Assembly (NCBI GenBank): GCA_963281255.1
Contig: OY725488.1
Span: 4,921,925-4,985,924 of the forward strand
Length of the DNA stretch: 64,000 nt
Reading direction: 5' to 3'
DNA from: Aphrocallistes beatrix
Taxonomy: Eukaryota > Porifera > Hexactinellida > Sceptrulophora > Aphrocallistidae
Position 1 is the stretch's first letter; each line of letters opens with the position of its first letter. The notes below the pieces were generated by a model that did not search any database, was not told where the DNA came from, and saw only the letters and a list, made by a program, of their open reading frames with translations. A program made the translations under genes and the position numbers. Positions 1 through 64,000 of this stretch are shown piece after piece.

Positions 1-65
1 TTGAATGCAACCCTAACATTTTAAACAAAAAAAACAAAAAAATCCTAGAGTTTTAATTTATAAGA

Positions 66-584
66 TATATTTATATATATATATATATCTGTATCGAATT
101 GATTGAAGAAACTGGCAGGCACAGAAAGCTAATTTTTGGCATGTGGGAGTCTTTTGGCTATGGCTCCAGTAAGTTCTGAGCTCAGACCAAAATGTCGACT
201 CATCATGGAATTATGACGTCATTGTCACATTTTTAAAAGTTAAGCAACACAGTTATTCGGGCATAACTCAGCTATTATAGGAGATAGAAGGCTGAAATTT
301 TGATTGAATCTGTATACTAACACGTCTCACATATGATGCAACTATCATCAAAAAATGATGACTCATCACTTTACTATGACGTCATCATTACTCATCAAAA
401 TTTTAAAATTTGACAAATTTGGTGTTTTTTCGAGTGATATCGATTTTAAAACTAAGATAGACATATTTAGAGATGATATCTCCCTTATAATTAACCAATG
501 TCACCTCCATGCGACCGAAGGGAGCCTCCGGCGGAAAGGAAATGTGTGCCAGCCTCGCAGCGCTTGCAAGCGAAGCGCGCTTGT
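66..584 (+). mobile_element. Helitron-like non-autonomous copy A1
   Basis: This is one member of the commonest repeat family in the window. After an AT microsatellite come the family landmarks in order: the ATTGATTGAAGAAACTG block, the block GTGGGAGTCTTTTGGCTATG, two TGACGTCA palindromes around a TGACTCAT site, then the GC-rich 3' tip that forms a CAAGCG...CGCTTG hairpin and ends in CTTG at 580-583. The usual 5' start TCCTTACTATTAAAACTCG is missing. No coding potential is seen. The Helitron assignment rests on the termini of the better copies at 21848-22918 and 52573-53129. Confidence 0.7.
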
Positions 585-950
585 AATCTATATCGCACGA
601 AAAACAACCAAATTTATCAATTTTTAAAATTTTAATGAGTAATGTGACGTCCTAATAGAGTGATGAGTCATCATTTTTTGATGATAGTTGTATCATATTT
701 GAGGTATGTTAGTATGCAGATTCTATTAAAACTTCAGCCTTCTATCTCCTATAATGGCTGAGTTATACTCGAATAACTAACTTTTAAAAATGTGACAATA
801 ACCTCATAATTCCATAATGAGTCGACATTTTGCTCTGAGCTCAGAACTTACAGGAGCCATAGCCAAAAGACTCCCACATGCCAAAAATCAACTTTCTGTG
901 CCCGGCAGTTTCTTCAATCAATTCGTTACAGATATATATATATATATATA
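585..950 (-). mobile_element. Helitron-like copy A2, truncated, head-to-head with A1
   Basis: This is the reverse complement of the first two thirds of the same family. It abuts the 3' end of copy A1, so together they make an ~880-bp inverted repeat with short centre. The 3' tip of this copy is absent, and its outer end runs into a TA microsatellite at ~930-950. The simplest reading is that A1 inserted into, or next to, a truncated inverted copy. Confidence 0.65.
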
Positions 951-960
951 CATACGTATA

Positions 961-2293
961 CAGGGTGTAACATATGTAATGACCGGTTAGTTTAATCATC
1001 ATTACTCTCAAACCACAAGCTTGACTCCTTGACTAATAGCCATAATATAATATACTATATATTATTTTGCATTTTGAAAGTGATCCAACCTTATTTTTCT
1101 TATTTACCATCTTATTTTTTTTATTTTATCAAATAACACTAGAGGCACAAAAATGTATTTTAAAGATTTTGCAATTGCTGTTCGTTCTAGGGCAATTGGA
1201 ATAATGGAAATGGGAGAGTTAAAGAAAAATGTTGCTAAAAGACTTGGTGTTGGAGAACGGACCGTTCGGAGTTGGTGGTGCGCACACAAATCCCACAAAT
1301 CGTTACAGTCCAAGCATAAATCTGGACGTGTTCCTTCCATTAAACTGGGGGCAAAGATCACTATTCAAAATCCCTCGGAAAGAGACGTCACTCAACGCAA
1401 AAATGGCGAGGAGATTGAGGAATAGGGGTTATACTATCTCCCACCAAACAGTTTTTCGCTATTTGAGCAAATCTCTCACGGCTAGAGCATACAAGCGGCC
1501 TAAAAACCCCTTCTCTCCCAGAAAAATATTCGGACCGTCTATTATTCGCTCAAAATCACGTTTCATAGACCGTGGAACAATGGAAAAGAGTTCTATGGTC
1601 TGACGAATCCCCATTTGAACTATTCCCACCAACTAATCGGCAAAATGACCGAGTATGGGCAAAGAGTTCTGGTAATATTGAACCCGTCGTTAGAAAAAAA
1701 TTTCCAGGCCGTGTTATGGTGTGGGGAATGATGTCGCACAGTGTGCTATCGGAATTGCACATAATCCCTCAAGGTAAAACTGTGAATCCAGCTTACTACT
1801 GCGACAACATTCTAGCGAAAACTTGCAAAGATGCGCTATCAAGAAAGAAAACCACAGGCACAACTTTACTACGGGCCATGACATCAAACATGTCCGAAAT
1901 AATATTTATACAAGATGGAGCCCCTGCTCACACAGCCAAATCGACTCAGAAATTGTGTGCCGAGATCTTTCCGTCCTTTTAAAAAAAGATCGAGTGACCT
2001 GGGAACTCTCCTGATATAAATCCCATCGAAAACCTGTGGTCAATTCTATCTAATCGCCTTGATGAAATTGGCACTGTTTCAACTGTGGAATCCTTAGAAA
2101 AAAATCTAAAATTAGCATGGGAGTCGATTGATGAAAATATTTTAGAAAGTTTAGTTTCTAGCATGCCTAGTCGAATGAAACTAGTAATTGAGAATCGTGG
2201 AGATTATATATCCAAATAGAAAAGACTGTATCACCCTCATAGTTAGTAATATTATTAAAAGTTCGACCGGCCATTACATATGTTACACCCTGT
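961..2293 (+). mobile_element. Tc1/mariner-type transposon, inactive
   Basis: Inverted ends CAGGGTGTAACATATGTAAT (961-980) and its complement at 2274-2293 differ at about one position over ~26 bp. They are flanked by TA (959-960 and 2294-2295), the standard target duplication of the superfamily. The 1333-bp length is typical. The body encodes a broken transposase. The element sits in a TA-rich stretch between Helitron-like copies. Confidence 0.88.
1153..2219 (+). pseudogene. Tc1-like transposase pseudogene (DD37E spacing)
   Basis: The N-terminal part (from 1153) reads as a helix-turn-helix DNA-binding region with GVGERTVRSWW. A frameshift near 1360-1380 moves to the frame with YTISHQTVFRYL. 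The catalytic core then reads QWKRVLWSDES (first Asp, ~1600), IQDGAPAHT (second Asp, codon 1914-1916) and SPDINPIENLW (Glu, codon 2028-2030). Thirty-seven residues separate the second Asp and the Glu, in the same frame, rather than the 34 usual for Tc1. In-frame stops lie near 1566-1568 (where Trp is expected), at 1980-1982 and at 1995-1997 (Trp expected). The frame otherwise closes at 2217-2219 after a normal Tc1 C-terminus. It cannot make active enzyme. Confidence 0.88.
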
Positions 2294-2315
2294 ATATATA
2301 CTACACACATACACA

Positions 2316-2408
2316 TTAATCGAGTTTTTATAGTAAGGATATATATACATTAATCGAGTTTTAATAGTAAGGATATATATATACATCAATCGAGTTTTAA
2401 TAGTAAGG
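2316..2408 (-). repeat. Three tandem Helitron-like 5' ends
   Basis: Three copies of a ~34-bp unit lie head to tail on the minus strand. Each is the first part of the Helitron-like family (TCCTTACTATTAAAACTCG followed by an AT run). Only the 5' ends are present, without bodies. Confidence 0.7.
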
Positions 2409-2410
2409 AT

Positions 2411-2468
2411 ATACTCTAATCGGACAAAGGTATTTGATACCCTTACTATTTTCAGTCATAATTAGTTA
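2411..2468 (+). mobile_element. Fragment of a Tc1-like MITE
   Basis: The start CTCTAATCGGACAAAGG and the following TTACTATTTTC...CATAATTAGTTA match the left arm of the palindromic MITE that is complete at 43066-43490. It is cut off by the Helitron-like copy at 2469. Confidence 0.5.
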
Positions 2469-2901
2469 CAAGCGCGTTTCGCTTGCTTGCGCTGCGCGGC
2501 TGGCGGGCACTCATTTTTGCATGTGGGAGTCTTTTGGCTATGGCTCCACTAAGTTCTGAGCTCAGAGCAAAATGTCGATTCATCATGGAATTATGACGTC
2601 ATTGTCATATTTTTAAAAATTAAGCAATACAGTTATTCGATCATAACTCTGCCAGTATAGGAGAAAGAAGGCTGAAATTTTAATAGAATCTGTATACTAA
2701 CATGTCTCACATATGATGCAACTATCATCAAAAAATGATGGCTCATCACTTTGTTATGACGTCATCATTACTCATCAAAATTTAAAAATTGCTAATTTGG
2801 TGATTTTCGTGCGATATCGATTATAACAGTAAGACAGACGTATTTAGAGATGTCTTTTCCCTTATAATTAATCAATGTGACCCCAGCCGCGAAGCGCTTG
2901 T
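2469..2901 (+). mobile_element. Helitron-like copy B, rearranged
   Basis: It begins with an inverted 3' tip (CAAGCGCGTTTCGCTTGCTT, 2469-2510) and then runs in plus orientation from GTGGGAGTCTTTTGGCTATG to a 3' end GCGAAGCGCTTG at ~2900. The 5' end is missing. It keeps the TGACGTCA palindromes, and the central ATGACTCATC reads as TGGCTCATC here. Confidence 0.65.
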
Positions 2902-3720
2902 ATATATATATATATGTTGCAGTGTAAATGCGAAACTGGTGGATTCGCGAATACACTGAATATAGTTGGTGGATTCGCGAATACACCGGTGCAAATGCGA
3001 AACCTTTTATCTTAAATCTTATGGTTGATTTATATTTCTCATAGGAACAACTAGATTACAACAAAACTTTTAATCAAGATCAATGAATGTAAAATCTTAT
3101 TCCAAATCGTTTTCATATAATCTTCAAGCATGATAAATTATTCTTACATTACATACATCACTCCTCATGCTATGCTATATTATTTGCTTTTTGGTATGTT
3201 TTAAGTTTTAGAAACTTTACTTTCTCACGCCAAAAATGTAGTTGTATAGTAGCTTTGAAAACATGTTGTTTACATCATCTTACTGTCAAATTTTTAGTTA
3301 TGAAACAGCTGAGTATTACTAATAATAGTGTAAATACTACTTGTTTCCTTCTTTTTTTTAGTTATATAATTAACCAACCATAAGATTTAATCACGGTTAA
3401 CGGTTAAGAAATCTTGGATCGGTTAACCAATCTGCTTTATTTTCCAAATATTTAGACTAATTTCATTGTTTTTGGATGGAGATCAGGAATGTTACTTCTA
3501 AAATTTGATTTTACAATATTATTTCTATTTTATTAACCAAATAGTATATTTTGAGATCACTAAAAATTGTAATTTTTTTAATATCAAGTTAAATATTAGT
3601 CGAAAAATCCATATTTCTATCAATTAGTATTGACATCGGTTAACCGTTAACCGTCCTGGAGGAAAAAAAAAATAACGAGCCGAATATCGGTTAACCAACC
3701 CCAGCCATGCCTTGAGCTTC
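2902..3720 (+). repeat. Dispersed repeat with ~27-bp minisatellite (copy 1)
   Basis: After a TA run the sequence carries repeated TGGTGGATTCGCGAATACAC units (2938-3000), then AAACCTTTTATCTTAA. It continues after an insertion with GGTTAACGGTTAAG-type motifs and an end reading CCCCAGCCATGCCTTG. The same order occurs at 14186-14352 without the insertion. The end sequence resembles a hAT terminus, but I could not find a target duplication. Confidence 0.5.
3016..3386. mobile_element. piggyBac-like MITE
   Basis: Inverted ends ATCTTATGGTTG (3016-3027) and CAACCATAAGAT (3375-3386) are flanked on both sides by TTAA (3012-3015 and 3387-3390), the target duplication of piggyBac and of Kolobok-type elements. 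The related repeat at 14186-14352 reads TTATCTTAACGG without interruption, which acts as an empty site. The 371-bp body is AT-rich and non-coding. Confidence 0.7.
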
Positions 3721-4771
3721 CGTGAACAAATATTTAAGGTGTTAAATTTGTCTGTTCTAAAAAATCTGTAATAGTATAACCATTAGCACGGGAAATCGTG
3801 AGAAATTTTTGTTGACATCTATATATTTTCGTTTAAATAATTTGTAAATTTCAAAATAATCTGAATCACCACTTAGTGTTGGGAAAGTTAGTATCAGCAA
3901 ATTAGCTTAATCTTCCAATTTTATCAAAAGAATGATTCGACAGATTTATTTGAACTAATTTTCAAAGGCTTTACTGGATTCAAATCATTTTATACTACGT
4001 ATTTCGAAATGTTTCTTGCAATATGAATTTTACTGTCTAAGGTACAAATACATTTTCTCTCGACAGTTTCCATATCCTTTACTAAAATAACTACCAGGAA
4101 GATATAATTACAATAAATGACCTTTCAAACAAAAACAATTCATTAAATGAGACATATGTTATCGAACATTTCTACTTCGAAGACATTTTTACTGTCCATG
4201 AAAATTCGAAAAGGTTGATGCAAATAGCGCATCTTACTATTTCCTTAATACTATATATTTTTTCTCGAAAGTATTCTAACTTTCTAATGCTATTTTTTAA
4301 TCTCTACTGTAAGGATTATCAATAAATATATGTAGATAAATCTCAAAAGTGCTCCAGTTGGTTTGTACACCTCTTTGGCTGTGTTTAATCATAAATGTGA
4401 GGTTCAGCAACTGATTTTTACAATGAATGATAATCTGCTACAAAGATTATTAACGATGTCACAATGTAAGAATTTATTAAACCAATAGGATTTGGAATTG
4501 AGGGATAAAGCTGGATAGTAGCATGGTCGGATATTAGAACCTTCATTATTATTAAGGATTTATTATAAAAAAGTAAAATACAATTGACCTCAAGGAGGCT
4601 GTCGAAGTTAATTTCGTCGCATTAATCAGAAAATATGAACTAGTTGCACGTTACTATTTATTTTATTTTTGTATCCTAATAATTGGATATAATACTAGGA
4701 CTAAAGAAACGCTTTAGTTTCCACCAAATGTTCGATATTTCCCAATTTCAAAATCTGCAAGTTTGTATGGA
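3721..4771. other. No gene recognised
   Basis: AT-rich sequence with no sustained reading frame and no repeat shared with the rest of the window that I could recognise. Confidence 0.5.
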
Positions 4772-4841
4772 TTATGCTGAGGTGAAATGCAATTTAAAAC
4801 ATATAAGCATGTGTTTTAAATTGTATTTCACCTCAGCATAA
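4772..4841. repeat. 70-bp hairpin
   Basis: The arms begin TTATGCTGAGGTGAAATG and end CATTTCACCTCAGCATAA-like (the right arm reads GTATTTCACCTCAGCATAA). They pair over about 30 bp around a short ATATAAGCATGT centre with few mismatches. The size is that of an animal miRNA precursor, but a tiny MITE is equally possible. Confidence 0.5.
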
Positions 4842-4850
4842 GCAAAATGC

Positions 4851-5136
4851 CTGAGTTATAGTCGAAAAACTAAAATTTCTAAAATTTCTAAAAGGTGACA
4901 ATGACGTCATAATTCCATGATGAGTAAAAATTATCGCATAAGTTCAGAATTAGTGGATCCATATCCAAAAGATTCCCACATGCTAAAAATCAGCTTTCTG
5001 GGCCAGTCAGTTTCTTCAATCAATTCGTTACAGATATAGATTCATATATATACAAGAGCGCTTCGCTTGCTTGCCCTGCGTGGCTTGCGGATACTTCGTG
5101 TCCAAAGAGTCGCCCTGCGGGCGCCTGCAGGTACTG
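4851..5136 (-). mobile_element. Helitron-like fragments (two pieces)
   Basis: 4851-5035 is the 5' half of the family on the minus strand, ending in CAATTCGTTACAGATATA. 5052-5136 is a separate minus-strand 3' tip (GCGCTTCGCTTGCTTGC, then GTGTCC and GGCGCCTG). The two are in the wrong order for a single copy, so they are remnants of two insertions. Confidence 0.6.
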
Positions 5137-5139
5137 AAT

Positions 5140-5450
5140 CTAGCCTAATTTGAGAATTTTTCTACTTTATATAAATATTGCAAACAAAAGTTAACAAATA
5201 ATTTTTCATATATGACGGAAAATATAATATTATAAATCTACACCCCTGAAAACTCCATGTCAACCATTGGAAGCCAGTCTCTAGCCTATTTTTGTAATTT
5301 GTTTACTTTATGTATCTAATGTAAACAAAAGTAAACAAATAATTTATCATATTGATCTGAAAATGTAACATTCGAAATCTACACTCCTTGAAAACTCCAT
5401 GTCAACTGTTGGAAGCTAGTATCTAGCATATTTTTCAAAATTCGTCAAAT
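5140..5450. repeat. ~141-bp tandem repeat, two units
   Basis: Units start at CTAGCCTA (5140 and 5281) and a third begins at 5423. Each contains a GTAAACAAA-type block and CATGTCAAC...GGAAGC. The same unit recurs as about two copies at 18225-18480, so this is a dispersed satellite. Confidence 0.65.
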
Positions 5451-5535
5451 GGTGTGCACATAGCCTTTTTTAGTGCTATCATAGCTATAGACTATATCAA
5501 AATTAAGTTATCAAACATTATTTGTGGCTTTGAAG

Positions 5536-5907
5536 CTAAGTTGACTAATTCATGAATTAATGAATTATTCGAATAATTCGAATAATTCGAATAATTCATA
5601 ATTCATCGAGCCAGAGAGAAGAATTATTCAAAATTTAAAGTTTTTTACAAGGGAATATCATAAATTATATGAATGAGTTTTTCAAACAATTCATAATTCA
5701 GGATTCTGAACTTTCGAACAATTCATAATTCCTGAATTATGAATTATTCGAATAGATCACATTTCAGGAATTTTGAATTATTCGAATTTTTCAATAATTC
5801 ATGAATTAGTAAACCTAGCATATTGGTTGACTAATTCATGCTTGAATTATGAATTATTCGAATAATTCATAATTCTTTGCCATTTTTTAATGAATTAGTC
5901 AACTTAG
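5536..5907. mobile_element. hAT-type MITE
   Basis: Inverted ends CTAAGTTGACTAATTCAT (5536-5553) and their complement (5890-5907) are flanked by perfect 8-bp duplications CTTTGAAG (5528-5535, 5908-5915). The 8-bp length points to hAT. The interior is almost entirely reiterated GAATTATTCGAATAATTC motifs in both orientations. A decayed relative lies at 51370-51600. Confidence 0.75.
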
Positions 5908-5915
5908 CTTTGAAG

Positions 5916-6388
5916 TAGTATTAAGGATACCGCCCTCGAAAAACTTTGCCTGACGTAAAAAAATGGACAAAATCTTTTATTTTTAATTCCCATTGTATTA
6001 CTGAGTGGGTTACCATCTAATCGAACTAGTTGGACGATATTTTTTTCCGATTTGTATGAGTTACCCCTCAAATGAATAGCGTACTAAAATTGAGGTTTTT
6101 CGGGGCATTCAAAAATAAGTTGAGTCGTTCGCCAGATATGAAGATGATCTATTACTTTAACATCATACCTTATCATAGGATACAACATCTAGTCATATTC
6201 TCGCGATTTGCTCAAAATCGTTCTAATTTAATTCATTCGAAAATGTTTTCCACCTCAATCGCGTCAATTTCCTTGATTGTATATTTGTTTGACATTAAAT
6301 TCCTACAATAAGGGTTTAATACTGTACAGTCTATTCATAATTATTTACAATTATTATACCCAATGCAACTTGATAACTCAAGATGTTA
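5916..6388. other. No gene recognised
   Basis: AT-rich DNA. A 79-codon plus-strand frame (6072-6311) has no recognisable motif and I treat it as chance. Confidence 0.45.
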
Positions 6389-7073
6389 CACAAGGTGACA
6401 AATAGATACTGTTACAAGCTTCACTAGGGATAAAATTTCTTTTATTCAAACAGTCAGTTATTGGGGTCTTTAGAGATTGTAATTCAAATATTTTCAACAA
6501 TTTAGAAAGAATTTTCGAGCCTGAGACCTAGAACTGTGTTTTTTATGGTGAGTTTGATTTTTTAAAATGTGTCCTGGCACGCAGGGAAAATCACGAATCA
6601 GGGCCCACTGCTTCTGTAAAAAATATCTTCATAATCGGTGTTCCATGACGATTTAGCACTAGAGATACCTTTCATTCACCATAGAAATATTTCCAAATCT
6701 ACTGAATTCATTATCAGAAATGAGAAAAAGTTATTCATTCGGAGCTCAAATTAGGTACATTTAGCAAAATTTCCCAAAATGGCACTATGTTCACTTCACT
6801 AAAAATATGATCCAATTGGTCCACAAAATGCACTGATCTGAACATTCTATATTTCTACAAATTTAGAATGTTCGAGGAAGATTGCTGTGAGTCAAGACAC
6901 TTTTGTCTTCTCAAAACTCACCCTATAAAATACATTTCTTGACTTGAAATATCTTTTAAAATCATTAAAAACATCCGAATTACAATCTCTAAAGAGCATA
7001 AAAACTAAGATTGTTAGAGTATAAGAAATTTTATACCTAATGCAGGTTGTAACAGAACTTATTAGTTGCCCTG
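6389..7073. mobile_element. Long-inverted-repeat MITE, Tc1/mariner type (family C, copy 1)
   Basis: The right end reads GTTGCCCTG followed by TA. The left end is eroded (CACAAGGTGACAAATAG). The arms match over roughly 200 bp and carry the family blocks TTTAGAGATTGTAATTC and GTGTCCTGGCACGCAG. The best copy is at 20972-21741. No transposase lies inside. Confidence 0.65.
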
Positions 7074-7136
7074 TATACTCTTTTAAGTTATATTTTGTTT
7101 TTATGGCCCCCTTTTTAACAATTAAATATAATAAGG

Positions 7137-7345
7137 TTAATTAATCTTTTCGCCTTGAGCAGCAATCACAAGATCGCACCGTTTACACATAAATTTTGTG
7201 AAGTTTGCAAACGAATTCAGGATCAAAGTTTTCCTGCTCTAAATATCCACATAGTTTTGACAATTCGAGGAGCCCTATTTAGAAGCCCTTTCTTCAGAAC
7301 AGCCCATAAATTCACTATCGGATTCAAGAGACTTTTAACTTTATA
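7137..7345 (-). pseudogene. Tc1-like transposase, C-terminal relic
   Basis: Read on the minus strand, LNPIVNLWAVLKKGLLNR matches the third catalytic motif of Tc1 transposases, with Val in place of the catalytic Glu. After frame changes the sequence ends KRCDLVIAAQGEKIN-stop, the usual Tc1 C-terminus. The 7350-7620 stretch may hold more of the core, but I could not assign it. The relic adjoins the right end of the MITE at 7073. Confidence 0.65.
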
Positions 7346-7870
7346 ACACCATAAACCTCGCTTCTAAGGATAGGGTGAAAGCCGAATGGCGTTAAAAGAA
7401 TCAGGATAGCATGAAAACTCGAGTTAGACTGACACACTTTTCGCGTTGAAAACCCAAAAAAGCCTCCCTTGGGGGCTTTTAGTTGGAGAATAGTAAAGTT
7501 CAACAAGTAATTTGTCCAAAATAAGGCTTTTTTGAAATTTTCAAAATCAAGACAATTACTCGTAACTGAACATTGGCTTAATATTTTTAACACTGTCACT
7601 CCAAATACTACGCCTTCCATGGTTTACAAATTTCATTAATACTGTCGTTTAATCATTTTTGATTAATCATATTCGAATTCAGCTTAATTATATCCAAATT
7701 CACCTTTTGAGTTAGTAAGTTTCAAGCATATTGTATAATATAATCCGTATATTGATATTATTAATCTACAAGTAGCAAACATGTATTACGTGCACTTTGC
7801 CCCACGCGTTGGTTATGGGACTGCCCGCCGTTACGCGTTCTAAATCTACTATGCAGCAATACTCAAGTTT
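7346..7870. other. Unassigned, possibly continuing the Tc1 relic
   Basis: A 98-codon minus-strand frame (7324-7620) overlaps the expected position of the catalytic core, but the first two Asp motifs are not readable. Nothing else is recognised. Confidence 0.35.
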
Positions 7871-8093
7871 CTTGAGGCTATAGTAAACGATCGGAGTGAG
7901 CCAGGAAAGAGTAGGGGTGAAGTTGAGTCCTATTTACATGGTCTTGAGTCTTTTCAGAATTACTTCAAACTACGTGTTATCCAGAGGCTTTTGAAAATTG
8001 TTCATCCTATCCACGTACGATGCCAAGGAAGAAAAGCGACAGCCAGCAAGGTCAGTTCATGTGTAAACACATTAATTAACCTAACCGCCGATG
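7871..8093 (+). pseudogene. hAT transposase relic (central region)
   Basis: The stretch reads LEAIVNDRSEPGKSRGEVES, then FQNYFKLRVIQRLL, then TASKVSSCVNTL. This pattern resembles the segment of TTF/ZMYM-type hAT transposases in which a truncated domain is followed by a helix with SFxxYFGLxL and an ALQxKxxTAxxA-like motif. It is bounded by stops and sequence without coding signal. The composition is less AT-rich than its surroundings. The assignment is by pattern only. Confidence 0.45.
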
Positions 8094-8656
8094 AACATAA
8101 ATTTTAAAAATGCCGAGGCGCAGTACGAAAGTGTAGAGTATAACAATCCAGGTACTATGCATGGACCTGCTGCAATTGCCTAGGGAAAATCGTATTTGCT
8201 CGCTCTCGTGGGACGGTTTGCGCTGCATTACAGGTTACCGAGGAACAAATAAGGACATTTTACAAAAATATATACTAGTTGGTGATGGAACCTGGTGCGA
8301 AAGCCCTTTTGGATAGGTATTCCAAGAATGATCTCGTTGTTGTCTTGTTGATTTTGTCTCGATGATGTCTTCTCGTTACTACTTGCGAGACAGAGAGATC
8401 TTTAAGCATGCTATGAAGAATACAGGGTTTAACACATTGTCTGGATTCAAAGATGTGTCATTTTGTCATTAAAGATAGCCTTCCTATGGGAATTTTTTTT
8501 CATCAAAAATTCGCCAAAAGTCCTGTTTAATCATTTTTAGATCCCTAAAGGAGATCTAAACATTAATTAAATCGATTTTTAGAATTTCAATGCTAATATT
8601 TCGCAACTCGGAGCCACTTGTACCACCTGGTGTCCCCCCAAAAAGGATACATATCC
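8094..8656. other. No gene recognised
   Basis: Possible further decay of the hAT relic up to ~8480, but no motif can be read with confidence. Confidence 0.35.
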
Positions 8657-8944
8657 ATAACTTCTTTGAACCATGTCAGATCATCATTTTAATGCTAAAT
8701 TCGTGCTCAGTACTAAATTTCCAGCAATTTAATATATATATACTATTGGACACATTTGGAGAATTCTTTGGCTGCGGGTTCCTAGCAACGGCCAGGAATG
8801 TTTAAAAATTCCTGGCCGTTGCTAGACACGGACAACCAAAAAATTCTCCAAATATGGTCAATATATATATCAAATTGCTGGAAATTCAATGCGGGACACG
8901 AATTCAGATTCAAATGATGATCTGACATGGTTCAAAGAAGTTAT
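8657..8944. repeat. ~288-bp near-perfect palindrome
   Basis: The arms (from ATAACTTCTTTGAACCATG at 8657 to CATGGTTCAAAGAAGTTAT at 8944) pair around a tiny centre near 8800 (GGAATGTTTAAAAATTCC). Mismatches are few. No TA, TTAA or 8-bp duplication is obvious at the edges, so element type is unknown. Confidence 0.7.
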
Positions 8945-9689
8945 TGATCTGGGATTCCGGCGGACTTTATCGAATGTGTTTATTTTTGGGTGGCCGGTCA
9001 TCAATGACCAGTTTTTTACACTTTTGATGATGAAAATTTTTGATACTACACCATATTTTGAAGTAAAGGACTTCTTTAAGTTGTCGAATAAGGATATTTG
9101 CATTTTATTCAATATTCCAAAGCAGTTTAAAACAAATGGAAATTGAGGAACAAATATAAATATTTTCAAAATCCTATTATCTGAGAGCTTTTTTCAGCAA
9201 TTATAAAGGTGATAACTTTTTGTAAATTCAACATAGGGGCGAAAACTCAACGGTTTTTGATAGATCTCGAAGAGGAGAACCAAATGAACAGACATATTTT
9301 TGATATTAAGAATAAAAAGAGAATTATGAAAAATATAATGCCAAAAAAAATACTCGGGTGTCTTGGTGTGAATTTTTAACAATTGTCAAAATTCTGTCTG
9401 TTCATTAGATAGATCCATTTATGAAAGAATTTGGAAAGTTTTTAAAGGGTTGTAGGCATATTGTGTCCGATTTCTTCATTGTAAATAGACCAATTTTTTT
9501 AAAAAATTTTCATCTGTTGAATTATTTCGATTATTAATGCAGTTTTGCAGAGCACAAATCTGCACTGAAATAATTATATGAATCGGTTGAAAAGGTCAAA
9601 AGTTAGCTATTATAGGAAAGGCCAACCTTAAGTTGCGGATCGATAATCGTATAGTAACTTCGTCTGCCGGTAAACAGTCTATACCTTTC
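8945..9689. other. Unassigned, one open frame
   Basis: A plus-strand frame of 85 codons (8889-9146) starts inside the palindrome arm and continues out of it as DLTWFKEVIDLGFRRTLSN and so on. It has no motif I recognise. The rest is AT-rich and featureless. Confidence 0.35.
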
Positions 9690-10045
9690 GTCAAAATTTC
9701 ATTCCTCTAACACTATTCCCAAAAAGCCGTTATAGATGAAAAAAAGAAAATCATAAGATACCCCAGTTTGCACCCACCTTTATCAAGCAGTCGTCAGCCA
9801 GAGATCCCACAAAAGCGGTAGATACAAAGTGGGTGTCGTCTAGCACAATGGGACTTATTTGACCATAAATGAGCCAGACTATACTCACTTGATATCCGGC
9901 GCTTTTGTGGGATCTCAGGCTGGCGAAAGCTTGGAAAAGTTGGAGGCAAACTGGGGCATCTTTATGATATTATTTCTCCTGATCATGAAAGTTTTTGCGA
10001 AGAAAGGTGTTGTAATGCCTAATGAAAATTTCATCTCAAGTAAAC
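9690..10045. mobile_element. Degenerate palindromic MITE
   Basis: GATACCCCAGTTTGCACCCA (from ~9757) pairs with TGGAGGCAAACTGGGGCATC (to 9962). GAGATCCCACAAAAGCG pairs with CGCTTTTGTGGGATCTC around a centre near 9860. Weaker pairing extends to about 9690 and 10045. No transposase motif. Confidence 0.55.
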
Positions 10046-10195
10046 TAATATCTATCTCTTCTCGTTTCCAAGTTCCATTTCTAACACCTAAAAAAATCTG
10101 ATATTTTGAGGAAAAGTTTTTAAACATCATTGTATAGCATCCCAATACAAATTCAACATTTCGAATTTTTATGGTGAATCATTTTCACTTGACCA

Positions 10196-10376
10196 CGTAT
10201 ACTTTATCCGGACAATAGTATTTGAAATCCTTACTATTTTCCATCTTAACTAGTTATAAAATGGTTTTATTCATAGAGATAAATGTAATCAAACTGTAAA
10301 AGATATTTCAATTTCAAATTAATATTCTTCACATTCGAATTACTCAGGTTTGAAGCCTTATAATTGCAATATTCAA
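10196..10376. mobile_element. Tc1-like palindromic MITE, first arm (split by the hAT element)
   Basis: The arm reads ATCCGGACAATAGTATTTG, then TTACTATTTTCCATC, then CACATTCGAATTACTCAGG. These are the arm sequences of the complete copy at 43066-43490. Its other arm and centre lie at 13914-14148, so the 3.5 kb between them is an insertion. Confidence 0.6.
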
Positions 10377-10472
10377 CAGGGATTTTTAGGAGAATGTTTC
10401 AGGGGGGGGCTAATCAATGTTTAGTGAATTAGAGGGATGCATAGTTTGGAGCTAAAGTACAGAACATAAAAT

Positions 10473-10903
10473 CAGGGGTGCTCAAACTTTTAAATCTACG
10501 GGCCACTTTAAAAATTAGAATCCGCCTTACGGGCCACAAATCATAGATCGCCTCTGGCTTTAGTTTAATCAATTTTCAAGTTATACTATTTGACCTCATA
10601 TTGCATTAACAATGGATTCTACTTGTAAATTTAGGTTATTGACTTAAATTATAATCTTTTGAATGGATTCGAATCATTTGATGTCTCTTTTGAACTCAGC
10701 TTGTTTTCTAGCAAGTGGACAATAGTACTAAACCTAGATTAGGGGTATACAATGCACTGTTCATAGTAGAATAACATTGCAGAAAAATCTACCTAAACTA
10801 CGAAATTTAGCTAATGAGAGTGATGAAGCACGTCAATCTACTGTATATATATGAATAATGAAAACAAGCGAATTATCCGCGGGCCACCATTTGAGCACCC
10901 TTG
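10473..10903. mobile_element. hAT MITE
   Basis: Ends CAGGGGTGCTCAAACTTTT and ATTTGAGCACCCTTG are imperfect inverted repeats flanked by perfect 8-bp duplications CATAAAAT (10465-10472, 10904-10911). Repeated ACGGGCCAC / GCGGGCCACC blocks lie near both ends. Non-coding, 431 bp. Confidence 0.88.
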
Positions 10904-11144
10904 CATAAAATCATGTACTTTGCTGCAAGTATTTCTTAATTACTAATACATGAATTGATAATATGGTAGCGAGCGATGAATTCTAATCAATATATTATTG
11001 TATAACACATGACAATAATGGCAGCAACCTGCAACCAATGATTTGTATCTGAATTATTTACTTTTATCCTTAAGTATAAAAGGCACTAGTTTCTTCTAAG
11101 CTAAGAGAATTTCCAATTTCAGTATTTTAATTCTTGTGATAAAG

Positions 11145-13274
11145 ATGGATATTCGCAATTTATTTGGATCAACCTTTTCCAAATCAGCTACTTCTCGCTT
11201 AAGAGAATTCAGTAGTGATTCAGATACTGGAGAAGATTCAATAAGTGAATCACTCCCATCCAAGAGATCATGTGTAGTACCATCATCTGCCGACATATCA
11301 CGGAAATACAACAAGAACTGGGAAAAAGATTTTCCATGGCTAGAATATGATAGCAACTTCCAAGGTGCATTTTGCAAAATATACAGAAAGGCTGGAACTA
11401 GGGGACATTCTTCACAAGGAAGCGAGGTGTGTGGGTCACAAAGCCATTACAGAATTGGAAAAAGGCAGTTCAAAAGATGAAAACACATGCCAGCAGTGAA
11501 TCCCACTTGAGACAAGTTGAAGCAGAGCTGATAGCAACTACTGGACAAACAATTGTACATGAACTACAACGTCTTGGAGATTCTGAGAGAAGCAAGAACC
11601 GGAAAGCCACCAAAGCAGTTTTTCGCTGCACTCACTACATGTGCAAACAGCACATTCCTCATACTACTAACTTCAGCAAGGTGATTGATCTTATTGTTTC
11701 TTGTGGTGGGAAAGATCTGGAAGAATTTGTTCGTAAAGCACCAAAGAATGCATCTTACAATTCAACAGATGCGGTCATTGATTTTCTTGAAGCAATAGGA
11801 GTATGGGTTGAAGAATTCCAAGTTAGCCAGGTTAGCAATGCTCCATTTTTCAGCTTGATGGCTGAAGAGTGTCTCGATGTAGCTAATATTGAGGAGCTGT
11901 CTGTATACTGTCGATGGGTGGAAAATGGTATACCAGTAGAACATTTCATGGAAATATTCCAACTGAAGAAAACAGATACTCAATCGATCTATTCGGTGTT
12001 GCTTGACTGGCTGAAGAAGAAGGATTTGCAGTGCAAAAAGCCTGTGGGTATGGGCTTTGATGGAGCTGCAACATTTGCTAGAAAGAAATCGGGCGTGCAA
12101 GCACGTCTGAAGAAGCATGCACCTCATTCACTCTTCGTCCACTGTCATTGTCATTGCTTCAACTTGCTTTGTGTTCAATCCGCAAACTGCACTGAGGGAA
12201 TCAAGCACATGTATATTACACTCACTACATTGTGGAAATTTTTCAGGATTCGCCGAGAGATGCCAGCACCTGAAAGAGATACAAAAGGCACTAGACCTTC
12301 CTGAGCTGAAGATTGTCAAACCATCTGACACCAGGTGGTTCTCCCTTTAAAAATGTGTTTCAACTGTGAAGAAATGTTATGGGGCAATTGTGCTTGTACT
12401 TGAAAGTATTTATGAAGAATCCCACGAGCCGGAGGCACTTGGTATTTGCAAGATCTTATCCATATCCTCTACATTGTTCACCATATATCTCCTTGACTAC
12501 ATTCTCCCTGAGGTATCAAAGCTGAGTAAGAGTCTCCAAGCAGAGAATTTAGATTTGTCCATCATCTCAAGCCTTGTGGATGCTACCCTGCACACTTTGG
12601 AAGATGTACTCCACTCTGCAGCTAAGTGGGTGTTAGATTTGCAAGAAGTAAAAGAGGAGATGTATACAAATGCAGGCATCAGCTTCAACAGTGATGATGT
12701 AGCAGTATTTCAGGGCCGAGTAACAGTCATTTTACTTCAAATTGAAAGAAAATATCCAAAACCGCTTCACTTCACAAGATATTGTCACTTGTTTCAGTTT
12801 TTTTTATCCAAAGAAGACTCGAAATTCTTCAGAAAACTCTACGTGTGGAGAAGACCAAGTAAAATTGCTATTTGAGCATTATGGGTCTGAGTTTCCAGCT
12901 TAAACAGTTTTAGGGGATGAATTTATAATGCCAGCAGCCATCACTTCAAGTTCAGATCTACTCACAGAGTGGAAAACCTTTTGGCGATATATCACGAATC
13001 AACCAAGGGAAGACATCAAGGAACAGTTAAGGAGATATCTACTAGCTTCATGATGCATACGATGTTCCCAAACTTGAGCATCTTAGCTAATGTTTGCCTA
13101 ACCATTCCGGTTGGAAATGCTTCGGTTGAACGTTCATTTTCCCATATGAAAATGATAAAGTCCCGTCTGAGAAATCGACTTGGAGAAGCCAATCTTTCAT
13201 ATTTGATGAAAATTGCATTGGAATCGCCTGATACCTTGTCAGATGAAGATCTTGAACAGATAGTGAATGTTTGA
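11145..13274 (+). pseudogene. hAT transposase pseudogene (TTF zinc finger, hAT dimerisation domain)
   Basis: The chosen ATG at 11145 begins MDIRNLFGSTF. A TTF-type zinc-finger region follows (KDFPWLEYDSNFQGAFCK to ~11500), with one expected Cys replaced (CKIY). The DDE/RNase H-like body runs through GVWVEEF, FFSLMAEECLDVANIEELSV and VGMGFDGAATFA (12045-12080) to DTRWFSL. The C-terminal dimerisation domain reads FPNLSILANVCLTIPVGNAS, then VERSFSHMKMIKSRLRNRL, then LSYLMKIALESP (13065-13235). Breaks: frameshifts near 11425, 12215, 12850 and 13045, plus an in-frame TAA at 12348-12350. The order matches vertebrate ZNF862/ZMYM-like hAT relatives. No host-gene domestication is suggested, because the frame is lost. 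Confidence 0.85.
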
Positions 13275-13336
13275 ACTAGAAAGCCTAGAAGAATTGCTGT
13301 TTTATCCTCTTACCACTTTCATTAATTGATTATTAC

Positions 13337-13790
13337 CAAGGTTGCAACCGATTGAACCGAATATTAGTATCCATGAATGGTTCCAGAAAAGAATACGAAT
13401 ACTGATAATATTCGGTACTCTAACCGAATACGAATAGTGATAATATTCGGTACTCTAACCGAATACGAATAGTGATAATATTCGGGACTCTAACCGAATA
13501 CAAATATTCGGGTACTTCATAAATTCTAATACAGCGCAGCTGAAATAAAAAATCTTTAATAGAGGACTGTATATGTTGACCTATTTTACAGATAGTGACT
13601 GGATATGATAGGTAAATCAGTTAGAAAATAAATTATAACCAAGGTTGAAACCGATTGAACCGGATATAAATATTCATGAATATTCTCTAACCGAATGCGA
13701 ATACTGATATTCGGTTCCCAACCGAATATCAAATATTTGCCAAATAGTATTTGGTCTAACCGAATATTGAACTATTCGGTTGCAACCTTG
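13337..13790. mobile_element. hAT MITE carrying a minisatellite
   Basis: Ends CAAGGTTGCAACCGATTGAA and TATTCGGTTGCAACCTTG are inverted repeats flanked by 8-bp duplications ATTATTAC (13329-13336, 13791-13798). The interior has three ~38-bp units of ACGAATAGTGATAATATTCG type (13395-13505) and a second internal copy of the left end at ~13641. Confidence 0.85.
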
Positions 13791-13913
13791 ATTATTACTC
13801 ATTTCCTAATAATAAAAAATTTACCAGTGAAAATTGACCATAGCTCAGAGGGGGCGAAACCATTTTTAGGGGGGGGCAAAATGCCCCCCTCAAATCACCT
13901 AGAAAAAACTCTG

Positions 13914-14148
13914 TTCAATGTTATCAATATATGTCACTTTGTGTCACTTTTCGCTCCCAACACCATTAGACAGGATGACGAGTAGTGGCACAGTTTAATG
14001 AATCTTAACCTTGGAATTGAATAAATCAATAGAAGGCATCTAACCTGAGTAATTCGAAAGAGTAGAACATGAATTTAAAATCGAATTTACAATATCTGTA
14101 GCGTTTGTTATATTTCACTCAAGAATAATCCCAAACTATCTTTACTAC
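13914..14148. mobile_element. Tc1-like palindromic MITE, centre and second arm
   Basis: Matches the reverse complement of the complete MITE at 43066-43490, including the centre (TGTCACTTTGTGTCACTTTT, ATGACGAGTAGTGGCAC) and the arm (CTAACCTGAGTAATTCG). Partner of 10196-10376. Confidence 0.6.
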
Positions 14149-14352
14149 TAAAACTCGATTAATGTGTATGAATATATATATATATATATGTTGCAGTGTA
14201 AATGCGAAACTGGTGGATTCGCGAATACACTGAATAGCTAGTGGATTCACGAATACACTGAATAGTTGGTGGACTCGCGAAAACACCGGTGCAAATGCGA
14301 AACCTTTTTATCTTAACGGCGGTTAGCCAGTTAACCGGTTAACTGAATCCAG
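14149..14352 (+). repeat. Helitron-like 5' end joined to minisatellite repeat (copy 2)
   Basis: CTTTACTACTAAAACTCG and a TA run (to ~14188) are a Helitron-like 5' end. Then come GTGGATTCGCGAATACAC units and ACCTTTTTATCTTAACGG, the uninterrupted counterpart of the piggyBac-like insertion site at 3012-3390. It ends CCAGCCTTG. Confidence 0.5.
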
Positions 14353-14828
14353 CCTTGCTCAAGGAAGCAACATTCCATTTATACTAATGGTTGCTATGAT
14401 GTGCAAATGTAAATTTTATGTATAAATATTCATTTAAGTTAATATAGGCATTTGTTGCTGCTATTATGTTTACTAATTAAAAAATATTCCGACAATGTTT
14501 CTAAGAAATCTTAAAACATACATGAATTAAGCATTAGAGCTGGTATCAAGTAAAAGTTTAGCAATATAATCAATACTTCTGGAATCTTCGCTGTTTTAAT
14601 AACCACTGTAACCTCGTTGATGTCCATACTCTCCACATTTTTTTATATTTAATACACATGAAACCTTTCATTGATGACCGGATCGCCTGCTACATACATT
14701 CTTTTGAAAATCTTCATAACTTCAGAATGGAAATCTGAGTTTCGTGATAGATACTCACTGTGTTCTTGCTCTAAATCTGTATCCGAATTTTTTAAACCAC
14801 AATGGTAATTCAGTTCAATGAAATGATT
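14353..14828. other. No gene recognised
   Basis: AT-rich, no frame or repeat recognised. Confidence 0.5.
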
Positions 14829-15590
14829 AGTGGTGGCTCATAAGTTCTGATACAAGTTTCATTATGTATAAAATGATTTATACTCAAACTATCTTGGTTA
14901 TTATGATCTTTAGAGAATGTAATTCGAATATTCTCAATGATTTTAATAGATTTATCGAGTCCAAGACCTGTAACTGTGTTTTGTATGGTGAGTTTTATGG
15001 GGGAAAAATGTGTCCTGGCACGCTGCGCAATTCGAGAATCAAGGTCTCAACTTCTGTAAAAATGTCTTCGATGTCCTATGGCGATTTAGCACCAGATTTC
15101 ATTCATCATGGAAATATTTCATAAACCCATTGAATTCATTATCAGAAACGAGAGAAAGTTATTATTTCACGAGATCAAATTAGGTACATTTTGCAAAATC
15201 ACCCAAAATTGACTTTTTTTAACATCACCAAAAATCTGATCCGAATGGTTCTCAATATGTGCTGATATAAACATCCTATATTTCTACAAATTTAGAGTGT
15301 TCGAGGGAAATGTGAGAGCCAATTTTTGTAGAATTTGAAGACTCTAGAAAGATCATTTGAAAAGCAGTGGGACCTGATACTGGATTTTCGCTGCGTGCCA
15401 GGACACATTTTTCCCCCATAAAAATAACCATACAAAACACAGTTCAGGTCTTAGACTGGAAAAGTCTTCTAAAATCATTGAGAATATTCGATTTAGAATC
15501 TCTAAAGACCATAATAGCTAAGATTGTTTGAGTACGTATAAGAAATTTTATACTTAATGAAGCTTGTCACATAACTTATGAGCCACCCTG
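14829..15590. mobile_element. Long-inverted-repeat MITE (family C, copy 2)
   Basis: The right end GAGCCACCCTG is followed by TA at 15591. The left end is GTGGTGGCTCATAAG. The arms include GAGAATGTAATTCGAATATT and GTGTCCTGGCACGC with their complements. Non-coding. Confidence 0.65.
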
Positions 15591-16154
15591 TATGAGCTAA
15601 AAATTTGAGCTGTGTTATTGGTATCCAATGTTAATGCTCTTATAGAAATAAGTAGATAGCCTGACATAAATCTGTAAAAGACCGATGTTTATCTTCTGAG
15701 AGCAATTAGTGATATGAAGTCAAGCAGAAAAATTACTATGCAATAATTGCAGATTTTAATAGGCTTGTTAAAGAACCAAAGAAAATGCATTGCCACTACT
15801 AGTATTTCCAATTCCTCCTACCTGGTCAAATTGAATATTCGTAACTCCCTTAGTGAGTTGTGTAATTAGTGTATGACTTGTCAAGACATCTTTGTAATCA
15901 CTCCAATTTCGTCTATCTGGTGACCGGTAAAGTTTCTTTAAGAACCAATCAAAGCGACGTGAATGCGAATTTCAAGGTGCAACAGGAAGAACATCAATTG
16001 AACTTGCTCGTTCTTGAGTTATTTCCATCTCTTAGCTTAGAAGAATGTGTTGTAAGTTCCTTTCAATAATTTGTAGCTTTACAATCATGTACTTGTATTT
16101 GATAGTTTGTACTGTACTACAATTGAGAAGAAATTCTGCAACGACAACTTCAGA
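15591..16154. other. No gene recognised
   Basis: AT-rich. Two short plus-strand frames (15869-16069, 16045-16305) have no motif. Confidence 0.45.
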
Positions 16155-16550
16155 ATACACTACCCGGACAAAAGTATTTGTTATTTCATTATTTCACATG
16201 CATATTATACTAAATGGGTTTATTCATAAAGATCAAAACTCCTCAACGGTAAGTGATACAGTTAATCAGATTCGAAATCTGCGCATTCGAATTGTTATAA
16301 TATAATATTTCTAATCAATAATTAATTCACAATGTTTTCAAATTATGAATCACTCTCACTTTGTGCTACATATGTCCCTATTTTCCACTATACATGATGA
16401 TGACAAATTACTTTTTGTGTCACAGGTTGGAAATTTACTGATTGGGTTGAGCAAATTATTAGTAATCTTCAAATATTACCAATTCGAATGTATAGATTTC
16501 GAATCTTAAATCAGACTCTTGGTATCTATTAGAGTTTGAATACATTTCTC
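16155..16550. mobile_element. Tc1-like palindromic MITE, interrupted on the right
   Basis: The left end CACTACCCGGACAAAAG follows TA, and both arms carry CATTCGAATTG / CAATTCGAATG blocks (16286 and 16472). The right arm stops where the next MITE begins at 16551. Confidence 0.55.
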
Positions 16551-18096
16551 CATAGCCTACTCTAATAATGCCTCACAGTAAAATAACCAAGGATGCGTTA
16601 ATAGCCGAATGGATTAATACACGATTAGCCTAAAATCGTTAACCATGTAGGTTAGGCATTAAGAATGTACTACCAGCATATATAAACATGGCATCAAAGT
16701 ACATACATCCGTTGTCAAAATTTCGGTTAGTCATCATATCATTGCGCAACTGGTCATTTTAAGCACGATTTTGAAAATTTTCTAAGCTGTTTTAAGCCTA
16801 CTTCTAAATTTTATTAAGGTAGAATTTTTGTATAGAGCTAAGATTAATACGAGTTGGTTTGAAAAATTTAGAATTTTTCAATGGAATGTTGTTACATTCC
16901 TACGTTGCTATAGTAAAGCATTTTGATCAGTTTGAGCCATATCCTGCAAACTGTAAGAACTACGTAGGTCTTCAAATTTGATCGTATTTGATAGGCAATT
17001 TGCTACTTCCTATTAGATAATAATACAATTTGAACTTCTAAATTAACAGACTATAGAGTTATGCGACAATTTATTGTTTTGGTCACATTCTTAAAATCAA
17101 CCCATTACTCAAAACTCGTTGAATTTAGAAGTTGTATTATCACCTAATACACTGCCTGGCCATAAGTATTCGAACACTATATTGCTTTGCATCATAAATA
17201 GTACTAAAGTGTGTCTGCCCATGGAGGTCAATTCATCAAACCACGACAGTTACTGAAGATCTAACATCAAATTCGAAATCTTCACACTCGAATTACTCGG
17301 TTTAGAAGCTTTCCATATATTAATCCTTTCTAAAGCGCAATTCCTACCAACGGTGTCACCCTGTACAACTTTCCACTTGCCATTACCATCGTATAAAATA
17401 AGTCCAAGTGGATCAAGATAGCACAAACGATATAAATTTACTCTGAGGCATAATTTATTAATAGAAAACTTCTAAACAGAGTAATTTCAGTGTGTAGATA
17501 TCAAATTTGATATCAGATTTTCAGTGATTGTCGTTTGAATGAATTGGCCTCCATGAGTAGACCCATTTTAGTATTATTTATGATGTAAATCAATAAGGTG
17601 TTCGAATACTTATGGCCAGGCAGTGTAGGAAGTAGTCCATTGCCTATCAAATACGATCAAATTTGAAGCTCTAGTCATTACAGTTTGCACGAAATGGCCT
17701 AAACTTACCAAAATACTTTACCATAGCAACGCAGGAATGTAACAACATTCCATTGAAAAATTCTAAAGTTTTAAAATCAGCTCGTACTAATCTTGGATCT
17801 ACGTCCACAAAAATCACACCTTAATACCATTTAGAAATAGGGTTAAAACAGCTTAGAAAATCGCTAAAATCGTCCTTAGAATGACCTGTTGCGCAATGAT
17901 ATGATGACTAATCGAAATTTTTCCAACGGATATATGTACTTTGATACCATGTTTAGATATGCTGGTAATACATTCTTAATGCCTATTCCGCATGGTTAAC
18001 GATTTTAGGCTAATCATTATTAATCCATTCAGCTACTACTTCATCCCTAGTCCATAATTTTCATTCTACTGTGAGGCATTATTAGAGTAGGCTATG
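16551..18096. mobile_element. Palindromic MITE with 7-bp target duplication (family B, copy 1)
   Basis: Ends CATAGCCTACTCTAATAATG and CATTATTAGAGTAGGCTATG are inverted repeats, and the arms match over ~450 bp. Flanks ATTTCTC and ATTTCCC (one mismatch) look like a 7-bp target duplication. A Tc1-like MITE is nested at 17150-17625. Other copies: 37300-38198 (complete) and 48003-48115 (partial). Possibly a non-autonomous relative of the element at 26913-29005, which also starts CATAGC and has a 7-bp duplication. Confidence 0.7.
17150..17625. mobile_element. Tc1-like MITE nested in family B
   Basis: Ends CACTGCCTGGCCATAAGTAT and its complement (ending GGCCAGGCAGTG) are flanked by TA (17148-17149, 17626-17627). 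It splits the right arm of the surrounding palindrome, so it is younger. No coding region. Confidence 0.85.
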
Positions 18097-18224
18097 ATTT
18101 CCCTTAAATGCCGGTGAATTGTATCCTTAAACACTGGATTACCCATAGCAGTAATCCTGTGTGCCAAAGATCGTGTTTGTTTGCCGTCATTTCCTAGAGA
18201 TTTGCTATCGTAATTTTAGATGCT
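18097..18224. other. No gene recognised
   Basis: Short AT-rich spacer between a MITE and a satellite block. Confidence 0.4.
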
Positions 18225-18480
18225 CTCGAAAGTAATTTTTCTAATTTGTTTACTTTAAGTATCTATTGTAAAAGAAAAGTAATCAAATTTATTATATAAT
18301 TTACTCGGAAATATGATATTCGAAATCTATACCCCTGAAAATCCCATGGCAACCGTTGAAAGCAAGTTTCTAGCTCATTTTTGACATTTGTTTACTTTAT
18401 GTACTTGTATCTATTGTAAACAAAAGTAAACAAATAATTTATCATATAAACTTGAAAATATTTTATATGGAATAAATAGA
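18225..18480. repeat. ~141-bp dispersed satellite, about two units
   Basis: Same unit as at 5140-5450: GTTTACTTTA, GTAAACAAATAATTTATCAT, ATTCGAAATCTA and CCATGGCAACCGTTG-type blocks. Confidence 0.6.
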
Positions 18481-18563
18481 GAGTGAATCGAATTATAAAA
18501 GTTGATAATTGATTGGTTCTCACATGAACCAATGAATTTCAATCACAAATTGTCCTTTGATTG
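18481..18563 (+). repeat. Left half of the repeat split by the MULE
   Basis: This stretch (ATTGGTTCTCACATGAACC, then AATGAATTTCAATCA) matches the first half of an uninterrupted repeat at 41125-41300. The second half resumes at 26347. Its last 11 bases, TCCTTTGATTG (18553-18563), are repeated at 26347-26357. Confidence 0.75.
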
Positions 18564-18917
18564 GGATACAGACAATTCGTGACATTACAATTCTTGACAT
18601 TACAATTCGTGACATTACAATTCGTGACATACAATTTGTGACATTACAATTCGTGACATTACAATTCGTGACATTACAATTCGTGACATACAATTTGTGA
18701 TATTACAATTCGTGACATTACATTCGTGACTTGCAATTCGTGACATAAAATGCGTGACATTACAATTCGTGACACTGACAATTCGTGACATTACAATTCG
18801 TGACACTGACAATTCGTGACATTACAATTCGTGACACTGACAATTCGTGACATTACAATTCGTGACATTACATTCGTGACATTACAATTCATAACATACA
18901 GTTCGTGACATTATCAT
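18564..18917. repeat. Left minisatellite terminal repeat of the MULE
   Basis: About 23 units of ACATTACAATTCGTG (15 bp) and the variant ACACTGACAATTCGTG (16 bp), with a few degenerate ones near the inner end. It is about four times longer than the right array (26264-26346), so the arrays expand or contract independently. Confidence 0.85.
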
Positions 18918-20971
18918 TCTTGATGCAATAGTTTCTCTTTAATTGCTCTCACATTGGTGAATTTGATGCATGAAACTTTTCTCCATAATCGTCGGCTCCT
19001 AGTTGTCCGTTATATATTAAACTTTCCTATCTGTCCATATATACTGATCCTTATTTACAATAATTATATTTCCTAAAACATAGTTTGTATATTAGAATTC
19101 GTACTGTCTAATTCTTTAATGAAGTGAACTGAGTTTAAAGTTAGCATTTCAATTGCCTTGTGGTCAAATATTATATGCGATTCTTCCGAACTTGTTTGAA
19201 CGAAGTTAGATTGGAGTGGGAATATAATTGAATCACATTCCAAGTACACTGCGGTTTTGATCACTGTAGAATAGATTTGTGTGGTAATTACTCGTAATGG
19301 GAATGCGCATTCCATTGGCACTTCAATTTACATCCTGATGCACGTGATTATGCGGTGGTTGAGTTACAAACCTCAAATTCACATCGTTCAGGATAAACCA
19401 TGATCTAACCAAACGAATTTACAGTATTTATTGGAGAATGCAGTCACTTCTGAGTATTTTAGTTAGATTTATTTAGTTATTAGATAGTTCTACTAGTTAT
19501 TAGGTAAGTAGGTAGGGTGATACATATAATTACTACTTTATTGAGAGGTATTTGAAGAATTTAATTAGGTATTTTGTGCATATTAAATAATTTAATATAT
19601 ATTACTCTATAAACACATTGGACCACCATCAATTAAAGGGAATCTAAATGATCTAAATCCCTGACTTTTGGTGCAGTCCCTATAGGGAGATGCCCTCATG
19701 ATATGGACGTTGTTCCAAGATCTCAATGACTATTATAAGTTATTCACCATAGATAATCCAAATTCCGGAATTTTTATCTACGCATAATAAGGATATAATA
19801 TGCATACTTTCAGTGAGATATTAACCAAGTGATTATCAGGAACGTCCTTTAAGCGTATGATTCTGTGTGAGAATATGTTGAGGAGCAGGGACATAGCCAG
19901 TGAATCCGATCCGGGCCTGCAGCAGCCTAAAAGGACAAATATACAGGCCCTGGCAGGCATTTGGCTATGCCCTATTTGAGGAGCGCAAATATTTAGAATA
20001 TTCCCCGATTTCCACCATACCATATCGATATAATACGGTCTAGGCGGAAATTTAAGGAATTGAAATTAGGACCTTATCTCTGGAGAGCTGTATAATACCC
20101 TGAATTATTAACCTAATATATATTGTACATGTTTATCTAAATTTCAGAGGTGCTACACTTTCGATCTGTCGGACAGAAATTATCATCATTTCCAAATAAA
20201 ATTAATCATAATCTTTCGAACCTGAAAATTCAATAGCTTTTATTCTTTGAGTATGCTTCATGCAATAGTTTTGAAATTTGTTGCATGAACCATGCTCAAT
20301 GAAGCTCCCAAATATTTTAATACAACATTGCAGAATTTCAAATTCCTAAAAGTGGAATTTTCAATATCTTCTAAATTATAGATTTGGATATTGATATTTA
20401 GAAACATATATCGAGAAACATATGTAGTACAGCTTCTGTTAGATTGTAAAGTAAGCATTATTAAGGCGCAGTGATATTCATTTTTATAGGTGATCATGAG
20501 TCATTAGCTAAGTAAGTTCGAAATTTATGTTTTAACCTCTGACCAGGATCATCGTTTTTCAAATTGAGAGGGTTTCCCCTCTCAATTTTTGATGGTTCTT
20601 TTCCCATTAATACCGTTTTTTCAATGCACTTTTATATATTCAATTTTACCAAAAAAATGTTAAAAAGTTGGCAAAATATTTACTAGTACTGTAGGAAGTG
20701 TATTTGTTTGGTTCTATAGAAATTTACTGAAAAGGGTCACTTTCCTTATTTTTTTCGAAAATGTATCTCAAAAGGTGTTAAAATAAATAAATTTTGACAG
20801 TAATCTGTGATCATTCTAAGACTGCTGGAATTTTTAAGGGAATACTTTAAAACGAAAATTTGAGTTATAAATTCGCTGGTTTTGACCGCATTTCAGAGAA
20901 ATTGCTAGGGATTAACTAGCATTGAGGCAGAGGAGGTATTTGCCTCCTCGCTTTTTTGGTGTGCTACATTA
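18918..20971. other. MULE interior without recognised gene
   Basis: About 2 kb between the left terminal array and the next MITE. Short frames at 19073-19321, 19778-20023 and 20258-20497 (minus) show no known motif. Two small hairpins occur: GAGAGGGTTTCCCCTCTC (~20563-20581) and GAGGAGGTATTTGCCTCCTC (~20930-20950). Captured host sequence is possible but unsupported. Confidence 0.4.
19886..19975. mobile_element. 90-bp hAT-type MITE
   Basis: Ends CAGGGACATAGCCA and TGGCTATGCCCTAT are inverted repeats with perfect 8-bp flanking duplications TTGAGGAG (19878-19885, 19976-19983). Unusually small. Confidence 0.75.
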
Positions 20972-21741
20972 CAGGGTGACAATTAAGTTCTGTCCCAAGC
21001 TTCATTAGGTATAATATTTCTTATACTCGAACGATCTTAGTCATTATGGTCATTAGAGATTGTAATTCGAATATTTTAAATGATTTTAAAAGATTTTTCG
21101 ATTCTAAGACTTAGAAATGTGTTTTGTATGGCGAGTTTTGAGAAAAAAAAATGTGTCCTGATACGCAGCGAAAATCGCGAATCAGGGCCCACTGCTTTTC
21201 AAGTTATCTTCCCAGAGTCTTCAAATTCTAGGAAAAATTAGCTCACACATTTTCCTCGGACACTCTAAATTTGTAGAAATATAGGATGTTCAGATCAGTG
21301 CATCTTGAGGACCAATTGAATCAGATTTTTTTGTGATGTGAAAAAAAGTGCCATTTTGGGGAATTTTGCAAAATGTACTTAATTTGAACTGCGAATGAAC
21401 AACGTTTTCTCGTTTCTGATAATGAATTCAGTGGATTTGTGATATATTTCTATGGCGAATGAAAGGTATTTGGTGATAAATCGGCATGGAACATCGATTA
21501 TGAAGACATTTTACAGAAGAAGTGGGGCCTGATTCGCGTTTTCCGCTGCGTATCAGGACACATTTTTTTTCTCAAAACTCGCCATACAAAACACATTTCT
21601 AAGTCTTAGAATCGAAAAATCTTTTAAAATCATTGAAAATATTCGAATTACAATCTCTAATGACCATAATGACTAAGATCGTTTGAGTATAAGAAATTTT
21701 ATACCTATTGAAGCTTGGGACAGAACTTAATTGTCACCCTG
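20972..21741. mobile_element. Long-inverted-repeat MITE (family C, best copy)
   Basis: Ends CAGGGTGACAATTAAGTTCT and its complement are flanked by TA (20970-20971, 21742-21743). Arms of ~215 bp are nearly perfect and surround a ~330-bp centre with no coding signal. The CAGGGTG start is shared with the Tc1 element at 961-2293, so a Tc1/mariner transposase probably moved it. Confidence 0.85.
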
Positions 21742-21847
21742 TAGAACAATAAATGCGGCAGCTACCTCCTTGAATCAGAATTCCATTTAACTTACAAAGC
21801 GTGATAATAAGACTAGTTGTTTGTATATACGTAGTTTCAATACATTA

Positions 21848-22382
21848 TCCTTACTATTAAAACTCGATGATTGTATATATATATATCTGTAACGAATTGA
21901 TTGAAGAAACTGCCGGGCGCAGAAGGCTGAAATTTGACATGTGGGAGTCTTTTGGCTATGGCTCCAGTAAGTTCTGAGTTCAGAGCAAAATGTCGACTCA
22001 TCATGGAATTATGACGTCATTGTCACATTTTTAAAAGTTAAGCAACACAGTTATTCGGGCATAACTCAGCCATTATAGGAGATAGAAGGCTGAAATTTTA
22101 ATAGAATCTGTATACTAACATACCTCACATATGATGCGACTTTCATCAAAAAATGATGACTCATCACTTTGTTATGACGTCATCATTACGCATCAAAAAT
22201 TTTAAAATTGACAAATTTGGTGATTTTTCGAGTGATATCGATTAGCACAGTAGAACAGACATATTTAGAGATGTTATCTCCCTTATAATTAACCAATGTG
22301 ACTCCAGGCGACCGAAGGGAGCCTCCGGCGGACACTATGTGTCTGCCAGCCGCGCAGCGCAAGCAAGCGCGAAGCGCGCTTG
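21848..22382 (+). mobile_element. Helitron-like copy D, complete
   Basis: Starts TCCTTACTATTAAAACTCG after host A (21847) and ends in an 8-bp stem CAAGCGCG-AAG-CGCGCTTG (22364-22382). The terminal CTTG compares with the CTRR end of Helitrons. Length 535 bp. It is followed without any spacer by copy E. It contains TGACGTCA twice and ATGACTCATC once. No open frame of note. Confidence 0.8.
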
Positions 22383-22918
22383 TCCTTGCTAAAACTCGAT
22401 TAATATTTATATATATATATCTCTGTTACGAATTGATTGAAGAAACTGCCCGTCACAGAAAGCTGATTTTTGGCATGTGGGAGTCTTTTGGCTATGGCTC
22501 CAGTAAGTTCTGAGCTCAGAGCAAAATGCCGACTCATCATGGAATTATGACGTCATTGTCACATTTTAAAAAGTTAAGCAACAAAGTTATTCGAGCGTAA
22601 CTCGGCCATTATAGGAAATAGAGGGCTGATATTTTAATAGAATATGTATACTAACATACCTCACATATGATGCAACTATCATCTAAAATTGATGACTCAT
22701 CACTTTGTTATGATGTTATCATTACGCATCAAAAATTTTAAAATTGACAAATTTGGTGATTTTTCGAGTGATATCGATTTTCACATGAGGACAGACAAAT
22801 TTAGAGATGCTATCTCCGTTATAATTAACCAATGTGACTCCAGGCGACCGAAGGGAGCCTCCGGCGGACACAAAGTGTTCGCCAGCCGCGCAGCGCAAGC
22901 AAGCGAAGCGCGCGCTTG
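22383..22918 (+). mobile_element. Helitron-like copy E, complete, tandem with D
   Basis: Starts TCCTTGCTAAAACTCG directly after the CTTG of copy D and ends CGCGCTTG at 22918, followed by host T. Length 536 bp. The D-E pair therefore sits between one A and one T with no target duplication, as expected for rolling-circle insertion of a head-to-tail dimer. Confidence 0.8.
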
Positions 22919-23148
22919 TAGTATTTATGTTGTAAATAACTTTTTGTAATCTTAATACATGTTTTACCTTCAATATATGATCGTTACCCCAGGCGCACTA
23001 AAAGCTATGTCCTGTTTGTATTAGTACATATCTGTACATTAGCTTTTTCGAGCTCGTATGCATTACCGAGTATCTAATGTAAACAGCTAAGCAAAATTTC
23101 CCAACCTTCTCAAAATTGATAATAAAATAACGTAGCAAAAATACTATA

Positions 23149-23758
23149 CAGGCAGCCCTCGCCGTTCGCGGGTTTGCCATTCGCGGTTTCGATTATTCGC
23201 GGAAATTTTTTTGAGTCTTGTTTTGTTATTCGCGACTCGTTCCCTCGACTATTCGCGGTTTTCGTTGCTCTCTTCAGTAGTTTCATGGGCTAGTATAAGT
23301 CTATAACTTTATACGTATCCCCTTATTATTAACCTGGCAATAGCATTTAGTACTGTTTCTAATGTTCTATACTAACTATACTATTTACTAGACTATTGTT
23401 TCTGTAATACTCATAATTTTCGACCTAATAATTACATCTTGCATAAAAGGAAGTTGGTTGGTGATTGAAAGGCTAGACTTTACTAGTTAGGTATGGTACT
23501 TAGGTTTGCTACTAGGGGATCTATATCTTTCATTTATCACTTCATTTATTACAATTAAACTTGTGCCAGTGTTTGTATCAGTATTACAGCTCAACTATTG
23601 AATCAATAGCGTATTTAGCAAACTGTATCTAGCGTCGTTTTTATAATCTAGGAACGTAACCCCACTATTCTCATTGAACTAACGTCTTGCCGTTCGCCAT
23701 TTTGCCATTCGCGGGAATTCTCAGGAACTCAACCCCCGCGAACGGCGAGGGATACCTG
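23149..23758. mobile_element. pogo/Tigger-like MITE
   Basis: Ends CAGGCAGCCCTCGCCGTTCG and the complement ending CGGCGAGGGATACCTG are flanked by TA (23147-23148, 23759-23760). Subterminal TTCGCGG repeats occur on both sides. No transposase inside the 610 bp. Confidence 0.8.
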
Positions 23759-23835
23759 TATATATTAATTTGATTTCTAGACTAGTCAAGTGAAGTCATG
23801 TGAAGTAGTACTTACACAATCCAAGGTTATACGCA

Positions 23836-26016
23836 CTAAGAGTTAAAAGAGAACTGATATGCAACCAGAGGCATAGCCAGCCCAATCTTATGGTGCGGCA
23901 ATTTCCGGAATTTTCATGAAGAGGATGCGGCACACAATGTTAATTTGGAAATTCTGGTGGGCACCGCCCTTTAAGGGTGCGGCCATGGCCGCATTTGCCG
24001 CACCCTGGCTACGCCTCTGTATGTAACCCCTCGTAGAAAGTCCATCTTAGGGCGAGTAAGATAACCATCAATTAGAGTTTCTAGTGCTCTTTCATGGTTG
24101 GCATTGTTCTTTCTTTTCGGGGGATCTCTGCCACTCATGCAAAACGCTTGTTCACCTCGATTAACCCCTGCTCTTTTTTTAGAACATGAAGGATTAAGAC
24201 ATGTGGGTGGAAAAGGACCTATGCCATGCCTCGACAGCATTCGTGGTTCTTGGAAGTCCCTGATGAACCATAAGATGATTATTCCACATTTCTAAAGGGA
24301 AAGTGCTTGGGAATACAATTGGAGTGTTGGCTAATTGTCTGCCTAAATAAGTAGATTCGAAATAGAGGGCTAAGTCATAAAGATCTGAGAGACAAATCCA
24401 TAAAAATGCATTGAAGACCGCCGGTACATATGTTGGTGTTGCGAATGCTAATGCAGGAATCATTCTTATTTGAAGGCAAAACTTTAATCATCTTGGCATT
24501 TTTTCTGAAGTCCAAATTCTTGAACTTTTCGCCAAACGTTTTGTATAAGATGGAGAAACACCCCTTTACTTGAGTTTCTGGGAAATATTCTTTGAATGCA
24601 TTTATCGCTGCTTTCTCAAAGTCAACGATGAGGTGTGTGGGACATGCGTTAGCGCATAGTCTTTTGCATTCTCCCCACATTTTATGGTACGTTTTTTCTA
24701 ATTTATTGGGTAATAAGACGAATAAACTGGGTTATAAATGTCCATCTTTCATTGGATTGCTCCCTCCTTTTAAACCATGAATGACGTATAACTGGTAAAA
24801 CAAATTAGGTGAAGTTTTGAACGTACCATCTGCCAACCACACACTAGAAGTGCTCAGAATTTCCAGATTTACTCAGTTCCAAAAATTAATATTCTTTGAT
24901 TTCCAGTAACCGAACCTGAATCGTAAAGAAGAAAATGTTGACCTTTATCTGTTATTTTGTAGGTATCTGGGATTTCAAGAGAGTTGAGTGAACTAGGCTC
25001 TGGAGGAACATTTGCAGTTCTTTTACGTTCTCTACGGACGGTTTGTTTCAAGCTTTCAAGCCTAGGAAGTTTTACAGCTGATGCCTCAGGCAATTGACTT
25101 AATGAATTTGTCAGTATGGAATGTGTTCCTTCTTGTGTTTCAGCAGCCTTCCGTTTCATGCCAGTTTTCATCTTGGAACAATGGAAAGTAGCGTAGTTAG
25201 ATTCATGATTATGTTCATTGGACCTTGAAACAACTAAATCCCCACATGTATGAAGCCTTGCTTTGCAAATCCCTCGCTCGATACATTGCCAGTGAACTTT
25301 ATTATTTACTGTACAGTGCTTGGTATAAACAAAATTGTTTTCCATGATGCATTCCCCGCCTCTTTCCGTTTTAGTTATCAGAAACGCGGATACACCTGAA
25401 GTGTTTATGGAAGAATTTGAAATCTGGTCATTATTCTCTTTTGTAAATGGTAGCGTTTGCTGCCCGTCATCTGTGCAAATGGTATTTGAAGCTGATTCAT
25501 TCGAAAATGTTGTACCCTGAGAATAGACGGGGATCTTCAAACGATTGGTCTTGTGGATAGCCATCTAATGTGCTAGTTCTTGGTGATTCAGCGAGTAATT
25601 CTGTTAAACTCCGATTGACTTCAGCAGCTTGTCTCTCCAGACTGAGTTGAGCATTGTATATCTCTAAAGTCTCATTGATGAATACTGTGATGGAAACTGT
25701 GATGATTTGATCAGTCCAAATTGTTGGAATGCCGTCTATTACAGAAAAGGCTAAATACATTTAGCAGAACTGGGTTGGCAAGATTTGGTTGAACATTCCC
25801 AAGAGTGGCGAGAAATTTTCCCTCGGTGAGAGATAGATTACGGTTACGTAATGGTCGAACCAAAGCACGAAAGGTTTGGGCATTCATCTCAGATAAACAA
25901 GATATCAGCTGTGTGCGGACTTGGAGAGTAACAGCATCAAGATTTACGACATTGGGATTGTTATGGAAAAACTTTGCTCTTGCAAAAAGAGGCCAAGGAA
26001 CATACATAGAATCCAT
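23836..26016 (-). pseudogene. MULE transposase pseudogene (FLYWCH finger plus DDE)
   Basis: From the 5' side, 25497-26016 encodes an N-terminal region in two frames with no known motif. A FLYWCH-type zinc finger follows (~25190-25400): FLITKTERGG, then HWQCIERGICKARLHT, then HNHES, with the expected Cys and His residues. The catalytic core has WLADGTFK (first Asp, ~24820), LIVDFEKAAINAF (second Asp, ~24620) and NAVEAWHRSF (Glu, ~24220). The C-terminus reads ERALETLIDGYL and LRGVTY. Breaks: a stop at about 24870, several frameshifts, and a hAT MITE (23866-24019) inserted near the end. Skipping the MITE and one duplication gives a short tail closing at 23836-23838. FLYWCH plus MULE core is a known animal arrangement. 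Confidence 0.85.
23866..24019. mobile_element. hAT MITE inside the MULE transposase
   Basis: Ends CAGAGGCATAGCCAG and CTGGCTACGCCTCTG are inverted repeats flanked by 8-bp duplications TATGCAAC / TATGTAAC (23858-23865, 24020-24027). 154 bp, GC-rich interior (GGTGCGGC motifs). Confidence 0.85.
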
Positions 26017-26263
26017 TTATCCTTGTACTTGTATTAACAGTTTGTGTGTGTAGGTATATGTTCAATGCAGTAATTTTGTCTGTAAATTTCAATAAATAAT
26101 AAATTAGCCTGAATGTAGTAGAATTGTTGGGGTAAACCGATATAAATACTTCTACGCCAACATTAAGCTGTTAGTGATGAAGATGAGTAAAAATGACGAG
26201 TATAATAGTTATTGTAATATTTATTGTAATTATAAAGTTTCAGGATGAATTATCGAAATTATA

Positions 26264-26346
26264 TGTTATGAATTGTAATGTCACGAATTGTCGGTGTCAC
26301 GAATTGTAATGTCACGAATTGTCAGTGTCACGAATTGTCTGTATCC
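26264..26346. repeat. Right minisatellite terminal repeat of the MULE
   Basis: Five to six CACGAATTGTAATGT-type units, the reverse complement of the left array, ending CACGAATTGTCTGTATCC. Confidence 0.85.
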
Positions 26347-26450
26347 TCCTTTGATTGTATGCACAAGTCACTACTGTTTGATCCTAATGTGTTTACATTA
26401 TAAAATAAACGAATTTCATTGGTCTGCACAATTTTGTGATTGCTTTCTTC
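26347..26450 (+). repeat. Right half of the repeat split by the MULE
   Basis: Begins with the second copy of the 11-bp duplication, then TATGCACAAGTCACTACTG and TTTCATTGGTCTGCACA, matching the second half of 41125-41300. Confidence 0.7.
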
Positions 26451-27224
26451 TCTACCTAGTTGTTGGCTACAGCTAACTCATGCTGCATCCTAATTGTTTG
26501 TGAATTAATAAATTCTTTCTGCTTCCACGGTGGCTTAAAATGGCAGTTGACATCGAATAGGTATCTGGGTGCAACTTAGCCGTGCAAAATGTATTATATG
26601 CATATAGGTTAGCGACTACTCAAAAGCGATTGGTACGGTCAGATTTTTTCTATTGCTTCAAGTTTGTGAGATATGGCTTCCTCTTATTTTAACGAATTTC
26701 TTTAAATACACATATCTTATTTATGTTAGCAACTAACACTATGAAATGTATTTTGGATATAGGAAATTAACTATGCCGGATCCCAAAAAATACTTCTTTT
26801 GATATGTAACTTGAGCTTTAAGAAAAATCAAATTGTCACTGAATGTAAAAAGAAATTATTGTAGTCTTTAATAATTAATGAATGCGCAAGACTGTCTATG
26901 GAAATAGCTACTCATAGCATTCTATATACTAAGGCAATGGCACTCTATTCAAAATCTGGACCATGGATGGCAATTACCATCGGCTTTCAAAATATAATGT
27001 ATTGTTATACTGGCTTTCATTACTATTCTAAAGTACTCTAATGTAACATTTGATTAATTTTAATGATTTCGGACCACCCAACCCACTTAAAATTAACATA
27101 TTATTATACACTTTAATAGTAAAATCACAATCAATACACTGCTAAATATAAATAAATAATTAAATAAATAAAAGATAAAGTGTGACAATTCATTTATAAC
27201 TAGACTAGAATCTTCATTCTCTCC

Positions 27225-27241
27225 CCCCTCTCTCTCTCTCT
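27225..27241. repeat. (CT)n microsatellite
   Basis: Short CCCTCTCTCTCTCTC run, no function inferred. Confidence 0.7.
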
Positions 27242-27265
27242 AAAACAAAAGAACATAAACAAATA

Positions 27266-27453
27266 CAGTCAGGGTCGCTTATTGTGAACCACCAGGGGGC
27301 CAAGAATCTGTTCAAAATAGAGATACTTCATATTAATTAACCGAACTTGATTCAATACAAATCCTATCTAAAAAAAGGAATTCGGACCAGGAGGTTAGTT
27401 CATAGTAAACGAATGTTCATATTAAGCGGGTTCATAGTAAGCGACCCTGACTG
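27266..27453. mobile_element. Small Tc1/pogo-type MITE
   Basis: Ends CAGTCAGGGTCGCTTATTGT and the complement ending AAGCGACCCTGACTG are flanked by TA (27264-27265, 27454-27455). A fragment of the same family lies at 48945-48999. Confidence 0.8.
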
Positions 27454-28022
27454 TAGTTATATTTTTAGCTTAGTGTTATCTCTATTTCATCACTACGAAT
27501 GTAGACTTCAGAAGAATGACATGACGCTCTAAATCGTTAAATTGGATTCAACTTCTAGAATTTTAGTATACTCACTCTCTAAACCAATACTCTTTTCTAT
27601 CTTAGCACTAGTGATATTATGAATGGCATTATTCACGTGTTGAATCGAAGGGGTGGATGAGGAAATTACCTTCTCATTTTTAATAATTTCAAATAATTCG
27701 ACTTCATTAATGATATTTTCCAATGACATGGTATCGGTTAGTGAGTAGCAGGATAGTTAAATTCTGTTTGTTTCCTTATAAAAAGCCTTGTAATATAAAT
27801 TTTCATTAATAATTATTGAACGTTCGATTGTAGAAATTTCATTATGATATTGTATCTTAAGAAAAAAGATGACCGTTGAATTTGGTCAATTCATAACCCA
27901 CCGACAGGGAGTTCGACTAGATGCAATTTAGAATTAATACAATTAAGAGTAGAAATAGTAAACTTAGCTTCTGTTTCTGTGAATTCCGCAAGCCTCTTCT
28001 GATATGCTTCCTAAATCCTCCT

Positions 28023-28436
28023 TTACTCCTTGCCATATAGAGATAGTCTTTGACAACTAACAGTAGCGTCCGTCAGATAACTAGGACAGTTAGGAAAGAT
28101 GCTAGGGACTGCACCCTTCTTGAGACCCACTTTCTTCCTTTCCGTCTCAATCATCCTCAATCCATCTGAGAATTGAATGGTCATTTCGATGTCTTCTTCA
28201 TGGAAATGGTGTATGCAGACCTTGAAATTTTTAAAAAAAATTATAATAGACTATTGTGATTAAAGAGTATTATCAAACATACCCTCAATCGTTTGTTCAT
28301 CTCGTAGTCTTCTCTCCGCCGAGGTATAGCTCGGAACCATTTTTCACGAGTTACATTGTCAGCAGGAAAAGAGAAAACAGGTTGGATTCATCTTATCACA
28401 ATAGTTTGACTTACAACCAGGTACCAGACGAGCCAT
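28023..28436 (-). CDS. THAP-domain protein, two exons, with one frameshift
   Basis: Start codon at 28434-28436. Exon 1 (28283-28436) encodes MARLVPGCKSNYC and, after a one-base frameshift near 28375, FPADNVTREKWFRAIPRR. A 62-bp intron (28221-28282, GTATGT...TTTCAAG) splices to exon 2 at 28220, which starts VCIHHFHEEDI and includes LKKGAVPSIFP. It stops at 28023-28025. These are the THAP landmarks: C-x4-C, the invariant Trp, C-x2-H and the AVPxxF box. THAP domains bind DNA through one zinc ion. The usual first Cys just after the start is Leu here, although CKSNYC could still supply a pair. About 116 residues without any transposase domain. A further minus-strand frame (27529-27729) may be a downstream remnant. 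It may be a dying gene. Confidence 0.7.
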
Positions 28437-29012
28437 GTTGAAAAGTATGCTGTGTGGACCGAGTAATAGGGTAGAATAGAGCAGATGTGATGTGAAGATG
28501 AATGTTGAATAGACAAGCGATGTGCAGATAGGCGATTTGAGTGAGTGACAATATTTTGAGAACATTTTGAAATATCGTAAAAATATCGTTTTTAATTATT
28601 ATGGGTGACCAAAATGTGGTTGGTCATTTTATTCAGTGACGTTTATTAAACAAATTTGATACATATTGATAAATTCACAGGCTTATTTCGAAGTAATTAC
28701 ATCAGTTCATCTATTCCTGAACCCGAGGTTGTAAAAATCAAGATGTTGTCATTGTAAGGTGATGTATTCTGATATTTTTCACGCATAGATAGATGATGCA
28801 AATATCCAGGAAAATAAATTATTTCAGTTTCGGAAAATTATTCCAAAATATCTTCTAAGTAAGTAGGGAGTATATGAATTTATAATATTTAATCATAAAA
28901 TCATAAAATTTGATAAATTAATTGTCTAGAAAGTTCGATGGTAATTGCCATCCATGGTCCAGATTTTGAATAGAGTGCCATTGCCTTAGTATATAGAATG
29001 CTATGAGCTACT

Positions 29013-30227
29013 GACCTAATGATATTATTTTGTCAATATTCAGCTATAGTATGACCATGTTCTCCTCATCTTTCGCAAATTAATTTGGACGAAATTCTAA
29101 CAATAAAGGATCACTTTCGGAAGCTAGGTTAGCGAATATGTCATGTATGTTATGCTCAAAAAAGTTTTCCTTGTAAGTTTTTCTCTGTATTTCTTAATTA
29201 ATTTATTGCATGCCTCTGATACTTCTTCGGATTAACATTTGAAAGCATAGTAAGAATTAACTTTCAACAATTTTTCAGAATATGGCAATAGTTTGCGCAG
29301 TGTCTGTGAAATATTTGCCCTGGGGGGAATAATTCATCACCCAGAGATCTGAAAATCTCTAATTATTTTGAGGGTTGCAGCACGAATATTACCTTCAAAC
29401 GAATTTTAAGATTCTAGCGCTTCGAAATCATTCATTTCCTGCTATCTAGGAAGAAATTACTGAAAAATAAAAATATTGTTAATCACCCATTTGCAAGAAT
29501 GTGTTAAAATAGAACAACAAAGATGGATAAAAATGGTAGATAGTGTCTAGTATATATAAGTAAAAAAGCACTTGTGTCACTTTGGGTAACTACTAATTTA
29601 AGTTTTTATGATAGCTGAATAACCATATTCAATCATAATACCAGTCATCTTTCACGACACTTATCGACACAAAAGATCGAGGTTCATTTCGAAAAAATTT
29701 AATAATACCAATTTTAAATCCATTCGTTAAAAAGTAGATAAAATAAGAAAAATATAATCAATAGGCTTTAGCAAATTCTTGTATGAAAACGTTATGAAAA
29801 ATTGAGTATACATGCTCATTTTGATTGACCTCTGAACGTCATAACTGCCTTTGCTATTTATAGTAAGATTGGTGGAAGTATGTGTACAAGAAATTGGATA
29901 TAAAGTATGCGGTTAGTGATACGATAATGTTGACTGCGTATTCAAGCACAACATGAAGTTGAGAACCAAAAATATTTCATTCTTATAGTAATTTGATAGC
30001 ATAGATTCTTAATTTCCTATAATTTTTCAACAATTCGCTAGTCAAAAATATTCCTATTTCCCGTTGTTAATCCACTGTGGCTTTTCTATCAATTGCATCC
30101 AAATTCGCTTTTGTACATGGCTAAGACATATACAGATTACCTACAATTGAAGTTAATTTCAAGGGACAAAGTGCAGCCATAGACAAGTGTCCGTTATTAG
30201 AGTGGCTGTTATACAAGGTTTTACTGT
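29013..30227. other. No gene assigned; weak minus-strand coding relic
   Basis: Between ~29080 and 29480 the minus strand shows protein-like runs broken by stops, for example QEMNDFEALES and SEEVSEACNKLIKKYREKL. I cannot assign them. At 30170-30227 GTCCGTTATTAGAGTGGC...TTTTACTGTA resembles a pogo-like MITE end also seen at 48878-48943. Confidence 0.35.
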
Positions 30228-30630
30228 ATACTAACCAGGCCAAAGAATTCGTAATCACACTACATTTTCACATACAAATAGTACTAAATTTGATCTTTTC
30301 ATAAAGGAAGATGTATTCAAACTCTATGTGACACTTGAATTCTGATTCGAATTAGTACTAGTTGAAGATTTCTAACAAATTGCTCAACCCAATAGGTAAA
30401 ATTATGAACCTGCGGCGCAAGGTGGCAGTGATTGATAATTTGAAAATATTAGGAACTATTAATTGATTATAAATATTATATTATAACTAACTCGAATACG
30501 TTGATTTCGAATCTGAAATCCGATTAGTTGAATCACTTTCCGTTTAGGAGTTTGGATCTTCATGATTAGGTTAATTTTTGTTTTAAATGCACGAAAAATA
30601 AATGTATTAATACTTTTGTTCGGGTTATGT
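30228..30630. mobile_element. Tc1-like palindromic MITE, decayed
   Basis: Arms with CTAACCAGGCCAAAGAATTC and TACTTTTGTTCGGGTTATG and internal GATTCGAATTAG / CGAATACG blocks relate it to the family complete at 43066-43490. Confidence 0.5.
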
Positions 30631-30908
30631 ATACGACACTTCCTATTCAACAACAGCATACTTTTTATGTAACCAACCAAATACGAGTTTTAACTAGCAT
30701 TACATTATATGAAATGTTGCGAAGACCTCAAAACTCCACAACCAGTAATATTTAGATAAATTGAGTATAAACTTTCTATTTCCTATTCAAAGATATTTAT
30801 ATGAGAAACATTAGGAGGTACAAATACTTTAGTAAGACAGTGTATAATCCAATTTCCTAATCAAGAGCTATTTTTATTCCCCAATGTTATTCCACTTTTA
30901 TTGTTTAG

Positions 30909-31384
30909 GTAACATTATCTTTAATGGACAAACTACTGTATGATGCTCAGAGGCATGGACGTATAACGTTTTATATGACTAGCATTGGTGAAGAAGCCAT
31001 TCATTTCGGATCTGCAGCTGGTCTACAGCACGATGATATGGTATATGCTCAATATCGTGAAGCTGGTGTCCTGATGTATAGAGGTTATGAGATAAAGAAT
31101 TTTATGAATCAGTGCTTTGGAAACAATTTGGATTCTGCGAAAGGTCGACAGATGCCTGTCCATTATGGCTGCAAAAATTTAAACTATCAACAGATATCTT
31201 CATCATTGGCCACTCAAATTCCACAAGCTCCAGGCATTGCTTATTCTTTTAAAAGGAATGAGGCAAAAAGATGTGTCATTGTATATTTTGGCGATGGAGC
31301 CGCTAGCATGGGTGATTGTCATGCTGCTATGAATTTTGCTTCAACCCTTAGATGTCCTGTTCTTTTTTTTTGCAGAAATAATGG
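30909..31384 (+). CDS. BCKDHA: Internal exon of branched-chain 2-oxoacid dehydrogenase E1 alpha
   Basis: The E1 alpha subunit decarboxylates branched-chain 2-oxo acids using thiamine diphosphate, in a mitochondrial complex of valine, leucine and isoleucine breakdown. The exon follows TTATTGTTTAG and ends before GTATGT at 31385. It reads [49 protein letters not shown] and [14 protein letters not shown]. It continues with the cofactor motif [10 protein letters not shown] to RNNG (GDG...NN, binding the diphosphate through magnesium). Family members usually have ASEGD, so Met here is unusual. The first and last exons are not visible nearby, and the flanking introns are filled with repeats. The frame is open over all ~158 codons, which favours a live gene, though an orphaned exon cannot be excluded. 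Confidence 0.82.
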
Positions 31385-32364
31385 GTATGTTACTATTTTA
31401 GAGCATAATACTGACCTTTCTTCCCATACAAATATTACTAGATTATACCTTTACATGAACTAAAATGCCTTCTCTCAACCTCTAAGAGATATTAGGAGTC
31501 CGGTTTGAGATTCGAAATCTACACGTTTGAATAAGTCATAATTGAAGATTTCGAATAAATTACTCACCTAGGGTTTATTCTTAGTTTACTGACGATACTA
31601 TATATTGTAGCCACCTGTAATGAGTCCCTCATTAAATATATTTTTTAGTCTGCCGACTAAACTACGTATAGTGGTCAACTTCTGAAATGACTTTCAAAAT
31701 GAGTGTCTCCTTATATTTTAGACTTTTTCTATAACGGGTTTTCTGGAATGCCATAAGTGTGAATGAATAAAATTTGGGATATGGTGTAGACTGTTTATGG
31801 ACAGACAAAGTTACTTTATGATTTTAGATCCGACAGAATCCATGAAACAACCCTATAATTTTTTTGGAAGCATAAGGTACATATGCAATACAATTTTAAC
31901 ACCATCCGCAGTTACAGATTTTTCTATTACGTAGTAGTATTTTCTTCAATCTTTATTCTTAATTATTTATTTCACACTATGCAATGCTATTCAGTCTCCA
32001 TTGTTCAAAGTTTAGCACTAACTCACAGAAAAGAAAAAAGTCTAAATACATACGACTAACTGCTGGAAGCATTCTGAAATTTCTTATCTAGCAACAATAT
32101 TATATAATCGTAGCTAGTCATCGACTAACCGCCTAACTAAAGAGGATGATTTTTGTATTTCCCATACGTAGAATAAATTTTACAGAAAAGTATTCACTCC
32201 TACCATTTATCGAATCTCCCGTGGTTTATCCTGAATTGTTTTTCTCAACCTTTTTTCTTATCTAAAATAATAATTTGTATCTTATGCTAAATGGATTTTA
32301 AATTAATGATCGTCCAGGTTACTATTCTAAGCTATATAGATACCGTTCGCTTGTCGCAATTTAG
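31385..32364. other. No exon recognised (probable intron)
   Basis: I looked for the next E1 alpha exon (usually a TPTSEQY-like continuation) and did not find it. 31480-31580 holds a fragment of the Tc1-like MITE (GAGATTCGAAATCTACACG). Confidence 0.4.
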
Positions 32365-33694
32365 TTAATTCATGAAGAATCTTTTGTGAACAGGTTTAGC
32401 TTTTCGCGACTTCTTCCCTTCTTTGAAGTGTTCAGCACAATGTATTTGAGTTAAGGAAGCCACGACAAAGCTGCCCCAAGCTGCTTTCTCCTTGCTAGTG
32501 AGCCTCTTGGGGGAATTCCCTGCAATCATGGTCTTCTTTATTTGTGCTCTGACGAAGACACCGGCTTTGATCTTTCCCTCAGACAGCCTCAGACAGCAAG
32601 GGAAGAAGTCTCGAAGATGCTTGAACAAGGCTGCAGAATCCTTATCTAAAACTTTGACAAATTGTTTCATAAGGCCTAATTTTATATGTAGTGGTGGCAT
32701 CAACACCTTCGGGGGATCATGAGTGGCTCACACTTGACGTTGTTCTTTACTATAGAAAAATCGTTTCGCTGTGGCCAGTCCCGCCTGTGGTAGTGCGCTG
32801 CAGTGTCTCTGCTATCCCAAAGGCAAAGATAACAGGAAAACTTGGTCCAAGCGCCTTGGAGACCCATTAGGAATGCCACTATTTATCTCCAATGACCTCC
32901 CACCGTACTCATCATATTTCAAGGCGTCTATCAAATGTCTTCACGCTATTGTATTCTTCTTTGAATGAAACTGAGTGAGCCAGGGGAAGAGATGGGTATT
33001 TGTTCCCATTATGGAGCAGCACAGCTTTGAGACTCCTGGATGAGCTATCAATGAAGAGTCGCCATTCGTTCGAGTTACATGCGTTTCCGATTGCTTCGAA
33101 CAGACTGGTTACATCGTGACAGAAACAGAGGCCATTTTCACAAGTGAAGAATTTGGAGAAAGCAAGGTGGCGTTTCCCCTGAACAGTGACTTGCACACTT
33201 TCATGCAACAAGTTCCACTGCTTGAGCCTAGATGTCAAAAGCTCAGCATAGGACTTTGTAAGATTAAGATCTCTGATCAAGTCATTGTGGTCTTTTTGGT
33301 TGGGGTAGTATGGGTTCTTCTCTTCAGCTGCATCTCCTAAATTGTAATCTTGATCTACCATGTCCCATTCAGACTGTATGCTCTGTTCTGAAGACGACTG
33401 CTCTCTCTCTCTCTCTCTCTCTCTCCAGAGGAGTGGGTACAAGGAACTCCGGGCAGTGTGGCACCGGGACGATGGATGATGGAAGGTCCAGATAAGTAAA
33501 ACAGGAGCGTTCATGCCAGTCCGACGTTTTAAAGGATCTACCTTACAGAAGTAGCAATTGCTTGAGTGGTCAGTGGGTTCCCGCCAAATTCTTGGGATAG
33601 CGAACTTCATAGCTCTCTTTTCCTCTCTGTACCATCCTACAAAAGAACAAGATAAAATCGTGACTAAAAATAAGTTCACACATAACATGTGCAA
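32365..33694 (-). pseudogene. Broken copy of an unnamed repetitive invertebrate gene family
   Basis: The upstream part (32912-33694) has DLNLTKSYAELLTSRLKQWN, FCHDVTSLFEAIGNA and EWRLFIDSSSRSLKAVLLHN. After breaks comes LMGLQGAWTKFSCYLCLWD (~32850), then DWPQRNDF and CEPLMIP. The part from 32706 reads VLMPPLHIKLGLMKQFVKVL and LSEGKIKAGVFVRAQI. I recognise this order from highly repeated, unnamed proteins common in invertebrate genomes, widely presumed to come from mobile elements. No database name is claimed. The usual C-terminal HxLNSHL and EQGERFHQD-type region is missing. A CT microsatellite near 33401 gives a run of Arg-Glu and is an insertion or expansion. It is a pseudogene by frameshifts near 32720 and 32930. 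Confidence 0.65.
33401..33425. repeat. (CT)12 microsatellite
   Basis: Pure CT run within the minus-strand pseudogene. Confidence 0.9.
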
Positions 33695-34261
33695 GACATT
33701 CGTGCCTTTTACCTTCCAGAGTTTTTGCAGTACTCGTAGTTGAAATGTGGTGCCCAGGATTTGTCTTAATCCCCGGCAGGTATGCCGAAATATGTCTTGT
33801 AGGCCTCGGACAACTTAGCAGATGCCGTCACGAAGTACTTTCTCGCTCGTGAGTACTTTCTTGCTCGTGTCTGCCGGATGCTTACAGCTTCTTGATGCCA
33901 TCTCAGAAAATGCAGATATGTTAGGCAGCTAGAACAAAACTGAATTGGTTTGGTTAATAAGGCTCCTGTATTTATGTCACTATTTGTAATAATTGAAAGC
34001 TATAGAAGATTTAAGATAGTTCTTGAAAGTTCTATATGACAGTTCTTGAAAGTTCTAGAAATTTCTATATGACTATATCAGATACTCAGCACTAAATTTA
34101 TCTATAATATTCTGAAAATTGGTTAATTTCGAAATATCATTGTCCAGATCAGAAAAACAAAGTTTCAAAGGAATAATAATAAATTTCTGTATTTTTTAAG
34201 TATAAAGAATTGGGAAATAACACTTTGAACCTAGGAACAAAATACAAACACGAACTTGTTA
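33695..34261. other. No gene recognised
   Basis: Possible N-terminal remains of the preceding pseudogene on the minus strand up to ~33900, then AT-rich spacer containing a short tandem AGTTCTTGAAAGTTCTA repeat (34018-34065). Confidence 0.4.
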
Positions 34262-35634
34262 CACAGTGTAATTATTGAGACTTTTTGGATAATTGTTTTA
34301 ATTGACGTGGCTACTTCTTTTAAACCCATACGAAGTACGAACTATTATATTTATACTAAATGCTGGTATATCTTGCCATTATTACTTATCTCTCCATCAG
34401 AAATTCTTCTACTCTTTCGAAATGTTTTTTCTTAACAAAATTTTACATTTTATTAATTAATTTAAATTCTACCTATTTTCTAACTTTGGTCTATTATATC
34501 TAAATCATTTTGACTACAAGACCTTTACGATGTCTCAGTTAACTATCCGTAATCGAATCAAAACGCTTTTTGATGCAGGCATAGCATCAGCTCCAGACAT
34601 TATTAGACGCACCAAGCTTCCGAGAAGTACTGTCTTTAGGATTGTGAAGAGAATTCGCAACCAAGAATCTCTTGAACATAAACAAGGTGCCGGAGCTCCT
34701 CATAAATGCTCATATAGGCAGAAAAAATCCATAATTACTACGTTGTCACGTTGTCCGCGGATTAAGCTACGAGAACTAAGAGCTAAAATGTCAAGTAAAT
34801 TCGACAACTCCTTATCTACAAACACAATTTACCGCGTAACCTGACGTGCTGGATTCAAATCGACGAAGGCGATAAACGGTCCCTTAATCTCTGAGAGAGT
34901 TGCTGCAGCAAGCGTTGTATGGGTTAAACAGCACTTAAAGCAGGTTTGGGGGAATGTTTGGTTCCCAGATGAGTGCTCTGTGTGGTTGAATAGTGGTAAT
35001 GTAAGGTTTTGGACTAAGGGAACATCAAGAATAACCTTTAAGATTCCTAAGCACTCACCAAAGGTCTACATCTAGGTGGGCTATTTACCACCGTGGGGCT
35101 TCAGTAGTTAAGATTTTCACTGAAAATTTTAATACAAATGTGTATCTTAACATCTTGAGTGAATGCTTAATCGAATCAGCAAATCTATTCTATCCTGATG
35201 ACTGGATATTACAAGAGGACAATTCTCCGGTCTACTAATCGAACCTGAGTAAGACCAGGTTATTGAACCAGAATATTACTGTTTTGGACTTGCCAAGTAC
35301 TTCACCGGACTTAAGTCCAATTAAAAACCTTTAGACAACCCTAAGCACCGTTTACTTAAGAAAGAACTGCTAAACAAGGACGACCTAATTCATAGTATTA
35401 AAAGAGAATGGGAGACCTTCACCCCAGATTTTCTTAAAAATTAAGTGTTCTCTATGAGTAAGCGAGTACGGATGTGCAAAGAAAACGGAGGAGAGAAAAT
35501 TAAATACTAAATTGTGTTACTGAAAGGTTTCAAATATCTGCATCAATATTTATATGCGAAGAAATATAAAAAATGCCGAGATTATTTAAGTTATGATTAA
35601 TTGAAAAATGTCTCAATAATTATGAAACACACTG
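34262..35634 (+). mobile_element. Tc1 transposon, inactive (DD34E spacing)
   Basis: The left end CACAGTGTAATTATTGAGAC follows TA (34260-34261). The right end is the complement of CAGTGTGTTTCATAATTATT, followed by CA instead of TA, so one flank has mutated. Length ~1373 bp, normal for Tc1. Confidence 0.8.
34530..35444 (+). pseudogene. Tc1 transposase pseudogene
   Basis: The N-terminus MSQLTIRNRIKTLFDAGI and LPRSTVFRIVKRI is a paired-type helix-turn-helix, and IKLRELRAKM with STNTIYRV is the second one. A TGA follows at ~34841. The core has VWFPDECSVWL (first Asp, ~34970), ILQEDNSPVY (second Asp, ~35220) and STSPDLSPIKNL (~35315), where Lys replaces the catalytic Glu. Thirty-four residues separate the second Asp from that position, the Tc1 norm. 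Several stops (near 35074, 35236 and 35332) and frame changes. Dead. Confidence 0.85.
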
Positions 35635-35989
35635 CAATGTGATTCTTGTGGACTAAAAAAAGATATTTTTAGTCTCAGTAGGTCAATTGACCCCGAACAT
35701 CGATATTTCGTTACACGACATTTTGCTACGAATTTGATTGGTTGATAATTTCATTTTAATGTCTGTGTTATGTTACATTTAATTAACTTATTAGTAACCT
35801 ATTTTGTATCAACTTTATCAAGTAAGATGGTTCTGGTTACACAATCCTAATAAGAATAGGATCTAAGTAGTTAAAAAATGACATAGTTTAGTCAAATATA
35901 TGAACCAAAAAATTATCAGCTGTTTATCTCACACTGCCTATTGGTATCTAAATTTTGATAAATGGGATAAAATTTTAGCACCTCGAAAT
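35635..35989. other. No gene recognised
   Basis: AT-rich spacer containing TCGATATTTCGTTACACGAC, no repeat assignment. Confidence 0.45.
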
Positions 35990-36600
35990 GCTGCATGCGT
36001 CTAAAATCTGGTTACTAGATGAAACTTCAAAACTGTTCCTTCCCTTTTTGCACAAGTATATGTAATACTTGCTCTTCATGGGCAATCTAGCCCCCTACAG
36101 CATGGTCATCTCCCGAGCCTCTTCGTTCCATTACCTAATAATTATTGATAATATGTATCTATATCGCAAGATACTTACTTTAGAATGTGGCAACAGATCC
36201 AAATACTGTGCCCCAAAGCTCACACAACTCAAATGCTCATGGGCTTCGAAAAAGCTGCCATTAATAGCTTTGAGCATTTCTGGCCTGAGGCTTAAGTTTT
36301 TCTTCTTTTGCCTCACACAAATATCTGTCGCAAGATACAACTGAAGGATTACAATCAATATGAATAATCTGCCATACACATCCTGCTATTTCCTGCTCTT
36401 CCTTTGCTTCCCTCTTTGGAATACTTTACCTGACTTTAAAAAAATAGTACAACAACTTCATATGTCTCAGAGAAAACCAAGCAAGTTCTGTATTTTGAGA
36501 AGACCTATTCATGGTGCACACTCCCAGGTGATTCATACTAGGAGAGGTTGTTTTCTAGTGCAATATTGTATCCTGCGAGTATTGAGCACGGTTGCAAATT
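35990..36600 (+). pseudogene. Second MULE transposase relic
   Basis: IWLLDETSK (~36030) corresponds to the first-Asp motif of FLYWCH-type MULEs. After frame changes FRMWQQIQILCPKAHTTQML is followed by MGFEKAAINSFEHFWPEA (~36185-36290), where Gly replaces the second catalytic Asp. PHTNICRKIQ and YFEKTYSWC follow, again family features. It is closer in these motifs to the common animal MULE core than to the copy at 23836-26016, so it is a separate lineage. No terminal repeats were found. Confidence 0.72.
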
Positions 36601-36714
36601 GTACAACAGGACACATTTTTGGGTACCGAAAATAAGGATTCTGTGACTCATGCTCGGAATCATGAAGAAGAGTTACTCCTAGTTATTCAAGTAGTATATA
36701 GTATATCTATATAC

Positions 36715-37188
36715 CGAGTGAAGAAACTGCCAGGCGCAGAAAGCAGATCTTTGGTATGTGGGAGTCTTTTGGCTATGGCTCCACTAAGTTCAGACCTCAG
36801 ATGAATTTGTCGACACATCATGGAATTATTACGTCATTGTCACCTTTTTTATTATTGGAAATTTCAGTTTTGACTATAACTCAGCCGTTTTAGATTATAG
36901 AAGGCTGAAATTTTAATAGAATGTGTATATTATATTTCTCAAATATGATACAACTATCTTCAGAAATGATGACTCATCACTCTGTTGTGTCGTCATCATT
37001 ACACATCAAAAATTGACAAACATGATGATTTTATGTGTGATATCGATTATAAAGAAATACAGACGTATTTAGAGATGTTCATATACCTTTTAATTAATAA
37101 ATGTTAGCCTATACTCCTAAAGTACGCCTCTGCCCGATACAAAGTGTCCGCCAGCCGTGCAGCGCAAGCAAGCGAACCGCGCTTCTAT
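36715..37188 (+). mobile_element. Helitron-like copy
   Basis: Starts within GAGTGAAGAAACTGCCAGGC (5' end eroded) and keeps GTGGGAGTCTTTTGGCTATG and the GC-rich tip GCAAGCAAGCGAACCGCGCT. The TGACGTCA sites have mutated (TTACGTCA, TGTCGTCA), so this is an older copy. Confidence 0.65.
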
Positions 37189-37299
37189 CAATTATATTTC
37201 ATCCGGTAATACTACAATACAGAGTAAACCACCCCTCGCTAATCTAAACACTTCATTTTAAAATCTGGCTATTGCAAAGGCTTCTATTATGCTATTGGC

Positions 37300-38198
37300 C
37301 ATGGCTTTTATAAGGCCTCACAGTAACTTACGGATTTTGGACTAGGAATGCGGTGGAAGATGGTTGATCTAATACATGAGCTACCTAAAATCATTATCTA
37401 CGCACAATAGAACTTAGGAATTTATTACCAGCCTATATAAATATTGTTTCAAAGTACCTATATCCCTTGTTAAAATTGGATTAGACATTATATGTTTGCG
37501 CAATAGGTTATACTATTGAGAATTTTATTGATTTTCAGAGGCCTTTTATGAACACTTCCAAGTGTTTTAATATAATCCTTTTCGCATAGAACTGGGCTGT
37601 GAATGGGTTGATGCGAAAATTTGGAATTTTTTCTTGGAATGTTGTTACTTTCCAGTGATGCTATGGAAATGTATTTTGGCCATTTGAGGTCATATCTTGA
37701 AAACCATTAGAGATAGACTTTCAATTTTATTCCATTTAATGGCGGATAGATTACTTCCTATTAAGTGATAATATCATTTCTGTGTCTAAATTCAATGGTT
37801 TACGAGATATGAAACAAATTACCAAAGGTGACTACTCTGAAAAATGTATTATTATTCGTAAACCATTCTATTTAGACGTATAAACTATATTTTCGCTTAA
37901 TATGAAGTAACCTGTTCACTATCAAATGGAATTAAATTTAAAAGTGCATTTACGGTTTTTCAAGATATGAGCCCAAATGACCAAAATGCGTTTCCATCGC
38001 AACACTGGGATGTAGCAATATTCTATTAAAAAATTCAAAATTTTCCCATCAACCCATTCACAGCTCAGTTCTAGGCGTAAAGCAAGTTTGTACGTGGATA
38101 ATGATTTTTTGCAGCTCATGTATCAGATCAACCATCTTCCACCGCATCCCAAGTCCAAATTCTGCAAGTTACTGTGAGGCCTTATGTTGTAGGCCATG
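37300..38198. mobile_element. Palindromic MITE, family B copy 2
   Basis: Ends CATGGCTTTTATAAGGCCTC and the complement ending TGTTGTAGGCCATG pair. The arms match over ~430 bp (ACTTACGGATTTTGGACTAG, GGTGGAAGATGGTTGAT). Flanks TATTGGC and TATTAGC differ at one base and look like a 7-bp target duplication. No coding region; minus-strand frame 37922-38119 is an arm artefact. Confidence 0.72.
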
Positions 38199-40692
38199 TA
38201 TTAGCTAATTTTGTAGATAGTTAAATTAAATCCTGATTTGATCTTGAGCTCTATTTCGATTATATAGTGAACTTGAGAAAGTGTACTTGAACTTACAACG
38301 TTGGGAACCGTTACTGTAAGGTCTTAATTCAGTCATAATCATGCTGGTTCAACCAGTGGTAATATACGATGAAAAACTGAGCAGCATTTCAATCTTTACA
38401 ATAGACCAATGCGTACTATAAGTATGATACAAACAAATGATAGAACAGAAATAAATTAGTTAGTGCCTGTATTCATGGTAGTGATGAATAATATGTTAGT
38501 AAATTTTTTTGCTCCTTCAAGCCATCATCAGGAGTCACTTATTGAGGCAGATGTCCCTCGAACTCTTTATCATAGTGTAATATTCCTTAAAAGTGTCCCT
38601 CATTTTAAGAGGAGTGGGGTCTTTCAAGCATATTCAAGGTTATACATACTGTCTAAGAGTCCTGGAGTTCAGCTAGACAAAGCGGAAAGTTACAAATGGT
38701 CCTAGTATAATCACTTGGGGAGCAGTGAGATTACAACATCGGGTGAGCCTGGCTGGTATTCCAAATAATTGATCTGTTTGTATTTTAACTTGATAAAAAA
38801 TCTGATGTTAAGAAGAAATATTCTTATATATTCAAAGGTTTTAGAATCAGATCTTGGAAGGTTGGATTTAGGGATTTTCTAGGAGCGCAAAACGCTCCTT
38901 TAGGCGTATGATTTTAAAATTTAGAATATTACCCAATTTACCCTATATTATAATGTGATTTGTCGATTTACCGTGATATTTATCCAAAATAATGTGATAC
39001 ACAAGATCGTGTGAGCTAACAGTCTTGAAATAGTAAGCGAATCGATTTAGTGAATAAGAAGAGGAGATTTTAAAGTATGGCAGAGGTGAGATGCCAGGTG
39101 TAATGGTGAATAATGTTTATACCTCCATTTTAATGTTTCCTTAACTATCCCTAAAGCAATGGTTCCCACTCTTTTTCCTCTAAATCCCCCCCCTTATATA
39201 AACCATTTTTTGCATTCTCCCTTCCCAAATTTGTAGTTTGAAATACGTGTATAGATACTGAAGATACTTTAATTTGTCTAAGTGGCAGAATATATCTGAA
39301 CTATTACGTTAGCATTTCCTTATTGTCTTAAGTGTGCGTTTAAATTTGCTTTTGTTCGGTTGCTATAATATTTCCAATACGAGGGGAAGTGGAACTAAGT
39401 GCAACCCTGATTTCTGGTTTTACATCTAACCTATTTCTAGTATGTTTTATTTTAATGAGGCTTATTTGCTAAACGCAGCATCACATTCCCAATACGTTGG
39501 AAACGCCACTAGAACTTCCCTGCCTCATAAACAAGAAAAGGATAATCATCCAAACGACGGATCCAAAAACCGATTTGCTGACACTTGATTAAATTCAATC
39601 TTAGAGTGGAATATGAACGAAGTGAAATATTTTATGTTGAAATCATCATCTGAAATAATATCAAGAGTTAATTGATCAAAATCCTGTCGTAGTGTGCCGA
39701 ATAAAATGTCTTCAATAATGAAGATACATTCATATTGGATTCCTAGGAAACAACTCCAAAGCCGCTTACACAGAGTTAATGTTACCTTTTATATATAACA
39801 ACCTGGATTAGAAATTATGCACCAGTGTTCGCCTCTAAATACCCTTCTTCTTGTTTTTGTATGAGTGATTAATTGTTAAAAGAAAGTAACGTGCGTGTGA
39901 GAGTGATGTATAAAAGGGACATTGGAAGATTGTTATCATTATAACGTGATTACATAAATTATCCATTTCTATATGATAAATGCTAAAATAGTAACAAAAG
40001 CTTTCTGCTATATGCACAACTAATTACATTAATGTTATTAGCCAATGAAATTAATAACGAATTATCATGTAACGAAATGTCGGTATAATGTAGAATATCC
40101 ATTCGATTTATACAGCTAAAATCATGATTTTTAATTTCGATTTATTTCTTTTACATCTTGCGCTTTCTAGAGTAGATTAATGTTGTAGAATACAATGTTA
40201 ATATCAGTTTTTATTTAAATTGTCATAAAACAGTCAATTTTTTTCTTCAACAAGAATATGCGTTATTAGGCACCAAAAATGTTAACAAGAGGGAAAAGTT
40301 GAAAAGCATAAACGAAGTTTCCTTCCAAGATATCATCATCGTCTTTTTTCCTATTTTTTTCATTAATGAGGTTATCGGCTTATTAACTAACTCATTGGCA
40401 AAGTTAATTCTGAAACAATTGGAATCAGTAAAGTTTTCAAAAATGGAATTGGATGCTACACTCTGAAATTTTCCTAGATAGGAAATTAGATCATTCAAAT
40501 ATCAGATCCACTGAAATAATTATTTTGTATGAACAGGTGTCAAAAGGAGAACCGGTGGCATAAATGCAGCAATTAGACCTTACTATTGCTCAATCATTAT
40601 CAAATTTTATATGTAGGGGTGTTTCAAAAAGTAGAATCCAATTTCGTTGAGTAAATTTGACTACTTCCAATAGTTTTCGAATTATTAACTAA
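38199..40692. other. No gene assigned
   Basis: About 2.5 kb without recognised repeats. An 80-codon plus frame (38463-38705) and an 83-codon minus frame (40247-40498) carry no known motif. Codon use does not stand out. Confidence 0.4.
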
Positions 40693-40790
40693 CAAGCGCG
40701 CTTCGCTTGCTTGCGCTACGCAGCTTGAAGACACTGCGTGTCCGCAGATTTACCCATTGGGTGCTTGGGGATATTAGAGAAGCAATACGT
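40693..40790 (-). mobile_element. Helitron-like 3' tip fragment
   Basis: CAAGCGCGCTTCGCTTGCTT (40693-40712), then ACACTGCGTGTCCGC and a decayed GGCGCC-type segment. Only the last ~100 bp of the family. Confidence 0.6.
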
Positions 40791-41124
40791 CGCTTTCTTG
40801 TTTTATACTAAGTATGCTGAATTGTCATTTGTCTACGGTTACATTAATGAAATCAGAACTGTAGCATAAATTTTGTTCCGTGATAAATATAATTTACTTC
40901 GTATTAAGTCAACAAATCCTGAATGTAAGGTCAATTTGAATACACAAAGTTCACATTGCTAAATATTATTATACTTGAATAATCAATTTCAGTCCATGTC
41001 GTTAATAACAATTAGAGTGTGTTAGTATATGCTACGATCAATCAATTCGATCATAAAATAACCTTTAACTATCAAATTATAGAATCGAAATAGCTGTATT
41101 CGATCATTTAGTATATGAAATAGA
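40791..41124. other. No gene recognised
   Basis: AT-rich spacer. Confidence 0.4.
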
Positions 41125-41300
41125 ATCGTGTGAAATGGCATTATAAAAGGCTGATAATTGTTTGGTTCTCACATAAACCAATGAATTTCAATCATAAATA
41201 GTCCTTTTGGATGTATGCATAAGTCACTACTATTTTATTCCAATGTATATTAAAATAATCAAATTTGATTGGTCAGAACATTTTGTCATCTATCTCGACG
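41125..41300 (+). repeat. Uninterrupted copy of the repeat split by the MULE
   Basis: AATCGTGTGAAATGGCATTA, TTGGTTCTCACATAAACC, then AGTCCTTTTGGATGTATGC and CATAAGTCACTACT run continuously. The counterparts end at 18563 and resume at 26347, so this acts as an empty site for the MULE insertion. Confidence 0.7.
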
Positions 41301-41841
41301 AAGTGTAAACATTTCGCTTAGATCTTCGAACTCCCTGTTTAATTATTAATTACCTGTGCGCCAAATTTCACGCTTCTAGCACCTCCTAGTTCCTCAATCT
41401 ATTTGCACAAACAAAAAAACCCATTGCGTTTTAATATACAAGATTTTAAAGAGATAAGAAGATCGTTATCTCGTTGATGGGAAAAACAAAATTGATTAAA
41501 TTAAACTAATTGGGTATTTTTATATTGATCTTTGCTATCTAGAAATATGGATATAATGCTAAAGTCTTCACACTAATACTGGACTTGCTAGCTTTCAATA
41601 TATTTGAATTTGATTGAAAAAGTGTCTCCAAACTTTTGGCCCAGTGTATATCGGCCCAAAATATTCAAGCACAATAATTTGCATTATAGTTACTAGTACT
41701 AAAATAGTTCTCCATAGTATTGTCTATATAAGAACTGGTATAAAATGTACCATGGATGAAGTAGGGTATGGGAAATTCGAATTTTATTATTATTATTATT
41801 ATTATACAATTAAATGTCAAGGATTTTCCATTTTTATAATA
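41301..41841. other. No gene recognised; possible Tc1-like MITE arm
   Basis: 41640-41720 (CAGTGTATATCGGCCCAAAA, TATTCAAGCACAATA) resembles Tc1-like MITE ends, but the partner end was not found. A (TAT)n run lies at ~41785-41810. Confidence 0.35.
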
Positions 41842-41997
41842 CACTCGACTCCGCTTAATGGGCCAGATCGGTCAGAAGACATTTTGTTGTGAGTAAGCGG
41901 AGAACCCTATAAACCGAAAATGTTTTGTATTAGCCTCTAGTATGTGTGAGAGCTATTCTGATCCTGGCAAAAACTGACCCGATTAAGCGGAGTAGAC
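41842..41997. mobile_element. Small pogo-like MITE
   Basis: CACTCGACTCCGCTTAATGG follows TA, and GATTAAGCGGAGTAGA is its imperfect complement on the right. Internal AAGCGGAGAACCC. Non-coding. Confidence 0.6.
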
Positions 41998-42048
41998 TTT
42001 CCTTGAAAATTAAAGTGTCAAAATACTTGATTCGTTTTTAATGATTTA

Positions 42049-42540
42049 CAAGCGCGCTTCGCTTGCTTGCAATACGCGGCAGGAGGACACTTTGTGTACG
42101 CTAGAGAGGCCCTTTGGGCGCCTCGGCTCACCTCAATTAATTATATGGCAGATAACAACTCTAAATACGTCTATCTTACTTTTAAAATCGATATCAAAAA
42201 TCACCAATTTTTTCAATTTTTCAAATTTTGATGTGTAATGATGACTTCATAACAGAGTGATGAGTTATCATTTTGATAGTTGTATCACTTGTGAAGAATA
42301 TTAATATACGCATTATATTAGAATTTCAGCCTTCTATAATCTATAATGATTGATTTATATTCGAAAACTGAAATTTCTAATTATAGTAAAAGGTGACAAG
42401 GACGTCATATTTCCATGATGAGTCGACATTTTTGTTTGAGATCAGAACTTAGTGGCGCCATAACCAAAATACTCCCACTTGCCAAAAATCAGCTTTTATG
42501 TGCTTTGGCAGTTTCCTCAGTCAATTCGTTACAGATATAT
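42049..42540 (-). mobile_element. Helitron-like copy
   Basis: The 3' tip CAAGCGCGCTTCGCTTGCTT lies at 42049, and the 5' side CAATTCGTTACAGATATA is near 42525-42540. Older than the copies at 21848-22918, judged by mutated TGACGTCA sites. Confidence 0.65.
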
Positions 42541-42576
42541 ATATAGATATATATAGTATATATACTCAAATGAATC

Positions 42577-43065
42577 TACGAATTGATTGAAGAAACTGCC
42601 AGGCACAGAAAGCTATTTTTTTTGCATTAGTGAGTCTTTAGTTATGGCTCCAATGAGTTCTGAACTCAGATGAGAATGTCGGATCATGATGGAATTATGA
42701 TAACATTGTCACCTTTTTTTATTTTTTGAAATTTAAGTTTTTCGACTATAACTCATCCATTTTAGGTGATAAAACATTAAATTTTAATAGAATGTATACA
42801 TTAATATATCTCAAATATGAGACAACTCTCATTAAAAATGATATCTCGTCACTCTGTTGTGAAGTCATCATTATCCATCATAAATTTTAAAATTGACAAA
42901 TTTGATGTTTTTCTAGTGATATCATTTATAACAGTAATACAGACGTATTTAGAAATGTTTCCACCTTATAATTAATCAATGTGAGCCTCGGCGCACAAAC
43001 TACGCCTCTGGTGGACACTTTCGTGTCCGCCATCCGCACAGAGCAAGTATTGAAGCGCGTTTGTA
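42577..43065 (+). mobile_element. Helitron-like copy, head-to-head with the previous
   Basis: CTACGAATTGATTGAAGAAA to a decayed tip AGTATTGAAGCGCGTTTGT. With the preceding inverted copy it makes a head-to-head pair sharing the AT microsatellite at 42541-42576. Confidence 0.65.
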
Positions 43066-43490
43066 ATACTCTAATCGGACAAAAGAAATCCTTAATATTT
43101 TCCATCATAATTAGTTATATAGTGGGTCTATTCATGAGTGAAATGTAATTAAACTGTTACTCATATTCTACACATTCATTCATATTTTACACATTCGAAT
43201 TACTCAGGTTAGATGCCTTCTATTGTTTTATTCAGTTCCAAGGTTAAGATGCATTAAACTGTGCCACTTTGTGCCACTCCTCGTCATCATGTCTAATGGT
43301 AATAGTAGTGAAAAGTGGCATAAAGTGACCAAGATTGATAATAATTCAACTGATGAATGAATATGGCAATACCTGACTAATTCGAATGTGTAGAATATGA
43401 ATTTGAAATCGAAATTACAGTATCTGTTACAATCTGATTATGCTTCTCTCCATGAATAGACCCACTTTATAACTAGCCCTGATGGAAAAT
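43066..43490. mobile_element. Tc1-like palindromic MITE, most complete copy
   Basis: The left arm begins CTCTAATCGGACAAAAG after TA and the right arm ends ACTAGCCCTGATGGAAAATG. CACATTCGAATTACTCAGG pairs with CCTGACTAATTCGAATGTG. The centre has TGTGCCACTTTGTGCCACTC. Reference for the fragments at 2411, 10196/13914, 16155 and 30228. Confidence 0.65.
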
Positions 43491-44432
43491 GATTGATTTT
43501 ATTTAATAATCGGGATTACACATAACTCAATCCATATACAACTAAGAGATTGAGTCTCTAACCTGATCTGAAGATTATTCATATTTTCATACTGCCCCTA
43601 AACTGTGACAAAATGCGCTGCCCAATGAAATTTGCAGGTTTCCAATTTTACAGTAGAATTAAATATAGTTGGGTAAATATGAATCATACCTACCTAACTC
43701 AGTGTATCTAAACAAGTTGCAATCACTTTTAAAACTTAAAATCTGATTGGCTGAGATTGGAAAGTTTCGATCAATGGAATAGCCGGGTTTTAATTTTATA
43801 GTATAATTAAATAAGATTGGTTATTATAGATTATTCTTAACTCCATGCATGTAAATAAATTATAATCCCTCTATAAACTCGATCTGATTTGTTGCCATGA
43901 AAGAATTTTTTTAAAACGCAATTATGACTAAAATAAACTTGCCAAACTCGACCCCAATGAATACTACACAATATTTCATGATGTAGATTTCAAATTTCGA
44001 AATCAAAAATGGATATATTCTGATTATAATATTGACATTTCGTGTCCTACTTTTCACTTGATGAAACTACAATATCGGTATGTGTACCGATGTTTTTAAG
44101 CTGCAAATGTCATTCAAAATATTTTAAAGATACTTACATTGAGAGGTTAACTATTATCAGTAGAGATAATTTGTATCATTAGACCACAAGATTAAATGTC
44201 TAAAATGCAATATCTGATAATGGCGAAGAGATATCCAGCATTAATAAATGTACAAACAAGGTAATACCCGAGAAATACAGGACCGTTTTTGTATTAAACT
44301 AGACATCATTCTGGTACATAGAGTTTTTGTTGGATTTCTGGTGTTATATTTCGACCAAATATATTCCACCTTTAGTATATGAAATATCAGATTTGTGTGG
44401 CCATTTGAACATTTACATTCCTTTCCTGTAAG
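43491..44432. other. No gene recognised
   Basis: AT-rich. No frame above chance. Confidence 0.4.
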
Positions 44433-44601
44433 CAAAGAGAGTGATAAGTGACCTGATCAAGATACGTACAAAAATCCTTTCTAGATCAAAAGAAGAATAC
44501 AACTTTCCTACTGTCTTAACGCGTGGCAAAAAATACAATCTAAACTCTGAAGGAATGTATGATAAGCAGGAGAATTGCGGTGCGTTTGATGAGCATAATA
44601 C
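44433..44601 (+). CDS. Candidate orphan exon, unknown protein
   Basis: Preceded by TTCCTTTCCTGTAAG and ended by a near-ideal donor GTATGTAAG at 44602, this 169-bp stretch stays open. It reads KRVISDLIKIRTKILSRSK, then EEYNFPTVLTRGKKYNLNSE and MYDKQENCGAFDEHNT. Upstream in the same frame there is a stop (in TGTAAG), consistent with an exon edge. Composition is less AT-rich and richer in charged residues than the surroundings. I do not recognise the family and no neighbouring exon is evident, so it may be chance or part of a long-intron host gene. Confidence 0.35.
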
Positions 44602-45101
44602 GTATGTAAGATTATATTATACGTCTCTTTTTGTGAATATAAGTATTTCTAATTAACCTAAAATAAATTTTAATCTCGGTATTTCGGAATAATCAGATTG
44701 CGATTCATTGTTTTTAACTAAATCATTAATGACTATTTCAGATATGATTTTTAGCTCTAGGGATGTTGAATATTTGATTGTTCTGTAATAGTGAACTTCG
44801 AAAGATGTTTCGGATTTAATATGTTCAATATGTCATATATCGGAGATAGTATGATTGATAATGAAATGATTTGTCCTTAGGTTATCCACATTCGCTGATA
44901 AAATGAAATGATTTCAACTTAAATGTCTACTGAAATGCTCGATCAATCAATTCTGGAAGTATTAATCTAAAGCAACTGTTTAATGGATACGACTAGACTA
45001 GTTATTTGGAATGAAAGTAACTTATCTTTAGATCCTGCAGACTTTTCACTAGGTACTTCTCTTATTCTTTAGTTTGAGACTTCATGAATATATATATATA
45101 T
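44602..45101. other. No gene recognised
   Basis: AT-rich; ends in a TA microsatellite. Confidence 0.4.
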
Positions 45102-45786
45102 TAGGGTGCTCCAAAAAATTTAAAAAAAAGTTGAAATATTTAGATGCACACTCTTCGAATAGTAGACATTGATCACCAAGTATGCACGGTAAATTTTCAA
45201 GCAATTAGGAGATAATTTAGTGGTCGCGCAAAGTAGGCTCCTCCTGGCGCAGATTTAAAATGGGATATGTCCGGTTTGAGGCTTAAAGTTGTAAAAGACA
45301 TACTTCTGATATTCAAATATACAAGTAACTGTATTTTTTGTGATATTTGGGGGTGGTTTTATATCAGCTATAATACATTTTAATAACCTAAAAGCTACCA
45401 GTTCGGAAATATTGATGAAAACAGTTGCGATCAGACATCGTCATTGAAATTATTAAGGGTCGCAAATGTTTTCACCAATATCTCCGAACTGGTAGCTTTT
45501 AGGTTATTAAAATGTATTATTAGCTGATATAAAACCACCCCCAAATATCACAAAAAATACAGTTACTTGTATATTTGAATATCAGAAGTACGTCTTTTAC
45601 AACTTTAAGCCTCAAACCGGACATATCCCATTAAAAATCTGCGCCAGGAGGAGCCTACTTTGCGCGACCACTAAATTATCTCCTAATTGCTTGAAAATTT
45701 ACCGTGCATACTTGGTGATCAATGTCTACTATTCGAAGAGTGTGCATCTAAATATTTCAACTTTCGAATTTTTTGGAGCACTCTAA
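45102..45786. mobile_element. Near-perfect 685-bp palindrome (young MITE)
   Basis: Ends TTAGGGTGCTCCAAAAAATT and AATTTTTTGGAGCACTCTAA, with arms of about 315 bp that differ at only a few positions by eye. The ~50-bp centre is near 45420-45470. It lies inside a TA microsatellite, so the target duplication cannot be fixed. No coding region. The low divergence between arms implies recent formation or strong correction. Confidence 0.8.
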
Positions 45787-45880
45787 TATATATATATAAT
45801 GTATATATATATATATATATATACTATATACGTATGTATATGCACAAACAGACAAACATTAATCGAGTTTTATTAGTAAG
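45787..45880 (-). repeat. TA microsatellite and Helitron-like 5' end
   Basis: ATTAATCGAGTTTTATTAGTAAGGA (two parts, 45857-45881) is the inverted 5' end of the Helitron-like family, without body. Confidence 0.55.
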
Positions 45881-46439
45881 GATGGGCAAACTATAATAGA
45901 GTCGATTAAATAAAGGCATGCTTTAGTAGATTTGTAACTCATATTTAATGTTATGGTTAATCAATAATTACCATCTTCTACTTCAACCCTAGTCCAATAT
46001 TTCAGGATTGATACCAGCCCTTATAGTGAGTAGGCTATGGTTTATCTTTTTAATGAAATTCATTCGAACTATGATAGCTATTCTATGTTTATATTATATT
46101 AAATTCCTGATTAGCATACCCGAAATACTCAATTTGAAATTTTCTATTCATTAATTATTTTAGCGTATATGCTATTATATGCCTCCCTGAGCCACTTGTC
46201 ACTACTCACCACCATTATATATGATGGTGACAGGCAGATCAAGGAGGCAAACACAATCGAATGGCGGACACTTAATCGCACAGACATTTCATCCTCTGAT
46301 CCTTAGTTACCGGATAACGGGTAGCGGAACTTTCGTCCACGCCAAAACCCTCAACTTCCGTCCCTAATACATTAGTACCCGTTTATTTTAGTCTCTAATA
46401 AGGCGAAATTCCTGTGGAACAGAGACGAAAATGACGAAG
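45881..46439. other. No gene; remnant of family B
   Basis: 45940-46040 carries TCAACCCTAGTCCAATATTT and GAGTAGGCTATGG, matching one end of palindromic MITE family B. Confidence 0.4.
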
Positions 46440-46785
46440 TGATTCTTGATAAAGATCCAAGAGAACCTCACGACATGCTGTTCTCTCAGCTGCATTGGCA
46501 ATTAATTCAAGGTTGAACTTCAGGAGAAGTATGCTAGTTTATAAATCCATCAACAAACTATTACCTATATTTATGCACATATGTTCAAAAAAGCATCTGA
46601 GGTTTTCTCTCGGACGACAAGAAACTCTTCAAGTAATCTCATATTACCTTTTCTGAAAACTGAATTGTTTAAAAGATTTTTGCCTATTCAGGGGCCAAAA
46701 CTTTGAACAAACTGACAATTGATTTGAAACATGCCACCGACAGCAACAAATTCAAAATCATCTACTTCCGTGATATGCTTTGAAA
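46440..46785 (+). pseudogene. LINE reverse transcriptase C-terminal relic
   Basis: The stretch reads LFSQLHWQLIQ, then LNFRRSMLVYKSINKLLPIF (one frameshift between them), then TTRNSSSNLILPFLKTELFK and, after another frame change, NKLTIDLKHATDS and IYFRDML-stop. This is the C-terminal tail typical of non-LTR reverse transcriptases of the CR1/jockey type, where LGW...FR..LLVYK and LWN.LP occur. Only the 3' end of a 5'-truncated insertion remains, as is usual for LINEs. Confidence 0.72.
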
Positions 46786-46937
46786 CAAACGCCAATATAT
46801 ACTAGTTCCCTAAAAATTAGCGTTGTTGTATATAATCACGAACACTGATTAGAACTTCTTCAAGAATTTCAACTGCACATTAGAACTTCAACTGCACATT
46901 TTGTTTTGTTTTGTTTGTGTATTTTTGTGAAATATAC
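46786..46937. other. Short spacer with internal direct repeats
   Basis: AGAACTTCAACTGCACAT occurs twice (46860-46900). Confidence 0.4.
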
Positions 46938-47511
46938 TTAGGGCGGTCAGAAAGTTCTAATCAGTGCTATCATATACTCTTATTGTACCTTATTGGATCG
47001 ATATTGAAGCTTGAATTTACTTCTTAACACATTCACAAGTGATACCAATTTACAGAATCAAAATCTAGAGAAAACTCTTTGTATACCCACGTCCTATATA
47101 TTGTGTCGCTTGAGCCACCGTGTAAAATTATGGCCACAAATCACCCGTTCACCACTCGTCCTTCCCTAAAAAGTAGGCTCCATTATCAGATATTTGAATC
47201 TGAGAGAGTATCATTCCCATCAACTTCCTAAGATTGATTTGTATTTGAGCATTCGTATCGCTTAGTAATGCCCTTGTAATGTCGTTACTCTTGAGGGAAG
47301 GTCGGGTGGTTTGTGGCCATAATTTTACACGGTGGCTCAAGCGACACAATATATAGGAAGTGGTATACAAAGAGTTTTCTCTAGATTTTGATTTTGTAAA
47401 TTGGTATCACTTGTGAATGTGTTAAGAAGTAAATTCAAGCTTCAATATCAATCTAATAAGGTACAATAAGAGTGTATGATAGCACTGATTAGAACTTTCT
47501 GACCGCCCTAA
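46938..47511. mobile_element. Inverted-repeat MITE, CTTAGGGCGGTC type
   Basis: Arms from CTTAGGGCGGTCAGAAAGTT to the complement ending CTGACCGCCCTAAG pair over ~220 bp with few mismatches. The TA-containing flanks (TATA) fit Tc1/mariner mobilisation. The centre (47150-47300) also folds (CTTCCCT...AGGGAAGG). Confidence 0.72.
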
Positions 47512-47721
47512 GTATATAGAGGTCCCTGTAGAATATCACCTTGTGAACAGGCATCCTCTCAAAATAAAGTTTATCTTAATTGTTTGAATTCCCAATGACC
47601 TGCATTTCTCAATTTATTTGCATTGATGGATCATATATTTCGGTGTTTCGTATAGAATATTTTTTATCTCACTAAAGAAATCTCATATCCCAAGGTATAT
47701 TTTATAGTCATACTTTACAAA
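47512..47721. other. No gene recognised
   Basis: AT-rich spacer. Confidence 0.4.
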
Positions 47722-48002
47722 TCCTTACTGTTAAAACTCGATTAAAGTGTATATATATCTATATATCTCTATAACAAATTAATTGAAGAAAATGCCAGGC
47801 ACTGAAAGCTGATTTTGGTGTGTGGGATTTTGGCTATTGCTCCGCTAAGTTCTGAGCTTAGACGAGAATGTCGACTCATCATGGAATTATGACGTCATTG
47901 TCACTTTTTTGATAATTAGAAATTTCAGTTTTTGACTATAACTCAGCCATTTTAGGTGATAGAAGGCTGAAATTTTAATAGAATGCGTGTATTAATATAT
48001 CT
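47722..48002 (+). mobile_element. Helitron-like copy, 5' half
   Basis: Begins TCCTTACTGTTAAAACTCG after an A, continues through GAAGAAAATGCCAGGC and TATGACGTCATTGTCAC, and stops at 48002 where a family B fragment begins. Confidence 0.7.
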
Positions 48003-48115
48003 CACCATAGCCTATTGTATATAAGGCTTCACAGTAACTTACGGATTTGGGACTAGGGATGAGGTAGTAGATGGTTAAACTAATACATGAGCTACTTTAA
48101 ATCATTAAGGTTGGT
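48003..48115. mobile_element. Family B MITE fragment
   Basis: CATAGCCTATTGTATATAAG to AACTAATACATGAGC, the first ~110 bp of the palindromic family seen at 37300. Confidence 0.65.
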
Positions 48116-48626
48116 GTTTCCTTCCAGAACTAACTTTTCATTATTTTCTCCTGAAATTTTTTGTGGAAACTATTCTCGATGAGTTATCTGCAAAAATACA
48201 CTTTTCGGGAGCCCACGAAGTAAGAGAAAAATTTTTTTTTCCCAAATGACCTAATTTATAGAGGACATTCAAGGAAACTCCAATGCCTTATGCCTCTTTT
48301 ACTCAATTATTCTTGCACAAAATGGTTGAATAAAGAAAATAATAGGAATAGAATTTTCAATTTTAACCCAAATAACTTTTTCTTTCAAATTTCGTTTATA
48401 CAAAATTTAGAGGCAGATTTTCATAAGGAAAAATATTTTAACTTTTTTCTAAAGTAGAATATCAAGAATCTGTCTCTATCATTTTGTTCTACGTAACGAG
48501 ATCTTTCTAAAACCGTCGGGTTTTTAACTCTACGACCTTTATAACTAGAGATTCCTCTTTTGTAAAATTGATTTTTTTAAGTGCTAAAAACAGGCTACAA
48601 AGCAATTTTCTTCGGAAAGGCTTGAT
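48116..48626. other. No gene recognised
   Basis: AT-rich sequence leading into the assembly gap. Confidence 0.4.
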
Positions 48627-48826
48627 NNNNNNNNNNNNNNNNNNNNNNNNNNNNNNNNNNNNNNNNNNNNNNNNNNNNNNNNNNNNNNNNNNNNNNNNNN
48701 NNNNNNNNNNNNNNNNNNNNNNNNNNNNNNNNNNNNNNNNNNNNNNNNNNNNNNNNNNNNNNNNNNNNNNNNNNNNNNNNNNNNNNNNNNNNNNNNNNNN
48801 NNNNNNNNNNNNNNNNNNNNNNNNNN
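48627..48826. other. Assembly gap (200 N)
   Basis: Exactly 200 Ns, a conventional gap size; frames crossing it are artefacts. Confidence 0.99.
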
Positions 48827-48877
48827 ACTTGATATTTATTGCACTACGTTGATACCTTTTAGGGATTAAGACAAACA

Positions 48878-48999
48878 CCTGTGTATAACGGCCAATTTTG
48901 TCCAGTCCCTTGGGTGGCCGTTATATACAGGTTCCACTGTATCTCCATTATGGACAGATTTTTTGGTCCCCTGGTGGTTCACAATAAGCGACCCTGACT
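48878..48999. mobile_element. Two MITE end fragments
   Basis: 48878-48943 ends ACAGGTTCCACTGTA with GTATAACGGCC and GGCCGTTATATAC blocks (pogo-like). 48945-48999 is the complement of the left end of the MITE at 27266 (ending AAGCGACCCTGACTG). The two abut. Confidence 0.55.
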
Positions 49000-49758
49000 G
49001 TACTTGTTTATATGCATACGATGGAGGTTAACATCAAAAATTTCTGTTTCCCTCAATCCTCAAACCAATGCATCTTAGAAGACTAGGTTAACCCCAAACA
49101 TAGGCATCTCTTATAGCTATTCCCACTGCACTATGATAAACAACTGATTGATGGGTAGAACTAACTTAATGGGTAGAACTAACTTAGATTTGTGGCTAAT
49201 CGTTGACAAATATATTTGAATTTGTACACTTCCAACCCTTATTAATATCAGATCAAAAAATAAAATAATCTTCTAATTAAAGTTTTAACCTTTTATTTGT
49301 TTGGTGAGCATCGGACTTGTTTCTGACCTTTATTTTACACTTATACCTCAAAATTAAAGCAACAGTTTCTCTGAATTAGTTACTAATCAGTTAATTAATG
49401 ATAGTGTTTAATCAAACAAAGAGATTCATATTTACAATATTGAAGACCCCTTAATATATAATAAAACCTTTAACAAAATATTGAGAAATAAATAATTCTA
49501 GATCATGACAAAGAATTCTTTACTAAATCAGATTCTTAATTAATACTGCATAAATAATGGAAATGTTCGAATTCTTCTTTTCAGGTTCTGTATTGCGTCA
49601 ATGCCTTAGAAATAGCTGTTTTGAGTGTTATCAGAAATAATTTGATAATGACAAAACAACATTCTCAATTTATGCAAGTCATGGAAGTTAACATCGTATT
49701 TGGATATCGTGAGTGTTGAGATTACGTATTCAGCTGTTAGAAGGTTTATCGAGGTAGT
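49000..49758. other. No gene recognised
   Basis: AT-rich, no frame. Confidence 0.4.
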
Positions 49759-50519
49759 CAGGGGCGGATCCAGGATTTCACGAAAGGGGGGCCCAAAGCG
49801 AGTGGAACGAGTACTTTTTGAATAATTAGATTAAAACCCATATCGAATGACCATTTGCATATACTACTATACTAAGATTCATAATATTTTTTAGTATGTA
49901 ATACTGTGCCACTGTATTACATACCACTAGAGACTGAAAACTAGCAGCTGCTGATGGCTAGCACTCAGTCTCATCACCTGCGTTATCTAATAGATTTCTT
50001 AACTTCATCAAGCGTGGTCTTTTGATGGCAAACCGATCTACAATCTCAGAATACGTGAGATTAATGTCTTTGTGGACATAAAGAAGAATTAAATCATTTA
50101 ATCGTTCTTCACCCATTGAGCTACGGAGTTCCGTCTTTACATATGCCAGGGCAGAATTGGCCCTCTCAACAGTAGCAGATGTCACTGGTGCTACTAACAA
50201 AAGGTGTAAAATGCACGATATATTGGGATAGAGGTGACAGTTAGTAGCAAGATACGTGTCGGACAGAGATTGGGGTAGACTTTCACTAGCTTTCCATCAA
50301 AATTCCCAATGCGCAGACCAATCTGGAAAGGGTCGCCTTTCTAGATTGGCCTAAAGAAAATGGGGCCTCCAAATATGTAACAAGGAATATACTACTACGA
50401 GAACGAGTGCATTAGGCTAGTCTTCGAAGGGGGTCCAGGCCCCCTGGATCCGCCTATGAGAACGAGTGCATTAGGCTAGTCCTCGAAGGGGGGGCCCAGG
50501 CCCCCTGGATCCGCCTATG
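49759..50519 (-). mobile_element. hAT deletion derivative with duplicated right end
   Basis: The left end CAGGGGCGGATCCAGGATTT pairs with CCCCCTGGATCCGCCTATG on the right. The last ~60 bp of the right side are present twice in tandem (50399-50458 and 50459-50518). GGTAGT occurs on both flanks, but a full 8-bp duplication is not clear. Only the 3' part of a transposase remains inside. Confidence 0.75.
49958..50293 (-). pseudogene. hAT transposase C-terminal fragment
   Basis: Read from ~50293: LPQSLSDTYLATNCHLYP, then APVTSATVERANSALAYVKT, then ERLNDLILLYVHKD and a short tail to a stop at 49958. This is the hAT dimerisation domain, in which VTSATVERxNSAL is the core signature. The frame is open, but the catalytic part is deleted. 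The family resembles ZMYM1/KRBA2-like hAT proteins rather than the element at 11145. Confidence 0.8.
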
Positions 50520-51369
50520 GTAGTCATCGTCATAGATATGTTGCGTAAAATCGGGTTTTGTCAGAAGATCTAATGAATCAAGAAAAAAGTAAGAGAATTT
50601 CAAATACTTAATGAATTATGAATCGGTTACCTCTAGTCCAAGGATATCCGAATATGTCTGATCACCTTTGCTTTACATAAATTTCTTTTCCTCAACAAGG
50701 TTGGGTTTGCCATTTCAAAAATGGAATGTAAAAAAATGCTAAGGAGTTTAAATATACAAAAATCAGAAAAATGTAAAATACAATACAATCAGAAAAATAT
50801 AAATTTGAAACACATACAAAAGTTTAACTCCTAGTTTTCCGACTATACCATGTATCGTGTCTAATTATTACTTAATTGAATGAAGATATCTATATACTTA
50901 TGGTCAGCTTATCGGTTGTAGTCGAAGTAGAAGCTGGATAAACTCCTCTTTTCCAGTTAGGAATTAAATCTATGTTATATTTACTCTCCTGGATTCAATG
51001 TAAACCTTAGAATGGAACATGGCTTGTGTTGACCAATTCATTGAAAAGTGGCAAGAAATATAACAATTTATCATCATGAATTAAATAAATTTTATGTATT
51101 CGAAATCATAGATAACAACTATATTAAATAATTTTTAAGTCTTTGTAATTTTAAATGGAATGCATATGTAAGTACTGTTTTACTTGAATAGTAGCCCCGG
51201 CTATCATTCGAGTAAATACGGTATATTAGATTGTTTTCATCTTGAACAGACCACAGAATTTCATTGAAATTCAGGATAGAAATGTTACCAATTCATTCGT
51301 ATGACCATTATAATAGAGAAGTTTGTGGAAGGCTAAATTATACTGTATTTCTAAAAGTAATTAATTAAG
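50520..51369. other. No gene recognised
   Basis: AT-rich, no frame or shared repeat. Confidence 0.4.
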
Positions 51370-51600
51370 AGCTTGACTAATTCATCAAAAAAATGGCCAA
51401 TAATTATGAATTATTCTGATAACGAATTACCCAAAATTCCTATTTCTATAATATAATTTATTGACTAAAAGCATTCAAATAGACTATTCTCATGAAATCT
51501 AACAAATGTAATTAAATTTAGATACTATTTGATATAGAATATTTGAATATTGGCCTTTTAATTTTAGTAATTTATTGAATAATTCTTGATTAGTCAACTC
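51370..51600. mobile_element. Decayed hAT-type MITE
   Basis: CTTGACTAATTCATC on the left and TTGATTAGTCAACT on the right with AATTATGAATTATTC inside relate it to the MITE at 5536-5907. Confidence 0.5.
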
Positions 51601-51652
51601 AATCAGGGATGGATAGTATTGAATGCCATAACAGATCAAAACACAAAAGTAA

Positions 51653-51704
51653 ACTGATCTGATCTAAGAATGGCAAATCACATCCTTAGATCAGATCAGA
51701 TCAG
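51653..51704. repeat. GATC-rich hairpin
   Basis: ACTGATCTGATCTAAGAATG pairs with CATCCTTAGATCAGATCAGT-type sequence around a 10-base loop. No function inferred. Confidence 0.5.
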
Positions 51705-52121
51705 TTCTCGTCATAGGCCATCTCTACAAACAACATTGTTGCATCTCTATTTTGATTAGATTTGAAACTGACTAAATGTTTGAATCTGGCGGAGAATACA
51801 GGTAATTCAAATGACCTTATGTGATCAATTATCTGTGTTTTCCTAAACATGTATTTCATCATACCAGATTAAAATATTCAATCAGACCTTTGTTATTTTG
51901 TATTAATTTTAGGTTTAACTGACAGTCAGGCTCATAATGACAACCTAGATTTTGAATATACATAGCATTACTAGTAGGTACTTTTAAAAATTTAGCTCAG
52001 CTATACCCATTCCTGAAAACCGAGCCCAGCGAGTTCCTTCCTGTCCCAAAAACACCCAAATATCTATTTTGAATAGCAATGCAGTCGCGAATATTTCCAG
52101 ATCTGTGGCCAAAGCTCCCGG

Positions 52122-52451
52122 CAGAGTTGCACGCAGGCAGGCCCGGCCCGCGGGCTACCCGCGGGCCATGCGGGCCGAATATAATAGTTTTCGGGCTCTG
52201 CGGGCCGCAAATCTTAAAAAAGGAATACTTAAGTAAATGGAACTTTGTTAGTTTCCACTTATTTGTGTTTGCAGAAACTCACTCCCATAAAAGGATTCCC
52301 TAAATGTTTTTCTATAGTTAGTAACTTACAAAGTGGGCCAAAAATATTTATGCGGGCTTCTTGCGGGCCGAAAATTTAGCAGCGGGCTGCGGGCCGGGTT
52401 GACTTAAAATTGCGGGCCGCGGTTACAAATTTCGGCCCGCGTGCAACTCTG
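52122..52451. mobile_element. GC-rich hAT MITE inside the OTU domain
   Basis: Ends CAGAGTTGCACGC and GCGTGCAACTCTG are inverted repeats flanked by GCTCCCGG / GTCCCCGG (52114-52121, 52452-52459), 8 bp with two differences. The body is made of GCGGGCC repeats. Removing it with one duplication joins the OTU frame on the minus strand. Confidence 0.85.
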
Positions 52452-52572
52452 GTCCCCGGTCTAGACATTCCTCTTTCATTAACGCAATCCTTAATATTTT
52501 TATAATTACTGCTTTGATAAACAAATTTTGTCTTAAGGAACTCATTACAACTATTTCTCAACTTATTTAACA

Positions 52573-53066
52573 CAAGCGCGCTTCGCTTGCTTGCGCTGCG
52601 CGGCTGGCGGACACTAAGTGTCCGCCGGAGGCTCCCTTCGGTCGCCTGGAGGTGACATTGGTTAATTATAAGGGAGATATCATCTCTAAATATGTCCATC
52701 TTAGTGTTAATTAAAACCGATTTCACTCGAAAAATCACCAAATTCGTCAATTTTAAAATTTTTAATACGTAATGATAACGTCATAACAAAGTGATGAGTC
52801 ATCATTTTTTGATGAAAGTCGCATCATATGTGAGGTATGTTAGTATACAGATTCTATTAAACTTTCAGCCTTCTATCTCCTATAATGGCTGAGTTATGCC
52901 CGAATAACTGTGTTGCTTAACTTTTGAAAATGTGACAATGACGTCATAATTCCATGATGAGTCGACATTTTGCTCTGAACTCAGAACTTACTGGAGCCAT
53001 AGCCAAAAGACTCCCACATGCCAAAAATCAGCCTTCTGCGCCTGGCAGTTTCTTCAATCAATTCGT

Positions 53067-53110
<44 letters not shown>

Positions 53111-53129
53111 CGAGTTTTAATAGTAAGGA
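52573..53129 (-). mobile_element. Helitron-like copy inside the OTU domain, complete
   Basis: On the minus strand it starts TCCTTACTATTAAAACTCG after host A and ends GCGCGCTTG before host T, with no duplication. Removing it restores the OTU reading frame exactly (VDN then MLNKLRNS). This fixes the family boundaries independently of the tandem pair at 21848-22918. Confidence 0.88.
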
Positions 53130-56100
53130 TGTTGTCTACTAAAAATGTTCTTAATTTAGCATGATAACAAGTACTACCAGTTAATAAATAAGATACGGTC
53201 GAAAAATTGCAATTTCCGTCACCTAGAATAGGCACAATTTTATTAGGAAAATATTTTCTTATATTTTCTCTCCATATTGAAGCTTTATATGTATTCAAGA
53301 GAGTAATTAAATGGAATATTAAATTGTCTACAAATAATAATTTGCCAAGCACTATCAGCTGGACGGAATCCTGGCAAATCAGGGCATAAAACATCTTGCT
53401 CTACTATTTCTTCGTGAGTTATTACATTAGTCGCAGGTTCAGGTGCTAGATTCTTAGCTGTATAAGAAGAATCACTCCTTAATTCAGATAATTTCATCGT
53501 TGATATTTTTATTTTCACCGACCAATTTCTTGCAAACAAGAGAAAAAGTAGTACTTTTCGATTCTAGATAGCCACAATGCCTTTTAGGTTTCCTTGCCCA
53601 TTCTTCACTACTGTATTCCTCTAAAGAATTCCTATTACGTTTATGGACCTTGAATATTTTATTGACTCTTGGGTGACAAGCAAAGTTATATGCTTTTAAC
53701 CTACTACTTATACTTGTATACATAATATTAATAAAGTTTCCTGGTCTTAAGTAATGAAATTAATCAATGTTATAATCCACAAGTAATAGACTATCTATCA
53801 TATTATTACTTACCTCTTCTACCATTATGGAGCGCCATTATTTTAGAACTTCATGGTATTAAGTTAGGAATGAAGTGTGGCCATTATAGTAATGCATTGA
53901 TTGAAAATTGAATGCGAATAGTTAAAATAGATATTTTAGATTCTAAAACCAATTTAAATATCCTTTTTTGCTTATTTTTGCATTGGAAAATTCAAAAATT
54001 TTAAAATAATGTCTTCCAAATGGCGATTTTTCCCTATAGGTCTTATTTTCATTATTCTCAAAGGCATTACAATCACTATCAGTGTCGCTATCTTATAATT
54101 ATAATTATTATATCATCTAGAGAAGATGAACTTAAAGTAAAATATGACTCTAAATTGCAAATACTATCCTTCACATTTGTAAAGTTTTTAGATAAAAATA
54201 TTAGACACAAATAATGAAAAACATTATTTATTTTATAAATATCAGTACATCTAACCATAAATCCTATGGCGTGTAATAATAGTTTTCTAGAATTTTTATC
54301 TAATTTAAACTTTCTATTGATATGATGTCCTATAGCATTCAATAAATGGGCAGAACATAAGTGGATAATTACATTATAATCTATTAATTCTCCTTATGGA
54401 TCAAATTCTAATTTAGTCCAACAATTATTTAAGTAAGTTTCTAAACCAGTTTTGAGAAAGACATTACAGACGCTATGAATTACCCAACTATAGTCTATCT
54501 CTACCTGGCTAATGTTAAGTTCATTCCCTAATACTTTCTTTGCATCGAGCGACCATTTATGTAAGAAGTATGTTATTTCAGCACTACTATGGGCAGAGCT
54601 GATCATCTCTGCAATTGGTACAGGGCTAGTCGAAAAGTCTGGATGACCAACGGTCAAAGCATAATAAAAAACCTTTTTCTGGATTTATTTTACGAAGTAG
54701 AGAACCGGTGGCATCTAAATGGACAATAACTCTTTTTTTAAATGTTCTTAGAATTTTAATTTGATATTCAGTATATAAATGTAAAATAAAAGGATTGTAT
54801 GATAAATATTGTATATAACCATTAAAATGTTTGTTATTTATGATTTTATAGTAATGGCCCTGCAATTCAGTTAATTCTTTCCAATTATCATTAGAAAATC
54901 TGTTAAGAGATAAAAGATCTGATTTGGCTTTACATAAAGTATTGGCACTCCTTATTTTATTAAAATTTCCATAATCCAAGGCCAATTCCTTATTGTTGGA
55001 AGACAAAAATTGATCATAAAAATATTTACTTACAGGCATTCTGGTAAGATCTGAGGCTACTTGAAGTCTCAGTTTTAGATAAATGTCTAGCATAGGAAAT
55101 TTTTGTCATCATGGTGCTCACTAGACAATGTCCCGATCGCAGTATTTTCTACATTAATGTGATCAACTTTACAAATTAGAGGGTTGTCCTTAATTCTAAA
55201 TCTAAATTCAAGACAATTATTAAATTTGCATTGAGCCTTTGCTCTAAAAAATCAGCAGTTTTGTTTCCTACTACCAAATTTATTGAATCTTTTATATTTA
55301 AAGCACAAGACACAAACAAAAAGATCTAGCAATTTTGAACCAAATAGATTTGTCCAATCCTTTAAAAATGTATATTCGTCCCCGCTCACCTCGGTAATTG
55401 AATTCCACTCATCTAAATTAAGAAAAGAATTACCATCTATTACATTTTCAGATGCTTTAGAATCAATTACTACTTCTTTATCTACAAAATTTAATTCAGG
55501 CGTTTCGGAATCAATACAGTCCATAGCATCTAATTCAGAAATAGGAATAACTCCTGTTTCTGAATTAGCTACAATGGAATCTACTGAACAAGAAGGAAGA
55601 TCACGAGATTGTTCAACAACAGTCTCGTGATCTTCCTTACTCAGTTTACTAATAATCGATTGATGAAAAGAATTTAGAATTTCTACATTTTTACGGGTTG
55701 ATTGAATAAAATCAACATATAAATCTAGTTATTTGGGATTAATAATAATATAAGTGTTCCCAAACAGATCTAATGATTTGCATTTTATTTTATTTTCAAT
55801 TATCCATGCTTCTAATAAAAGACCATCATTTCTCCTTATAATTTTATATTCTTCCAACTCTAACATAAAGTTAACAGATTTAGTACAATATTCATTGGTC
55901 AGTAAAATGAAATTATCTTCACTTAGCGGGAGATTTACACCGAAATATTTCAGAATATCAACCCAAAGCACACTATCACAATTATGAAAATACCAAAAAT
56001 AGGTATTACTTGCCCCTGAATGGGGTGGGGAAGTAACTTTACATGCGTGTGAGAAAAGAGAAGGATCATAACACCCGGATGCAATAATATGGAATAAAAG

Positions 56101-56531
56101 GTCATTGAACAATTCTAACTCTAACCTTTTTAAACTAATATCAACTAAACCATTAATACTATTACTACGAAAATCTATGCTATCTAATATTTAACTAAAC
56201 CTAAACTATCTATTTTAAATTTCAATTGATCTATCGCTTGCGTGAAGATGTCATGATACGAAGGGAGTACGGGAAACATAACAGGTAGCTCACATGACAG
56301 ACGCTCCTTTAATCTATCCTGCACTTTCCCGCGATTAAATTTCCATGTGGAATAGAGGAAAGACCGTTTATTGTTACGGTTTATCCCAAAAACGGTCTGA
56401 GACAAAGTACCCCATATTGGCCTGGGATTACTTTTATCCTACTTTTCCAATTTTTCTTCTAGGGTATTAAATTGGCTCAAAGTGTCTAGGCCCAGAAATG
56501 CTTCAATGAATTGGTCAATTTTAGATGCTAT

Positions 56532-57349
56532 CTATGTCAAACCTAAATAAACAATTGAAAAGCTATAAATTGTATAACCAATTAAAATTAGTAATGAAAG
56601 TAAATAGTTAACTTACCAACGAGAGATGCGAGCTGAGTAAAGGAAAATCCAAGAAAAAATCGAAGAGAAAGCGAGAAAAACGAATATACCAATACAAATG
56701 CGTAAATATGGATAAAACGCGTCAACAGACGTTTTATAGAAGCTAGAATGTTGGCATTACTATGGATTTGAGGAAGCAAGTTAGGAAATTACAATATGCA
56801 CATGGTATTACACTGTAGTATATACTCTACTATGTATGAATTTAATGTACAAAAATTAAACCTTATATTTTCCCAAAAAGGGAGATATCAACTTGAAATT
56901 TGAAACATAAGGTGTACCAAATAAGAGCAATAAGTATATAAAAGGAGAAATTGATATTTCGAATAACTTCTGAGATACAATTAAAAAGGTGCAAAATTGA
57001 AAGTGAAAATGCTGAGTCATCATGGATAAAATCGAGAAACAAATATCGTCACATAGGTGTACCAACGCTCTTTCACACGCTGATATGATTTTTTTCATGT
57101 AGATTATATAGTTTTATGATATAAGGTGTTTCCTGTGACATGCGAATCCGCTGCTAACTTCACACTCGTTAATTGTTTTAAGCTTATGTAGTCGGTTGTT
57201 GATAGGGTGTTAAAAGACATTGTTTAAGCATTATCCACTGTCGCCCAATATATGCTCCAGTCCAAGAAATTATTTTAAACATAAATTCCAACCAGTGATC
57301 ATTTCCAAATACGAGAATCATGCACGGATCCGAGAAAACGATTTGATGT
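56532..57349. other. Putative 5' region of the OTU-DDE gene, otherwise unassigned
   Basis: 56617-56780 (minus) may be its first exon (SFTQLASLV before the GTAAGT donor). Beyond that no motif or terminal repeat was found. Confidence 0.35.
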
Positions 57350-57625
57350 GTAAGGATGATGATTAACAAAGTGATGAGTAATCATTTTTTGTTCATAGTT
57401 GCATCATATGTGAGATATAGTAATATATACATTCTATCAAAATTTCAGCCTTCTATCACCTAAATGGCTGAGTATATAGTCGAAAAACTGAAATTTATAA
57501 TTTTCAAATAAGTGACAATGACGTCATAATTCCATGATGAGTCGACATTTTCGTCTGAGGTCTGAACCTAGTGGAGCCATAGCCAAAAGACTCCCACCTA
57601 CCAAAAATCAACTTTCTGTGCACTC
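57350..57625 (-). mobile_element. Helitron-like copy, partial
   Basis: Holds GATGAGTAATCATTTTTTG, AATGACGTCATAATTCCATG and CATAGCCAAAAGACTCCCAC. Both family termini are missing. Confidence 0.65.
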
Positions 57626-57700
57626 ATTAATAATTTAATATTTATAAAATATATCAATAAGCATTTCTTTTTTTACACTAGCTACGCACTTACATATGAA

Positions 57701-58039
57701 ATGCCGACCAGTTTCCCGGAACCTGGTTTCAAGAGTAACAACACATCTAAACATCGTGTGGCTCTTTTCAAGATGCCCCAGGAACCACATCAACTTAGAC
57801 ACGCTTAGGTTCGGATACTCCGCAGAGATGATATAGTAGACGAGTTAAAGGGTGTTTACGTCTGCGTGAATCACTTTAGGACTAAATATATCGAGTACAC
57901 GCACTAGGTTCCCAACGGAGGTGATACTTTTCGTGAAATCCCTGGATTGAACCCAAAGCTGAAAGTTGATAGTGTACCAGTCTTTCTACCTGGATGTCCC
58001 TCATACTACTCACAATCTGCAGACAAGCTTTTCTTATAA
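57701..58039 (+). pseudogene. THAP-domain pseudogene
   Basis: From ATG 57701 one frame runs MPTSFPEPGFKSNNTSKH, ALFKMPQEPHQLRHA, a TAG where Trp is usual, then VRILRRDDIVDELKGVYV, CVNHF, a second TAG, then VPNGGDTFREIPGLNPKLK and PGCPSYYS to TAA 58037-58039. The C-x2-H ligand pair (CVNH) survives, but both N-terminal Cys are Phe, so zinc binding is lost. It is more decayed than the THAP gene at 28023-28436 and of a different subtype. The last 19 bp belong to a perfect hairpin. Confidence 0.8.
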
Positions 58040-58093
58040 TGACTGATTACGAGGTTTTACCTCGTAATCAGTCATTATAAGAAAAGCTTGTCT
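58021..58093. repeat. Perfect hairpin, 35-bp arms
   Basis: AGACAAGCTTTTCTTATAAT (58021-58040) and the following 15 bases are exactly complementary to 58059-58093, with TTT as loop. The left arm is the end of the THAP frame, so the right arm is an inverted duplication of it. Confidence 0.9.
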
Positions 58094-58148
58094 GTATTGT
58101 TTTCTATGTCTGGCACAGCCGTGTAACTGTTTGAAATTTCAAAAAATG

Positions 58149-58286
58149 AAAGCGTTAGTACCTCAAATAATCCAATCAATCATCTGGAATTCTTCCATAT
58201 ATCGCGATGTTGTGTCGCATCCGTAGTTTATTTAGGTATGCAATACGCGGATGCGACACAACGTTATTTGAGGTACTCACGCTTTT
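58149..58286. repeat. Nested inverted repeats
   Basis: Outer arms AAAGCGTTAGTACCTCAAAT and ATTTGAGGTACTCACGCTTT enclose an inner pair ATGTTGTGTCGCATCCG / CGGATGCGACACAACGT (58207-58264). The downstream frame to 58509 (TANLTAELRGVLVRS and so on) is not recognised. Confidence 0.7.
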
Positions 58287-58605
58287 GCAAGAAGGTCTCT
58301 TCTGGATCACATCTACATCAGCAACAGCCGAATACCACAATCTCAGGGGTTTGCTTCCATTAATAACTGCTCTGGCACCAGCTCATGATTCCCTCCTGGA
58401 TACCATCAGGGCAACTGCAAATCTGACTGCAGAGCTCAGAGGTGTACTTGTAAGAAGCACAGTATTGAATCTTCACCTGCGTGTGGAGTGTGTAGGAAAA
58501 GCTGCATGAATTCGTCAGTGTGTCTGATCTGATCACTGAAGATGACTAGTAATTTAAGTTCTATCGAAATGCCTTACCAATTGAATTTTGAGATTTTTCT
58601 ATTTC

Positions 58606-59190
58606 AAGTAGCTTCTCTCGTATAAATTTTCGAATAAATTCTGTTGAATTAGTTACAACTTAACCATAGACTGACTGGACATGAATAGCTAAGTAGGATA
58701 AAGTATAAATTACAATAAAATTAGATAGCTTCGGATACTCCAAAAAATCATTAGCTATGTGAACTAAATCTTGAAAATCATGTTAAAAGACACTTTAGAG
58801 GGGTGATATATGCATCACTAGTATACCCAACTAGCTTAGCAGAATCGAACAAGAGGTCATTCAATAGGGTAGGAACCAGATTTTACAATGAATTGCTGTT
58901 ACTTTCATAACACATTCCTCCTGTGTTGCAAGAGAAAAAATATTTCCAAATATAGTCATGTGAACACTTAAACGAAGGGAAATTCACGTTGATTACGAAT
59001 ATCGTGATACAAATTGGAATAGTTTAATACTGTGGAAGTTATATGCATTTTAAGGATGTTCCACTGAAGGGATGTTTGGGATGTTGAGTTATTACTTAAG
59101 TAGCAACACTCGTTCATTTACCACTGAAATAAATTCGGTTGCAGTTTGTCCTAACTCAAACCATAGATTGACTGTACTATATAACTTAGT
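58606..59190. repeat. Pair of diverged direct repeats
   Basis: 58606-58692 and 59096-59186 share AAGTAGC...CTCGT, CGAATAAATTC-like and AACCATAGA-TGACTG blocks in the same order. The DNA between them is AT-rich without a gene. Confidence 0.45.
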
Positions 59191-59446
59191 GATTTTATTA
59201 CTCATGTACCAAAAAAACGGACTTTGTGGGGATTTTTTCAGATGCCAATAAAATTTATATATTTTTTTTGTTACTTTATTTTGGTCTTGTGAAGTGGAAA
59301 ATATGATAGACTATATATGATTCAATTTTGAATGCATTTGCTTTTATAGTATGTTCCAAACTTTATTGATAGTGAACGGGGGTCTATCATTAGGATGTGC
59401 TAGCATAAACCAAAAAACCTGACTTTGAGACGCTGTATCTCAAAAA

Positions 59447-62400
59447 CTAGACATGAGAATCAAAAGCATTTTGGAATGCGTAAGTATTTCTAAAAGGAGA
59501 AACGTTCCGAGTCGATGCTGTCCTCCGATCGTGGAACTCCTTGTAGGATCCCTTCGCTTGTTGCATATTATTCTCTGGTTCCTGCCATTTTTCGGTGGGA
59601 CCGTCAGGTACCTGAGTTGGGTTAACAGCCCCCTCGCGCGTCCCGTCTCGGCTACTTACCCACTTCTCCCTGTTCGTTCCAGCCATCGTGTCAATTACCG
59701 ATCGGAGTCCTGTGCCATACATTAACTCCTGGGGGGAGTACTTTGTGCTTGAATTCCTGAGGAAGTTGTGCGTAAACGCTGCCTGCTGCTCCTTCGGCTA
59801 GTTGGCAACGGAGTGCTTGTTTCATGCTCTGTATCGACCTCTCAGCCTCCCATCCCCTTCAGGGTGATATGACGATGAGTGCTTCTTGGTAATACCGAAC
59901 TTAGAGCATAGTTCTCGGATCGACCTCCCATCCACGTTTCTCCCCTTGTCTGTTAAAAGGACCTTGGGTACCCCGTGCCTGTACGCGTATATCCACCCCA
60001 CCATCAACGCATCACTTATAGTTCCGGCGGTTTGATCATACAAGGGCACGATTTCGATGAACTTGGCAAACAAGTCTATGATAGATAACATGTAACGATA
60101 CCCCCCAGAAGACCAGGGCAGTGTAGCTACGTCCATCGCGATTGTGTTCCTTGGTTCACTGGTATCCAAACGCATTGGTTGGAGAGGTTCCCTCTTCTGA
60201 GACCGCCTTTTGTTTTCATCGCATACGCTGCACGAGAGACAAAACTCTTCAATAGTCTTCCTCATCCCAAACCAGAAAAAACATTCTTTTATATATAGTA
60301 TACTCTTCTCAATGCCAGCATGAGACAGGCGATGCGATGAGCCATCTCTGTGACCTCCGCTTGCAAAGTCCTAGGTACCACGATCGCTTGCTTCCTACAT
60401 AGTCTTCCATAATCGTCAATGCGCATGCCCTCCTGGTTCCTGTTTGGTCTTGATCCTACCCTACCCAACCTGGGGTCCTCAAGTTGTTCCATGGTGTTAC
60501 AAATAGGTGATTCCTTTAGTTGTTCCGTTCTTAATTTCCTTTTAGTGAAGCAGTCTCAGCATTCAAGACATAAATAAGTCTCTCGAAATGCTCTTCCTCA
60601 TCTTCCACCCATTTGTCCCGTGGTCCCGGGATGCGACTTAGGAAATCTGCGCCTCCATTATCCGTCCCCCGCCTATATTCGATTTCATAATCGTACGACT
60701 CCAACTCAAGGATCCATCGGGCGAATTTGTTCCTTGGGTCCTTCTGCCTTCGCAGCCATACGAGGGGGTTGTGGTCCGTTATCACAATTACCCTTTTTGC
60801 TCCTCGCAAGTATGTTCGCCATTTACGTAACGCTGCGACGATGCCCCAGGCCTCCAGTTCCCCGGCTGCATATTTCCCTTGGACTTGATACTTGCGGAAT
60901 AGAACTGCATATATTGATACTTGCGGAATAGAACTGCATAGGCACTCTTCTACCCTCCGCGTTCGTGCTCGAAGCATCCGTCTCCAAGTAGAACGGTTGC
61001 TCCCACCAGGGGAATGCCAGCATCTGGAACCCGCGGGTTAAGAGGTTCATTAGCGACACGAAACTCGATTCACATTCCGTCGACCATACCCAAGGGACTT
61101 CCTTTCGAGTCAAATGGTGCAATAGCCGCCAGGGTTGCAACCGAAGGCACATACTCCCGGTACCAGTTGATCAACCCCATGAATCGCCGGATATCTTTCT
61201 TGCTAGTCGGACTGGGATATTGTTCAATACGTAGAAGTGTAGTCGGCAATGGTAGGCGTCCCTCCCCGAACACTAGATGCCCCAGAAATTGTACTTCTCG
61301 ATAAGCGAACTTGCATTTGTCCAGCCTCAGTTGAATACCTGCTTTCGCCTAACAACTGAGAACCTGGTCTAAGTGGTTAAGATGTGCAGCGAAGCCCCCA
61401 GAGTGTATAATAATATCGTCGACAAAAGCCTCCGCGTTTGTTGCCTCATTTAATACATTGTAGTGCGAGTTGGTTGGTAGCCTGTGAATTACACAGACCA
61501 AACGGCATTCTATTAAACCCGTACTGGCCCCTCGTCGAAACAAAGGCCGTACACTCCTTGTCCTCCTCCCGGAGTGGGATGCTCCAATACGCCGAGGCAA
61601 TCAAGGGTTGAAAATATCCAGCACCCTCCCATTCGGTCAAATACATCGTTGGAGTCTGGCATCGGGTATGCATCTTTCTTAGTGACAGCGTTCAAATCTC
61701 GGTAATCGACCGTAAACCTCTGTGAGCCATCTTTCTTTCGAACCAATATGATCCTGCTCCCCATGGGGAATCAGAAGGGCGTATGATCCCATTTCTGCAA
61801 TTTGTAGGCCTATTTCCCTTTCTCTGCGTTGCGATACCCTTAGTGGTCGATGCCTGATGGGCTGATCATCCAGAAGTGTGATTCGATGCTCACCGGTACG
61901 AATTTCACTCGGGTTTTTGGGGTTAGAAGCGAAAACCTCGCTGTGCTTCCCCAAACTCCGCGTATTGCCTCCTGTTGTGTCGGGAGAAGGGTCCCCTCCA
62001 TATCAAAGTCTGAGGAACTCTTCATTTGGGTCGACGTGTGCACCGCCTCGACTCTAGAAAATGCCTGTCCTCCTTGTACGGATGCGCCGGCCTCCTTCCA
62101 ATGTTTATCCAATCGTACCCGAAACCTCTTTACATCGAAGCAGACTTCCTTGAAACTTCCCAAAGAATTTCTCCCGAGTATTGCTGTTCGTACCGCGGTA
62201 TCTAGCACCTCCAACTTGTGCCTAACCTTTTGTCCATTCCCAACGATTTCTACCTCTAACGCGCCACATATGGGGATATGGAACTCTCCGACCATAGATT
62301 CGGCCGTCTTTCGATTGGTAAGGAAGATTCATGTGCTTGATGGTGCCCTTGTCGACTACAGAAGGTTGAGCTCCCGTGTATAGCATTACGTCGATCGGAC

Positions 62401-62460
62401 TCCCGTCAAACAGCACCGGAATAATAACTGCCGCCTCTGGACATCCGGCTAAGCTGTCTG
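59447..62460 (-). pseudogene. gypsy pol pseudogene (PR-RT-RNaseH-IN)
   Basis: Protease at ~62330-62440 reads DVMLYTGAQPSVVD: Tyr replaces the catalytic Asp of DTGA. Reverse transcriptase starts near 61890 (ITLLDDQPIRHRPLRVSQ), with ILVRKKDGSQRFTVDYRDLN (~61740), YGFNRMPFGLC (~61520) and the active site FVDDIIIHS (~61420). RNase H motifs: ETDASS (~60990), ITDHNPLVWL (~60780), NGGADFLSRI (~60660). Integrase: HRLSHAGI...CLSCSVC zinc-binding region (60330-60220), then MDVATLPW, LTDKGRN and YHPEGDG with the D, D and E residues (60140-59870). Frameshifts occur near 61800, 61650, 61550, 61330, 60960, 60320 and 59850. A ~27-bp tandem duplication (TTGATACTTGCGGAATAGAA, 60876-60931) breaks RNase H. Not functional. 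Confidence 0.88.
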
Positions 62461-62469
62461 CTATTTCCA

Positions 62470-63000
62470 CTACGTTGTGAGGCTTTGTTCTACCATTGCA
62501 TTGACGTAGCCCATGCCCCTTCTCCCGCATCGTTGCCATCTTTTCTCTTGGCAATGAGCCATTAAGTGAGTATCCGACCCACATGCGAAACACCTAGCCG
62601 GAGAGGAGGTAGTCATGTTCCTTCCCAAATCCTTTAGCCGTCCCCTGCCAACGCTGGGATATTTTCCTTTCGAATATTGGTCAACCCGCATGACGTCCTC
62701 TACTCCTGCCTCCTCATCTCTACGATTCGCTGCCCTTTCTTTTTGCGTTGGTCTGGACTCCTTATGTCCCTCGTCTTCTTCAACCCTGGCTATGCGTCCT
62801 ATTTCACGGTAACCATAATCCATCTTATACCCCTTCTCCTTTCAGCCAAGGTCCTGCAAATATGCGCGGGTAGCATTTGAATCTCTTTCTTGCCCACCCC
62901 CCTCAGTCGCTCGCAGCCCCGCAGTGGCTGCGTCAAAGAGGGGCTTCCATTTCTCATCCTTGCGTAGTTCTGGTATAAACATTCGTTCAGCCATCGAACA
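62470..63000 (-). pseudogene. gypsy gag C-terminal remnant
   Basis: RCFACGSDTHLMAHC (~62560-62600) is a C-x2-C-x4-H-x4-C nucleic-acid-binding knuckle. Upstream is an Arg/Glu/Lys-rich stretch (HKESRPTQKERAANRRDEE). The part from 62799 lies in another frame (TRPLRGC-like, LLPAHICRTLAERR). The N-terminal gag is lost or unrecognisable. Confidence 0.75.
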
Positions 63001-63486
63001 AAATTCAAAATAGATTTGTATGACGAAATTAGAGAGTTTGTGAAAAATCTAATTTGAATAACAAAGACAATACAAAGAAACGAGTACATAACAATAGTTA
63101 TACGTATGACTATAAACACTATATGCCTTGTTGTTACGAGTAACCATGACTCCTAATTGTAAACGATGCTACCCCCCACGACGGGTGAATCCAGTTGCCT
63201 GACAGTCATAGACTGTTCTAACTTCCTAATATACATTTTAGTAGCTAATTATTCATTATAAACTGATATACTTTAATTAGTAGTAGTTGTTGTAATATTA
63301 ATTATTATTCACAATTGGCTGAAAATATTCGAATTAGGGGGTCTCAAGAAAATTTTTGAATTTTCAGCATACCTTTGAAATTTTCCCAAAATTATTTACC
63401 CTTAATGACTCAATTTACATTTTTACATATTTGAACTTAATTAAAATCCATATTTCTCGCGACTTTAAAATTTTGAAATAGGAGTT
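63001..63486. other. No gene recognised
   Basis: AT-rich transition out of the retroelement. I see no long terminal repeat or primer-binding site that I could defend. Confidence 0.4.
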
Positions 63487-63607
63487 TCTTGTATATATCT
63501 TGTATATAGATCTTGTATATAAGGATATCTTGTATATATCTTGTATATAGATCTTGTATATAAGGATATCTTGTATATATCTTGTATATAGATCTTGTAT
63601 ATAAGGT
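63487..63607. repeat. 41-bp tandem repeat, three units
   Basis: Units start at 63487, 63528 and 63569; each is TCTTGTATATATCTTGTATA followed by TAGATCTTGTATATAAGG(ATA). The units are virtually identical. Confidence 0.9.
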
Positions 63608-64000
63608 CCCTAACATGGTAGATCATCTATGTTTCAATTTTTGAACCATTTGATACTACGGTTTGTTCACAACTTTATACAGAGCTAAACTATTAAGATT
63701 TACTATCGAAAAACGGAATTACGAGACTATGAGACGCTTTATCTGAAAAACTAGATATAATCATTAAAAGCGGTTTGGCATTCGTTAATATCTCTCAAAT
63801 CGACTACATGCCCACTCTCAGAGACGTAGTTAGTATCTTTATAGGTTGCGACACAATATTTTCGATTGCGGCCTGCATGGCTCGGGCACGTGCCGTCCTA
63901 CACCTTCACCTGCGGCATTGCCATGTGACTTTAAATATATAACATATGTCATTATACTTCTTTAATCGACTCTAGTCTGCAAATATTCTTTTATATTCAA
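63608..64000. other. No gene recognised
   Basis: AT-rich. 63720-63800 shows the weak similarity to 59385-59495 mentioned for the gypsy element. Confidence 0.4.

Follow-up and report, generated by a model that had tools for sequence, protein, structure and literature searches.

The question raised by this locus of Aphrocallistes beatrix is whether a mobile element encodes a DDE-type transposase and an OTU cysteine-protease domain in a single protein, and what such a domain would do for the element. An earlier note on this DNA had described two Asp motifs (HLDATGS, EIDYSWVIHSV), an OTU signature (GDGNC) and a downstream His motif (CHYEP) as lying on one strand in one run of coding sequence. In the window (the whole stretch of 64,000 nucleotides that was analysed) we found all four motifs on the minus strand and in the protein order claimed, but the single run of coding sequence did not hold up. 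Using an intact 1257-aa relative (G000 C6:2899008-2902778) as a tblastn query, we recovered the window copy (minus strand, about 56.5 to 51.9 kb) as 11 pieces, the best of which is 75% identical over 184 residues. That so many pieces match an intact relative, 10 of them on the minus strand, rules out chance matches to the motifs. The pieces are spread over all three minus frames with stops present, the segment that contains the predicted catalytic Glu lies in reverse orientation, and two inserted repeats interrupt the OTU region (Table 1), demonstrating that the window copy is dead.

Table 1. Pieces, open frames and inserts of the window copy, listed in protein order with positions in the window; identities and residue numbers refer to the 1257-aa relative.
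Feature	Position	Strand	Match or remark
N-terminal end of transposase	56208..56516	-	35% identity to residues 26-120
N-terminal region with Cys/His cluster (CKFNNC ... EH)	55102..56148	-	39% identity to residues 136-469
Transposase piece, first Asp (HLDATGS)	54683..55069	-	64% identity to residues 481-610
HLDATGS open frame	55105-54629	-	
Transposase piece, second Asp (EIDYSWV) and CSAH	54136..54681	-	75% identity to residues 613-796
EIDYSWVIHSV open frame	54684-54397	-	
Inverted segment, predicted catalytic Glu region (SNALIEN)	53756..53956	+	66% identity to residues 853-919
Transposase C-terminal part after Glu	53508..53750	-	within match to residues 814-998
Pre-OTU segment (GFRPADSAWQIIIC)	53291..53494	-	49% identity to residues 1021-1085
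OTU piece with GDGNC (catalytic Asp and Cys)	53119..53292	-	52% identity to residues 1086-1143
GDGNC open frame	53400-52984	-	
Inserted 559-bp dispersed repeat, AT microsatellite at its end, inside OTU domain	52572..53130	.	many near-identical genome copies; absent from L030
OTU middle piece	52418..52579	-	40% identity to residues 1134-1191
MITE-like insert, short inverted ends (GCAGAGTTGCACGC / GCGTGCAACTCTG), splits OTU region	about 52120..52452	.	absent from L030
OTU piece (ATDLEIFATAL...FSGMG)	52005..52118	-	76% identity to residues 1179-1216
C-terminal OTU piece, catalytic His (NLGCHYEP)	51916..52008	-	58% identity to residues 1216-1246
CHYEP open frame	51996-51862	-	

Siblings of the window copy (L002-L005, L030 and L031) are mostly 92-95% identical to it at the DNA level, with individual pieces ranging from 88 to 98%. 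The sibling L030 has neither the inversion, so that it aligns inverted at window positions 53747-53957, nor the two inserts. As L030 can be aligned with the window down to 49184, the element probably extends past 51859, where the earlier note had ended it. The Cys/His cluster of the N-terminal region is a putative zinc-binding, DNA-binding part of the protein.

We searched the genome (100.5 Mb, 28 contigs) with the piece containing the first Asp, which gave 142 transposase matches, and with the OTU piece, which gave 106 matches. Intact copies of the kind sought exist: 16 of the 142 transposase matches lie in open frames of at least 1000 aa, and all 16 also have an OTU match in the same frame. 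This result rules out that the OTU and the transposase are adjacent separate genes, and it bears out the proposal that both halves occur in one ORF. Most of the 142 transposase rows are fragments; an OTU match follows on the same strand within 4.5 kb downstream in 79 rows and does not in the other 63. When matches are merged into loci, the OTU is paired with the transposase at 70 of 124. These pairing counts are lower bounds, drawn from all 142 transposase rows, all 106 OTU rows and 11 chosen from 149 OTU matches. Three of the 63 unpaired transposase rows were examined, and each proved to be a cut or truncated copy. Frames of 684-704 aa without an OTU were considered as a possible OTU-less family; two of them belong to a tandem duplication that ends ahead of the OTU, and the third diverges from its relative immediately before that domain. 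Pattern scans of viral contigs and of genome contigs gave no confirmed relatives among 26 and 50 pattern matches, respectively. On contig 28 of the same genome, 11 TGA codons of the mitochondrial COX1 are read as Trp, and its 11 AGA codons, by eye, all stand opposite non-Arg residues of the best PDB match (a mammal-like COX1), a pattern that indicates an invertebrate animal.

We traced both ends of the element in two families, using two copies of each (1041-aa family: C15 and C4; 1102-aa family: C2 and C8). These four copies are 6164 to 6661 bp long, and in every one of them the outer 40 bp are identical between the two ends (40/40). Perfect 9-bp target duplications are present at all four sites (GTTTTTGTT, AATTATAAG, GGAAAATGG and AGCATAGAT), with no exact match longer than 9 bp at any of them. 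The long inverted ends of the two families are tandem arrays of 185- or 321-bp units, and the number of units is unequal between the two ends in three of the four copies (5.6 units versus 7.8 or 8.8 in the 185-bp arrays). Both end-traced families therefore have the foldback architecture, as a structural class. The terminal repeats and target duplications that had been called for are thus in place for these two related families, but for the window copy itself we looked for termini and terminal inverted repeats (TIRs) without finding them, and the 1257-aa copy has no tandem-repeat inverted ends within about 2.3 kb of its frame. Copy pairs at different sites are 99.8% identical over 6442 bp and 99.6% identical over 6138 bp, from which we conclude that movement was recent. 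A foldback-type transposon family in which a DDE-motif transposase carries a C-terminal OTU is therefore real and recently mobile, and in this respect the fusion claimed for a mobile element is confirmed.

Our preferred reading, to which we assign a probability of about 0.7, is that the window copy is a dead foldback-ended cut-and-paste DNA transposon and that the single protein of its relatives couples a DDE-type core to an OTU domain acting on ubiquitin. On this reading, the protein of 1.0-1.3 kaa begins with an N-terminal Cys/His region, continues with the DDE-type core (D, D, CxxH, E) followed by a basic linker, and ends in the C-terminal OTU. Its N-terminal part would bind the repeated units in the element ends and its D-D-E core would cut and join DNA. 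The OTU may then deubiquitinate either the transposase or host proteins present at the transposition complex, an action that would stabilise this complex or direct repair.

The motif order of the transposase half is, as judged from the alignment, that of a DDE transposase with CxxH. Its D1, D2, C, H and E residues are invariant in all seven aligned copies, within the motifs [HN]LD[AS]TG (D1), E[IVM]D[YF]SWA (D2), CSAH and [ST]N..ENW (E), with a D1-D2 spacing of 75 residues in 7/7 and a D2-E spacing of 221-233 residues. Profile searches with this half gave no positive result, so the HMM searches that had been suggested for both halves succeeded for the OTU (see below) and failed for the transposase. 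Among Pfam matches of eight rows (E up to 10, with filters that drop most matches above 0.1) there was no transposase family and no PF10551, FLYWCH or rve, and the weak matches outside the OTU were to unrelated families (best 0.058). A profile of the transposase core had no significant match in the PDB (best 2.3), and a window piece modelled from its single sequence gave no usable fold (pLDDT 42.7). The RNase H-like fold expected of such a core is thus a prediction from its motifs. The foldback family is likewise absent among the 121 MULE (PF10551) matches of the genome. As no significant Pfam, PDB or MULE-profile match was obtained, we do not assign the transposase to Mutator, and its membership in that superfamily is unproven on these comparisons.

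It is possible, if somewhat doubtful, that this transposase forms a superfamily of its own. The lack of a PF10551 match and of a profile match to the MULEs of the genome would fit such a separation, as would the distance from D2 to CxxH, which is 45-47 residues in the foldback family versus about 21 in a MULE of the same genome (L069; counted on the translation). Against it, the D1 and CxxH motifs resemble what we take to be those of Mutator, and the hhalign comparison with six MULE proteins of the same genome, in which nothing was significant, used MULE profiles that were shallow (Neff 1.0-1.7). A 9-bp target duplication (TSD) and long TIRs built of repeats are also typical of most foldback elements placed in Mutator (PMC3169594, PMC4079207).

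The OTU half is well defined by comparison. PF02338 is matched above its curated cut-off in all 16 long-frame relatives; in the eight-row set, six rows match it (best 1e-9) and the other two end before the OTU. Across eight aligned OTU rows, with identity to the first row down to 30%, the catalytic Asp, Cys and His are invariant, so the OTU is not one that generally lacks its catalytic triad. The closest PDB entries to the OTU profile are OTUD1 (2.3e-5), OTUD5 (2.6e-4) and OTUD3 (6.6e-4), all three of which are deubiquitinases, and the OTU of the foldback family is a predicted deubiquitinase. Core and OTU give an identical grouping of the proteins (1257 with 1102; 1037, 1044, 1041 and 1095 together; 1272 apart), as would be expected of one old fusion.

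At least 149 OTU matches occur across the genome, and we compared the foldback OTU with three other kinds of carrier. The loci L081 (a stand-alone 220-aa OTU frame downstream of integrase-like frames) and L082 (an rve match of 2.7e-7 and 31.2 bits, just below the 32.6 cut-off, and by eye a GPY/F-like stretch) together form a Ginger1-like element as judged from these features, and this is the sole Ginger1-like locus read in context. In this element the OTU occupies a frame of its own, about 0.66 kb past the last of the integrase-side frames, and an intron could join the two. L086 is a 1970-aa frame in which a PIF1-like helicase (6.4e-47) is joined to a terminal OTU, and is Helitron-like by this combination; L083, an OTUD5-like protein (OTUD5, 2.2e-53), served as the host-type comparison. 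In BLASTP, eight foldback OTU queries matched the Ginger1-like OTU at 4e-8 to 4e-25, the helicase-linked OTU at 0.27 to 4e-7 and the OTUD5-like protein at 0.37 to 0.001, and Ginger1-like OTUs matched the OTUD5-like protein at about 5e-6. As the foldback OTU is closer to the Ginger1-like OTU than to either the OTUD5-like or the helicase-linked one, the OTU part was probably transferred as a module from one type of transposon to another. The alignment of foldback and Ginger1-like OTUs reaches about 190-200 residues and includes a leading segment, WQ[KR].KC, that is found in five of eight foldback rows (a variant in the remaining ones) and in all three Ginger1-like rows; a counterpart of the pre-OTU segment of the window (GFRPADSAWQIIIC) also precedes the Ginger1-like OTU modules. 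A tree of the OTU modules was weakly supported and did not settle the origin, since the host and helicase-linked rows used for comparison sat on very long branches; the case for module transfer therefore rests on the BLAST scores and the common pre-OTU segment. More speculatively, and with considerable reserve, one may suggest that a deubiquitinase module made up of the OTU and its WQ..KC lead moves between two unrelated transposon superfamilies, the Ginger1-like and the foldback one, because it serves transposition, and that the foldback transposase is a distinct DDE lineage that does not belong to Mutator.

Three other accounts of what the OTU does can be weighed against deubiquitination. 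It could act as a protease on the protein in which it resides and so release the transposase from its C-terminal part. This might be suspected from its C-terminal position behind a long, variable basic linker, and viral polymerase OTU domains do appear among the weaker matches in the PDB. We consider such self-cleavage improbable, given that, by profile, the three OTUD proteins are its best relatives of solved structure and that in the Ginger1-like relative the OTU sits in a frame apart, though an intron could remove this last objection. Some OTU-fold domains of other systems are non-catalytic, and by this precedent the OTU could bind ubiquitin or chromatin with no need for catalysis; the invariance of its triad at such low identity makes this a poor prospect, weaker than self-cleavage. 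That the OTU is a functionless passenger captured by chance, an idea encouraged by the frequent uptake of foreign DNA by Mutator-type elements (PMC6446971), is very hard to credit for a domain that is present in all 16 long frames, across rows whose OTU parts are about 30% identical, and whose dN is close to the value for the core (0.23 and 0.26, respectively, for L064/L049, where dS is about 3 and saturated, as dS is in nearly all pairs). We infer that deubiquitination in aid of transposition is the likeliest mechanism.

In comparison with known systems, the family resembles the Mutator foldbacks FB-NOF, Tm1 and Tetris in having long inverted ends of tandem units whose number varies between ends and between copies. 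It also agrees with Tm1 and Tetris in the size of its target duplication, which is given as 9 bp for Tm1 and 8-10 bp for Tetris (PMC3169594, PMC4079207). Unlike Tm1, it has no Pfam MULE or FLYWCH match and carries a C-terminal OTU, a term that occurs nowhere in the main text of the Tm1 paper. The occurrence of OTU in DDE transposons is itself already known, as Ginger1 transposases are described as carrying a C-terminal OTU or Ulp1 (PMC2836005). Ginger1 differs in its Gypsy-type integrase (rve), TIRs of 40-270 bp and 4-bp CCGG/CCGT target duplications, whereas the foldback-OTU family has no rve in eight rows, long repeat-built TIRs and 9-bp duplications of unrelated sequence; its 9-bp duplication and the absence of rve rule out membership in Ginger1. 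Helentron and Helitron rolling-circle transposons also carry an OTU-like protease (PMC4067079, PMC9741609), and L086 is an example from this genome, but they have Rep/helicase and no DDE core, and the OTU is far less similar to that of the foldback family. Mutator elements of several species, again according to PMC2836005, combine a transposon with a protease for ubiquitin-like proteins, in their case Ulp1 and not OTU. With Ginger1 and Helentrons already published (PMC2836005, PMC4067079), the description of an OTU in a mobile element as unusual was overstated.

What is new is a foldback-type carrier of the OTU, together with an OTU module and preceding WQ..KC segment that it has in common with Ginger1-like transposons; we found no report of an OTU in a foldback or Mutator-type element among the literature matches listed. 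A 2022 study describes active non-OTU deubiquitinases in Helitrons and states that transposon OTU domains were untested (PMC9741609). Given near-identical intact copies, defined ends and a one-gene layout, the foldback family makes the activity of a transposon OTU directly testable. That two transposon types with no relation to each other have related OTU modules within one genome suggests that this activity is worth having.

In the window copy, the segment predicted to carry the catalytic Glu has been reversed by a 211-bp inversion (Table), as judged against a related element that lacks it. Elsewhere in the same genome, on contig C8 (positions 1790087-1801133), the transposase stretch occurs three times at a spacing of exactly 5321 bp, with complete identity among the copies over 1994 bp. 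This arrangement is a tandem duplication, and an OTU match was detected next to just one of the three transposase stretches.

OTU sequences are also carried by other frames in this genome. OTU frames similar in length to the one downstream of the Ginger1-like integrase recur across the genome, and a 1947-aa frame on contig C7 contains an OTU match. The frame that joins a PIF1-like helicase to an OTU is Helitron-like.

The 559-bp dispersed repeat has numerous copies in both the window and the genome, which are frequently paired in tandem or inverted orientation. When flank was compared with repeat, sequence resembling this repeat was observed to surround the C8 copy of the intact-frame, 1102-aa foldback element.

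Features of the window and related loci of the same genome
Feature	Location	Strand	Detail
DUF4371 ORF	window 11429-12304	+	domain match 4.6e-8
MULE match	window 24540-24842	-	within Mutator-type remnant
FLYWCH-domain ORF	adjoins MULE match	-	domain match 2e-8
559-bp dispersed repeat	window 52572-53130		also at other places
Internal inversion	window 53747-53957		211 bp, relative to sibling copy
Perfect inverted repeat	window 58020-58094		36 nt, gap 3 nt
Ginger1-like integrase (L081+L082)	G000 C15:2605500-2609900		OTU frame downstream
PIF1-like helicase + OTU (L086)	G000 C2:4502500-4504500		single 1970-aa frame

The window also holds a second Mutator-type remnant (24540-25564, minus strand), unrelated to the foldback-type OTU element, and a DUF4371 ORF that we take to be a relative of hAT-type transposases.
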